Virus record (IMG/VR): IMGVR_UViG_3300044620_000202
Location: 1 to 34,847 of that record
Strand: one strand, 5' to 3'
Length of the DNA stretch: 34,847 nt
Source of the DNA: a virus
Shown here: piece by piece, positions 1 to 34,847 of the stretch
Position numbering within the stretch: position 1 is the stretch's first letter
How the letters are laid out: every line of letters begins with the position of its first letter
The notes under the pieces: generated by a model
Database searches by the model: none
Told to the model about the DNA's origin: nothing
Seen by the model: only the letters and a program-made list of their open reading frames with translations
Translations under genes and position numbers: made by a program

Positions 1-127
1 TTGGATGCAATGTCGAGGATGTTCTTTGGCTTGATATGGCTGCTATATTCTTTGAAAAGTTCATTACTTGTCAGTATCAACCCTTCAGAATCGGCTATAA
101 CGTAGAATAAATCTATTGAAGATTCAA
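1..127. repeat. Terminal direct repeat, left copy
   Basis: This sequence is identical to the last 127 bases of the window (34721-34847). An exact 127-base overlap is typical of a circular contig closed by a k=127 assembly graph, so it is most likely an assembly overlap and not a biological terminal repeat. The unit genome would be about 34,720 bp. A real short terminal redundancy is not excluded. Confidence 0.95.
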
Positions 128-146
128 GAATGTGCAGAGATGCCAT
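1..146 (-). CDS. PAS-HisKA protein, N-terminal part (gene crosses the circle junction)
   Basis: This is the start of the sensor-like protein whose remainder lies at 34300-34847; bases 1-127 are shared by both ends. The ATG is at 146-144 and the protein begins MASLHILESS. Joining 146-128 to 34847-34300 gives 567 nt and 188 aa. The segment IDLFYVIADSEGLIL resembles the first strand and turn of a PAS domain. A TAAATTTG box lies only 4 nt upstream of the ATG, implying an almost leaderless mRNA. See the 34300-34847 entry for the domains. Confidence 0.85.
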   Translation of the reverse strand, partial: MASLHILESSIDLFYVIADSEGLILTSNELFKEYSSHIKPKNILDIAS

Positions 147-150
147 ACTG

Positions 151-158
151 CAAATTTA
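151..158 (-). promoter_or_regulatory. Bacteroidota-type -7 promoter box for the PAS-HisKA gene
   Basis: The minus strand reads TAAATTTG, a full match to TAnnTTTG, followed by CAGT and the ATG at 146. It lies between the stop of the membrane protein (174) and the next start. No clear TTTG -33 element is seen at the usual spacing. The short distance predicts a leaderless or near-leaderless transcript. Confidence 0.55.
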
Positions 159-173
159 CGGCAAATGAATCAC

Positions 174-578
174 CTATGCGATTTCCTTGCGGATATTATC
201 CACTAAAGACTTCCAAGCTCCCTGACTTGAAATAAGATACTGCACAGTGATGAACATCGTAAACGCAAGGACGATACCGTTGATTGGTATATCTAAATTC
301 ATAGGCATTGGCTCATTCTTTTGGTTTGATCTTACATCGACAAAGGTTAACGGCTCTGCTTTAACTGAGGTGATCAATGATATGTTACAAGGTTGGATAG
401 AATCGAATGCAGTTAACTCAGGTTTTTCAACTATCGGCATCTCAATCTTTGGCACTTCAACAACAGCAACAACCTCAACAGCCGAATCAACAACTGATCC
501 AGTAGTTACCGAAGTATCAAAGCTAATTGATCTGTGTGTTACCTTATACACTGTATCTCTAACTGTCTGCTGATTCAT
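174..578 (-). CDS. Putative membrane protein of the lysis region
   Basis: Unrecognised protein of 134 aa from the ATG at 578; an upstream in-frame start at 611 would run deep into the holin gene, while 578 leaves a 20-nt overlap. Residues about 30-60 are rich in V, P and E. One hydrophobic segment (GIVLAFTMFITVQYLIS, about residues 101-117) is followed by a basic tail ending NIRKEIA, so it is probably anchored by its C-terminus. Its position directly after lysozyme and holin suggests a lysis role (second holin, antiholin or spanin-like), but this is inferred from context only. Confidence 0.6.
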   Translation of the reverse strand: MNQQTVRDTVYKVTHRSISFDTSVTTGSVVDSAVEVVAVVEVPKIEMPIVEKPELTAFDSIQPCNISLITSVKAEPLTFVDVRSNQKNEPMPMNLDIPINGIVLAFTMFITVQYLISSQGAWKSLVDNIRKEIA

Positions 579-768
579 CGCTCTTAGCTTTTGGAATATA
601 CCCTGCTGCAATCAATGCAGCCACTATCGCTGCCATTGTTTCGGTGGAAATGACCTTAAAGATCAGTAAGTAAATTGATACTAATATCATTAGCGAGCCG
701 ATGGTTGAACGCCAGTGCTTGATGATGATGTTGAATATCTTTTTAGTCTTAGTAATCCTTGCTGCCAT
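559..768 (-). CDS. Putative holin
   Basis: A 69-aa protein with a basic N-terminus (MAARITKTKK) and two closely spaced hydrophobic stretches, about residues 23-40 (STIGSLMILVSIYLLIF) and 43-58 (ETMAAIVAALIAAGYI), then a short charged tail. Size, topology and position right after the lysozyme gene fit a small class II-like holin that permeabilises the inner membrane so the endolysin can reach the peptidoglycan. No specific family is recognised. The 3' end overlaps the next gene by 20 nt. Confidence 0.65.
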   Translation of the reverse strand: MAARITKTKKIFNIIIKHWRSTIGSLMILVSIYLLIFKVISTETMAAIVAALIAAGYIPKAKSDESADS

Positions 769-814
769 AGTTCAATTTACGAAATGCAGCAGATGAAGTT
801 CCGCTAATAACTGA

Positions 815-1273
815 CTAAACTTTACAAGGCGTGAAGTATAACTTCGCCTCTGCTGCCCTTCTTGTAGTCAGCCCTTGCAGCACTTTGCCTGCTGCTTTAT
901 TCCACCGCATAAACTCATCGAGAATGCTTGGATCATTCGGGTTGACCTTTGCCTTGCGTACCAATGTTGATCGCCCAAATGCAGAGCCTCCAATATTGTA
1001 GCACAGGCTCACCAACGCATCGAATTGATATTGATTGAGGTTTGGCAGGTTCTTGTTTACAACCGATTCAAAAGGCTCTAAAGTATCAAGAAGCAGTTGG
1101 GTTGCCATTGCCTCATTAACCAACTTCTCACCCAACAACACCTTGCGCCCATCAGGATAGCGAGTGCTGCCGTAGCCAATCGTTGCCACCTTTGCTGGGC
1201 AGAGATAAGCCGATAGCCTCAAACCCTCATAAGCCTTGATAATCTTCAAGCCGTTGATGGATGTTGAGCGCAT
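815..1273 (-). CDS. Endolysin, GH24 phage lysozyme
   Basis: A 152-aa T4-type lysozyme that cleaves the MurNAc-GlcNAc bond of peptidoglycan. Catalytic residues follow the E-8aa-(D/C)-5aa-T pattern: E16 (in YEGLRL), C25 (in YLCP) and T31 (in ATIGYGST). The cysteine at the usual Asp position is a known variant of the family. Later landmarks are FDALVSLCYNIGG and the C-terminal TTRRAAEAKLY helix. There is no signal peptide, so release depends on the adjacent holin. The start ATG overlaps the stop of the upstream fibre gene (TAATG). Confidence 0.92.
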   Translation of the reverse strand: MRSTSINGLKIIKAYEGLRLSAYLCPAKVATIGYGSTRYPDGRKVLLGEKLVNEAMATQLLLDTLEPFESVVNKNLPNLNQYQFDALVSLCYNIGGSAFGRSTLVRKAKVNPNDPSILDEFMRWNKAAGKVLQGLTTRRAAEAKLYFTPCKV

Positions 1274-1776
1274 TAGATGATTACATATTGGAGAATGGCG
1301 TAGAGGCTTTGGAAAGAATGTGCATTGGTTACTGAAGTAACATCAATTACAATTTTATTGCTTGTAGTGTTAGCAGAAATAACCCAAACATCAAGCTCTG
1401 CATTTCCAACAGCACTATAAGCTATAATTCCAAAAGCATTCTTAACATTAGTAAAATCAGATGCAATAGGCAAGTCCAATTCAAATTGAGCATTATTTTC
1501 AGCAGCATCCATATCAACATCTAAAAACAGTGAGCAAGTTACCACACCGCCTACACGAGAATAGTTACCGCCTTGAATACTAACAGTTGGGTTAGTGCCT
1601 CCTACATTTGTCGGTGTTGGATTCCATTGCCCACTTTCGATGTCGGGAATACCGCCTACAATATCCTCAACAGCAATCTGCTTAGAGGTGTTAGTTAAGG
1701 TTTCAACAATGTATATCACATCATCAGGTGCTGCTGCGCCTAATACGGGAAGATCGGTAACTTTAATGCCTGCCAT
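1273..1776 (-). CDS. Putative tail fibre / tip protein
   Basis: A 167-aa protein starting MAGIKVTDLPVLGAAAPDDV. This N-terminal pattern (a short xDLP motif, then D-x-I-Y-I-V-E and a threonine-rich turn) is common in phage fibre and appendage proteins. The middle segment NYSRVGGVVTCSLFLDVDMD resembles the beta-rich C-terminal fold of receptor-binding proteins. It lies between the large fibre gene and the lysozyme and may form the host-contacting tip. No chaperone or enzymatic motif is seen. The assignment is from composition and context. Confidence 0.6.
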   Translation of the reverse strand: MAGIKVTDLPVLGAAAPDDVIYIVETLTNTSKQIAVEDIVGGIPDIESGQWNPTPTNVGGTNPTVSIQGGNYSRVGGVVTCSLFLDVDMDAAENNAQFELDLPIASDFTNVKNAFGIIAYSAVGNAELDVWVISANTTSNKIVIDVTSVTNAHSFQSLYAILQYVII

Positions 1777-1798
1777 AGTGCTTTAGTTTTTAACAAAA

Positions 1799-2023
1799 TT
1801 ACAAAGAATTAAGATAGGTAATCGCCTCAATAGCATCATCAAATTGATTGCCATTAAAACTAAATTGCTCCAAGTTAATCAGCCATACTCCCTGATCCGT
1901 TGGTACGTGCATCGACTTAGCATCAACAAAGTCAATCTCAATGCGGTTATAGTTAGTAGCTACTTCACCAATCACTGATGAGGTGTACGATAGTTGACTT
2001 GCATCAATAGTTATGTCGATCAT
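1799..2023 (-). CDS. Small virion-region protein of unknown function
   Basis: A 74-aa acidic protein (MIDITIDASQLSYTSS...). It is not recognised. Its start codon overlaps the stop of the large fibre gene by 4 nt (ATGA), which supports translational coupling to the fibre. The sequence alternates short beta-like stretches (RIEIDFVDAK, VWLINLEQFSF) with a C-terminal helix (DDAIEAITYL). A fibre-associated or accessory tail role is inferred from position only. Confidence 0.65.
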   Translation of the reverse strand: MIDITIDASQLSYTSSVIGEVATNYNRIEIDFVDAKSMHVPTDQGVWLINLEQFSFNGNQFDDAIEAITYLNSL

Positions 2024-4641
2024 TTGATTTCAATTTGATAGTAAGATAGCACAGTTGAATCACCGTTCGCTCCGTTCTGAATAGCGAAGATAAGATATTG
2101 ATTAACCGTCCAATCGATATTGGAGTTGGTCAGTGTCGCATTACCTACACTTGCATCCGTTTGGATCGAAGCATTAGCCTGAGCAGTTTGCGTTACCGTT
2201 GCCGATTTGACAATCGCAGAACGATCCATCCCGTTATACACTTGACCGATTGAAGCAGTAGCAGATGTGATTATCAAAGTAGGTGCAGGAGTTACAATAG
2301 AATCGGCAGTGTTGGCATACACTCTCAAGGTAGTGATCCCTGCACCGCCCGTCTTGCCTACCCTTGCCTTGATCTCTACGATTGCACCAACTGTTATCGT
2401 ATTGGCAGGGATCAACACACTCACCACCTTGTTATTATTGGTGTTGCCCGTTACTGCCGTTTGATTGTTTACATCCTTGTAGATCAATGGCAAGGATGGG
2501 AAGGTAGCCAATGATCCATCGCCTCGCACATACTGAGAAGTCGTGCCTGATGGCGTGTTAAACTTGCCATTGAATGTTGACCAATCCCCACTACTTAAAG
2601 CCCCTCTATTGGATGCTGATGCGGTTGGTAAGTTAAAGGTGTGAGTGCTGCTTGCCGAGCTAATGCCGAAGTCCGTGCCAGTAGTACCCGTTGCGAAGTT
2701 TTGCACTTGGGCTGTTAAGCCGTTCAATGCGTTAAGCCCTGTGGTGAATGTTGTGATTACTTGGCAAAGGTTATTGTCCTCAGTATGCAGCGTTATGTTA
2801 CGCCCCGATGTGGTTACGAAAATGCGTACTGCGAGCCTATCAGTTGCAGCCAATACTGTCGAAGGTACTGCAAGCGCACTAACATACAAATCGACCACCG
2901 TGCCGCCTGTAATCGCTTCTGGATTTGTTGACCCTGATGAGATTAACGTAAAGGTTGCGCCATCGTACTTGTACAGCTCCATGTAAAAGCTCGGATTGCC
3001 GCCGCCACTTGATGCGTTAAAGTAGGTTTCAAAGTTCCAATTTCCTGAAGGGATTGCCAATAGATTTGGGTCGCCTGCATCCGTTATGAATTGCGCAATG
3101 TAGCCATTGCCTTGCGCATTTGTGCGTGTCAAGTTCGTACCACCTCCAAGCACTGGAGTGCGGCTCATTTGAAAGTAAGCATTGCCTCCAATCGTGCCTT
3201 GACTTATTGAGCCGTTGAGGTAATAGTTAACCGATGCGCCACCACCACCGCCCAAAGGAAAATTAGCCAAAGAGCCATCCCCTCGAACGTACTGGCTTAC
3301 AACTCCGTTTGCTGTTATGTCAACGCTTGGAGTAGTGGTTGAGTTAGGTACGTTAACGCTAAAGGCTGGATTTGTCGGGTTCGGCACAGTTGCCGCAACC
3401 GATGTAACAGTACCCGTTGGAATTGTCGGGAATGGTTGAGGTGCGCCCGTTCCATCAAGATAGTCCGTATTCGTTCCCGTTGGAACATCGAACTTGCCGT
3501 TAAAAGTTGACCAATCAGCACTATCTAAATATCCATCAGCCGATGCCGTTGCTTGCGGTATTGCAATATCAGGATTTCCACCGCCCGAAGATGTTAATGG
3601 TGCTGTTGCCGTTACTGATTCAACAATAGTAGAAGGTAAAACGGGGATCGTTGGTTTATTCAGGATCTCAGCCACTCCACTTACAGCATTCCAATCAGAG
3701 TTTACTTGTGCTGCTGGAATGGTTGGCTTATTCAAGATCTGATTGTTGCCACTTGATGAGTTCCAATCTGATGGCTGTTGCACAGTCGGAAAGCCTGCAC
3801 CTAAATTAACCCAATACGTTGCATTAGTTGGAAGGATCGAATCATTGGCAGCGATGCAGCGGTACACATTGCCATTATACCAAACGATGTTACCTACCGC
3901 ATAAGCGTTACCCGTAGCAGCCAAGTGATCTGTGGTAAATGGTAAGGCAATCAAAGCACCACCACCACCACCGCCACCAATGGCGATCAATGGATCTCCT
4001 GCTGTACCGTTTCCGATAATGGTAATGCCATCCACAGCAACCTCAGTCAAGCAAGGATTGCAAGGCAAGAAGTCAGGCAGCGGAATATCGCCCGTAGCAC
4101 AAGTATCGTAGCAGCCATCTTCAGAAGAAGTCAGCACGTTAACATCAATATCAATGCTCACACAAGCCCACTCATAATTCGCAGTTAGGCTCTTGATCTC
4201 GTTAACATATCCGTTCGGCACAACTTCATAAGCAACAACTCCGATGGCTGTCTTGAATTGTGGATCTGATCCTGACACCAAGCGCAGAACTCTTGATGCA
4301 ATCCAATCCTGAGCATCGGCAGAATCACAAGGCAGATGATCCTTTCTAACCACCGCATAAGCACTCAGAGTGAACTTAGTTTCATAAAGCCACTTACACC
4401 CTGCCAACTTTAGAGATTCGTTCTTAGAAACGCTTATTTTGCCACGCTTCGCCCAGAAGATTGTGCCTTGCTTCGCATCGAAGTTGGTAACGGGAATAGC
4501 CTGCCCATTTCCGATGTAGTGAATCCACGCTTTGTCGTTACCATCAGCAGACAATTCACAAAGCCCGTAGATCTGATCGAAGATATTGCCAGCCTCAACT
4601 CGTTGATTCAGCCGTTCGATAATTGTGGAGAGTAGATTCAT
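2020..4641 (-). CDS. Large tail fibre / receptor-binding protein
   Basis: An 873-aa mosaic protein. Residues 1-170 form a distinct N-terminal domain (LLSTIIERLNQRVEAGN...), perhaps a neck or tail attachment domain. A Cys-rich linker and a poly-Gly stretch (about 220-228) follow. Residues 235-280 resemble a CBM5/12-type carbohydrate-binding fold (YAVGNIVWYNGNVYRC). Fibre repeats come next: ILNKPTIP twice (about 305 and 325), DWSTFNGKF twice (about 375 and 695) and QYVRGDGSLA twice. The C-terminal half is beta-rich. It probably binds host surface glycans. The start overlaps the upstream gene by 4 nt. Confidence 0.8.
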   Translation of the reverse strand: MNLLSTIIERLNQRVEAGNIFDQIYGLCELSADGNDKAWIHYIGNGQAIPVTNFDAKQGTIFWAKRGKISVSKNESLKLAGCKWLYETKFTLSAYAVVRKDHLPCDSADAQDWIASRVLRLVSGSDPQFKTAIGVVAYEVVPNGYVNEIKSLTANYEWACVSIDIDVNVLTSSEDGCYDTCATGDIPLPDFLPCNPCLTEVAVDGITIIGNGTAGDPLIAIGGGGGGGALIALPFTTDHLAATGNAYAVGNIVWYNGNVYRCIAANDSILPTNATYWVNLGAGFPTVQQPSDWNSSSGNNQILNKPTIPAAQVNSDWNAVSGVAEILNKPTIPVLPSTIVESVTATAPLTSSGGGNPDIAIPQATASADGYLDSADWSTFNGKFDVPTGTNTDYLDGTGAPQPFPTIPTGTVTSVAATVPNPTNPAFSVNVPNSTTTPSVDITANGVVSQYVRGDGSLANFPLGGGGGASVNYYLNGSISQGTIGGNAYFQMSRTPVLGGGTNLTRTNAQGNGYIAQFITDAGDPNLLAIPSGNWNFETYFNASSGGGNPSFYMELYKYDGATFTLISSGSTNPEAITGGTVVDLYVSALAVPSTVLAATDRLAVRIFVTTSGRNITLHTEDNNLCQVITTFTTGLNALNGLTAQVQNFATGTTGTDFGISSASSTHTFNLPTASASNRGALSSGDWSTFNGKFNTPSGTTSQYVRGDGSLATFPSLPLIYKDVNNQTAVTGNTNNNKVVSVLIPANTITVGAIVEIKARVGKTGGAGITTLRVYANTADSIVTPAPTLIITSATASIGQVYNGMDRSAIVKSATVTQTAQANASIQTDASVGNATLTNSNIDWTVNQYLIFAIQNGANGDSTVLSYYQIEIK

Positions 4642-5198
4642 TGTTTGTTTAGTGCGTTTGTGATTTCTTCTGCAATTAAGATGGCGTGTTCTTCTAACAT
4701 TGCCTCTTGCTCAAAAGTCGTAGGCTGGAAGATGATCCCATACTTCGCTTCAAGCCCATCTACCTTTCCCGATTCTGATGCAGGCAAAGCAATGGCAGCC
4801 TCCAATCCTTCGGTGATAACTTCCTCGTTCAAGAATCCACCTTTCAATCTGCCCGTTAGTTCCAATGGTAGCTTGGCTGATGTTTCAGATTTGATCTGAG
4901 CATAGCCATTAGGAAAGTATAATGATTCAATCGGATCTCCATTCTTGCCTTTCTTAAATTTAGATGGTGCGTTTCTTAGTGATCTTGGACTTACGTAGAT
5001 CGGAGTTGTGCTGTATGGCTTTGTCGGCAATTTCTGCCCTTCGCTATTTGTGCCACCCGATGATCCTGTGCCAAAGATCCGCTTAAACATTAATCTCTTT
5101 AACTCCCTGACAGGAACGTACAAAGCAGTGAACTTGGATGTCCACCCCTCCAATAAAACATTGAGGCTCTGTTGTACTTGTTCTGGAGTCGATGCCAT
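4638..5198 (-). CDS. Putative head-tail joining / tail completion protein
   Basis: A 186-aa protein. The N-terminal helix (EQVQQSLNVLLEGWTSKF), the basic middle with KPYSTTPIYVSPRSLR, the segment LPLELTGRLKGGF and the C-terminal helix resemble HK97 gp10 or Mu gpG-like virion morphogenesis proteins, which bridge connector and tail. It follows the capsid-proximal gene at 5198-6244 (1-base overlap) and precedes the fibre gene, consistent with neck assembly. The family assignment is tentative. Confidence 0.55.
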   Translation of the reverse strand: MASTPEQVQQSLNVLLEGWTSKFTALYVPVRELKRLMFKRIFGTGSSGGTNSEGQKLPTKPYSTTPIYVSPRSLRNAPSKFKKGKNGDPIESLYFPNGYAQIKSETSAKLPLELTGRLKGGFLNEEVITEGLEAAIALPASESGKVDGLEAKYGIIFQPTTFEQEAMLEEHAILIAEEITNALNKQ

Positions 5199-6244
5199 TA
5201 CGGTAGGGCAGTTACATATTTCATATTCCTCTTACAATCCCAGCAATGGCTATCATCAGGCATCCGCATATTTTGCAGCATCGCCCCTAACTCATCGTTG
5301 TATCTGCTTGCTGCAATATCCCGAGCCGCCACAATGCCCTCAACTGCATTAGCAGTAGATGAAGCACCTTGCCCTCTGTTAACCGTTACAACTGTATTAA
5401 CTCGCTGATTCGGTGATGTAGTGAGAGCATAGTTGTAGATCTCAACGGCAGTGGCATAAGCCAAAGGCAAAGCCATCAGCCCACCGATTGAACACAGCCA
5501 TCCTTGACGATCACAGTTAACTGAATAGTTAACACTCATTCCTGCGGTGTACTTGGTTGTGATTGTTGATAGCACATTCGTTCCATCGGTAGTTAGATCG
5601 ATTCCAATAGCATCCACAAACGGGCAAATGTGCGCCTCTCTTAAACCACCACCACAATCGAAGCAATGACCTTTCTTAGTGATCATCTTGGCTGACTGCA
5701 TTGTCGATTCATAAACGATTGCAATATCAAGTTTTCGCCTTGCGCTGCTGAATGTCTTGCCAAGAAATTGATCAAGTGATCCCGTTGAATAGGTGAAGGT
5801 TTCAATCAACTTCAGCGTTGACATATCGAAGATAAGGATCGGCACGTTGACATTGCTCGAAGCAATCGCCAAGTTAATGTCTGCCAAGTAGAAATTTAAG
5901 AAAGACAATGACTGTGGATCGATCTTTAATCTGATCCCCGTATATCGTCCTGCTCCTGCTGCTGCCTGCACATTGGCATAATCACTCACCAACTGACCAA
6001 CTCGCTTGCCTTCAATGACAGTGTCCGACTTCATCATTGGCGAAAGTCTTGACAATACATCTGATGAAAGTTTGCGCCAAGCGAATGCTCGTTTATCCAC
6101 AAACAGTTCCGATCCTTGAAGATATTGGTCAGTGATTAACTGACCTAAAAATGTGGTGTTGATTCCGAGATCATCGATGTAAAGCCCCGTTGATGGTTCA
6201 ACCTGATTGCAATCTCTTAACCCAAGTAGCGATTCAATGCACAT
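5198..6244 (-). CDS. Capsid-proximal structural protein with zinc-binding-like Cys pairs
   Basis: A 348-aa protein. The start is taken at ATG 6244 (MCIESLLGLRDC), 20 nt below a TATCTTTG promoter box; a start at 6286 would lie upstream of that promoter. Cys clusters GHCFDCGGG (with HICPF just after) and SHCWDCKR near the C-terminus could bind zinc or form disulfides. The order capsid protein, this gene, gp10-like gene suggests an adaptor or connector. An alternative is a decoration or tail protein. It starts its own transcription unit, separated from the capsid gene by a terminator. Confidence 0.65.
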   Translation of the reverse strand: MCIESLLGLRDCNQVEPSTGLYIDDLGINTTFLGQLITDQYLQGSELFVDKRAFAWRKLSSDVLSRLSPMMKSDTVIEGKRVGQLVSDYANVQAAAGAGRYTGIRLKIDPQSLSFLNFYLADINLAIASSNVNVPILIFDMSTLKLIETFTYSTGSLDQFLGKTFSSARRKLDIAIVYESTMQSAKMITKKGHCFDCGGGLREAHICPFVDAIGIDLTTDGTNVLSTITTKYTAGMSVNYSVNCDRQGWLCSIGGLMALPLAYATAVEIYNYALTTSPNQRVNTVVTVNRGQGASSTANAVEGIVAARDIAASRYNDELGAMLQNMRMPDDSHCWDCKRNMKYVTALP

Positions 6245-6263
6245 TTGATGGTTATTTTTTTTA

Positions 6264-6271
6264 CAAAGATA
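6264..6271 (-). promoter_or_regulatory. -7 promoter box for the gene at 5198-6244
   Basis: The minus strand reads TATCTTTG (TAnnTTTG), directly after and touching the T-tract of the capsid-gene terminator, with the start codon 20 nt downstream behind an A-rich leader. A clear -33 TTTG is not seen; the position it would occupy is the terminator stem. Confidence 0.55.
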
Positions 6272-6296
6272 AAAAAAGGGAGGCACTAAGCCCCCC
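6271..6296 (-). terminator. Rho-independent terminator of the major capsid unit
   Basis: On the minus strand GGGGGGC (6296-6290), loop TTAGT and GCCTCCC (6284-6278) form a 7-bp stem with one G-U pair, followed by seven T residues. It begins two bases after the TAA that ends the -1 frame extension of the capsid gene (6299), so it fits that reading frame better than the zero-frame stop 80 nt upstream. Confidence 0.85.
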
Positions 6297-6298
6297 TC

Positions 6299-6382
6299 TT
6301 ATTCGGTTATCAGATTATCAATTCCGTCTTGGGTTAACAGTTCAAGATCATTCTGAGTGATCAAGTCTGCTAACCCGATTAC
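6299..6382 (-). CDS. -1 frame C-terminal extension of the major capsid protein
   Basis: After a -1 slip at AAACCCG the reading frame continues GTA ATC GGG... for 27 codons (VIGLADLITQ, then a segment with LLTQDG and LITE) to a TAA at 6301-6299. The frame has no ATG between its upstream stop (TGATAA, about 6433) and this end, so it is unlikely to be a separate gene; a TTG start giving 21 aa is the only alternative. The repeated LITQ/LLTQDG/LITE pattern resembles C-terminal tails of phage structural proteins. The extended product would be 374 aa. T7 gp10A/10B is an established precedent for a minor frameshifted capsid form. Confidence 0.65.
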   Translation of the reverse strand, partial: VIGLADLITQNDLELLTQDGIDNLITE

Positions 6383-6388
6383 GGGTTT
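6331..6388 (-). promoter_or_regulatory. Programmed -1 ribosomal frameshift signal in the capsid gene
   Basis: On the minus strand the last two sense codons and the base before them read A AAC CCG (6388-6382), a perfect X XXY YYZ heptamer in the zero frame, followed directly by TAA. After a 5-nt spacer (TAATC), GGGTTAGCAG (6376-6367) pairs with CTGTTAACCC (6340-6331) in a 10-bp stem with one G-U pair. The 26-nt loop holds a further GATCA/TGATC pairing. Heptamer, spacer and stem match the standard bacterial -1 frameshift layout. Confidence 0.7.
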
Positions 6389-7422
6389 ACAATCGACACG
6401 CAGTTTACGTAGTTCACACCAGCATACTTATCAGATGCTTCGTAGATGTCAGTTGGAAGAGTTACGATCTTGCCTGTTGTGGTTAATACAATCGACAAGC
6501 TACCGCAGTCATCCTTCATCGTCAAGTCAACTGGCACACCAGCAGGAGTGAATACCTGAGTCTTGGTGTAGTTAGCACCAGCAGCAGGAGTGATTCCTGC
6601 ATTCCACTCAGCAAGATTGAATGACAACCATTGGATCGCTCCAGCAGTTGTTACCAATGCTTTGCTTTGGCTTCCTTGTGCAGCAGCCAAACGAGAATCG
6701 TAAGCGAATCCAAAACCGTTTTGCTGTGTGATAGCCAACAAGTCAATGCCATACTGAGTGCAGCAGCCAGCAGCCATTGCATTAGCATAACGCTGCATTG
6801 CAGCACCACCGAAAGCAATCGGAGCAGCAGGATAGTTCGCCATTCTTGTTGCTTGCTGAATGTCAGCGATAGCGAAAGCGTTAGGCTCGTTAGTTCCAGC
6901 CATTGTTGAAATCACCAAGCAATCAGAAGTTACAGTGTAGAAACCTTCTACTTCAGTTCCCCAATTACCAATATTAGCAACCGCTTGAACCGCAGCAACA
7001 GAAGCCACCTTGCGATCAATAACATCCATCAATCGCATAATTGACTCAAGAACATAACGGCTATTCTCTTGGCAATGGCGAGCGATGTCAGCAGCATTGA
7101 TAACTTGAGATGCTGTGTAGGTATCATCAGTATCTACTGTGTAAGTAGTTGTTGAATCACCGTAAGTATTGGTCGATGTACAAGTAAGGATGTCAGCACC
7201 CTCCTCTACTTCTGTTTCAGGCAAACGCTGAATCCAACGTGCTTGAACTGTTTTTAATTTACCGTTTCCAGAAGATACTTCTGTGCGGATTAGTTTTGAG
7301 TTTTCAGGTGAAAGCAAGAACTCCAAGAAAGGAAGTTGCTCACGCTGACCTACCTCGATAAATAGTTCAGATAAGGACATCTGAACATTAGGGCATTCCG
7401 AAAGAATACGTGAAATTGACAT
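6379..7422 (-). CDS. Putative major capsid protein
   Basis: A 347-aa protein (zero-frame product) called from size, position after scaffold and portal genes, and its own strong-looking transcription unit. The sequence is Ala/Thr-rich, with a long helix NAADIARHCQENSRYVLESI (about residues 108-127), like the spine helix of HK97-fold coat proteins, and beta-rich flanks. It is bounded by terminator-promoter pairs on both sides and has a structured leader, as expected for the most abundant virion protein. The 3' end carries a -1 frameshift signal, so a minor 374-aa form is predicted. No family match could be run. Confidence 0.75.
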   Translation of the reverse strand: MSISRILSECPNVQMSLSELFIEVGQREQLPFLEFLLSPENSKLIRTEVSSGNGKLKTVQARWIQRLPETEVEEGADILTCTSTNTYGDSTTTYTVDTDDTYTASQVINAADIARHCQENSRYVLESIMRLMDVIDRKVASVAAVQAVANIGNWGTEVEGFYTVTSDCLVISTMAGTNEPNAFAIADIQQATRMANYPAAPIAFGGAAMQRYANAMAAGCCTQYGIDLLAITQQNGFGFAYDSRLAAAQGSQSKALVTTAGAIQWLSFNLAEWNAGITPAAGANYTKTQVFTPAGVPVDLTMKDDCGSLSIVLTTTGKIVTLPTDIYEASDKYAGVNYVNCVSIVNP

Positions 7423-7425
7423 AGT

Positions 7426-7508
7426 GATGTAGTTTGTAGAATTACCACCGATTGTCAGGCTGATGGCTGCGCCTACTTTGCCCCGTTAAGTTGTGGCTAC
7501 ACTACATC
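7426..7508 (-). promoter_or_regulatory. Structured 5' leader of the major capsid mRNA
   Basis: Between the promoter (7521-7528) and the ATG (7422), the minus strand carries GATGTAGTGTAG (7508-7497), complementary to CTAC and ACTACATC (7439-7436 and 7433-7426), a 12-bp stem with a 2-nt bulge. CCAC/GTGG (7496-7493 and 7448-7445) extends the pairing inward, with AGGC/GCCT inside. The closing stem ends 3 nt before the start codon. It could stabilise the mRNA or control ribosome access. No gene is seen in 7423-7595. Confidence 0.6.
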
Positions 7509-7520
7509 ATCATAGTACCG

Positions 7521-7528
7521 CAAAGATA
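7521..7528 (-). promoter_or_regulatory. -7 promoter box for the major capsid gene
   Basis: The minus strand reads TATCTTTG. Upstream, TTTG occurs 12 nt away (TTTTGTA...) and a second TTTG 17 nt away, inside the T-tract of the preceding terminator. The TTTG-N12-TATCTTTG arrangement with an internal GATTC is shared with the promoter at 24367. It predicts a leader of about 90 nt. Confidence 0.6.
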
Positions 7529-7546
7529 GTGAATCTTTTACAAAAC

Positions 7547-7574
7547 AAAAAAGCCCACACAATTAGTGCAGGCT
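7547..7574 (-). terminator. Rho-independent terminator upstream of the capsid promoter
   Basis: On the minus strand AGCCTGCAC (7574-7566), loop TAATT and GTGTGGGCT (7560-7552) form a 9-bp stem with two G-U pairs, followed by a T run. It ends the portal-to-7596 operon just before the capsid promoter. Confidence 0.85.
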
Positions 7575-7595
7575 CTCAGTTATTGGTTGATTGTA

Positions 7596-7868
7596 TTATG
7601 GTAAATCTATCTTGCCAAAAAATGGCTTGTCGCTTACTGATCTTTTGCCCTCGCAACTCCATAGCTGCCTCGCCCACCAATTAGCAGATCCACGAGGCGA
7701 AGGAATGCCCGATGATCGAGCGCAGTAATTATTGCCAGCATCAGTGCCGGGATTGATTCGATAGCCGGAAGCCCCGAAGTGAATCTCTGTGCCATCTTCG
7801 GCAACAGCCTTATACTTCTTGCCCTCTCGGTCAGAAGCAGTAACATTGAAACCTTCGTATAGTGGCAT
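7596..7868 (-). CDS. Small conserved-type phage protein
   Basis: A 90-aa protein. The segment IHFGASGYRINPGTDAGNNY followed by CARSSGI is a pattern I associate with a recurrent small phage protein (DUF5872-like, recalled without a search). It has several aromatic residues near the C-terminus and one or two Cys. It lies directly after the scaffold gene (2-nt gap) and before the terminator, so it belongs to the head operon. Its function is unknown. Confidence 0.7.
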   Translation of the reverse strand: MPLYEGFNVTASDREGKKYKAVAEDGTEIHFGASGYRINPGTDAGNNYCARSSGIPSPRGSANWWARQLWSCEGKRSVSDKPFFGKIDLP

Positions 7869-7870
7869 AA

Positions 7871-8692
7871 CTATTTTGTAAAGAATCGTGGGTTGATGCC
7901 TTTCATCTTCTTGTTGTCAGAACTTTCAAGACTTGGCACGAATGCGCCTTGCTTGGTCATTCGCTGCCCTGCTGTTGGGTTCTTCATAACTATCCCTGCT
8001 GCTGATGCCTCCTGAATTAAAACATCAGATAAGTTAAGGAATGATCCTGCCTTGTCCTTGCTTTTCAATCTCTCACCACTTGCCTTGTCTTTAACGATAA
8101 AGCTACCATCATCCTCTAAGTCGATGGCATACTTCTCCCCGATGCTCGCCTTGAATCCTTTAATCGTAAATTCATTAACAGTAGGATCAAGTTTGATGGC
8201 AGATAACTCACGCTCAAAAGTCATATTGATCTTGCTCTGCTTGTTATCTTCTGCCGTCTTTAGTTTGAATTGCTCGAACTGCGCCATCGCCTCTTGTCTG
8301 GCATTGTCAACATCGGTTAACTTCTTTTCAAGTTGCTTGTGCTTCTTTTCCCATTCCTTCACCAACTCATCAGATCCTTCCTTTGATGCCCGTTGCTGCC
8401 ACTCCTCTTGCTGCTTCTCATAGTTCTCTCTCGCCCGATCTGCTGCCAAGCGGATCACATCCTGTGCTTTCTTATCCTTGAAATCTTCTTCAGTGAGTGT
8501 AACTCCGAAAGGCTCGAATGCTCTTTTAGCAACCTGATGGATAGTGCCGTTGATCTTGCCGATCTTATCATTCAATTCCTTTGAGTTAACCCATTGGTCT
8601 TGGAATTTATCCTTCGCTTCTTCGAGGCTTTCTGCTTCGCTTAGGTTTAGGAAGTTCACTAATTCCATCGCCTCCTCTGGTTTCATTGCCAT
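7871..8692 (-). CDS. Putative capsid scaffolding protein
   Basis: A 273-aa, highly charged, helix-rich protein with a long coiled coil (about residues 85-160, rich in K, E, Q: EEWQQRASKEG, EKKHKQLEKKLTDVDN, AMAQFEQFKLK). It lies between MuF-like and major capsid genes, the usual scaffold position, and resembles phi-type gp20 scaffolds in composition. The C-terminus is basic (KKMKGINPRFFTK), as in scaffolds that dock to coat protein. A start at 8686 or 8668 would reduce the 86-nt overlap with the preceding gene. Confidence 0.7.
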   Translation of the reverse strand: MAMKPEEAMELVNFLNLSEAESLEEAKDKFQDQWVNSKELNDKIGKINGTIHQVAKRAFEPFGVTLTEEDFKDKKAQDVIRLAADRARENYEKQQEEWQQRASKEGSDELVKEWEKKHKQLEKKLTDVDNARQEAMAQFEQFKLKTAEDNKQSKINMTFERELSAIKLDPTVNEFTIKGFKASIGEKYAIDLEDDGSFIVKDKASGERLKSKDKAGSFLNLSDVLIQEASAAGIVMKNPTAGQRMTKQGAFVPSLESSDNKKMKGINPRFFTK

Positions 8693-8813
8693 ATAAATTA
8701 GGTGTTTTAATTGTTTGCAGTTTTAATTCTCTGCCGCCTTTCTTAATCAGGTGATCAGCCAACACATCCGATGCGTTGATAATCTTACCTTCGGCAGTGA
8801 TCATTATTTTCAT
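8607..8813 (-). CDS. Small basic protein ahead of the scaffold gene
   Basis: A 68-aa protein from ATG 8813 (MKIMITAEGKIINASDVLAD). The first half looks like a compact folded domain with a beta strand and helix; the tail is very basic (PKPKRSRKPRRSEG) and overlaps the scaffold gene by up to 86 nt in another frame. A TACCTTTG promoter box lies 4 nt upstream of the ATG, so the mRNA would be nearly leaderless. Function unknown; the basic tail could contact DNA or the acidic scaffold. Confidence 0.6.
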   Translation of the reverse strand: MKIMITAEGKIINASDVLADHLIKKGGRELKLQTIKTPNLYGNETRGGDGISELPKPKRSRKPRRSEG

Positions 8814-8817
8814 CACT

Positions 8818-8825
8818 CAAAGGTA
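8818..8825 (-). promoter_or_regulatory. -7 promoter box for the scaffold/capsid-side genes
   Basis: The minus strand reads TACCTTTG, followed by AGTG and the ATG at 8813. Upstream is TTGCAGAATCAAA, a 13-base string also found upstream of the box at 33316. TTG lies 17 nt above the box. It sits in the gap after the MuF-like gene stop (8846). Confidence 0.5.
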
Positions 8826-8845
8826 ATAAATATTTGATTCTGCAA

Positions 8846-9757
8846 TCAGTCTATAAAGCCCTCAGCCCTTGCTCTTGCCTTGACTGATTCGGGAACTTTA
8901 CGATCAGGGATTGGGATCAAGTAGTGTCTGCAATTCCAACCACCAACAAAGGTAAAGATTGACTTGCTATCTGTGCCATCGATCCTGCCTGCCCAACTGC
9001 CATCTCTGATGTCGTTGATGCCTGCACTATTCTTGCCATCGCCCCACGCCTCAATCTCGCCCCGATGGTAGATACCACCTTCACGATGCTCACAGAATGG
9101 TCGTGTAGTATCGATCTCGCCACCTAAATACTCAAACCACTCGATCCCAAGTTCTGCGTTAACCGCTGCCGAGTAGCTGCGATCCGCAACCGCTTGCGCT
9201 GTGGTTGCTGTTGTTTTAATATTAGCCAGTAGCCTGCCATCATTCGCTTCAGTACCTACAACCAATCCCTCCAAAGCGTTGACCGCCTCTCTTAGTGGCG
9301 CACGTGCTGCGATGTTTGTAGTTAGCTGTTCAAGGAATGGCTGCGTGAATCGTTGATCTAAGCCACTACCAAAGAATGCGTTGATGGTGTTCTGTTTTGA
9401 GATCTGGAGTAGTTGCTTCTGCGCCTCTGTTGGTTCAAAGGATGATTCAAAAGTGCGAGCAATATCATCAGTCAGCACCACACCCTTATCAATCGAATCT
9501 AAGAAGTCCTTAACGGCTTGGCGATACTCACCCCCTGCCAGAACTTTTTTTAGTTCGTCCGAGATCAAACCAATGCGCCTGATGTTATCTTCTGACTGCT
9601 CGATGTTACCATTGGCATCCACATCCATATCTTCAAGCAGAGGCTTTAGCTTTCGCCACGCCTCTGCCTGAGTCTTAACGGCTGCCGTTGCAAGCCTCTC
9701 AGGTACTTGCTCAAAGAGTTTAATCTTCGCCCTTACAAGTTCATCAAATGATGCCAT
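8846..9757 (-). CDS. MuF-like head morphogenesis protein
   Basis: A 303-aa minor head protein. The C-terminal part (about residues 190-290) shows the phage Mu protein F pattern: RSYSAAVNAELGIEWFEYLG, DTTRPFCEHREG and GWNCRHYLIPI, with the Cys/His set typical of that domain. The N-terminal 130 residues are helical. Such proteins associate with the portal inside the capsid and may be ejected or help packaging. The start overlaps the portal gene by 14 nt. Confidence 0.85.
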   Translation of the reverse strand: MASFDELVRAKIKLFEQVPERLATAAVKTQAEAWRKLKPLLEDMDVDANGNIEQSEDNIRRIGLISDELKKVLAGGEYRQAVKDFLDSIDKGVVLTDDIARTFESSFEPTEAQKQLLQISKQNTINAFFGSGLDQRFTQPFLEQLTTNIAARAPLREAVNALEGLVVGTEANDGRLLANIKTTATTAQAVADRSYSAAVNAELGIEWFEYLGGEIDTTRPFCEHREGGIYHRGEIEAWGDGKNSAGINDIRDGSWAGRIDGTDSKSIFTFVGGWNCRHYLIPIPDRKVPESVKARARAEGFID

Positions 9758-11651
9758 TCAATAGGTCTTGCTGTGCTTGTTGGATAGGATCTAACTTAAC
9801 CGCCACCCGATCAGATGCCAGCCTGTTAAGTGCTGCCACTTGCTCGCTCATTGGTAGGTCAATGAATCGCTCTGCTTCAGCAGTTGGAATAAAGTTCCTG
9901 ATCAACTCCATTATCAGTTGAGGTGCTGAGTGATGGATCACATCTTGGTAACGCTCAACAGTACCGTTGGCAATCCTCGCCACAATGTCTGCGCTGCTCA
10001 TTAGTAGCAACTCATCTGCATTGATGATCAAGTCATAAACGGCAGAGGTTTCTTCGTCAGTGTAATGGATGGCTCTGATGTAATTGTAAACATTAGAGAA
10101 CGTGATAGATGGTGGCACTCCTGCCTTAACTCCTTCGCTGATGACAGCCAAGTAATCTGATGGCGTGCTGATGTCGAATGATGTTGGATAGACAAGGTTA
10201 ACACCTCCGAACTCCTGACCGTAGCGCATCTTGCCAATCGTTACAAGCATAAACTCATAAAGGTTGAATAGCTGATCTGATACAGGCTTAATGAAAGCGT
10301 ACAATGATCTTAGCTTGTTTAATGATCCAGTTGCAGTAGAAGCCTCGCCAATCGTTCCTGATTCATCTGATGATGGTAGGTGCAAGATCCTTCTCGACTT
10401 CGCCATCTGATGCTCAATTTCTAATCTTAGGAAGTTGAGTGTGTCCATCGGTGGTGAAACGAATTTCAAATACTCTCCACTCAAAGAACTATCGCCATCG
10501 CTCAATGATGTCTTAGGCTTGATCAGTAGCATTCCAGTTGGTGAGAATCTTGACTTAACGCCCGATCCTGAGCAACTGCCACAAGTGCGATAGCCTCCAT
10601 TGATAGGATCAAAGATCTGCCCATCTTGGCACTTGTTACCTTCCCTATCTACAAACTCGCAAATATCACCGAGCGCAACCATAAAAGGGAATGCTGATGT
10701 TGCCTTGCTGATTTGCAGATATGATTCGTCAAGGATCACCTGATCAAGTAATGGCACTGCCGTAATGAATGGCGATTGAAATGCAATCTCGTTACCGATC
10801 AACTGAGGCATCCCCTCCAACTTATGGCAAGGCACATAGCCAAGATTATGTTGGTAGTAAAGTTCTGGCTCGCTGAATTGCAGATCCGACTTCTTGCCTA
10901 CTTGATAGATCTTGTAGATCGCCATCGTGTCGTAAAGTTCAAGCACGATCCCACTGCGCTCATTCTTGCTGCCTACCTTAACCTCGCTATGGTCATCAGT
11001 GATTACAAGATAGTATTCACCGAATCTTTGCCCCACAATCTTCTTGCAGTTGTAATACTCTGGCATCGGCTTGATCAGGTCATTGCTTATTACCTCATCT
11101 CCATTATCATCTTCGTAGGTTTCAACATCAGTAGGCTCGATTGCAATGATTCCATTAGGATCGATCAACTTCAATGTTGGGATCAATGTCTTGATCAGCA
11201 TCTCCAAAGAGCCGAACTTCTCGATCTCCTCATTGACATACTTCTCAAAGGTGTCATTGCCGAAGATTGGGTTGACTTCCTCAGAATAACGGATCGACCA
11301 ATTCTGATCTGCGAATGCCCTGCTGATGGTTGCCTTGAAATCTTCAAACACTGACAGCGTTGTAGGCTTGTAGTTAGCTTTAATGTATGCTGCCTGTGCA
11401 TCGGTTTGGTTTGGCGCACGAACGCTCAACAGATGCGCTGGATAAATGTCTGGGCGAGTATGAGGAAGGATGCTGTCATACATCTTCGCAGCATAGTTGT
11501 AGCCATCCCAATATTCAGGGTATTGTGTAACACCTACACGCTCTTTAGTTATTGGGTTGATAGGTGATCGTGCTTGCGCCATCTCCCAACCCTTGTGATG
11601 ATAGACAAACTTGTTGACTATCTTATCAATTTCTTCGATGCTTAGTGCCAT
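9744..11651 (-). CDS. Portal protein with Cys4 insertion
   Basis: A 635-aa protein forming the putative dodecameric vertex ring through which DNA enters and leaves. Called from size, order (portal, MuF, scaffold, capsid) and features such as the N-terminal YWDGYNYAAKMYDSILPH region and the long C-terminal helical part. About residues 334-365 contain CEF...KCQDGQIF...YRTCGSCSGSG, a zinc-ribbon-like four-cysteine insertion unusual for portals. The ATG overlaps the stop of a 25-aa upstream ORF (TAATG). Confidence 0.8.
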   Translation of the reverse strand: MALSIEEIDKIVNKFVYHHKGWEMAQARSPINPITKERVGVTQYPEYWDGYNYAAKMYDSILPHTRPDIYPAHLLSVRAPNQTDAQAAYIKANYKPTTLSVFEDFKATISRAFADQNWSIRYSEEVNPIFGNDTFEKYVNEEIEKFGSLEMLIKTLIPTLKLIDPNGIIAIEPTDVETYEDDNGDEVISNDLIKPMPEYYNCKKIVGQRFGEYYLVITDDHSEVKVGSKNERSGIVLELYDTMAIYKIYQVGKKSDLQFSEPELYYQHNLGYVPCHKLEGMPQLIGNEIAFQSPFITAVPLLDQVILDESYLQISKATSAFPFMVALGDICEFVDREGNKCQDGQIFDPINGGYRTCGSCSGSGVKSRFSPTGMLLIKPKTSLSDGDSSLSGEYLKFVSPPMDTLNFLRLEIEHQMAKSRRILHLPSSDESGTIGEASTATGSLNKLRSLYAFIKPVSDQLFNLYEFMLVTIGKMRYGQEFGGVNLVYPTSFDISTPSDYLAVISEGVKAGVPPSITFSNVYNYIRAIHYTDEETSAVYDLIINADELLLMSSADIVARIANGTVERYQDVIHHSAPQLIMELIRNFIPTAEAERFIDLPMSEQVAALNRLASDRVAVKLDPIQQAQQDLLNGII

Positions 11652-11728
11652 TATGCTACCGCTTTAGTAGATGGTTTGTCGATTATGTTAGAGCCACAAC
11701 TCCTAGTTCTGCAATAGTTCGGTTTCAT
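11651..11728 (-). CDS. 25-aa micro-protein between glycosyltransferase and portal
   Basis: A tiny ORF (MKPNYCRTRSCGSNIIDKPS, then TKAVA). Its ATG overlaps the stop of the upstream glycosyltransferase (ATGA) and its TAA overlaps the portal ATG (TAATG), the same junctions used by real genes here. CRTRSC could be half of a zinc knuckle. It may be a true microprotein or a translational bridge keeping ribosomes coupled into the portal gene. Function unknown. Confidence 0.55.
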   Translation of the reverse strand: MKPNYCRTRSCGSNIIDKPSTKAVA

Positions 11729-12396
11729 ATCAATTCAATTAGTTGTTGATGTTTTGATTGGAGGTAAAGCATATGATTTACTTCATCCTTCCACAGTGCA
11801 TTTGATTGGATCTTTGCATCTCCTATGTGATTGCAGATGTCATTAGGATGTGCAAGCAAGAACATATCAATGCCATTCTTTGCACAGTGTACAGCCATCT
11901 GCATATCATTGTAATTAACTCGCTCAAATTCCATCTGCCTAAGGTTTAGCACTTGCTCATTCCAAATTGACAAGCCAACACCAAGTCGATGGCATTTAAT
12001 ATCCTTGTCAAACTTTGTCCAAGATTCTAAACTTGTCCAGCCCTTACGATAGTCTTGATTGTTTAGGTATTTGAATCCCCAAAAAGAGCCGATAGCATCA
12101 GGATTTCTGCAAAGCCCATCTAATGCAGTTTCAATGTATTTAGGTGAGGCAATAAAGTCATCATCAATTATTAGGTTGATATGATCACCGCAGTTTTTAA
12201 TTCTTTCAGCAGCCCCTTTGTTGGTGGTGTTGCGAACATAGTTGATCTCAATCGCACTCTTAAAAAGATGATCGAATCCCTGCAATATTACAGTGATCAA
12301 ATCAGGCTTGACAGTTTGCCTATTGAGTGAATCAATAAGTCTCTGTGCCACGCTGATGCGATTAATTTGAACTGCTATGTTAACCTCTATGCTCAT
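11725..12396 (-). CDS. Glycosyltransferase, GT2-like (GT-A fold)
   Basis: A 223-aa protein with the GT2 plan: an N-terminal beta-alpha unit (VNIAVQINRISVAQRLIDSL, then NRQT), the NKGAAERIKNC segment like the family N-x-G-x-x-x-A-x-N motif, and a metal-binding IIDDDF (D78-D80). The later part holds an ND-rich acceptor region (RVNYNDMQMAVHC). It should transfer a sugar from a nucleotide-sugar donor; the acceptor is unknown. It is the last member of a GT-methyltransferase-GT cassette in the structural operon. Its stop overlaps a 25-aa ORF. Confidence 0.8.
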   Translation of the reverse strand: MSIEVNIAVQINRISVAQRLIDSLNRQTVKPDLITVILQGFDHLFKSAIEINYVRNTTNKGAAERIKNCGDHINLIIDDDFIASPKYIETALDGLCRNPDAIGSFWGFKYLNNQDYRKGWTSLESWTKFDKDIKCHRLGVGLSIWNEQVLNLRQMEFERVNYNDMQMAVHCAKNGIDMFLLAHPNDICNHIGDAKIQSNALWKDEVNHMLYLQSKHQQLIELI

Positions 12397-12403
12397 TGTA
12401 ATG

Positions 12404-12976
12404 TTATCGTTGAACCAATGCCAAGCCTCTGCCCTCGCTTGTGTTTAGCGTGATTACATTGTACTTGTAATGGTTTGCGTATTTCATCAACTCTGCCACA
12501 TCTTTCATATGAATAGCATCGTGGTAAGCGATAACGCCAGTCTTTGAAATAATACGCTCAACTTCTTTGAACTCTGGTAGGATGTTAGCCCACGAATGAT
12601 CTCCATCAACGAAGATAAGATCAAAGAACTCAGATTCAAATTGTTTAATTACGCTAATCGACTTGCCCATCAATAGATCAACTACAACGCCATCCTTTTT
12701 AAGCACGTGCTTTCTGTGATTGGTGATGTCATTGCCAACATAGTAGCTGCCGTTCGGCATTGCCTCAATCATCTTGATAGATGTTTCGCCCTCAAACACT
12801 CCGATCTCTAATACTCTTTTCGCTCCAGTCATTGAGATTAACGCAGCAAGGAAATCAGCTACATCAACTTCGCTATTCCAACCGTGCCTCTGTGGCTGTG
12901 GTTCTGCTGCTTGTGGTTCGATTGCTTGAACTTTTTTAGGTCTGCCTTTCTTAGGCTTATCTTCTTGGGTCTGCAT
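12404..12976 (-). CDS. Class I SAM-dependent methyltransferase (Methyltransf_24-like)
   Basis: A 190-aa protein. SAM-binding motif I is VLEIGVFEGE (about 55-64), the acidic loop of the second strand is near GNDITNH (81-87) and the family motif IFVDGDHSW (121-129) is followed by VIAYHDAIH. Enzymes of this type often methylate sugars or small molecules and are common in glycan clusters. The N-terminus is a basic tail with an AT-hook-like KKGRPKK, then a P/Q/A linker. The flanking glycosyltransferases suggest it methylates a sugar. It overlaps the upstream gene by 20 nt. Confidence 0.85.
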   Translation of the reverse strand: MQTQEDKPKKGRPKKVQAIEPQAAEPQPQRHGWNSEVDVADFLAALISMTGAKRVLEIGVFEGETSIKMIEAMPNGSYYVGNDITNHRKHVLKKDGVVVDLLMGKSISVIKQFESEFFDLIFVDGDHSWANILPEFKEVERIISKTGVIAYHDAIHMKDVAELMKYANHYKYNVITLNTSEGRGLALVQR

Positions 12977-13907
12977 ATTTATTGTCTGTTATTCGGTGAA
13001 TGAAATATTTATGTTGCTTGCCTTCGTCCTTCATCCAAGACTTTAGCAATCGATCCATCCAATCAATGTAAAAGGTTGGAGTAAATCCCTTACCGCCATA
13101 GTAAGATTGGAAGTAGTATTGATTTGTAACATCTCCAAAGGATAAGCCTCTGACCATTGCAAAGTGAATATAACCAATCTCTGCGCTGCCGTTGTGTCCT
13201 ACATCAGTAACCGCTGGATCAAGACCTAACTTAGCCAGTGCGCAATTCATATACAACTCATCAGGCTGACCGCCTCCCCACTTGCTTCGTAGCTTGTTCA
13301 ATGGGATCGGGTTATTGATTAGGTAGTCTTGTGCAATCTTATAGAGTGCTAATGCCTTAGCTGACTTCTCAATGTATTGAACCGAACTGTTTATGGCTGG
13401 CAATACTGTTGATTCATCAAACTTATAATGCGCCCAGATGTCATCAGCATAAGCCCACTGCATTGAGTCAATCTTGCGCCCTTGATCGATGGTGTGATAG
13501 CCTACCGTATGGCTTGCGTAAGGCTTGCCAAGTGCTACCAACTCATCAATCATTGGCTGAATGTCTTTTAATGCCACAGCATCTACATCAAGATAAACAT
13601 TCTTGTCGTAGGGAAGGTAATCGTAAAGATGCACCTTCGCCTTTGCTGGATCTAACTTCCTGTTGGTGTATAAGTGATCCTTATCAATTTCAATGAAGGT
13701 ATCAATCACCTCGTAAAGATCACCGCAATACTTGTCTGCGTCCTTTCTTGATTCGATCAAGCAGGAGATCTGAATATCTTTATTGAATCGCTTAATTGAA
13801 TAGGCGATGTTGTAGGCTGCCCAATAATATTGAGGTCTACCAAACGCCATAAGCACCACCCCAATCGAGGCAGTGCTTTGGCTTTGTGGTTGTGTTGCCT
13901 CTGTCAT
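12957..13907 (-). CDS. Glycosyltransferase, GT8-like (GT-A fold)
   Basis: A 316-aa protein. VYLDVDAVAL (D107-x-D109) is the metal and nucleotide-sugar binding DxD motif, in the KNVYLDVD context typical of GT8-like enzymes. The start is a Rossmann-like strand (IGVVLMAFG) after a Q/S/T-rich N-terminus, and a GGQPDELYMN motif around residue 220 fits an acceptor/donor site. It is the first gene of the glycan cassette, joined to the preceding tail gene by a TAATG overlap, so it is expressed with virion genes. The substrate is unknown. Confidence 0.8.
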   Translation of the reverse strand: MTEATQPQSQSTASIGVVLMAFGRPQYYWAAYNIAYSIKRFNKDIQISCLIESRKDADKYCGDLYEVIDTFIEIDKDHLYTNRKLDPAKAKVHLYDYLPYDKNVYLDVDAVALKDIQPMIDELVALGKPYASHTVGYHTIDQGRKIDSMQWAYADDIWAHYKFDESTVLPAINSSVQYIEKSAKALALYKIAQDYLINNPIPLNKLRSKWGGGQPDELYMNCALAKLGLDPAVTDVGHNGSAEIGYIHFAMVRGLSFGDVTNQYYFQSYYGGKGFTPTFYIDWMDRLLKSWMKDEGKQHKYFIHRITDNKYADPRR

Positions 13908-14446
13908 TATCCGAAGATTCCAGCAGGAGCAGGATACTGTGAAGGGATGTTTTTATCTCTCCACGAAAATGTTACCTCATATCTTTGCAGTTCATTGTTC
14001 TGCTCAGGGATAATGAAGTTAGCCGATGAAGTGATACCAACATTAGGGTTGATATAAACAACAGTTCCCGAATCGCAAAGGAATGCTAAGATCCAAGAGA
14101 TTCGTCTATTGTTGACATCATTCCAGAAGGTGTTATTCTCATCAGTTACGTTAGCATCGTAAAGCGTGGCAGTACGATCCTCGTTGATTCTGATTGGTGT
14201 TCCGCAGCCGATAGGCGAGTCAACGGTAACTGGTGAGCCAGCAGGAAGAGCGAAGCGAATATCCTCAATTAGCTTGGCAGTGCCAGCATCAATCAAGGCT
14301 TGTACTTCAACGCTATCTGAAGGATCAACTAATTCCGTTCCACACGCTCCGACCAAAATTGCTGACACTCCTCCTAACTTGTAATCGTTACAGTTGACAA
14401 GATTGTGATCCAGCAATGAGGAATCGCAATATGATACGCATCCCAT
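13907..14446 (-). CDS. Putative major tail (tube) protein
   Basis: A 179-aa, beta-rich, Cys-containing protein (MGCVSYCDSSLLDHNLVNCN...). It has its own TAAATTTG promoter and about 75-nt leader, suggesting high expression, and sits at the end of the tail gene block. Size and composition fit a tail tube protein: SWILAFLCDSGTVVYINPNV, YEVTFSWRDK. It is not a motif-based call; another abundant virion protein is possible. The stop overlaps the next gene, a glycosyltransferase (TAATG), and it may be a candidate for modification. Confidence 0.5.
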   Translation of the reverse strand: MGCVSYCDSSLLDHNLVNCNDYKLGGVSAILVGACGTELVDPSDSVEVQALIDAGTAKLIEDIRFALPAGSPVTVDSPIGCGTPIRINEDRTATLYDANVTDENNTFWNDVNNRRISWILAFLCDSGTVVYINPNVGITSSANFIIPEQNNELQRYEVTFSWRDKNIPSQYPAPAGIFG

Positions 14447-14525
14447 AGTTTTGTAGTTTTTTATTGTTCGTTAATGCCGATTCAATAGGATGGCATCAGA
14501 AGTCCTACGTCTATGATGATGATTG

Positions 14526-14533
14526 CAAATTTA
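14526..14533 (-). promoter_or_regulatory. -7 promoter box for the putative tail tube gene
   Basis: The minus strand reads TAAATTTG, 6 nt after the stop of the upstream gene. The leader to ATG 14446 is about 75 nt and includes ATGCC/GGCAT (5 bp, 13-nt loop). No T-tract follows, so it is not a terminator. The start is preceded by an A-rich stretch. No other gene is seen in 14447-14538. Confidence 0.5.
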
Positions 14534-14538
14534 CAAAA

Positions 14539-16173
14539 TTATTCTTGAAATAAGTTGGTGAGGTCTTGCGTAATGATTCGATTATCATCTTGGTAAAGCA
14601 AGAATGGCTCATCTAAATTAAGGATCGATGGCAAGCAGTCAGCATCCACACCAACACATACAGTCTTGCGAACTATTCCCGTCTTTCGGTATAGATCAAT
14701 GCTAAGAGTTCCGAGATCATCGGCATCGTTGTACTCGATCTCAGGGAAGTCTGCCTCAGCAGGAAAGTGCGTTTCACCGTTGATGTATAAGTTATCGAAG
14801 TACACCAAGATCGATAAGAAGTCAAGCACGTACTCAGGCAATCTGCCAAAGAAGTAGGTGTGTCTTTTCCTGCGATCAACATACGATGCGTGCCACCTTC
14901 CAGAAGCATACCGGAATAGATCTGCATCGGTATCATACTGTGCTTTATACCTTCTACCTTCCAACCTGATCGATGGCAGGAATGATGATCCGTAGAAAGC
15001 AAAGCCAAATTGATTCTCACCGTTGCAGCCTTCTAACTTAAAGTAATCACATCCGCTATATTCGCCAACTGCAATCACATCGCTGTACCGGTCATAGTTA
15101 ACGGTTGTGTAGATTGCTCGCAGGGTTACCTTGCTGATCTCAATCAGCGATGGTGTGCCTCCTATCTGAGATCCAAACAAGCTAACATTGCCCGATGATG
15201 TTGGAGTGAATACAATGGTTGTAACGCCTGCGGTTGTGATAGGTGAGCCGTAGGTAGTTCCGTCAACAGATACACGCAGCCTTGCGTTGCTAATGGCATC
15301 CACAGTGATCTCAATAGAATACTCAACACCCTCGCATACTTCCGTAACTGATTCAAGGTATGCACTTTCGCCACTGCCCAATTCGATGCTGGCTAAGTTT
15401 GGATCGATCACCCAATTCGTTGTTCCTGTGCCAAGCACTGAACTCCAACTCGGCACTCCTGATCTTGTGGCATTGAAGTAAGGATTGGCGATGAAGTATT
15501 GACCGCATAAGTTGGTGCAATACTCGGCAATCGCTAAACGATAGCAGCCTGCTGATAGTGCCACATCAACCATCGAGAAGCCTGCCGTAAGATATTGATC
15601 GATGGTAGTTATGGTTGGATCTATCCTTGCGACAATCGTATTGACATCATCAGCATCTACCACTCCTAAGAACAAGCCACCATTCGGAACACCAACCAAG
15701 CTAATAAATACAAAGCTACCGATGAAGGTATTGCCAGATATTGTTACCGAAATGCTGCTGTTGGTCAGTAGGTGAGAAGTGTCAAAGTAAAGAGTGTGCG
15801 TTCCTGCTGCTGTGATCGTTTGGCTCGATGCTCCTGATACTATGACCACCAATGATCCAATGATGTCAGATACTTGCAACACTACTCTGATCACGCCATA
15901 CATATCTTGCGGATAGAAGGTCTGGCTAAAGAAGCCAGTTGGATCTGCTGCCGTTGATGTTATGGTAGATCCGCTTTCTGTCCAAGCATTCACAGTGATA
16001 GCACCGCCATAAGTTCCTGAATCATTGCAGGGAGTTGATTCGATCTGGAAGAATATCTCATCATCGAAATCGACAAGTTGCTTGAAGCCATCTGCTCCGC
16101 ATCCGCAGTCGTTTGATAGTTCTGCCGATGGCTTGAATACAATAGGTTGGTTAGGTATGGAGTTGTAACTCAT
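14539..16173 (-). CDS. Large tail protein with a jelly-roll-like domain
   Basis: A 544-aa protein downstream of the tape measure. Two segments (about residues 55-155 and 240-350) read as beta-sandwich units; the second, containing ESVTEVCEGVEYSIEITVDA and RLRVSVDGTTYGSP, resembles CBM4/9-like carbohydrate-binding modules. The C-terminal part (RKRHTYFFGRLPEYVLDFLS) is different and may anchor it in the tail tip. It may bind host or capsule glycans during adsorption. Its start overlaps the upstream tail gene by 4 nt. No specific family is certain. Confidence 0.65.
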   Translation of the reverse strand: MSYNSIPNQPIVFKPSAELSNDCGCGADGFKQLVDFDDEIFFQIESTPCNDSGTYGGAITVNAWTESGSTITSTAADPTGFFSQTFYPQDMYGVIRVVLQVSDIIGSLVVIVSGASSQTITAAGTHTLYFDTSHLLTNSSISVTISGNTFIGSFVFISLVGVPNGGLFLGVVDADDVNTIVARIDPTITTIDQYLTAGFSMVDVALSAGCYRLAIAEYCTNLCGQYFIANPYFNATRSGVPSWSSVLGTGTTNWVIDPNLASIELGSGESAYLESVTEVCEGVEYSIEITVDAISNARLRVSVDGTTYGSPITTAGVTTIVFTPTSSGNVSLFGSQIGGTPSLIEISKVTLRAIYTTVNYDRYSDVIAVGEYSGCDYFKLEGCNGENQFGFAFYGSSFLPSIRLEGRRYKAQYDTDADLFRYASGRWHASYVDRRKRHTYFFGRLPEYVLDFLSILVYFDNLYINGETHFPAEADFPEIEYNDADDLGTLSIDLYRKTGIVRKTVCVGVDADCLPSILNLDEPFLLYQDDNRIITQDLTNLFQE

Positions 16174-18161
16174 CGGAGGATCTCGTTAGACTTTAGTACA
16201 AATTTAGCGTTTTGACGGATAACGGAATCTACTTGCATCGTTTTAATGTAGCCATCGATTACCGCCAATGAATCCTCTGTGCGCCCTAACTCAATCGGTG
16301 ATGATGTTTGGTTGATGATGGATGTGATCTCATTCATTGATAGTGGTCGCTCGAACTCATAAAGGAAAGATCTAATATCATCAACATTAACTGCTTGCAA
16401 CTCTTCAGGATTGAACGGCTGACCTTCAATGGTGAATCTCATTGTTTCGTCTGTTGTCCACACAGACACATCGACTTGGGGTATGTAGGTAATATCAAGC
16501 ACGATTCCACTTACATCGCTTCTGATTATATCGCCAACATTACAAACCAACTGAGTGCTAACTGTTAAAATTCCAACTGCAAAAGGTGCAGGAGTTTCAA
16601 CTGTTGATTCAACCCTTGCAACCTCAGTATCTGTGTTATCAAACTGGATAACTATTGCTTTGAATGATGCCGAACCTGAGTAATTATTATCAATGATAAA
16701 TACCTCATAGCGAAGAAACACATTGTAGATACCCGCTTGTTGAACGATATACTCTTTACCGTTAAAGTTTACATTCGGAGTTAGTATTACATTCCAATCG
16801 TAATAATCTCCAGTCCATTGTTGAAATGAAGTGTATGCCGTTGAAATGATTTTCCAATTAAGGTTTGGTGATAACAATGCAGAAGCATCAGAAAGTGTAT
16901 CAACTGGATTAAATGGCTGCTCTAAGAATGAAAACAATGAATTAGGGTAACCGTTTATCCATCTTGCCGATACCTCATCATTTGTAAAGCCTCCATTGTA
17001 AACGCTCTGACCAATCCCATAAGGATCGTACTTCCTTGATCTAAAGAAAGGCGTAATGCCTCCAACATAATCAACTTGAATTATTATGTTGTTCAGATCA
17101 TAGCTATCAGCATCGAATCGAATAATATCCTCGATCACATTGGTGTCGAAGATAATATCAGGTGATTCAACATTGAGGATGTTTGAAGTATTGCATTCGC
17201 CAGTAAAGCCAAATCGTTCCTTCCTGAAACCTCTAAATGGCGTTTGAATAAATGTCAATGTCTGAGGTGGATCGTTCTGAGAACTTGATTCATTTGCTTC
17301 CAGAACTGGATTGCTGCCGAACTGAACGGCTGCATAAATCTTTTGAGTATCGAATCTAAATTCAATATTCGGCTGATCCAACAGCGATGCTGATTGATTA
17401 AGTTGGTAGAAGTATTCAATAGGCTCGATCCTGATCGCAGGTCTGTTGTTTCCCTGCTTAACAAATCCAATCCCCAAATTGTACTTGGCTTTAAGGTTTG
17501 AATACAGTTGCTCAAAAGAGATAACCGTTTCAATATCCTGATTGGTTCTTATTGACCGCCCATTCGTTACGCAAATGGTATCAAAGTCGGCAGGCATTGT
17601 AAAGAACAAGTCAGATTGAAAGTCTACGAGGTTGTCGCTCATGCAGCCTACCAAGTGAGTAAAGGCATCATAAACAGAAATGCCACGCCCTGCATCAAAG
17701 TAACTTGCAGGCAAGGCAGGATTATACATCGTTAGCAATCTTCTCGCAGGAGGCACGATTGGCTGAAGGTTTTTGGTAACCGTTCCACTCAAAGAGAATG
17801 GAATGCCTTTGTTGTTGTTGATCTTAGTTGAGAATGATTCATCGTATAGCTTGGTCTTAACATTGCACCTATCTAAATCAAATACCGATTCAGTTACTAC
17901 AATATACCCATCGACTAATCTTGCCCATGTTGATTGACATAAGTATTGAACTTGAACCTTAACCAACTGGCAGAAGCTACGATCAACAACCTTGTTGAAT
18001 AAATACTGATAGGCAGTGCCATCAAAGAATAGGTCATTGTTAAATGATACTATCCTTGCTCCTATTGAATCATCTTCTGCAATGGCAAAGCCAAAGTCCT
18101 CAGGGTTCAATGGCTGACCTCTATCAAGCCCATCTAAAAGAAATTTGATTTCTATTGCCAT
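16170..18161 (-). CDS. Tail tip / baseplate-like protein
   Basis: A 663-aa protein immediately downstream of the tape measure, overlapping it by 10 nt. This position usually encodes distal tail (Dit) or tail-associated (Tal) proteins. The beginning MAIEIKFLLDGLDRGQPLNP and the segment VKVQVQYLCQSTWARLVDGY suggest a beta-rich ring-forming domain. No peptidase or lysozyme motif is visible. Assignment is by position and size. A 4-nt overlap couples it to the next tail gene. Confidence 0.6.
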   Translation of the reverse strand: MAIEIKFLLDGLDRGQPLNPEDFGFAIAEDDSIGARIVSFNNDLFFDGTAYQYLFNKVVDRSFCQLVKVQVQYLCQSTWARLVDGYIVVTESVFDLDRCNVKTKLYDESFSTKINNNKGIPFSLSGTVTKNLQPIVPPARRLLTMYNPALPASYFDAGRGISVYDAFTHLVGCMSDNLVDFQSDLFFTMPADFDTICVTNGRSIRTNQDIETVISFEQLYSNLKAKYNLGIGFVKQGNNRPAIRIEPIEYFYQLNQSASLLDQPNIEFRFDTQKIYAAVQFGSNPVLEANESSSQNDPPQTLTFIQTPFRGFRKERFGFTGECNTSNILNVESPDIIFDTNVIEDIIRFDADSYDLNNIIIQVDYVGGITPFFRSRKYDPYGIGQSVYNGGFTNDEVSARWINGYPNSLFSFLEQPFNPVDTLSDASALLSPNLNWKIISTAYTSFQQWTGDYYDWNVILTPNVNFNGKEYIVQQAGIYNVFLRYEVFIIDNNYSGSASFKAIVIQFDNTDTEVARVESTVETPAPFAVGILTVSTQLVCNVGDIIRSDVSGIVLDITYIPQVDVSVWTTDETMRFTIEGQPFNPEELQAVNVDDIRSFLYEFERPLSMNEITSIINQTSSPIELGRTEDSLAVIDGYIKTMQVDSVIRQNAKFVLKSNEILR

Positions 18162-21007
18162 AGGTAACGAGGATCTGATCCGTTAATGTTCACCACTGTT
18201 GATCTGCCTTTAAGATCCTTGCGAAGCCCTTTGATCTCTTTCTCCATTGACTTGCTGTTAAGCGATGCGTTCACCGTTACGTTTGCACCTTTGTTCTTAC
18301 TTGCAAAGTCTAATAATGCAGGGCGAACATAACGCTCATCCACATACTTCTTGAATGCTGCTGATGATCTGTTCATCGCATCAAGAGCATCCCGATGGCG
18401 AGCCACTGATGATCGGTTAACCACATACTCGCCTTTCTCTGCTTCGATCATTGTACCTCCAGCCTCGTGGCTTTGACCTCCAACCATACCACCCTTTTTG
18501 AATCTTGGAATTGGTCTTGATGCGATTGCTGCGATCTGAATACCTCCGATGATAGCAGCAGCAACTTGGAATGGAATTGCTTGCGGATAACCAAGATTAG
18601 CACCAGTCTTAACGATTGATGATGCTGTATTGATTGCTGCTTCAAAGATTGCTATCGCCTTATCTCTCTTGGCTTGCTTTTGCTTTTCAGCAGTGATGGC
18701 TCGACTTGTTCTAAGTTCTAATGCTTCCCTCTGTCTTGCCTTTTGTTTTTCAGTTTCTGATGTATTGTTTATTGCAGCAAGTTCAACATCTCTCACCAAT
18801 TCAATGTTAGCAATTCGATTCTCGGATGCTTGCTGTTGGAATTCAAGCAAACTGTTTAACACTTCAAGTGTTTGGTCTGCAATCTCAAAGGCATCGTCAA
18901 TAGTTTGATCTCTTGTCTTTTTACGCTCCTCACGAATGGCTGCTTCCGTTTCTGCATTGATCAACTCGATAGCACTGGCTCTTTCCTTCTCATCTTTGAT
19001 TGAATCCGTTGCTGCCTTTTTACGTGCCTCACCTTCAAGTGTAATCAAACTAATTCTGCGGTCTAAGCTACTGCCCTGCTCAATCTCTAATGTCTTGATG
19101 GTATTGATCTCGGCATTGAGTTGTGATGTTGCTATCTGCTTGTTAATCGCTTCGATCTGTGGCGCATACTTGTTAGCGATGTCAACCTTGCTCTTTCCAA
19201 GTTTGTCGGCTGTTTCAAGTTCAAGAGTTTGCTGTGTTTGTAATGCTGTTAGTTGTTGTTGAAGCGTGGCATCTGCCCCTGCCTTGCTCGCCTCTAATTG
19301 CTTTTGTAGGCTCTTTTCAAGTTCTGATATTTCAATCGCTGTAATCTGCTTTGCTGCTTGCTCCTTGATTGTTAAAATTGCTTTGTCTAATTCTTTCTGT
19401 GCTTGGATTTCTTCTTCTGATCCTTTTTTGAAATTAGCCTCTCTGAACTTTTGTTCTAATGCTCGGATCTGATTGTTGCTCTGTTCAAGGATCTTACTTT
19501 GCTCATCCAACTGGCTGACAAATGCTTCATTCTCTAATGCGATTAATTGCTCACGTGCTTTGAGTTGATCTTGTGCTGCTTTCTCGGCTGCTGCTTTGGC
19601 TTTGTCGGCTGCTGCTTTTTGTCTTGCCTCTCTGTCAGCTAAAAGCTTTTGCTCGGCTTCAGTTAACAATCCTGCTCCTTCTTCGATTATTGCAGCCCTT
19701 TCAAATTCCGCTTTACCTAAGTTAACAAGCTTTTCTGCCTGTGATTTCTTTTGAATTTCAACATCCCTCTGAGCATCTTTTGCTCTTTGATTGTTAAGTT
19801 TTTCTGCTTCTTGGCTTAAATCAACAACACTGCTTGCATACAGATCCACAAAACTTGCAGTTGCCTTTGTAGCAAATGCAAGCACCCTATCACCTATGCC
19901 TCGAACATCCTCTTCACTTGCCGTTGCTGCTTCTGCTGATAAGACTGCCGCTTGTGCAAACAATGCTTGTGCTTTTGCCCTTGCTGCTGTTGCTTCAATA
20001 TACGCATCTTTTTTCTTGATGTAGTTCGCCTCTGCAACATTTAGATCGTTAGTCTTGCCAAATGTACCTCCAAGAGTTTCGTTGTAAGTAAGTAGTGCCT
20101 CCTCTTTAGAGATCACACCTTTACGTGCTAATTCAAATGCAGTGCCGACCTTAGTTGTTTCTTCAATCGCTCCACCTAATGCAGTCTTAACATCACCCAA
20201 TGTGGCATCCAATGCTCTGGTTGTATCACTCGTTCCAAGAACTGCATCCTTCAACTTATCGAAATTTGCTATCAATGCCCCGATTGCGATAACCAACAAT
20301 CCAACTCCCGTAGCTGCTAATGCTATTCTAAAGGCTTTTAACGCACCCGTTGAGTTTCCAACAACTAAAGCGTAGGCTGCTTGTGCTTTGGTTTCTATAA
20401 GAGTCTTAAGTGTGCTTTCTTCTTTTAACAATACTGCTGCTTGCTGCACACCATTTGCAATCGCACTGATGGCTGTGGTCTTGGCAATTATCTTTTGAAG
20501 ATCCTCGCTCTCTGATCCAAACAATGCAGATGCACCTTGTGCTATTTCAAAGCCAGCAGCAAGACCTTGTGTGGCATCTACTGCTGCATCGAACTTGAAT
20601 GTGTCTGATGCAAGATTTTTAACCCTTGCCCTTGTATCTCCGATCTGATCTTCAAGTCTTGCTGCTTCAAGGATCAACTTCTTAAATTCTTCAGTACCAC
20701 CCTTGCCTGCTTCTTCAAGTGCGTTGAGGTCATTACGCAATCCACGCAATACTCTTGTTAATGGTACGCCCTTTTTGTTTAGATCATCGAATGCTTTGTT
20801 CTGGTCGGCAAGTGCTTTCTTAACTTCTGTGCCTGAGAATGCTGCTGCGATGCTCTTGCCTGCCGTCTTATAAACATCGGCTACCTTCTTAGAACTATCT
20901 TGTGCGGATGCAACAACAGCATCATTCGCCTTATTGACTTCGTTAACCGTATCTTTTAGGCTAGCTGCTTGAGCCTTGTAGATAATTTCAACTTCTGCTG
21001 CTGCCAT
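18152..21007 (-). CDS. Tail tape measure protein
   Basis: A 951-aa, alanine- and lysine-rich helical protein with long coiled coils (about residues 410-560 and 640-760) and a hydrophobic segment near 225-245 (ALAATGVGLLVIAIGALIA). The C-terminal part contains GGMVGGQSHEAGGTMIEAEK, then GEYVVNR, a motif frequent in Bacteroidetes phage tape measures. It sets tail length; at about 0.15 nm per residue the tail would be roughly 140 nm, indicating a siphovirus. Its start is overlapped by 20 nt by the -1 extension of the tail chaperone gene. Confidence 0.9.
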   Translation of the reverse strand: MAAAEVEIIYKAQAASLKDTVNEVNKANDAVVASAQDSSKKVADVYKTAGKSIAAAFSGTEVKKALADQNKAFDDLNKKGVPLTRVLRGLRNDLNALEEAGKGGTEEFKKLILEAARLEDQIGDTRARVKNLASDTFKFDAAVDATQGLAAGFEIAQGASALFGSESEDLQKIIAKTTAISAIANGVQQAAVLLKEESTLKTLIETKAQAAYALVVGNSTGALKAFRIALAATGVGLLVIAIGALIANFDKLKDAVLGTSDTTRALDATLGDVKTALGGAIEETTKVGTAFELARKGVISKEEALLTYNETLGGTFGKTNDLNVAEANYIKKKDAYIEATAARAKAQALFAQAAVLSAEAATASEEDVRGIGDRVLAFATKATASFVDLYASSVVDLSQEAEKLNNQRAKDAQRDVEIQKKSQAEKLVNLGKAEFERAAIIEEGAGLLTEAEQKLLADREARQKAAADKAKAAAEKAAQDQLKAREQLIALENEAFVSQLDEQSKILEQSNNQIRALEQKFREANFKKGSEEEIQAQKELDKAILTIKEQAAKQITAIEISELEKSLQKQLEASKAGADATLQQQLTALQTQQTLELETADKLGKSKVDIANKYAPQIEAINKQIATSQLNAEINTIKTLEIEQGSSLDRRISLITLEGEARKKAATDSIKDEKERASAIELINAETEAAIREERKKTRDQTIDDAFEIADQTLEVLNSLLEFQQQASENRIANIELVRDVELAAINNTSETEKQKARQREALELRTSRAITAEKQKQAKRDKAIAIFEAAINTASSIVKTGANLGYPQAIPFQVAAAIIGGIQIAAIASRPIPRFKKGGMVGGQSHEAGGTMIEAEKGEYVVNRSSVARHRDALDAMNRSSAAFKKYVDERYVRPALLDFASKNKGANVTVNASLNSKSMEKEIKGLRKDLKGRSTVVNINGSDPRYLWQ

Positions 21008-21287
21008 TTTTTTGAGCCTTTATTTGAGCCTCAAATTTAAGCAAATAAGTTAACACATCCGATTTCATTAACTCATTGAAATCCGATATTGAACCCTCTG
21101 CCAATGACATCACTTGCTCTCTGAAGGTGTCGGCTGTTCTCTTAGACCGGCTTTGCGGTGAGAACTCAGCTGGCGTAACGCCTCTTGTAGTTTGCGAATT
21201 TCTTGCGTGTTGTACTCCCAGAGCGTTTGAAATTCGTCCGCTGAAATATTGAATAAGGGCATCAGCGGCTCGATACCCAGATTGTAA
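20988..21287 (-). CDS. -1 frame extension (T part) of the tail assembly chaperone
   Basis: From the T8 slip site the -1 frame stays open for 99 codons (starting LQSGYRAADALIQY) to a TGA at 20990-20988. The last 60 residues look most protein-like: TADTFREQVMSLAEGSISDF, then ELMKSDVLTYLLKFEAQIK. Slippage would make a fusion of about 257 aa, the analogue of lambda gpG-T. The alternative is a separate 40-aa ORF from ATG 21110, which overlaps the TGA stop of the upstream frame. The end overlaps the tape measure start by 20 nt. Confidence 0.7.
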   Translation of the reverse strand, partial: LQSGYRAADALIQYFSGRISNALGVQHARNSQTTRGVTPAEFSPQSRSKRTADTFREQVMSLAEGSISDFNELMKSDVLTYLLKFEAQIKAQKNGSSRS

Positions 21288-21760
21288 AAAAAATCGTGCG
21301 CCCCTCCATTGCTCAATTCCTCAAACAAGGTTAGTTTCTGTTGATGGATGTCGGGGTTGATCTCGGCAGGATTCTCGTCTGATCTGATGATCCAAGTCGC
21401 TGCGATGTTTAACAACAGATCCCGATGGATGACTGTATTCTGCCGTTCTCTGATTACGTGAATGTATGCTCCCATCAATGCTGCCGTCTTAGGGTTAGCC
21501 AAGCCAGCAGATAAAGCCTTTTCCATTTCAGTGAGGATCTTCTCCATCTCTGATCCACTTAACCCACTGCTCAACCTTTCCATCAGGCTCATCGACATTG
21601 CGAACCTCTCCAATGGCATATTAACTTCTTTAGGGAATCGGTAGTAGGTGTGCTGCCCTTTCTTAAATACCTCAACCAAGTTGTATGTTGACTTATTACT
21701 GTTACTGAGCAAAAATATTGATCGCAGTCGACCTCCTAATCCTTTGAATAATCTCATCAA
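21110..21760 (-). CDS. Tail assembly chaperone (G-like)
   Basis: A 216-aa protein immediately before the tape measure. QHTYYRFPKEVNMPLERFAM and the helical C-terminus (FNISADEFQTLWEYNTQEI) fit a G-type chaperone that coats the tape measure during tail assembly. The start is uncertain: ATG 21760 overlaps the upstream gene by 59 nt, and TTG 21712 gives 200 aa with a short overlap. A T8 run at codons 156-158 with a downstream stem allows -1 frameshifting to a longer form. Confidence 0.75.
   Translation of the reverse strand: MMRLFKGLGGRLRSIFLLSNSNKSTYNLVEVFKKGQHTYYRFPKEVNMPLERFAMSMSLMERLSSGLSGSEMEKILTEMEKALSAGLANPKTAALMGAYIHVIRERQNTVIHRDLLLNIAATWIIRSDENPAEINPDIHQQKLTLFEELSNGGAHDFFYNLGIEPLMPLFNISADEFQTLWEYNTQEIRKLQEALRQLSSHRKAGLREQPTPSESK
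21257..21293 (-). promoter_or_regulatory. Programmed -1 frameshift signal in the tail chaperone gene
   Basis: Zero-frame codons GAT TTT TTT TAC give the slippery heptamer T TTT TTT (21293-21287). After an 8-nt spacer, GGGTATC (21278-21272) pairs with GATGCCC (21263-21257), a 7-bp stem with an 8-nt loop and one G-U pair. The arrangement matches the conserved frameshift of siphophage tail chaperone genes. Confidence 0.75.
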
Positions 21761-21977
21761 GTGTATTGTTTGTTTTAATCTCTGAATTGTCTTTTAGAAT
21801 CAAGATTGCTCCTGACTCATCCTCCTCCTGAAAGCAATGGCTGATGAAGTCAACATTGACAATCGCATCGGCTATCTTGCCATTGACACGCAGAACTTCA
21901 TCGATCTCGTTATTATGAAAATAAGCCTGAACGATGATGAAGCCCGTCATATCATCTACCACCTTTGCACTGGACAT
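21702..21977 (-). CDS. Small protein upstream of the tail chaperone
   Basis: A 91-aa acidic protein (MSSAKVVDDMTGFIIVQAYF...), mostly beta-like at the N-terminus with a C-terminal helix (LDEIIQRIRRS). It is not recognised. It overlaps both neighbours (22 nt upstream, up to 59 nt downstream), so it belongs to the terminase-tail operon. A tail completion or tube-related role is possible but unsupported by motif. The relation to the next frame is +1; no convincing slip signal was found. Confidence 0.6.
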   Translation of the reverse strand: MSSAKVVDDMTGFIIVQAYFHNNEIDEVLRVNGKIADAIVNVDFISHCFQEEDESGAILILKDNSEIKTNNTLDEIIQRIRRSTAINIFAQ

Positions 21978-22165
21978 TCGGCATCAGGTACTCTTGTCTT
22001 GGCAGGAAGGAAGCATCCACATTCTTTGCAGGTGTTGGTTAGCTTCTGATGGTACGGGCAAACCACGCACTCCACCATACGCTTCCTTGATAGCTTTCTG
22101 CTTGTCTTAGTATCGAAGCACCACAGCATCCAGCCGTGAAGGATCATCTTGATCTTCTTTAACAT
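21956..22165 (-). CDS. Small zinc-ribbon-like protein
   Basis: A 69-aa protein with CVVCPYH, then CKECGCFLPAKTRV and a final ECPVQRW. The C-x2-C / C-x2-C-x-C layout suggests a zinc ribbon and resembles the DUF6171-type small proteins found in phage structural operons (recalled, not searched). The N-terminus is basic. It overlaps the upstream gene by 7 nt and the downstream gene by 22 nt. Function unknown; a head-tail or packaging accessory is possible. Confidence 0.75.
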   Translation of the reverse strand: MLKKIKMILHGWMLWCFDTKTSRKLSRKRMVECVVCPYHQKLTNTCKECGCFLPAKTRVPDAECPVQRW

Positions 22166-22509
22166 TCTATGCAGTCGATTAGGTTAATCACTCCAACATT
22201 TTCAGCATCGGCATTGCTATTCACTACCGAGAAGGTAATGCAAGTATATTCAACCTCGCAGATGGTAAACACTTCACAGCCTCTCAGGCTGATCGTATAG
22301 CCTTGCAGTGGATCGATCTTCGCTCCGACAATGGTAAGCATACCATCAACATCCGATTCGCTGTTATAGAAGGTCTGTATCTTGCCCGTTGCATTGTGCT
22401 TAATGTCCACCACATAAGTAGAATCGGCAGGCACTACCCCGAAGGTGATCCCCTCGTTACAGTAGTCTACAATTATTCCAGAATCAAAGCAAGGAGAACA
22501 CACGCTCAT
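22159..22509 (-). CDS. Cys-rich small structural-region protein
   Basis: A 116-aa protein from ATG 22509 (MSVCSPCFDSGIIVDYCNEG), whose ATGA overlaps the terminase stop; a longer in-frame start at 22656 would lie inside the terminase gene and is rejected. It contains about nine cysteines, including a C-terminal CIEC, and several beta-like stretches (TYVVDIKHNATG, GYTISLRGCEVF). It could be a disulfide-stabilised or metal-binding virion protein. It is not recognised as any named family. Confidence 0.7.
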   Translation of the reverse strand: MSVCSPCFDSGIIVDYCNEGITFGVVPADSTYVVDIKHNATGKIQTFYNSESDVDGMLTIVGAKIDPLQGYTISLRGCEVFTICEVEYTCITFSVVNSNADAENVGVINLIDCIEC

Positions 22510-23783
22510 AAGTATCGCTTTAGTATTGCGTTTACAAAGTAACGGAAACAATCTAAAAAGTCTGCACGTTCGGCTATGTTTTTTCGGTTGCTCTTTATGA
22601 TCCCTCCATTGGCATCGCACTGCACTTGCTTGGCATCGAATACAAAGCCCTTGCACCGCTTGGAGTTGGCACGAATGTCTAATCTTCTGAGTGCTGCGTT
22701 ACAATCGATCCTGCTGTTGTAGTGCGTAGGGTTGGCAGGGATCATAAACTGACTATCTGATAACCTCAACCTCCGCTTGATCTGCGTGTAGGCAGATGAG
22801 TTATCTCGCTGCTGCACTGTGCCACCCTTACCCATTGCATCGCCTGTGATCCTGATCAAGCCCATCGGAATGCTCAACGCTTCCACTGCATCGCAGAACG
22901 CATCCACGCTGCCCTTGTCGATCTTGATCTCATCCACCACTATCGCACCTCTGCCCACTTGCTGGATGACCAAAGCACATAACGGGTTAATGTTGAAATC
23001 GACTGACACGAACACAGGCAAGTTAGGATTGAGTGCAATGCTATCATCGATGTGCCTATCATCATTCCACTCATACAAGAACGGGTTGGCAACATCATCG
23101 GCAATATCCCAATCGCCCTCAACGAATCTTTGGTATTGGATCGGTGGCAGTTCATTTAGACTTTCAATGTATTCTTGCGGAATATGTGGATTGTCAGTGA
23201 TAAAAGATGGAATATAGATCCATTTCTCTGGCAATGTATTTTCCCTATATCTATCGTATATCAATTCCTTAACCCAATTATTTGATGGATTGCAAGTTGC
23301 CAAGCAAACTATGGGAGGCTTGCCTTGTGCCTTATTCCAACTGCCGATCCTTTCCTGCACCTTGTAGAATGTTAGATCTTGCAATTCATTGACCTCATCC
23401 AGCCCTGCACCATTAACTTCCAAGCCCCTAAATCGATTGAGTTCTTTGTCATCATCATAGCTTTCAGCCATAAAGATCAACTCACTGCCGTTGTTGAATG
23501 TTACTACGTTGGTGTCCCGATTCCAAGACTTGATGTAAGCATTTAACCCATCATTAATTAATGATGTAAAACTTGGAAAGGTAGTTCTCTTTAAGTCGGG
23601 CAAACTCTTGCGGATGATAACCCATCGAGAGCCTGCATAGTTAAGTGCAAGATATGAAAGGGTAAGCAGCAACCAAACAGATTTTCCACCACGTATTGCC
23701 CCTCCGAAAACAATTACTCTGTAATCGCCACTGATAACTTTCCTAAATGCAATAGTCTGGGATTCGAATAAACGATAACTCAT
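22506..23783 (-). CDS. Terminase large subunit
   Basis: A 425-aa packaging motor ATPase and nuclease. Walker A is GGAIRGGKS (27-35), Walker B is GAGLDE (acidic D129, E130), the coupling motif is LATCNPS (about 161-167), and the nuclease domain begins with VSVDFNI (D262). Length is normal for the family. It docks on the portal, pumps DNA into the prohead and cuts concatemers. It follows the small subunit with a 4-nt overlap. Phylogeny of this protein would indicate the packaging type, which cannot be told from motifs. Confidence 0.95.
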   Translation of the reverse strand: MSYRLFESQTIAFRKVISGDYRVIVFGGAIRGGKSVWLLLTLSYLALNYAGSRWVIIRKSLPDLKRTTFPSFTSLINDGLNAYIKSWNRDTNVVTFNNGSELIFMAESYDDDKELNRFRGLEVNGAGLDEVNELQDLTFYKVQERIGSWNKAQGKPPIVCLATCNPSNNWVKELIYDRYRENTLPEKWIYIPSFITDNPHIPQEYIESLNELPPIQYQRFVEGDWDIADDVANPFLYEWNDDRHIDDSIALNPNLPVFVSVDFNINPLCALVIQQVGRGAIVVDEIKIDKGSVDAFCDAVEALSIPMGLIRITGDAMGKGGTVQQRDNSSAYTQIKRRLRLSDSQFMIPANPTHYNSRIDCNAALRRLDIRANSKRCKGFVFDAKQVQCDANGGIIKSNRKNIAERADFLDCFRYFVNAILKRYL

Positions 23784-24208
23784 TCACTTTTTGGATCGGT
23801 CAAAAGAATCACCAATGGCTCGGTGGTGTTGATTGTGCTTTCACCGTTGTTGCTCCATCTGCCTCGCTGCCTATTCGATAGCCAGTGCTTCGCTGCTGCT
23901 GTGTCCGATGGTAGCTGCTTGTGCAGTTTAACGATCTCGCCATCCTTAGTTACTGCCTCCTCCACTATCGTAACTCCTAATGCTCGCTCATACATCGACC
24001 TCGCTACTTTGGCATCTGCATCCTCCTTCCCACGCATTAATGACTCTAAAAAGGTGGGATGGTCGTGCTTCCAATTGTGGATCGTTGCCTCACAGATCTC
24101 AAATGCTGCTGCTATCTGCACATCACTAAGCCCAAGCAATGCGAGATTGAATGCTCTCTCATCGTGATCAGGTGTGTAGTCTGTTGGTCTGCCAGTTTTC
24201 TTTTTCAT
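23780..24208 (-). CDS. Terminase small subunit
   Basis: A 142-aa DNA-recognition subunit. An N-terminal helix-turn-helix (LGLSDVQIAAAFEICEATIH, then NWKHDHP) is followed by a helical oligomerisation region (GKEDADAKVARSMYERALG) and a short C-terminal tail that would contact the large subunit. It directly precedes the large subunit with a 4-nt ATGA overlap. Its own start overlaps the stop of a 46-aa gene. A cos or pac site is expected nearby but cannot be pinpointed. Confidence 0.9.
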   Translation of the reverse strand: MKKKTGRPTDYTPDHDERAFNLALLGLSDVQIAAAFEICEATIHNWKHDHPTFLESLMRGKEDADAKVARSMYERALGVTIVEEAVTKDGEIVKLHKQLPSDTAAAKHWLSNRQRGRWSNNGESTINTTEPLVILLTDPKSE

Positions 24209-24345
24209 TTGCTTCGTGCTTTGCGATACTTGTCTGCTTCAGCATAGGCGATGGCAACTGCTTGGTCTTGATTGTAGCCTTCGCTTATTAACTTGCGGAT
24301 GTTCATCTGAATTATCTGCTCTGTATCTCCCTGAAATAATGGCAT
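24205..24345 (-). CDS. 46-aa protein at the head of the packaging operon
   Basis: A small protein (MPLFQGDTEQIIQMNIRKLI, then SEGYNQDQAVAIAYAEADKY). The pattern I-x-x-N-I-R-x-L-I-x-E-G-x-x-x-x-Q-A-V-A-I-A is a recurrent tiny phage protein found near terminase or protease genes. Its stop overlaps the terminase small subunit start (ATGA), and a promoter box lies about 20 nt upstream. Function unknown. Confidence 0.75.
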   Translation of the reverse strand: MPLFQGDTEQIIQMNIRKLISEGYNQDQAVAIAYAEADKYRKARSK

Positions 24346-24363
24346 AGCTTTAATGTTATTGAC

Positions 24364-24735
24364 TTACAAAGATATTAAAGAATCTACAAACTGCGACTCT
24401 CTGAGCCTATTGAGGTTATGACCTATGTCAACCATCTTCTTGTACTGCGATGGATAGATCACCAACTTCCTGAGTTTACCTTCGATGTATGCCATTGTAG
24501 TATAGATCTCGTTACCATCCCGATCTTCTGAATTGACTAAGATGCCGAAGTTATACTCAGGCTTGTCGGTTGGCATAATCACCTTGTTGGTATTGATGAA
24601 CATCTTAAGATCCTTATGCGTTACCGCCACCGCTACATCGTACTCCCAACTTGCTCGGCTGAGATAACCGAAGTAAAAGTAATTGCCCTCCATCATTGCA
24701 TCAACGAAGATGCCTGCCCTGATTCTTGTTGTCAT
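24364..24735 (-). CDS. Hypothetical protein before the late promoter
   Basis: A 123-aa protein (MTTRIRAGIFVDAMMEGNYF...). It is not recognised. It has a compact mixed composition with aromatic N-terminal part (YFYFGYLSRASWEYD) and a charged C-terminal helix (NLNRLRESQFVDSL). It is the last gene of the accessory block; the TATCTTTG late-promoter box is embedded in its last codons. It overlaps the upstream 57-aa gene by 35 nt. Confidence 0.65.
   Translation of the reverse strand: MTTRIRAGIFVDAMMEGNYFYFGYLSRASWEYDVAVAVTHKDLKMFINTNKVIMPTDKPEYNFGILVNSEDRDGNEIYTTMAYIEGKLRKLVIYPSQYKKMVDIGHNLNRLRESQFVDSLISL
24367..24374 (-). promoter_or_regulatory. -7 promoter box for the terminase/tail operon
   Basis: The minus strand reads TATCTTTG, with TTTG 12 nt upstream (TTTGTAGATTCTTTAA before the box), the same layout as the capsid promoter at 7521. 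The ATG of the 46-aa gene is 22 nt downstream. It would drive the packaging and tail genes. Confidence 0.55.
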
Positions 24736-24874
24736 TATGCTGCTGTTTTAATATCTCAAATTCTACGTGATGGTCAATAAACTTCTTTAGCTGATCAACT
24801 TCTTTCAATCCACAGCGAGATGCCCATTGTGCGATCTCCTGTGCGTTCATTGGTCTTGAATCGGGAGAATCCAT
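24701..24874 (-). CDS. 57-aa hypothetical protein
   Basis: A small ORF (MDSPDSRPMNAQEIAQWASR, then CGLKEVDQLKKFIDHHVEFE). Its ATG overlaps the stop of the upstream gene (TAATG) and its 3' end overlaps the next gene by 35 nt. A second start at Met9 is possible. The helical core (AQEIAQWASRCGLKEVDQLK) looks like a folded small protein and the composition matches the neighbours. Function unknown. Confidence 0.65.
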   Translation of the reverse strand: MDSPDSRPMNAQEIAQWASRCGLKEVDQLKKFIDHHVEFEILKQQHNDNKNQGRHLR

Positions 24875-25230
24875 TAGACAAGATATTTGATAGTTTTGAA
24901 AGGCATCACATTGCTATCGTTGTAAAGGTCGATGCAGTGTTCAATGACTGTTGCTATGCTCATCATAAATGCCTCCTCTGGAGTGTCTGCCCCATAGGCT
25001 TCATCCTTCGGCAGCCAAGTGTTATCTGATACTACCTCGCCCTCCCTGATGAAGATGCCATTGAGCAGAGTGCTGTTGCCCAAGTATGGCTCGGTAGTAA
25101 ATTCAAGATCGAACTCCTCACGTAAGAATGCACGCAGGCAATCCTTGCCGTTGTAGCCGATCTCTTTAAGTTTGCTCATCTCATCATCGGTGAGCAGTAG
25201 ATTAAGTTGGTTGCTGTTTAACTGTTTCAT
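24874..25230 (-). CDS. Hypothetical accessory protein
   Basis: A 118-aa acidic protein (MKQLNSNQLNLLLTDDEMSK...). It is not recognised. The C-terminal half (TPEEAFMMSIATVIEHCIDL) reads as a long helix. It sits in a run of small early genes with 1-4-nt overlaps on both sides (ATGA with the upstream gene, TAATG with the downstream one). No catalytic motif is visible. Confidence 0.7.
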   Translation of the reverse strand: MKQLNSNQLNLLLTDDEMSKLKEIGYNGKDCLRAFLREEFDLEFTTEPYLGNSTLLNGIFIREGEVVSDNTWLPKDEAYGADTPEEAFMMSIATVIEHCIDLYNDSNVMPFKTIKYLV

Positions 25231-25439
25231 TGTTCAGGTTGATCGGTAAATGTATGAGTGTAGTATTGTTCTCCAAGTTGAAGTCCATCAAGTGCGCCTT
25301 CGTTAAAGGTTTCTATTAGATGATACTTCTCCATTTCTTTGGCTTGGTCAAACAAGTCCAAAAAGTATGGACTAATTTCACTGCTTAATTTTTTGCTGAT
25401 GGCTTCTTGTAACCATTGAACGGCTGTCTGCTTGCTCAT
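25227..25439 (-). CDS. Small helical protein of Bacteroidetes-phage type
   Basis: A 70-aa protein. The sequence LFDQAKEMEKYHLIETFNEG, then EQYYTHTF is a pattern seen repeatedly in short proteins of Bacteroidetes phages (recalled from general knowledge, not searched), where it has no known function. It is mostly helical and acidic. Its stop overlaps the start of the next gene by 4 nt. It is useful mainly as a marker of host group. Confidence 0.75.
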   Translation of the reverse strand: MSKQTAVQWLQEAISKKLSSEISPYFLDLFDQAKEMEKYHLIETFNEGALDGLQLGEQYYTHTFTDQPEQ

Positions 25440-25443
25440 CTTG

Positions 25444-25827
25444 TTAGAATTGTGAATAGGTGTCGATGCGCTTCTTAACGGTGTCGATGAATCGCTCCAT
25501 CATTGCCGAATAGTAACTGTTAAAATCTGAGTGTCCTTCCTTGTTTGCCTCGAATAGCACGTACAAGGCTGCTCTTAATCTTTGGCTCGGTGTCTTGCTG
25601 CCCATCTCCGCTGCATCGATCTTCATTGCTTCAAGTAGCTGCTCATCATTGTAGTTGAACTGCTCGCCCTTGAATGCCATCACCCCTACACCACCCATCC
25701 AATGATTCATAAGTTCGGTCATCTGCTCTGGGGATAGTTCCTGAGTGCCGATGCTGATCTTGATGGTCTTATCTCGCCTCGTTGCCACCGATTCGATGGC
25801 GCAAGGAATGGTCATTAACTTTGTCAT
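25444..25827 (-). CDS. Hypothetical accessory protein
   Basis: A 127-aa protein. An N-terminal beta stretch (PCAIESVATRRDKTIKISIG) is followed by helices (SPEQMTELMNHWMGGVGVMA, LLEAMKIDAAE) and a C-terminal helical hairpin (FIDTVKKRIDTYSQF). It resembles unnamed proteins in Bacteroidetes phages, but no family can be stated. The start may be at 25815 (second Met). It overlaps the preceding RHH-like gene by 59 nt, in a different frame. Confidence 0.65.
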   Translation of the reverse strand: MTKLMTIPCAIESVATRRDKTIKISIGTQELSPEQMTELMNHWMGGVGVMAFKGEQFNYNDEQLLEAMKIDAAEMGSKTPSQRLRAALYVLFEANKEGHSDFNSYYSAMMERFIDTVKKRIDTYSQF

Positions 25828-25996
25828 TGTGCTGCTGCTGTATTACGTTCATTAGGTATTTCTTCACTATCTCCCTGATGGCTTGCTTATGGCTGGCAGG
25901 CACTCTAAATGTGATGTTCTCAGTCTGCTCTCCATACTTCGACTTCGTGCCTGCATTAGCCCTGTAACCACCCCTTGCTTTTTTACTGACTTCCAT
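25769..25996 (-). CDS. Putative ribbon-helix-helix DNA-binding protein
   Basis: A 75-aa basic protein. GGYRANAGTKSKYGE, then ENITFRVPASHKQAIREIVK is a ribbon-helix-helix-like pattern (beta strand NITFRVP followed by a helix). Such small proteins often act as autorepressors or transcriptional switches. It is the first gene behind its own TATCTTTG promoter, with 4 nt between box and ATG. It is a good candidate for a phage regulator. Confidence 0.65.
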   Translation of the reverse strand: MEVSKKARGGYRANAGTKSKYGEQTENITFRVPASHKQAIREIVKKYLMNVIQQQHNDKVNDHSLRHRIGGNEAR

Positions 25997-26000
25997 TGCA

Positions 26001-26008
26001 CAAAGATA
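26001..26008 (-). promoter_or_regulatory. -7 promoter box for the accessory gene block
   Basis: The minus strand reads TATCTTTG followed by TGCA and the ATG at 25996, predicting a near-leaderless mRNA. AATCAAA lies 7 nt upstream of the box, as at 8818, and TTGCA further upstream. The 40-nt gap above it shows no terminator. Confidence 0.55.
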
Positions 26009-26048
26009 GTGATTATTTGATTATGTATTGCAAGTGGGTTGATCTAAT

Positions 26049-26741
26049 TTATTTGAAATAATCAAACACTTTTGCAATATCTGATCCAGCTAAATCAAAC
26101 CACTCACCTCTAATCCTTTTACTTGAAAACAAACTATGTAACTCTTTTTCATCTTTAACTCTTGCATCAAATTGATGGATTAATTCTATTGATGGCTTTT
26201 CTGATTGCAAAGTTTTCTCACGATAAAGCGGATTGTTTGATCTGCCTATCTTATAATAGCCAGTATTTTTATCAATCATAAGATACACTTTAGTAAATCT
26301 ATAAGATAAAGATTCAGGAGTTTTAACTGATTTAACTTCTATCAAGTTTGTAATATGTGTTCTGGCATCTGAAGCAATTTGCTTCAAATTGCAATCTAAA
26401 ACAAAGCCTAAAACTGTTGGCATAATTACATCCCATCTAAAGTCATTTAATGGAATAAAACGAGTATCTGATACTTTGAAATAATATGTGTCATCATCTA
26501 AATGATAACGACAATTGTAGTCATCGCATTTTTTTACATCGATTATCTGATAAATTCTATCTTTTTTAGGAAATAGCAATTTTATATCTGTTCTGTTTTT
26601 GTTAGACCAAGAAATAAGTTCTGCTTTTTTATCGTGTTTAAGTTTGTCTAAGTAGTTTAACTCTTCTTCAAACTTTTTAAACTTACCTATTAATTCCATT
26701 TGAGAAGAATCAAATCTGCTGCATAAATTTTGTTCGTTCAT
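26049..26741 (-). CDS. GIY-YIG/T5orf172-type (MUG113-like) protein
   Basis: A 230-aa protein. The C-terminal 85 residues (YLMIDKNTGYYKIGRSNNPL, EKELHSLFSSKRIRGEWF) match the T5orf172/MUG113 branch of the GIY-YIG nuclease superfamily. The N-terminal 100 residues hold a charged helix and a DNA-binding-like part (KKFEEELNYLDKLKHDKK). The gene is visibly more AT-rich than its neighbours, roughly 30 percent GC by eye, suggesting recent acquisition. It may be a homing-type or host-directed nuclease. Its start overlaps a 59-aa gene by 4 nt. Confidence 0.75.
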   Translation of the reverse strand: MNEQNLCSRFDSSQMELIGKFKKFEEELNYLDKLKHDKKAELISWSNKNRTDIKLLFPKKDRIYQIIDVKKCDDYNCRYHLDDDTYYFKVSDTRFIPLNDFRWDVIMPTVLGFVLDCNLKQIASDARTHITNLIEVKSVKTPESLSYRFTKVYLMIDKNTGYYKIGRSNNPLYREKTLQSEKPSIELIHQFDARVKDEKELHSLFSSKRIRGEWFDLAGSDIAKVFDYFK

Positions 26742-26917
26742 TTGTTTTGCTGTTTAATTGATTTATTTTTTTCAACCCCAAACACCAGAGCCTTGATGAT
26801 CCCCTCCCGATTTCTGCTGGCTGCAAGTTTTGGGAAGTGATAGATCAGTTCTTCATCTGTCAATGTTTGGAGCATTTCAATAAATTTCTTCTGTGATTCC
26901 GTTGGCGTGTCATTCAT
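26738..26917 (-). CDS. 59-aa hypothetical protein
   Basis: A small ORF (MNDTPTESQKKFIEMLQTLT, then DEELIYHFPKLAASRNREGI). It starts at ATG 26917 and its TGA overlaps the ATG of the nuclease-like gene. The sequence is mostly helical with a basic C-terminus. It fills the gap between the PP-loop and nuclease-like genes, and the overlap argues that it is translated. Function unknown. Confidence 0.65.
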   Translation of the reverse strand: MNDTPTESQKKFIEMLQTLTDEELIYHFPKLAASRNREGIIKALVFGVEKNKSIKQQNK

Positions 26918-26932
26918 TCGATGTGTTTAAGG

Positions 26933-27715
26933 TTAATCAAATGCACAAACTTCACAAGGCTGTGTATCTGTTCCGAGCGAATCCCTGCCAAACTTTGTGT
27001 AAAATTCTGTCTTATCTCTACCCCAGTGCTTTTCAAGTTCATTACTTAGATCAATCGCTTTTTGCCAATAATCGGGAAAATGCTTTTTTACTTTATCGAA
27101 ATCACTGCTTTGCATATTCTTACAAGGCAGGCAATTGTTATGAGGAAAGGTTCTGCTTCCATCGGTGTTTTTGATGTCGTAAATTTTCGGATACCAACCT
27201 ATCTGTTTTTTTACAATCTGAAAACACCATTCGTTCTCCTTGTTTGAAATAGGGAAAGCCTTTGTTGTTTTGGTTTCAGGATTCTTTTTATGCATATTAC
27301 GAATCCTTCTTGATTCTTCTTTCACATATCCAACCAAGTCAACATCGATCCCGTTTTCTTTAGCATACTTCATCATTGGCTCAATCTTCAATATCCTTGT
27401 GCAAGGTGCAATGATTGGGTGAGGTATCATCTTTTGTTCTCTGAAAAATTCTAAAACGCTGTTATTGGTTTGTGAGTAAATCACATTCGAAAACTTTGTT
27501 TCAGCATAGGCAATGCCAGCAATAACGAAAGGCAAAGTGTCGGGTGAATGTTCGTAAAAGTGAGCGTAAAACAAATGCAGTTCTTTAGGCTTCAATTCGT
27601 CTGGATATAAAGCAAGGCAGCATAATACAGCCATTGAATTAATGCCTCCCGAAAGACCTATCAAAACTTTCTGTTGAGAATAGTCTATGTAATTGGTGAA
27701 TAGTTCTTGTTGCAT
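26933..27715 (-). CDS. PP-loop ATPase, PAPS-reductase-like
   Basis: A 260-aa protein of the PAPS reductase/ATP-pyrophosphatase superfamily. The PP-loop is LSGGINSMAV (22-27 SGGINS), where the usual Asp of SGGxDS is Asn. A second block (PCTRILKIEPMMKY) and Cys pairs NNCLPCKNM and PCEVCAF follow, probably metal-binding. Phage members are common but their chemistry is often unknown; proposals include nucleotide or DNA modification and sulfur transfer. No Dnd partner genes are present, so phosphorothioation is not supported. Confidence 0.8.
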   Translation of the reverse strand: MQQELFTNYIDYSQQKVLIGLSGGINSMAVLCCLALYPDELKPKELHLFYAHFYEHSPDTLPFVIAGIAYAETKFSNVIYSQTNNSVLEFFREQKMIPHPIIAPCTRILKIEPMMKYAKENGIDVDLVGYVKEESRRIRNMHKKNPETKTTKAFPISNKENEWCFQIVKKQIGWYPKIYDIKNTDGSRTFPHNNCLPCKNMQSSDFDKVKKHFPDYWQKAIDLSNELEKHWGRDKTEFYTKFGRDSLGTDTQPCEVCAFD

Positions 27716-27720
27716 TTAGA

Positions 27721-28476
27721 TTAGTTATTATTTTGAATATAATCCCAAACAAGCAAACGGGCATAGATTGCTTTGCGCCTCGATAACGCATCCTGTGGCA
27801 CTATGCCACCCATAATCGCCTCAACTGCTGCATTCATCTTCTTCAGCGTGGCAAAGTCTTTTTCTGCTGATGCTTTGCTGCGATCCTGCTCATACTGCTT
27901 CAAAGTTAAATCTGCTGACTGCTTCCAAAGGTCAGGACGGTTGCCCTTGATAGTTCCAGAGTCGATCAATTCTTGGCAGATGCCAAGCGATAACTCACTC
28001 CATTGCCTAACCGATTTGATCTTTAGTTCATTGATGAGCCAATCTTTGCAGTATTGAGTGAACTGCTGCTTCTTGCTTTCCAATTCCGCAGCCTCATCCA
28101 CCTCATTAACTTTGTCGATATTGTCAATGGCTGCAAGGATCTTGTTTCGTTTCTGCTTCCACGCATACATTATCTCGCTGAACATATTGACTGTGTACAT
28201 CCCCCCAAATGCTTTGAGTGCGTTCTTAGATGATTCTGCGTGTGCTTCTCTGACCTCCTCAATGCTGATGTTGCCGTAGTCTTTAATCATTCGATCATAG
28301 CACTCGCTGAATACTGAATCTGGCGTGTTCTTATCAGCACCAAAATATACTTGGATGATAACAGTCATCACTTCGTAAAACTTTCGCCTCGCCAACTGTG
28401 CCTCCATCTTCTTGATGGGAAAATCTCTGTGGTATTGAAGCATCGCCACCTGATGAGGCTGCGCTTCGATTCCCAT
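27721..28476 (-). CDS. Putative replication accessory protein
   Basis: A 251-aa protein from ATG 28476 (MGIEAQPHQVAMLQYHRDFP). This start has a Shine-Dalgarno-like GGAGG about 9 nt upstream and follows the preceding stop by 4 nt, whereas a start at 28659 would overlap that gene by 179 nt. It is helical and charged, with a GGMYTVNMFSEIMYAWKQKR segment. Position after the initiator gene suggests a helicase loader or replisome organiser partner, but no Walker motif is visible, so this is inferred from context. Confidence 0.65.
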   Translation of the reverse strand: MGIEAQPHQVAMLQYHRDFPIKKMEAQLARRKFYEVMTVIIQVYFGADKNTPDSVFSECYDRMIKDYGNISIEEVREAHAESSKNALKAFGGMYTVNMFSEIMYAWKQKRNKILAAIDNIDKVNEVDEAAELESKKQQFTQYCKDWLINELKIKSVRQWSELSLGICQELIDSGTIKGNRPDLWKQSADLTLKQYEQDRSKASAEKDFATLKKMNAAVEAIMGGIVPQDALSRRKAIYARLLVWDYIQNNN

Positions 28477-28480
28477 TCGG

Positions 28481-29269
28481 TTAGCCTCCGAAAGTATTTC
28501 TGGTAAGCCTCTCAACTCTGTCGAGGATGGCTTGGTCGTTGTGATGGAGTTGGTGACCGTTTGCTGTGGTGAAAGTTCGCTTGTATTCGGCAGGATTTCG
28601 CTTAACCCAATTTTGGGCTGCGCTGATCCAATTTGCGTAGGTGTATTTTGAGGAAGCATCTGATGATGTTTTTAAGGTTGTATAAACTTTTAGAGGATCG
28701 GTGTCTGGATGAGTTCTTGCTGTTTCGGTTTGATTCCAATGCTCAATGAATAGATCAGGATCATCTGCATAGATCGAATCTGCAAAGCGGTGATCTTTCT
28801 TTTTTTGCGGAACTTTTTTCTTTTCAAGATTGGGGGTGTATAGTTGGATTGAATCAGGTTGGATCGTTACGGGGTTCGATTCGATAGAATCGGTAGAAAT
28901 AATAACTCTATCTATACCTTTTACTTTCTCTGTATCTTTTACTGTAACTGTTACTGTATCTTTATCTGCTACATTTGCTAAGCTAACCTTAGCATTTGGT
29001 AGCATTTGGTAGCTTTTGCTTGCCTTTGCTTCGCCTCCTTTTTTCCCTGCTTCTCGCCTAACTTCCAAGACTTTAGAATATTTATCTACATCCCGATCCA
29101 TCTGCATCTTTATTGGATTGAAGATAAAAAACATTGGATCTGATGGCTCGCAGCATTTGCCAGTAAGGAAATACTCAAACATCATTCTGGTAAGTTTACC
29201 AAGTTGCTCATCGGATAAATACTTCAAGGTATCATATCCATCGGCATACATTAGGAAAGATTTTTTCAT
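28481..29269 (-). CDS. Putative replication initiator (DUF6291-like)
   Basis: A 262-aa protein. The N-terminal 90 residues (KKSFLMYADGYDTLKYLSDE...; MQMDRDVDKYSKVLEVRREA, then GKKGGEAK) fit the DUF6291-type domain found in phage replisome organisers. A low-complexity middle follows, and the C-terminal 80 residues (WNQTETARTHPD, YANWISAAQNWVKRNPAEYK) form a second domain. Its middle coding region carries iteron-like repeats, as in lambda O. Translation starts just after a structured leader. Confidence 0.7.
   Translation of the reverse strand: MKKSFLMYADGYDTLKYLSDEQLGKLTRMMFEYFLTGKCCEPSDPMFFIFNPIKMQMDRDVDKYSKVLEVRREAGKKGGEAKASKSYQMLPNAKVSLANVADKDTVTVTVKDTEKVKGIDRVIISTDSIESNPVTIQPDSIQLYTPNLEKKKVPQKKKDHRFADSIYADDPDLFIEHWNQTETARTHPDTDPLKVYTTLKTSSDASSKYTYANWISAAQNWVKRNPAEYKRTFTTANGHQLHHNDQAILDRVERLTRNTFGG
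28840..29010. other. Putative replication origin inside the initiator gene
   Basis: Plus-strand repeats include AGCATTTGGT twice in tandem (28991-29010), with a third CATTTG at 28972; the CATTTG starts are 21 and 10 bp apart, in helical phase. TGCTAAG/CTTAGCA (28976-28994) is a 7-bp inverted repeat, and CGATTC-GATA-GAATCG lies near 28878. An AT-rich stretch with TGTATCTTT repeats lies between them. Iterons within the initiator gene are the lambda-type arrangement. Part of the repetition could simply reflect repetitive coding. Confidence 0.4.
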
Positions 29270-29275
29270 CGCAAT

Positions 29276-29380
29276 AAAAAAGCCCCATACAAGCTGCGGT
29301 CAGAGCGGATCAACAGAATCAACTGTCTTTCCTCGCAGCCCGTATAGGGCGATAAATTTCTTTTCATTCAGGCTCTGACC
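29276..29380 (-). ncRNA. Structured leader RNA, pseudoknot-like, upstream of the replication gene
   Basis: In transcript order: a = GGTCAGAGC (29380-29372), b = GCCCTATACGGGCTGCG (29350-29334), a' = GCTCTGACC (29306-29298), b' = CGCAGCTTGTATGGGGC (29298-29282), then six T. a pairs with a' (9 bp) and b with b' (17 bp including G-U pairs), the order of an H-type pseudoknot. A small ACAG/CTGT hairpin lies between b and a'. The T tract ends 6 nt before the ATG. It could be an attenuator, riboswitch-like element or pseudoknot-controlled leader. No gene is seen in 29270-29405. Confidence 0.65.
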
Positions 29381-29392
29381 TCTGAACTACCA

Positions 29393-29400
29393 CAAAGATA
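29393..29400 (-). promoter_or_regulatory. -7 promoter box for the replication operon
   Basis: The minus strand reads TATCTTTG, 6 nt after the stop of the lipoprotein gene. The leader to ATG 29269 is about 120 nt and holds the structured element. The -33 element is not obvious. The box is preceded by T6, like the one at 6264. Confidence 0.55.
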
Positions 29401-29405
29401 AAAAA

Positions 29406-29648
29406 TTAATAGCAGTTAACCGTAGTTTTCACAGTTACTTTTTTGCCATTCAATGTTGTACTTGTAGTGCCTTCCATTCCGACCTTAAATGCCTTGACAT
29501 CTCGGTTGGTCATTCTGCACTTTTCTATTCTGGTCATTTGCGTTTGCGATTCAAAGCCAGTGGTCGTTGTTGTTACCCTGCAATCGTAGCACTTTCTACA
29601 ACTTGATAGAGAGGCAAGCAGGATCAGAATAGATAGGGTTGTTTTCAT
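29406..29648 (-). CDS. Small lipoprotein
   Basis: An 80-aa protein with a lipoprotein signal peptide: MKTTLSILILLASLSSCRKC with the lipobox LSSC, predicting acylation at Cys17. The mature part is short and Thr-rich with further Cys residues (CYDC, KCRM, NCY). It would be exported and anchored in a host membrane. Possible roles are superinfection exclusion or an outer-membrane spanin subunit; its position among early genes favours exclusion. It overlaps the nuclease gene by 4 nt. Confidence 0.7.
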   Translation of the reverse strand: MKTTLSILILLASLSSCRKCYDCRVTTTTTGFESQTQMTRIEKCRMTNRDVKAFKVGMEGTTSTTLNGKKVTVKTTVNCY

Positions 29649-30043
29649 AGTTCGTTTTTTATGTATTTATCAATGATCATTAGACTCTCGTGTATTCCGA
29701 TTGCGAAGGTCGCATAGTAGCCAGCAGCGGAAAGCATCTTCAATATCTTCTGCTGCCGTTCAAGGTGTTCATCCATCAGCAGGCTGCCATCCTTCTTAAA
29801 CACCTTCTTTCCTTCTAACTTGATCTCAAGATAAAGCCCTGAATACTTGCCATTGGGATAGGCAATAAATAAATCAGGATAGCCGACAAAGCCATTCATT
29901 GACTTATGTAATCTGCCCTGCCCGATGGTCATCTTCATCCCTGCTGCGAAGTCGAACCGATAAACGATGTTAGGATGTTGCAGTGCCATCAACTTAGATA
30001 TGCTGATGTAGATGTCGGACTCTCGCCTTTTACGTAGTTTCAT
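29645..30043 (-). CDS. VRR-NUC nuclease
   Basis: A 132-aa single-domain PD-(D/E)XK nuclease of the VRR-NUC type. GYPDLFI (D57), LYLEIKLEG (E73, K75) and ERQQKIL (Q97) are the expected catalytic residues. Phage members act as structure-specific nucleases, for example Holliday junction resolvases, useful before packaging. It lies in the recombination/replication block. Its start overlaps the upstream HTH gene by 14 nt and its end is coupled to the lipoprotein gene. Confidence 0.9.
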   Translation of the reverse strand: MKLRKRRESDIYISISKLMALQHPNIVYRFDFAAGMKMTIGQGRLHKSMNGFVGYPDLFIAYPNGKYSGLYLEIKLEGKKVFKKDGSLLMDEHLERQQKILKMLSAAGYYATFAIGIHESLMIIDKYIKNEL

Positions 30044-30296
30044 TCTTTGCTTTTTTCATTCCTTTATTCCAAGCCCGTTGCCCTGCCTTGAATCTTGTCG
30101 GGATGCCTGCCTGCATCAGTCGATTGCCATAAGTATCTCGCTTGTATTTAAGATCCTTTTTAACGCCTCTAAGGTTGGCGATCTGATAAACAGCACAGCA
30201 AGTCAATCCTAATGCGTTAGCGATGTCCTTAGTAGGCATATTGGCATAGTGAGTCAACACAAAGCTAATAACCGCATCACAGTGCTTCGCTCTCAT
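30030..30296 (-). CDS. Small HTH protein with a WNKG motif
   Basis: An 88-aa basic protein. Residues 20-45 (MPTKDIANALGLTCCAVYQI) read as a helix-turn-helix. The C-terminus FKAGQRAWNKGMKK matches a motif common in N-terminal parts of phage HNH endonucleases and related DNA-binding proteins, but no HNH domain follows. It could be a DNA-binding regulator or a remnant of a homing endonuclease. It overlaps the nuclease genes on either side by 4 and 14 nt. Confidence 0.75.
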   Translation of the reverse strand: MRAKHCDAVISFVLTHYANMPTKDIANALGLTCCAVYQIANLRGVKKDLKYKRDTYGNRLMQAGIPTRFKAGQRAWNKGMKKAKNETT

Positions 30297-30886
30297 CGTT
30301 TGGTATAATCACCATCGAACTGCTCGATGAAGTTAATGATCAACTCCTTTGCGCTGTCGATCTCATCCTGATTGTGGCGGTAAAGAAATAGATCAGCAAA
30401 CTTGCCAGACTTCTTGACTTTTGGAGTAACGCCAATGTAGTAAAAGCACTTTGGATCTGTTCCCATCAGCAGAGAATACCAAACCGCTTGAATATGATTA
30501 GCGTGCTTGATCATATCGGCAGCGAATGCCTCAATGCTCTTGGCTGATGTAGTCTTGATGTCTGCAAGGATCTTCTGCTGATCCCAATTCATATCGATGG
30601 CACACTTGCCTTGAACGGTCTTGCCTCCGATCACAACATCAGCAACTACCACTTGCTCCTTGATCGACTCCTCAAACATCGTTGCCAGAAGTGGCACTTC
30701 CTGAAAGGCATCATAGACATTCTTTGCAGCCCCGTTCATCTGATCGACTTCGGTTTCTAAAAGATCGAAGTGAAAGTTTGCCCCCTTGTCGAGGGCATTC
30801 TTTGCGTAGCTAATATCGCCTGTGTAGAATCTTTTGATTCTGCTGGCTGAGATTGCAGGATAGTTTATAAATTCTTCTCTGGTCAT
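30293..30886 (-). CDS. PD-(D/E)XK exonuclease (RecE/Cas4-like)
   Basis: A 197-aa nuclease. Visible motifs are NFHFDLLET (H39), KCAID (D98), ADIKTT (D109, K111) and HIQAVWY (Q133, Y137), the core of the RecE/RecB-like family. It should resect dsDNA ends to give 3' single strands for annealing. It is located in the recombination block with the ssDNA-binding-like and coiled-coil proteins. A recognisable annealase (RecT, Beta or Erf) is missing. The start overlaps the upstream gene by 1 nt. Confidence 0.85.
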   Translation of the reverse strand: MTREEFINYPAISASRIKRFYTGDISYAKNALDKGANFHFDLLETEVDQMNGAAKNVYDAFQEVPLLATMFEESIKEQVVVADVVIGGKTVQGKCAIDMNWDQQKILADIKTTSAKSIEAFAADMIKHANHIQAVWYSLLMGTDPKCFYYIGVTPKVKKSGKFADLFLYRHNQDEIDSAKELIINFIEQFDGDYTKR

Positions 30887-31296
30887 TATACCTCCTCCAA
30901 TTCTTCTTTTATTCTTACCTTAAACACTTTATATCCATCTGCCTTTATTCTGGTAATCATCTGCTGAATGCTCATAACTCCGTATATCGGCTTCTCGATC
31001 TTGACTGGTGCTTGGATCTTCTCAGGAATTTCATCCATCTGTATTTGAATTTGCTTATCTGCTGCATCAATTACAGCCTTTGCAAGTGCTGTGAATGATT
31101 TATTGCTGAAGCGTGCTGCTTTGTTTATGATGTGAACGTAGCTGCATTTAGCATATCCTGCCAAGATTGAAAGCCCTGTTTTTGTTAGGGTTGTTTTCTT
31201 TCGTCTTACTTCGATAAATTCAACCAGTTCATCGTGTGTTAGTGGTGTCCATTTGTAGCGATTATTGAAATCGCTGTTTGAATTTGCTGCTTTCAT
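30886..31296 (-). CDS. Putative HTH DNA-binding protein
   Basis: A 136-aa protein. Residues about 36-75 (KTGLSILAGYAKCSYVHIIN, then KAARFSNKSFTALAKAV) look like an XRE-type helix-turn-helix with an adjacent helix. The C-terminal half is acidic and ends in a charged strand-helix (YKVFKVRIKEELEEV). It may regulate the early genes or serve in recombination. The assignment is moderate because the HTH signal was judged by eye. Confidence 0.6.
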   Translation of the reverse strand: MKAANSNSDFNNRYKWTPLTHDELVEFIEVRRKKTTLTKTGLSILAGYAKCSYVHIINKAARFSNKSFTALAKAVIDAADKQIQIQMDEIPEKIQAPVKIEKPIYGVMSIQQMITRIKADGYKVFKVRIKEELEEV

Positions 31297-31308
31297 TTTA
31301 TTAAGTTG

Positions 31309-31974
31309 TTAAACTGTTTGAGTTTTAATTGCTACTACATTGATTCCTGCGATGTGCTTCAATCCTACCATCTCCATCGCCTTCGGCAAGTGCCTAAGTA
31401 GATCCTCTTGGCGCAAGTGATTTGTGGCGAATAAGACATTTATGATCTTTAACCAATCAACATCGCCATCGACTTCTGCCTTATAGACTGTTCTGATGTT
31501 CTTAGTCTTTGGCATATCGACTGATGATACATACAGATCATCCACCATATTTGCCAGAGCATCCATCTCCTTGAATTGGCTCTTTAATGACATCGATTCC
31601 TGAATGATCTTCTGCTGTGCTTGCTTATGCTCCAATTCCACTTGCTCGTGGTACTCCAGCATCTTGGCTTTAGCTGATGTAATGAATTGGCTCAGTGGAT
31701 CTGTGGTCTGCTTTTCGAGGCTGATCAATTCCTTCTTGAAGTGATCAACTGGCGCAGTGATTTCCTTACGTGCTGACTCAACGATCTTGATGGCATCATT
31801 CACTTGCTTGATGGCTGCTGCCATACTGTTGTACTCGCTCACGTTCTTAACGCTGTTAGCTTCTCCTGCCACGCTGTTGCGTTCAATGAGTGCCTGTGCG
31901 TTTAATATCTCGGTTGAGTTTATCGATTGGTAAATCTTCTCAACGGGAATGCTTATCTTTGCAATGCTGTTCAT
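31309..31974 (-). CDS. Coiled-coil recombination-associated protein (DUF1351-like)
   Basis: A 221-aa protein. A long helical region (about residues 45-140: AAIKQVNDAIKIVESARKEI, MLEYHEQVELEHKQAQQKII) precedes a compact C-terminal domain (KNIRTVYKAEVDGDVDWLKI; HIAGINVVAIK). This resembles DUF1351-type proteins, usually found next to phage recombinases. It is not a nuclease. It may protect ends or cooperate with the exonuclease. A strong hairpin lies in the gap upstream. Confidence 0.65.
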   Translation of the reverse strand: MNSIAKISIPVEKIYQSINSTEILNAQALIERNSVAGEANSVKNVSEYNSMAAAIKQVNDAIKIVESARKEITAPVDHFKKELISLEKQTTDPLSQFITSAKAKMLEYHEQVELEHKQAQQKIIQESMSLKSQFKEMDALANMVDDLYVSSVDMPKTKNIRTVYKAEVDGDVDWLKIINVLFATNHLRQEDLLRHLPKAMEMVGLKHIAGINVVAIKTQTV

Positions 31975-31990
31975 GTTTATTTAGGTTAGG

Positions 31991-32022
31991 AATCGGCAGG
32001 GAGTTCGTTCGCCCTGCCGATT
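31991..32022. repeat. Perfect 11-bp inverted repeat between early genes
   Basis: AATCGGCAGGG (31991-32001) and CCCTGCCGATT (32012-32022) flank a 10-nt loop. In the transcription direction (minus) it is not followed by a T tract, so it does not look like a standard terminator. It may be an mRNA-stability or processing hairpin, or an operator. Confidence 0.7.
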
Positions 32023-32033
32023 TGTTGTTTAAG

Positions 32034-32696
32034 TTAAAAAGGGAATTTATCTTTAGAGGTATTGAATAGATCATCAAGATCATCTGCGCCATCATCAAAC
32101 GGTGAAGCCTGCTGTGGCTTTGTCCACTTGGTTGATTCCTGACTGATGCGCTGCAACCACTCATCTGATTTCTTAATATCATCCTGCATAAAGTCTGGCA
32201 GCAATGAGAACACCATATCATCGTGTTCAGTCGTATCGTAGCACATTGGAGCGTTAATCGCTGGAGGACATTGCATTCCTTTGGGCATTGGTGCAATGCT
32301 CATAATGTTTGCATAAGTGCGATCCTCCTTGCCATTGTGAACGATGTTGAGCATACAAGGCATTGAGATCAGATTAAAGATGTCGAAGTCTGCTGCTTGC
32401 TTGTCAGTCATCTTCTTGCCGAACCAAGATTCAATGAACTTTCTAAGTGATGACTTCTCGCCCATACTGAGGTTGAATACTGTCTTTACATAGAATGGCT
32501 GCTCGCCTTTCTCCTCGTTGAACACTGCCAACTCCATCGGCAGTTCAAACATAAATTGAATCTTGCGCTTGCGATTCTGCCACTTCTCATCGAAGGTAGT
32601 TCCTTTGTCGATGATCTGATAGCATCTGCCGATGTGAGTGCCTTCGGGTGCAAGTTGTTTTGATGCGGATGATCCGCTGTTAATTGGTGCTTTCAT
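32034..32696 (-). CDS. Putative ssDNA-binding / recombination accessory protein
   Basis: A 220-aa protein. The N-terminal 130 residues (GTHIGRCYQIIDKGT, RKRKIQFMFELPMELAVF, VFNLSMGEKSSLRKFIESWF) match a recurrent phage family (DUF669-like as I recall) thought to be an OB-fold single-strand-binding or replication accessory protein. The C-terminus is acidic (DDGADDLDDLF), as in many SSBs that recruit partners through an acidic tail ending in F. It lies in the recombination block. No search could confirm the family. Confidence 0.65.
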   Translation of the reverse strand: MKAPINSGSSASKQLAPEGTHIGRCYQIIDKGTTFDEKWQNRKRKIQFMFELPMELAVFNEEKGEQPFYVKTVFNLSMGEKSSLRKFIESWFGKKMTDKQAADFDIFNLISMPCMLNIVHNGKEDRTYANIMSIAPMPKGMQCPPAINAPMCYDTTEHDDMVFSLLPDFMQDDIKKSDEWLQRISQESTKWTKPQQASPFDDGADDLDDLFNTSKDKFPF

Positions 32697-32720
32697 TTCT
32701 GAAATATTAAAGGGTTTAAG

Positions 32721-33011
32721 TTACGCTTGTAAAGATTCGATAACTGATTCGTGCATAGTGTCAACTGCTGCACAGTAGGCTTGATGATACTCCTCAATCG
32801 AGCAAGATTCAAACAGCCTAATATCGGCAGGCACACCATAGGTTAACTCCTTGTGGAATTGTCTTGGAAGTGCTGATGCGTTGCTGTCGCATCTGGTCAT
32901 TAGACCTTTTCTGCATCCGTCATTGATTACGATTGTGAGCGTCCCTGCTAAATGATCGTAGTGAAAGAACTCGGTTGATTCGATGTTGCGAAATAGTGTT
33001 TTTGCCGTCAT
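32721..33011 (-). CDS. Hypothetical early protein
   Basis: A 96-aa protein (MTAKTLFRNIESTEFFHYDH...). It is not recognised. It has a beta-like N-terminal half (GTLTIVINDG) and a helical C-terminus (SIEEYHQAYCAAVDTMHESV). It lies between two small hairpin-flanked genes in the early region. No catalytic pattern is visible. Confidence 0.65.
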   Translation of the reverse strand: MTAKTLFRNIESTEFFHYDHLAGTLTIVINDGCRKGLMTRCDSNASALPRQFHKELTYGVPADIRLFESCSIEEYHQAYCAAVDTMHESVIESLQA

Positions 33012-33042
33012 TGTTTTTAAGTTGTTAAGGGTGGGAAAATAT

Positions 33043-33061
33043 GGGCAGTGGTTAGCTGCCC
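33043..33061. repeat. 6-bp GGGCAG/CTGCCC hairpin between early genes
   Basis: GGGCAG (33043-33048) and CTGCCC (33056-33061) flank a 7-nt loop. In the minus direction it is followed by ATATTTTCC, a weak T-rich stretch. It shares the GGCAG core with the hairpin at 31991, and may be a weak terminator or a shared RNA signal. Confidence 0.5.
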
Positions 33062-33069
33062 GATTAAGT

Positions 33070-33279
33070 TTAGTTAATTTTGCCGTTTGCTTTTGCCCAT
33101 TCTAAGCACTTACTGCAAACCATTGATTCATCTTCTAAGTAGTTCTTAATGAACTCTGCTGTCTTAACTACGTGCGTGCCTTTAGCATTTCTGAAGATGT
33201 GTCTGCCACATTGCATTCTTGAAGGGTGTAACTTGTTGTTACCGAGGCTTGCGAATAAATGTGATTTGTAAGTTGTCAT
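33070..33279 (-). CDS. Small early protein with a Cys pair
   Basis: A 69-aa protein from ATG 33279 (MTTYKSHLFASLGNNKLHPS). A longer in-frame start at 33360 would lie upstream of the promoter box and reads as non-coding. RMQCGRHI and SMVCSKCLEWAK contain three Cys and one His that could bind a metal. It is the first gene behind the promoter at 33316. Function unknown; small early proteins of this kind often interfere with host functions. Confidence 0.7.
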   Translation of the reverse strand: MTTYKSHLFASLGNNKLHPSRMQCGRHIFRNAKGTHVVKTAEFIKNYLEDESMVCSKCLEWAKANGKIN

Positions 33280-33315
33280 GGCTTGAATTGGTTTGAATTG
33301 TTCGTTTTGGTTTGA

Positions 33316-33323
33316 CAAATGTA
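33316..33323 (-). promoter_or_regulatory. -7 promoter box for the early operon
   Basis: The minus strand reads TACATTTG, with TTG 19 nt upstream in TTGCAGAATCAAA, a string also present upstream of the box at 8818. The leader to ATG 33279 is about 30 nt. It is the best -33/-7 match in the window. Confidence 0.6.
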
Positions 33324-33373
33324 GAACCTTATTTTGATTCTGCAATACACAAACAAACAAAATAACAAACTAC

Positions 33374-33398
33374 CAGCGTGAATTTACATAACTCGCTG
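33374..33398 (-). terminator. Possible weak terminator after the spanin-like gene
   Basis: CAGCG (33398-33394 on the minus strand) and CGCTG (33378-33374) can pair around a 15-nt loop, followed by a T-rich but interrupted stretch (TTTGTTATTTTG). It lies 31 nt after the stop at 33429 and before the next promoter. Otherwise the gap 33280-33428 holds only the promoter. Confidence 0.35.
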
Positions 33399-33428
33399 AT
33401 AATCAAATAAATTAATTTCAATATATTT

Positions 33429-34097
33429 TTATGGAGTTGCCAATTTAACTGCCGTAATTCCGAGCAATGCTCCGAATCCGATCTTGGCTGCTGTGGTCTG
33501 ATACCACTTTTTGTCTTGCCTAACCACTACGTTACGCATACCGGTCAAGTTGATGTTTGGATTATCGACACCGATCCGCACTACGGGATCTGTCCTTTTT
33601 AGAATCTTTGAAATAAAGCCCTCTCGCAGCGTATCTCCGATCGCAACGGTATAAGATGCAGGAATGATTAAAGAATCGATCTGAATGAAGCCTAAGCGGT
33701 TAATTCGTCCTCCTATCTCCAACCATCTTTCTATCTTGTGAAAGGTTCTTGGAAGTTTAAGATGCGGAAAGCTATCGACATACACCACATCGCCCACCTT
33801 AAACTCTGTTTTGTACACTGTCTTAGTCTTATACTCAATAGCTTGGCTGACTTCTGCCATCTCCATCTTCTCCTTTAACGCATCCACAGCCCGTTCAGAT
33901 TGATTGATCTGCAATGCCTGAGTAAAGATGATCAGCGAATCATCGGTTATCCTTTTGGTAAAGATTTGATTCTCCTCAATTAGATATTGCTTATCGCCCT
34001 TTAGTTCTTTGATGGTTGCACAACTACGCCCCAGCATCAGGACCAGAATAGTGATGATTGAAAGCGATACGATCAGGTGAGTGTTAGATGGCTTCAT
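33429..34097 (-). CDS. Membrane-anchored coiled-coil protein, spanin-like
   Basis: A 222-aa protein with an N-terminal transmembrane helix (HLIVSLSIITILVLMLG, residues about 7-23), a coiled coil (about 30-80: IKELKGDKQYLIEENQIF, VDALKEKMEMAE), a beta-rich middle (FKVGDVVYVDSFPHLKLP) and a C-terminal hydrophobic segment (IGFGALLGITAVKLA). This plan recurs in Bacteroidetes phage proteins and resembles an i-spanin (Rz-like), but the C-terminal hydrophobic part is atypical. It overlaps the upstream gene by 14 nt. Confidence 0.6.
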   Translation of the reverse strand: MKPSNTHLIVSLSIITILVLMLGRSCATIKELKGDKQYLIEENQIFTKRITDDSLIIFTQALQINQSERAVDALKEKMEMAEVSQAIEYKTKTVYKTEFKVGDVVYVDSFPHLKLPRTFHKIERWLEIGGRINRLGFIQIDSLIIPASYTVAIGDTLREGFISKILKRTDPVVRIGVDNPNINLTGMRNVVVRQDKKWYQTTAAKIGFGALLGITAVKLATP

Positions 34098-34287
34098 TGT
34101 GCAGGAGTTGAATGATTTGATTTAATCGCATAAAGCTACTTGCCTTATCCCGAAGATTATCATTGAGGATATTCACCACCACTGAGAATGGCATCTCTTT
34201 CTCTCTTACATAACTGGCTAACACTCTAACAAGTCTATCATCACATTCCTGATCACTTAGAGGCAAAGTATTAACCGATTCAAGCAT
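34084..34287 (-). CDS. Small protein downstream of the PAS-HisKA gene
   Basis: A 67-aa helical protein from ATG 34287 (MLESVNTLPLSDQECDDRLV), with VRVLASYVREKEMPFSVVVN in the middle. A TACATTTG box lies 3 nt upstream of the ATG; a TTG start at 34293 would lie inside the box. It is not a response regulator receiver (no conserved Asp/Lys pattern). Its adjacency to the sensor-like gene makes it a possible partner, but there is no sequence evidence for that. Confidence 0.65.
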   Translation of the reverse strand: MLESVNTLPLSDQECDDRLVRVLASYVREKEMPFSVVVNILNDNLRDKASSFMRLNQIIQLLHNEAI

Positions 34288-34290
34288 ACC

Positions 34291-34298
34291 CAAATGTA
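34291..34298 (-). promoter_or_regulatory. -7 promoter box downstream of the PAS-HisKA gene
   Basis: The minus strand reads TACATTTG, starting 1 nt after the stop codon of the PAS-HisKA gene and followed by GGT and the ATG at 34287. TTG lies 16 nt upstream (TTGACTCGCC). Predicted leaderless transcript. Confidence 0.5.
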
Positions 34299-34299
34299 G

Positions 34300-34847
34300 T
34301 TAAATTTGGCGAGTCAACTTCTTGACAAGCAACCTAATTGATTCATCAAGTTTCTTAACGCTGTCGGCAATCATCTCCATTATCGCAGATCGTTCTGATT
34401 CCGTTGCTTCCTTATGCTCCATCAGCATATCGACCAAGCCACCGATGGAAGTCAATGGCTGGCGTAGTTCGTGCGAGATCATAAAGCGGAACTCCTCAAT
34501 CAGCACTTTCTGCCGTTCGTGTTCGTGGGCAGTGATGCTCGTAACATCCACGCAAGGGATGCCGATGAAGTGAAGGGAATCCAAGATGTAGTAAACATTC
34601 CACATATTGTAACGCTCGCTGCCGATCTTCTGCTTAGAACGCACATAAACCCGTTGAGGATCTGGTGGTCTTGATTTGGATCTGTTAATAGTTGCCAAGA
34701 AATCATCCCGATCACTGTCGTTGGATGCAATGTCGAGGATGTTCTTTGGCTTGATATGGCTGCTATATTCTTTGAAAAGTTCATTACTTGTCAGTATCAA
34801 CCCTTCAGAATCGGCTATAACGTAGAATAAATCTATTGAAGATTCAA
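34300..34847 (-). CDS. PAS-HisKA sensor-like protein lacking the kinase domain
   Basis: This is the main part of a 188-aa protein that starts at 146 across the junction. Residues about 10-115 form a PAS-like domain (RPPDPQRVYVRSKQKIG, WNVYYILDSLHFIGIPCVDV), then a signalling helix (HEHERQKVLIEE) and a HisKA dimerisation hairpin: MISHELRQPLTSIGG with phospho-acceptor H132 and second helix SVKKLDESIRLLVKK. It stops there: no N, G1, F or G2 box (HATPase) is present here or elsewhere. It could accept phosphate from, or form heterodimers with, host kinases. The ExxT/N phosphatase motif reads ELRQ. Confidence 0.85.
   Translation of the reverse strand, partial: ESSIDLFYVIADSEGLILTSNELFKEYSSHIKPKNILDIASNDSDRDDFLATINRSKSRPPDPQRVYVRSKQKIGSERYNMWNVYYILDSLHFIGIPCVDVTSITAHEHERQKVLIEEFRFMISHELRQPLTSIGGLVDMLMEHKEATESERSAIMEMIADSVKKLDESIRLLVKKLTRQI
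34721..34847. repeat. Terminal direct repeat, right copy
   Basis: An exact copy of bases 1-127; see the left copy. The PAS-HisKA gene reads through this overlap without interruption when the ends are joined, which supports circular closure. Confidence 0.95.

Follow-up and report, generated by a model that had tools for sequence, protein, structure and literature searches.

A probable -1 programmed ribosomal frameshift cassette at the 3′ end of a putative phage capsid gene

The 3′ end of a putative major capsid gene in the viral contig IMGVR_UViG_3300044620_000202 is very probably a cassette for -1 programmed ribosomal frameshifting that evolution has selected. The sequence-only reading of this contig had proposed such a cassette, and comparison with relatives strongly supports it through a conserved slip heptamer, selection on the -1 frame tail and covariation in the adjacent stem. 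Most ribosomes would stop at the end of the gene, and a minority would add a short acidic tail to its product.

Layout of the cassette and its gene

The window, that is, the whole stretch of DNA analyzed (34,847 bp), carries the capsid-like gene on its minus strand (6379..7422) as a 347-aa open reading frame in the 0 frame, the 3′ end of which reads ATT GTA AAC CCG TAA. The heptamer A AAC CCG lies in frame at 6388-6382 (-), directly before the stop TAA at 6379..6381 (-), exactly where it had been placed; with AAC in the P site and CCG in the A site, the corresponding -1 codons are AAA and CCC. A 5-nt spacer that includes the stop (TAATC, 6381-6377, -) separates the heptamer from a predicted stimulatory stem, whose 5′ arm GGGTTAGCAG (6367..6376, -) and 3′ arm CTGTTAACCC (6331..6340, -) form 10 pairs, one of them G-U. 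An inner hairpin, GATCA...TGATC in this genome, occupies 6346..6362 (-), and the stem-loop folds at -20.2 kcal/mol (z = -4.4). The -1 frame stays open for 27 codons, VIGLADLITQNDLELLTQDGIDNLITE followed by TAA (6299..6382, -), running from GTA at 6382 to the TAA at 6301-6299, and would extend the protein from 347 to 374 aa (347 + 27). The predicted junction peptide ends ...VNPVIGLADLITQNDLELLTQDGIDNLITE and reads ...VNPVIG across the junction. An intrinsic terminator (6274..6300, -) begins at the stop of the tail, a G+C-rich hairpin and T-run being present in the relatives read. The positions of spacer and stem, the 374-aa form and the terminator adjoining the tail all agreed with the earlier description.

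Judging from how frequent stop codons are, we estimate that within the window alone a -1 frame would stay open for 27 codons about 1 time in 4; the chance of an X XXY YYZ heptamer at any particular pair of codons is about 1 in 256. Among the 48 listed open reading frames, the capsid gene was the only one that combined a heptamer directly before its stop with a -1 extension of at least 25 codons. A search for Rfam families found none at the frameshift site. That the cassette exceeds chance follows from the relatives described below, in which the heptamer is conserved, the -1 frame is under coding selection and the stem covaries.

Upstream of the capsid-like gene lie a portal gene (phrog_7376), a gene for a weakly Phage_min_cap2-like protein and a charged scaffold-like open reading frame. 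The 347-aa product matched nothing in Pfam, PHROG or PDB and nothing among isolate phages, and we thus infer the label of putative major capsid protein from gene order alone. AlphaFold2 models were poor (pLDDT 34-37 with 18 and 58 relatives as input), and Foldseek searches with them gave no significant match; their BFVD matches included one weak match to an HK97 capsid. The sole likeness to isolate phages lay in the portal, which matched that of Polaribacter phages P12002L/S at 23%. The gene at the putative capsid position of P12002L was considered as a counterpart and rejected, since it does not match the capsid-like gene of the window by profile. Searches of genome contigs for a host or prophage, based on the capsid alignment and on the terminase, found nothing. 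Together with TAnnTTTG elements, the weak Polaribacter phage portal match leads us to suspect a Bacteroidota host. The locus is not of the tail assembly chaperone (gpG/gpGT) type, the tape measure gene (18152-21007, phrog_3336) being more than 10 kb away.

The capsid gene appears to form a transcription unit by itself. Its probable promoter, TATCTTTG at 7521..7528 (-), matches TAnnTTTG, which we take to be the consensus of the Bacteroidota -7 promoter element. A terminator-like hairpin (7549-7577, -) precedes this promoter upstream of the gene, and a second copy of TATCTTTG (6264-6271, -) touches the T-run of the terminator at 6274-6300 downstream of it; the terminator-plus-promoter junction is also present in relatives.

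Several other genes were observed in the window. A tail-fibre-like protein (phrog_9729; 2020-4641, -) contains repeats of the type DWSTFNGKF...TSQYVRGDGSL.FP. A methyltransferase (PF01596/PF13578) between two glycosyltransferase-looking open reading frames without Pfam match forms a set (11725-13907, -) that sits between virion gene blocks. A T5orf172/MUG113 GIY-YIG-like protein (26049-26741, -), a PAPS-reductase-like protein (26933-27715, -) and, at the contig end (34300-34800, -), a short open reading frame with a His-kinase A domain (PF00512), unusual in a phage, were also found.

Tail, heptamer and stem among relatives

An initial scan of viral contigs for the capsid-like gene retrieved 209 relatives, and further scans were made with divergent members; capsid identity to the window was 67-100% in the aligned set. 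Collapsing identical 3′ ends left 165 distinct sequences, 125 with and 40 without a -1 frame tail. The sequence A AAC CCR was present within one codon of the stop in 119 of the 125 tail-bearing 3′ ends versus 4 of the 40 tail-less ones (Fisher p 1e-25, kinship ignored), counts that overstate independence because many loci are close kin. A capsid tree of 114 genes shows 8-10 changes in tail state; among independent pairs of relatives, the heptamer follows the tail in 5-6 of 8 and never goes in the opposite direction (median sign-test p 0.06). The tail was always in the -1 frame and ended just before the terminator. A check of the other frames in 25 tail-less relatives did not reveal it, and no relative was found to have it fused in frame to the capsid. 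Hence, of the two signs that the sequence-only reading had suggested looking for in relatives, the conserved heptamer was found and the in-frame fusion was not. That reading had also held that relatives lacking both the heptamer and the -1 frame would speak against it. Such relatives do occur, as the heptamer is absent too in 36 of the 40 tail-less sequences and retained in the other 4, yet joint losses do not refute the cassette: that heptamer and tail disappear jointly, and more than once on the tree, argues for a functional link between them.

Substitution patterns indicate that the tail evolves as protein, and in the -1 frame only. In that frame, dN/dS was 0.20 where the tail has 28 residues (54 sequences) and 0.29 where it has 27 (14 sequences); the two other frames gave values of 0.7-1.8 and contained stops in 68 of 68 sequences. 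Tail length, counting the shifted proline, stayed within 26-29 residues in all 125. The tails are acidic, with a mean net charge of about -5 and nearly no K or R, and consist of short LLxQ/E repeats (e.g., LLSQADED-LLTQDGLD-NLTTQ). Searches of Pfam and PDB with the tail gave no match, and PHROG gave a sub-threshold match only. Such a tail may confer an external or assembly-related function on a minor capsid form, for which the sequence-only reading had suggested display on the capsid surface. Three relatives (L401, L406 and L408) carry an unrelated tail of the FQFQSGEDFDFQ type (...FQDGFAFQFQSGEDFDFQ) behind the same A AAC CCG, here too followed by a stem, and L247 and L483 represent further tail variants; the tail seems exchangeable and the slip site constant. 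The second tail type of L401/L406/L408 reads QDGFDFQFQSGEDFDFQ, and the tail of L483 reads LLLENGDDLLLQNGD.

The stem was conserved as a structure, being maintained by compensatory change. When 35 sequences were aligned without gaps, 89.7% of cells across the ten pairs were paired versus 76.6% upon shuffling, and sliding the stem arms along the alignment left 24-48% of cells paired. Cells changed on both sides numbered 45 in this alignment versus 13.6 expected, and 0 of 500 shuffles reached the observed count. One stem pair appears as G-C, C-G, A-U and U-A among relatives. In 85 distinct sequences, whose arms show about 28 combinations, approximately 97% of cells at the five core pairs are paired, with core arms as different as GGGTC/GACCC, GCGTC/GACGC, AGCCC/GGGT, AGCTC/GAGC, GCTCC/GGAGC and GCACC/GGTGC, among others. 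The distance from heptamer to stem is 5 nt, or 6 nt if the first pair is absent, and the inner loop also pairs in relatives, less regularly. Because the stem arms lie inside tail codons, RNA structure and protein appear to be selected together.

Taken together, these patterns leave little room for two other accounts of the locus. One holds that the -1 frame is open by chance and that the hairpin acts in transcription or in stabilizing the mRNA. A 27-codon open frame is by itself not improbable, the hairpin lies just upstream of a terminator, and tail-less relatives thrive without the cassette; purifying selection specific to the -1 frame, with both other frames closed in 68 of 68 sequences, is nevertheless unexpected for a non-coding element, as are the heptamer-tail linkage and the control of codons within the heptamer, which makes this account extremely unlikely. 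We also consider it very unlikely that the tail is read otherwise, whether because sequencing or assembly broke the frame of a fused gene, or through a +2 slip or termination-reinitiation. The identical -1 offset recurs in 125 distinct sequences, not one of which shows an in-frame fusion, and this argues against an error. A +2 slip would arrive in the same frame, but it would not need A AAC CC. Reinitiation cannot explain the tail, which the upstream frame must feed, since ATG, GTG and TTG are absent from the first nine tail codons in 43 of 68 sequences and these have no start codon near the junction.

Codon choice and the proposed slip event

The cassette would work as follows. Most ribosomes would translate ...V AAC CCG and stop at TAA, releasing the 347-aa protein, while a minority would be held by the stem-loop 5 nt downstream of the heptamer. 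In these, both tRNAs would slip one base back in tandem, tRNA-Asn from AAC to AAA and tRNA-Pro from CCR to CCC, so that the ribosomes would bypass the stop and add 27 residues, yielding the 374-aa protein. We thus envisage a slip that is ribosomal, tandem and partial.

Codon choice offers an internal comparison, as the V-N dipeptide occurs three times in the final 12 residues of the capsid protein. Of 82 tail-bearing genes, 79 use xxA-AAC for V345-N346 at the slip site; in the same genes, V336-N and V339-N are so encoded in 2 of 82 and 15 of 82, respectively. Among tail-less genes, xxA-AAC was found at the V345-N346 site in 7 of 25. Furthermore, all tail-bearing genes with an N-P ending used CCG or CCA for the proline and none used CCT (0 of 86), which is the commonest proline codon of the capsid genes (50% of them). 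This preference for CCR may owe something to selection on the second residue of the tail, V or I encoded by RTA, as CCT would give L. In seven relatives, one sense codon (TCA, TCT or GGC) intervenes before the stop; all seven retain the full heptamer and the same spacing from heptamer to stem, indicating that an adjacent stop is not essential.

The strong retention of xxA-AAC at V345-N346 is what a tandem slip demands, and the full heptamer in all seven relatives with a displaced stop likewise speaks against a simpler event in which a single peptidyl-tRNA-Pro in the P site re-pairs from CCR to CCC at the stop (C CCR TAR), with AAA helpful and not required. In favor of such an event, no element other than CCC R at the slip point was shared by all tail-bearing sequences. 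Five relatives (L197, L203, L271, L437 and L438), which belong to at least two lineages, read GTC CCG TAA and keep both tail and stem; as they cannot re-pair in tandem, the step of tRNA-Pro from CCR to CCC is the sole one common to all and would be the minimal event. In L043/L049/L050, an upstream -1 stop restricts the slip to GTC or CCG. In addition, tRNA-Pro(UGG) is naturally slip-prone, though this was demonstrated for +1/+2 shifts (PMC4519876). Against single-tRNA slippage, C_CCR tetramers are weak in E. coli, with C_CCA and C_CCG giving 1.8-3.6 fold over background (PMC4066793). On balance, we regard slippage of a single tRNA as rather unlikely. The NVP variant (GTC CCG TAA) was observed in two capsid lineages, L043/L049/L050 and L237/L238, with stem and tail retained.

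Tandem slippage at A AAC CCR would itself be unusual in its chemistry. The sequence-only reading had remarked that AAACCCG is not a standard slippery sequence, and data from E. coli bear this out, such sites being weak or below threshold (PMC4066793). Even with the strong IS3 pseudoknot, A_AAC_CCA fell below threshold as one of the three of 64 heptamers that were not shift-prone (Sharma et al. 2014, PMC4066793); A_AAC_CCG was not among the three negatives, and CCN codons were weak (PMC4066793). Since E. coli data rate A_AAC_CCA as not prone to shifting and CCR as poor in the A site, slip efficiency in the host may be low, and either the tRNA-Pro of the hosts differs or a low slip rate suffices. 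More tentatively, it is conceivable, and worth taking seriously even if we would not count on it, that the cassette represents an undescribed proline-driven -1 frameshift, in which CCR to CCC before a stop is efficient in the hosts, which are probably Bacteroidota, but inefficient in E. coli, AAA is dispensable and the site serves as a docking point for exchangeable capsid tails.

Comparison with known frameshifted capsids

Our search of open-access papers found no earlier report of the window's capsid cassette. If it functions as predicted, frameshifted capsids, so far a handful, would gain a large family of 125 distinct sequences with at least two unrelated tails. The site conflicts with the slip rules derived from E. 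coli, in which Y = C with a final purine is rated poor, and the better-pairing CCT is avoided here; should the site be efficient in its host, the rules of frameshift predictors would be too narrow. Sister phages with and without the tail would furthermore provide a natural experiment on the role of a minor extended capsid form.

Among the closest parallels are gene 10 of T7 (10A/10B) and gene 10 of T3, in which a -1 frameshift occurs at the end of the major capsid gene (PMC5009743). As in these phages, the predicted product is a minor, C-terminally extended form of the putative capsid protein. The extension of T3 gene 10 is Ig-like, whereas the present one has 27 residues of acidic LLxQ/E repeats, in which a Pfam search found no Ig-like domain. 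In T7, a distal CCCC in the terminator is reported to be involved (PMC5009743), in contrast to the present A AAC CCR site, next to which lies a covarying stem-loop. Frameshifted capsid and tail genes are also known from Listeria phages A118 and A500 (-1) and PSA (+1), and the tsh genes of Listeria phages likewise use proline codons before the stop, CCC_UGA (PMC5009743). However, the shift at the Listeria proline sites is +1 at CCC, unlike the -1 slip from CCR to CCC proposed here, which would take place within an X XXY YYZ heptamer followed by a stem-loop. In Orsay virus and its relatives, a frameshift at the capsid end gives some subunits a protruding extension (PMC5009743); Orsay virus being an RNA virus of nematodes, this is an analogy only. 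The arrangement of an in-frame heptamer, short spacer and downstream hairpin is shared with the X XXY YYZ sites of dnaX and IS3/IS911, from which the present site differs, as from classical bacterial sites of this kind, in having Y = C and a purine as Z. By these comparisons, the cassette is expected to work like the known frameshifted capsids, from which its slip site and its apparently exchangeable extension set it apart.

Follow-up and report, generated by a model that had tools for sequence, protein, structure and literature searches.

H-type pseudoknot leaders that end in a terminator are known from the fluoride/crcB, preQ1 and SAM-II riboswitches. Pseudoknots are also found in the rep mRNA leaders of IncI-alpha/IncB-type plasmids, and in the Pistol ribozyme a hairpin loop is paired to an internal junction. 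In the AbiF ncRNA/RCd22 (RF03085), according to excerpts of PMC12373285, a promoter and a structured RNA are followed by a terminator and a gene fed by read-through, with transcription mostly stopping at the terminator. The phage element described here shares features with all of these. As in the three riboswitches, an H-type pseudoknot with an adjoining terminator-like helix occupies the 5' leader of a downstream ORF. As in the IncI-alpha/IncB rep leaders, the pseudoknot lies ahead of a replication-initiation gene and its loop sequence varies among relatives, and as in Pistol, a hairpin loop pairs with an internal junction. The overall layout of a promoter, a structured RNA of about 100-130 nt, a terminator-like end and a gene behind it is that of AbiF/RCd22.

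The element was analyzed in a window that comprises a complete virus record of 34,847 bases; the positions below are window coordinates. Nearly all genes of the window are carried by the minus strand, which also carries the element, a leader of about 120 nt located between an 80-aa ORF (29406-29648) and a 262-aa DUF6291 ORF (28481-29269), all on (-). The product of the latter matches PF19808 (E 2.3e-20) and is very probably a replication initiator, as discussed below. The 80-aa ORF shows a signal-peptide-like start and cysteines and has no Pfam or PHROG match; in close relatives, similar ORFs end just upstream of the element. Two genes past the initiator, the window encodes a PAPS-reductase/PP-loop-like protein (26933-27715 (-), phrog_424, E 3.6e-21), a possible DNA-modification or sulfur gene.

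Read 5' to 3' on the minus strand, the leader consists of a promoter box, a hairpin P0 with strand a in its loop, an A-rich linker, strand b, an inner hairpin P3, strand a', strand b', six T and an ATG. An earlier sequence-only reading had proposed the a-b-a'-b' order together with the box, the six T and the start codon, and the minus-strand sequence agrees with it on each of these. The -7 box TATCTTTG (29393..29400) is of the Bacteroidota TAnnTTTG type. In hairpin P0 (29367..29386), TTCAG at 29386-29382 pairs with CTGAA at 29371-29367; in relatives this stem is changed on both sides and reaches up to 7 bp, and its 10-nt loop contains strand a. In its full 9-nt version, strand a (GGTCAGAGC, 29380-29372) is the 9-bp complement of a' (GCTCTGACC, 29306-29298). 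The pseudoknot is formed by their 8-nt parts GTCAGAGC (29372..29379) and GCTCTGAC (29299..29306), which covary and pair 8/8 by Watson-Crick pairs in relatives. The A-rich linker (29351..29366), which lies on the loop 3 side of the H-type pseudoknot and has a conserved A run at alignment columns 34-37, connects P0 to strand b (GCCCTATACGGGCTGCG, 29334..29350). This strand pairs with b' (CGCAGCTTGTATGGGGC, 29282..29298), the 3' arm of the terminator-like helix P2, and b' abuts a' without a gap. P2 encloses P3 (29307..29332; GGA...TCC and GACAG/CTGTT), a hairpin of variable length with covarying pairs. The six T of the U-tract form the terminator-like tail (29276..29281), and the start codon of the DUF6291 gene lies at 29269-29267.

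The a/a' helix of 9 bp is Watson-Crick throughout, the b/b' helix of 17 bp includes G-U pairs, and no other helices of that size occur in the 123-nt leader. Both had been named in the sequence-only reading and both exist, but not at full length together: base 29298 belongs to a/a' as well as to P2, so that 8 + 17 bp can coexist. While a/a' and b/b' were recognized correctly, P0 and P3 had been overlooked. P0 and a/a' constitute the H-type topology, in which the loop strand pairs outside its stem, both stems covary, loop 1 is short (2 nt), loop 2 has 0 nt and the long loop 3 includes the A-rich linker, b and P3. We infer that P0, a/a' and P2 are able to stack end to end. The fold of the window sequence alone is beyond chance: a crossing helix pair of such size appeared in 0/2000 dinucleotide shuffles of the leader, and the MFE of the leader is -44.2 kcal/mol (z -3.76), the pseudoknot not being counted. 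A simple terminator scan missed the site because it permits only loops of 3-8 nt.

Relatives were collected from IMG/VR using both protein and nucleotide searches. A protein search with the DUF6291 gene of the window resulted in 11 loci, and two DNA patterns resulted in 63 and at least 119 stretches, so the family is larger than counted here; RNA-pattern and protein-based searches together gave more than 100 element-bearing loci. A regular expression that is blind to strand a was applied to the loci collected and returned 95 distinct hits. An exact upstream complement (GT plus 5 nt, to the bases before ACC) was present in 84 of them, in 15 versions. The other 11 hits, located on GC-richer contigs (GC 0.49-0.78), had neither the complement nor the other features and were excluded from the element set afterwards. 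By chance, complementarity was seen in only 2 of 5874 mismatched a/a' pairs (AT-rich hits with differing versions). The working set comprises 78 distinct elements among the matches listed, 44 of which were aligned with MAFFT after removal of near-duplicates (alignment A1). The search pattern had fixed GGGCTGCG, ACCGCAGC and GGG, which for this reason do not vary in A1. As a bias control, we therefore used the DUF6291 protein of a relative instead of the RNA pattern and obtained 26 loci, 23 of which (15 distinct elements) showed a strong model match just upstream of the gene. Of the remaining three, L172 and L173 carry a divergent form at 23 bits and L162 is truncated before the gene start. The two protein searches together supplied the 20 rows of alignment A4, with the window row included and members with TTTACG left out.

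In A1, pairs altered on both sides were found in all five helices, including 5 of the 7 pairs of P0 and 5 of the 17 pairs of P2. For the pseudoknot, all 44 rows are paired at all 8 pairs, with both-side changes at 5 of them. The covariation score was 0.397 compared to 0.159 +/- 0.008 for shuffled alignments (0/500 as high), and the strongest signals all fell within the proposed helices. Beyond the alignment, a/a' is fully Watson-Crick (8/8) in 78/78 distinct elements and 8/8 complementary in all 15 distinct protein-found elements. A4 confirmed this picture with a score of 0.354 versus 0.155 and compensatory double changes at 6 of the 8 pseudoknot pairs, including, in L009, a G-C to C-G exchange at one of the pairs held constant in A1 by the search pattern. 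Protein-found relatives also show a change from GCTGCG/CGCAGC to TTTACG/CGTAAA in the upper part of P2 and from GGGC to TGGC or AGGC. Taken together, covariation is strong enough to yield the fold without experiments. The pseudoknot topology and the selection on structure suggested by the sequence-only reading are thus upheld by the shuffles, the a/a' pairing and the strong covariation of every helix in A1 and A4, and the absence of covariation that would have spoken against it was not encountered.

The covariation scan of the 44 sequences revealed neither a further helix nor a conserved competing antiterminator helix. A local GCCC/GGGC hairpin within b was considered as an antiterminator and seemed invariant, but GGGCTGCG was pattern-fixed, and the hairpin is broken in the protein-found loci L157, L160 and L171. 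Conserved unpaired bases are few (mainly A8, the linker A run, a linker T, A63, A80, A87 and the U-tract). The sequence-only reading had considered that the leader may sense a ligand, a protein or a phage factor and gate expression of the replication gene; the lack of a competing helix and the small number of conserved unpaired bases argue mildly against a classical ligand switch.

The signals flanking the fold are kept as well. A TAnnTTT[GA] box ends 2-5 nt 5' of P0 in 77/78 distinct elements, but only in 2/309 control windows; TAnnTTTG is given as the consensus for Bacteroides and Flavobacterium in the excerpted text of PMC7366714. At least five T within 9 nt past the GGG were also present in 77/78 distinct elements, with the U-tract being interrupted in a few members, for example L069 (GGGCAAATTATTTATG). 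At the sequence level, a stem and a U-tract are therefore present between promoter and ORF, as in intrinsic-terminator attenuators and riboswitches. The host phages are probably those of Bacteroidota bacteria, and among uncultured phages with promoters of the Bacteroidota type, the RNA class seems to be widespread. The ATG of a co-directional ORF follows closely behind the GGG in 92 of 95 loci, mostly after 9-26 nt; this survey left out 14 loci, namely the 11 hits without complement, duplicates of two and the window copy (L012). For L049 and L101, the ATG assigned by the script is an earlier in-frame one inside the stem, and for two of the three exceptions (L028, L115) the whole record does show such a close gene.

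To place the element in its genomic context, we searched 30 phage records as a whole. Twenty-two of these had been found via the RNA pattern (14 with DUF6291, 8 with an O-like protein), and the rest via the protein or as the window itself. In 30/30 records, the first or second gene behind the element is a replication initiator, in line with the earlier proposal of a leader ahead of a replication gene. In 22 records this is PF19808 (DUF6291), with a start no more than about 250 nt past the RNA, and in the other 8 the first or second gene is an O-like/DnaD-like initiator, a MFxYFN-type protein. Six of the seven scanned MFxYFN proteins match replication-initiation, O-like or DnaD-like PHROGs; the seventh (G026) matches only an uncharacterized PHROG, which is matched by others of the type too, and the eighth protein (G011) was assigned to the type by sequence similarity. 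A DnaB-like helicase comes next in all three records scanned for it (G004, G011, G021). The DUF6291-type protein of L082 and the O-like protein of G011 have a C-terminal region in common (45% identity over 180 aa). This link between a DUF6291 relative and an O-like initiator is the basis for regarding the DUF6291 gene of the window as a replication initiator. The initiator type switches between records and the RNA keeps its place. In some loci, the first ORF encodes a C5 methylase, an N6/N4 methylase, a helicase, an HNH or PD-(D/E)XK nuclease or a small protein, which indicates that the leader is not bound to a single gene. In all 29 records analyzed in this respect, the majority of ORFs is on the strand of the element. 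The DUF6291-type and O-like initiators at L082:2899-3567 and L215:6226-6951 have the same C-terminal region and different N-terminal parts, which suggests, at the level of sequence, domain swapping among phage replication initiators.

The window contains a single copy of the element, and when model scores were required to exceed 60 bits, one copy each was counted in 28 of the 29 virus records. An origin from a transposon-derived repeat, which would have contradicted the sequence-only reading, does not fit this distribution. The exception, G006 (52,227 bases), has two elements (3499-3614 and 38215-38325) with different words, each before its own DUF6291 gene; the record may represent a large phage in which a module is duplicated, or a joint assembly of two phages. 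In G014, a divergent copy (29.5 bits) is found in addition to the main element, 1 kb upstream of it. The divergent form of L172, L173, L113 and L193-L196 is distinguished by an additional hairpin at the 5' end, GTCC-AAAC-GGAC, and by complementary words of its own (for example L113:9344-9470, L172:2395-2499 and L193:4086-4195).

Database searches returned no known counterpart, in agreement with the sequence-only reading, which had recognized no riboswitch or ribozyme class. Rfam 15 gave 0 matches in the whole window, and for 29200-29460 only a chance match to sn3071 (14.2 bits against a threshold of 40). In GTDB species genomes, a pattern search gave 8 matches, none of which is an element according to the model (best 12.7 bits); this pattern finds only 60 of the 78 known elements, so that about one quarter would be missed. 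When the phylum to which the Bacteroidales MAG behind L140 belongs was scanned with the model, 0 of 395 genomes matched. Blastn with three elements detected none in cultured phages, and the model detected none in the whole records of Flavobacterium phage 11b and two Riemerella phages. A description of this RNA was not found in open-licence PMC papers, and the excerpts of PMC2864571, PMC8040213 and PMC12286853 name no such RNA. We conclude that the RNA class is new and absent from Rfam 15, although pseudoknotted leaders with a terminator-like end are already known as a kind. What is new here is the fold and the genomic place, while the function is predicted only.

The differences to the systems introduced above are in agreement with this view. 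In contrast to the fluoride/crcB, preQ1 and SAM-II riboswitches, no Rfam match and no competing helix were found, conserved unpaired bases are few, the pseudoknot sequence is freely swapped and the downstream genes are replication initiators. Unlike AbiF/RCd22, the element has no RF03085 match, a downstream gene that is not Abi_2 and a pseudoknot with variable words. It differs from Pistol in the swapped order of P3 and a', the missing Rfam match and the lack of a conserved unpaired catalytic core. Whereas the pseudoknot of the element adjoins a terminator-like helix, this is not the case for the IncI-alpha/IncB rep leaders, and an antisense TAnnTTTG box within the element was seen in 0/78 elements, for which reason an antisense-controlled plasmid rep leader was rejected. 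A ToxI-like type III toxin-antitoxin RNA was discarded as well, as there are no tandem repeats, a single copy in the window and one in most of the 29 records, and the genes downstream are replication initiators and not a toxin. A leader peptide was also dismissed: the frame is not kept, with the b-to-a' distance modulo 3 distributed 41/30/7 among the 78 elements, and an open frame runs through the leader in 38 of them, in changing frames.

The 8-nt pseudoknot word exists in 15 versions in the 78 elements, four of which account for most elements. On a tree of the remaining element, built on about 100 nt and therefore noisy, the word changes at least 35 times, compared to 45-55 times for shuffled labels. 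Between near-identical elements, word changes come as blocks of 2-3 base pairs; between L018 and L023, for instance, there is a single difference in 100 positions outside the pseudoknot and a difference of two base pairs inside. In pairs with less than 5% divergence, the per-site difference is about 4-fold higher in the pseudoknot than outside, a rate that is not firm, as only 3 of 19 disjoint close pairs have a word change. All pseudoknot cells in A1 (columns 10-17 with 91-98, corresponding to window 29379-29372 with 29306-29299) are G-C or A-U, with 0/352 G-U, whereas G-U pairs occur in P0 and are frequent in P2. The helix belongs to the fastest-changing parts of the element, but its complementarity is never lost. 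Structural helices do not usually behave in this way, which suggests selection on the sequence identity of the word besides its shape. Outside the element, the own word is not enriched within the same phage (9 matches versus 9.75 +/- 2.7), and the same holds for the word elsewhere across 29 records (30 matches versus 25 +/- 5.9). No protein family tracks the word beyond chance (40 family tests over 29 records, smallest p 0.01).

Judged from sequence, the most likely reading, with roughly balanced chances, is that the element is a cis-acting pseudoknot-terminator leader of the phage replication-initiation operon, which would limit initiator expression by early termination. Transcription would start at P0 or within a few bases, and the nascent RNA would fold in the order P0, P3, a/a' pseudoknot and P2. 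P2 and the U-tract would then act as an intrinsic terminator, and the majority of transcripts would be released as a compact RNA about 110 nt long. The initiator gene, with its start codon about 10-25 nt downstream, would be supplied by read-through. How much read-through occurs, and hence how much initiator is made, would depend on the pseudoknot fold and whatever binds it; both termination and its control are inferred. This reading is supported by the covariation, the frequencies of box and U-tract (77/78 each), the initiator in 30/30 records, the ATG in 92/95 loci and the similarity to the AbiF/RCd22 layout. It is weakened by the missing competing helix, which leaves no visible ON/OFF switch, and by the interrupted U-tracts and varied first genes. 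Moreover, a small RNA that acts in trans and merely precedes an unrelated gene would, in a compact genome, give much the same picture. Such a free-standing small RNA gene, whose trans targets would be RNA or protein of the host or the phage, with the downstream gene served by incidental read-through, is a possible though less probable explanation. It would account for a predicted RNA that begins at P0 and ends at the U-tract, for the lack of an alternative fold in the scan and for the little constrained first gene, but not for the constant position at the head of the initiator operon, and the word counts reveal no base-pairing partner in the same phage.

The position of P0, 2-5 nt past the promoter box, means that the 5' end would be paired, and with a start codon close behind, hairpin and pseudoknot might instead stabilize the mRNA or help to present its start codon, with the U-tract as a spacer. 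This seems unlikely, since a conserved U-tract after a GC-rich stem base fits an intrinsic terminator and is needless for a stabilizer. For the lambda oop RNA beside gene O, a role in origin opening or priming was proposed, and by analogy the terminated transcript might aid replication in this way. The adjacency to initiator genes in every record would suit such a role, which we nevertheless consider very improbable, as the structure is kept at the RNA level in P0 and P2, where G-U pairs are common. Least probable of all is a DNA-level site, in which a/a' would be an inverted repeat in duplex DNA read by a sequence-specific phage protein, with words changing along with the protein. Fast word turnover and a pseudoknot free of G-U, while P2 has many, would be expected in this case, but a is located precisely within the loop of an RNA hairpin that covaries, and the family tests identified no protein that follows the word.

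Returning to the cis-acting leader, a quite improbable extension, again read from the words, is a word-coded copy-number or immunity device, in which a or a' of the released leader RNA would pair with nascent leaders of the same word and shift initiator read-through. This would account for the exact complementarity without G-U, the fixed place ahead of two initiator types and the block-wise word changes between elements that are about 99% identical elsewhere. If true, leader RNA would accumulate with genome copies, and phages with different words would not cross-regulate, so that words would diversify like incompatibility groups. For the phages that carry it, the element would represent an RNA at the control point of DNA replication that is retained while the initiator gene behind it is swapped.

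Follow-up and report, generated by a model that had tools for sequence, protein, structure and literature searches.

A PAS-DHp protein without a catalytic ATPase domain is a core gene of an uncultured phage lineage and a candidate phospho-acceptor in host signalling

The PAS-DHp gene and its surroundings

The window, as we call the whole analysed stretch of 34,847 nucleotides, belongs to a tailed phage with recognised terminase and portal proteins. Its minus strand carries every gene used in the analysis. Bases 1-127 are the same as bases 34721-34847, and the contig thus closes into a circle of 34,720 bp. Assemblers commonly use words (k-mers) of 127 bases, and the overlap may be a circularisation artefact instead of a true terminal repeat. 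The overlap splits a gene of 188 codons, whose product joins a PAS fold to a DHp/HisKA hairpin (PAS-DHp). The late block, with its lysis end towards the gene, flanks it on one side and a recombination/replication block on the other. The features are as follows.

34300-34847, minus strand: PAS-DHp gene from the contig end to the stop codon (34302-34300), defined by the open reading frame with the circular join and by uncut relatives
128-146, minus strand: 5' end of the PAS-DHp gene beyond the junction, with its ATG at 144-146
34543-34839, minus strand: PAS fold, residues 10-108 (AlphaFold2 model with alignment; VIA-align Z 14.1)
34306-34521, minus strand: DHp/HisKA helical hairpin, residues 116-187 (Pfam HisKA and model helices)
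34432-34497, minus strand: H-box, residues 124-145, EEFRFMISHELRQPLTSIGGLV (dN/dS about 0.01, a relative value)
34471-34473, minus strand: His132 codon
151-158, minus strand: -7 box TAAATTTG, 4 nt before the ATG
34084-34293, minus strand: 69-aa small helical protein with the invariant motif LPxTDxECDERL, always the next gene
33429-34097, minus strand: 222-aa protein with an N-terminal membrane helix, third member of the conserved triad; overlaps the 69-aa gene
174-611, minus strand: 145-aa protein with a C-terminal membrane helix, directly upstream of PAS-DHp
559-768, minus strand: 69-aa holin-like membrane protein (weak matches)
815-1273, minus strand: endolysin (phage lysozyme; Pfam Phage_lysozyme, 4e-37)
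near 29.6-32.7 kb: recombination/replication block with exonuclease-like and related genes

The contig break falls inside the PAS-DHp gene, as it might if the protein were a truncated kinase or if an assembly error concealed an ATPase domain. Identical 188-aa proteins (100% identity) are nevertheless found at full length inside three other contigs (L002, L003 and L004), hence neither the junction nor the stop is an assembly error. One stop site is common to 84 loci and 87 distinct proteins, while the stop codon itself differs (TAA or TGA) and the same gene follows directly. With full-length copies in many contigs an assembly artefact is ruled out, and the probability left to a truncated or hidden kinase is negligible. 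The preliminary description of a 188-aa gene running across the junction, with a PAS domain and a HisKA hairpin bearing the acceptor histidine and then a stop, is borne out by the uncut copies, the Pfam match, the structural model and the 87 relatives.

The small adjacent gene described earlier is also present: it begins 6 nt past the PAS-DHp stop in the window and is always next in the relatives, where this 61-69-aa gene overlaps the PAS-DHp stop by ATGA (4 nt) in 42 of 81 cases. Its product matches no family. In the window the 69-aa gene also has a TACATTTG box of its own, followed after 3 nt by an internal ATG (34287). Domain search with the 222-aa protein gives weak scattered matches only, among them a weak DUF6549 match in one member. 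In the 20 loci compared the order is endolysin, holin-like protein, TM protein, PAS-DHp, the 61-69-aa protein and a membrane protein of 214-229 aa, followed mostly by a 96-aa gene and then a protein in the SSB position; one locus (L014) ends just past PAS-DHp. The PAS-DHp, 61-69-aa and membrane-helix genes are likely translated together. Elsewhere in the window, positions 26049-26741 encode a protein with a C-terminal GIY-YIG-like domain (MUG113/T5orf172), a possible nuclease, and positions 26933-27715 encode a PAPS-reductase-like (HUP-fold) protein that scores slightly under the Pfam cut-off.

The constant company of these three genes, always together and in the same order next to the endolysin and holin-like genes, and the frequent ATGA overlap could mean that the PAS-DHp dimer is a signal scaffold, which controls the ECDERL and 222-aa membrane proteins, for example in lysis timing, without any phosphate chemistry. 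Gene order alone does not demonstrate an interaction, however, and the 222-aa protein has no assigned function. Such a scaffold also leaves unexplained the conservation of the H-box described below, which is typical of phosphate chemistry. We thus consider it quite unlikely.

Domain anatomy and conservation

The only Pfam match in the 188-aa protein is HisKA (PF00512) at residues 129-177, with 34.4 bits against a cut-off of 26.9; no Pfam PAS model matches the sequence. A profile search of the PDB aligns residues 98-181 with the PAS-HisKA-HATPase kinase ThkA of T. maritima (PDB 3a0r, E 4.7e-6); this stretch runs from the end of the PAS domain, with its DVT motif, through the linker into the DHp. 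Structure prediction from the single sequence reached a pLDDT of only 53.7, so we used an AlphaFold2 model built on an alignment of 15 relatives (mean pLDDT 76.5; mostly 76-93 in the PAS part and moderate, 59-85, in the hairpin). Prediction gives the PAS fold and the two-helix hairpin that the preliminary description expected: residues 14-104 hold five strands and helices in the order of a PAS domain, and two helices follow at 116-150 and 156-187. The best PDB match of the PAS part is ARNT PAS-B (Z 14.1, rmsd 2.2 Å, 100 residues). Top Foldseek matches of the model are LOV/PAS-histidine kinases (E 2.7e-6, about 205 columns). They support the domains and not their arrangement, since the low TM reflects a different inter-domain angle.

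The protein terminates at residue 188, directly past the second helix, with no C-terminal CA-like domain. It has the DHp with the acceptor histidine of a HisKA-type histidine kinase but no HATPase_c; neither the protein nor any other part of the phage contains the CA domain of the PAS-HisKA-HATPase kinases. HATPase_c (PF02518) is absent from the window phage and from 36 other genome-length relatives, and HATPase_c_2 (PF13581) from the 18 records searched. With these two profiles no ATPase domain is found elsewhere in the phage, and the absence of a catalytic ATPase domain claimed from the sequence alone holds for the lineage. Nine records searched for a phage-encoded response regulator contain none.

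Scans of IMG/VR, in which sequences are unevenly sampled, with successive queries raised the number of encoding stretches from 41 to 215 and then to 337. From these we have 87 non-redundant full-length relatives, all 186-188 aa long and down to 49% identical to the window protein. A census independent of the gene, made on relatives found via the portal protein in contigs of about 34 kb or more, finds PAS-DHp in 36/36 and HATPase_c in 0/36. PAS-DHp is thus a core gene of the phage lineage, a large group without cultured members in which every genome-length member of the census has the gene.

His132, Glu133, Arg135 and Pro137 are present in all 87 proteins, so the motif H-E-x-R-x-P is invariant. 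Residue 136 (H+4) is Gln in 86 and His in one, and the T/N of HisKA phosphatases does not occur. Codon comparison of 364 gene pairs, which are not independent so that the values are relative only, gives a dN/dS of 0.074 overall and 0.077 for the PAS part. At 0.010 the H-box (124-145) is the most tightly constrained, and at 0.11 the second helix, with the loop, is the least conserved.

This pattern bears on a dominant-negative role, in which the hairpin would swap into the DHp dimers of host kinases and block their autophosphorylation, its own histidine being unused. DHp hairpin and PAS are both dimer-forming modules, and a precedent for attack on host kinases is PIT4 of the lytic Pseudomonas phage LSL4, an early protein directed at host two-component systems; this inhibitor, which came from interaction screens, binds several host histidine kinases at their kinase domains (PMC10714779). 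Its likeness to PAS-DHp would lie in the target. An exchange of dimer partners would do without His132 and Glu133, yet these two are kept in 87/87 and the H-box is under the strongest constraint, while conservation is lowest in the dimer-facing helix 2. The dominant-negative role proposed earlier is therefore still conceivable, though it does not call for the conservation observed, and we rate it as rather unlikely.

Promoter, lineage and probable host

The near-leaderless promoter proposed in the preliminary description is also found in the relatives. The box TAAATTTG stands 4 nt before the ATG, and among 76 distinct upstream regions 69 carry TAnnTTT[G/A] no more than 22 nt from the start, 65 of them at exactly 4 nt. 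The seven regions without the box at the expected place all belong to the most divergent lineages. Information content is maximal at -12 to -5, with 0.9-2.0 bits against mostly <0.6 elsewhere. The sigma-A box of Flavobacterium psychrophilum, TAnnTTTG, occupies positions -12 to -5 relative to the transcription start, and leaderless mRNAs make up only 5.5% in that species (PMC9723704). With this position rule, transcription from the phage box would begin at the A of the AUG, which predicts a leaderless PAS-DHp mRNA. Two further genes, at window positions 25996 and 8813 on the minus strand, show the TAnnTTTG box upstream of the ATG at the same distance of exactly 4 nt, hence more leaderless transcripts are likely.

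The TAnnTTTG box favours a host from the Bacteroidota, and the distant relatives of the tape measure agree with this; the host phylum is, on these sequence features, probably Bacteroidota. Terminase and tape measure have distant relatives only, several of them from Flavobacterium and Bacteroides phages. A DNA-level search with the structural block gave no match among isolated phages, and tblastn against 50,697 phage records found no isolated relative. Phage_integrase is absent from the 18 records examined, and the full-length profile finds no relatives in genome contigs that would indicate integrated copies or a prophage origin. The phages thus look virulent.

CA-less PAS-DHp proteins of Bacteroidota and the proposed role

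The homologue search has led from the 87 phage relatives to CA-less PAS-DHp proteins of Bacteroidota as the nearest bacterial sequences. In 198 Bacteroidota genomes, the best match to the full-length phage profile is a 389-aa protein of Filimonas zeae (E 2.8e-10; loci L089/L096) with the architecture PAS-PAS-HisKA, which ends after the DHp. The next-best bacterial matches (L290, L288 and L287) end 9-17 aa past the matched DHp. With a profile of six CA-less proteins searched in 148 genomes, 47 DHp proteins were read out: 23 stop 1-22 aa past the domain, 24 run on for 149-296 aa and none falls between, where 23/47 is not a phylum-wide frequency because the loci were chosen by profile score.

Phage and host CA-less profiles match with an hhalign probability of 99.1. 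In a DHp tree (63 rows, 99 columns) the phage clade (100/99) sits on a long branch, and the CA-less (92/75) and CA-bearing (91/72) proteins form a group each, either of which may be its sister. By profile match the phage protein appears to be kin to the host CA-less DHp proteins. They share a PAS domain, a HisKA hairpin, a stop within about 25 aa and the motif H-x-x-R. The host proteins add input domains (REC, GAF, more PAS), whereas the phage protein has one PAS. H-x-x-R is invariant in the host proteins; however, H+1 is E in 7/23 and otherwise V, K, L, N, Q, T or I, in contrast to H-E in 87/87 of the phage proteins, and H+4 is A, G, R, S or Q. With the histidine kept, the H+1 acid not kept and such residues at H+4, the host proteins fit pure phosphotransfer. 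Since they do not conserve the H+1 acid, the phage protein is not simply a host CA-less protein.

In three genomes a REC-PAS-HisKA gene without HATPase is flanked by single receivers of 143-146 aa and 127-133 aa, near CA-bearing kinases; in the second of them (L340) a HisKA-HATPase gene directly precedes the operon.

L338:4568-6415: receiver / REC-PAS-HisKA / receiver operon
L340:4105-7010: receiver / REC-PAS-HisKA / receiver operon
L341:4413-6372: receiver / REC-PAS-HisKA / receiver operon

To judge from gene content, this looks like a phosphorelay layout with the CA-less DHp as the transfer step. CA-less PAS-DHp genes are also often found as neighbouring pairs (L337:5292-7677, L336:6152-11859 and L317), which suggests hetero-dimers or a relay. 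A literature search with most subscription journals outside its reach found no paper on the Bacteroidota CA-less PAS-DHp proteins or on a phage-encoded one, and this signalling set is apparently undescribed.

What the phage hairpin might do can be read from the residues next to its histidine. Work on CrdS and three further HisKA kinases shows that the kinase reaction alone requires the acid at H+1 and that phosphatase activity alone requires the T/N at H+4 (PMC3510030). The proteins ChpT and Spo0B are a precedent for a DHp dimer that has no autokinase activity and works as a phosphotransferase; their phospho-histidine sits on a hairpin of two helices, and two such hairpins pair into a four-helix bundle (PMC3433190). 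The phage hairpin is a predicted one. The phage protein has an N-terminal PAS and lacks the degenerate CA-like domain found at the C-terminus of ChpT.

HisKA DHp domains can also be phosphatases, the CA domain taking no part in the chemistry. A phosphatase for a host response regulator would thus be possible with the DHp alone. Against it stands the Gln at H+4 in 86/87: the corresponding N375Q substitution left CrdS with no measurable phosphatase activity (PMC3510030). Moreover, Glu133 is invariant here, though the H+1 acid is dispensable for phosphatase activity in CrdS (PMC3510030). The phosphatase-like module suggested from the sequence alone is thus disfavoured, and we hold it to be improbable.

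The invariant His132 with an acid used in the kinase step, a phosphatase-dead H+4 and no CA domain favour a phospho-acceptor charged in trans. Of the three roles offered in the preliminary description, the decoy phospho-acceptor is therefore the best fit, with His132 and Glu133 in 87/87 and the acid serving the kinase step only in CrdS (PMC3510030). Given the CA-less PAS-DHp proteins of Bacteroidota, however, which that description did not know of, the target is likely a phosphorelay rather than a kinase.

Hence, we suggest, with about even confidence, that the phage PAS-DHp is a phospho-acceptor or phosphotransfer protein in a host phosphorelay, acting as a sink or a rewiring node. The protein would form a DHp dimer, and His132 would be phosphorylated in trans by a host receiver domain or by the catalytic domain of a host kinase. 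The phosphoryl group might then be held on His132 or passed on, so that the protein would be a phosphotransfer node under the control of its PAS domain; most likely it would serve as a sink in the relay or re-route it. Partner identity and the benefit to the phage we infer rather than observe.

A more specific proposal is tentative. The phage lineage might rely on a dedicated phosphotransfer protein to rewire a Bacteroidota phosphorelay with CA-less PAS-DHp proteins, of the order kinase, receiver, CA-less DHp, receiver; this layout appears undescribed. With its kept acid, the phage protein would be charged directly by host kinases and would drain the relay.

To our knowledge, the phage proteins described as acting on two-component signalling are mainly small inhibitors. 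In this case the phospho-acceptor module itself is a core and strongly constrained gene of a phage lineage without cultured members, and signalling chemistry thus seems to belong to the basic programme of infection. The Bacteroidota proteins that end after the DHp, 23 of the 47 sampled loci, point to a signalling branch overlooked by standard kinase annotation, and their function, once found, would explain that branch.
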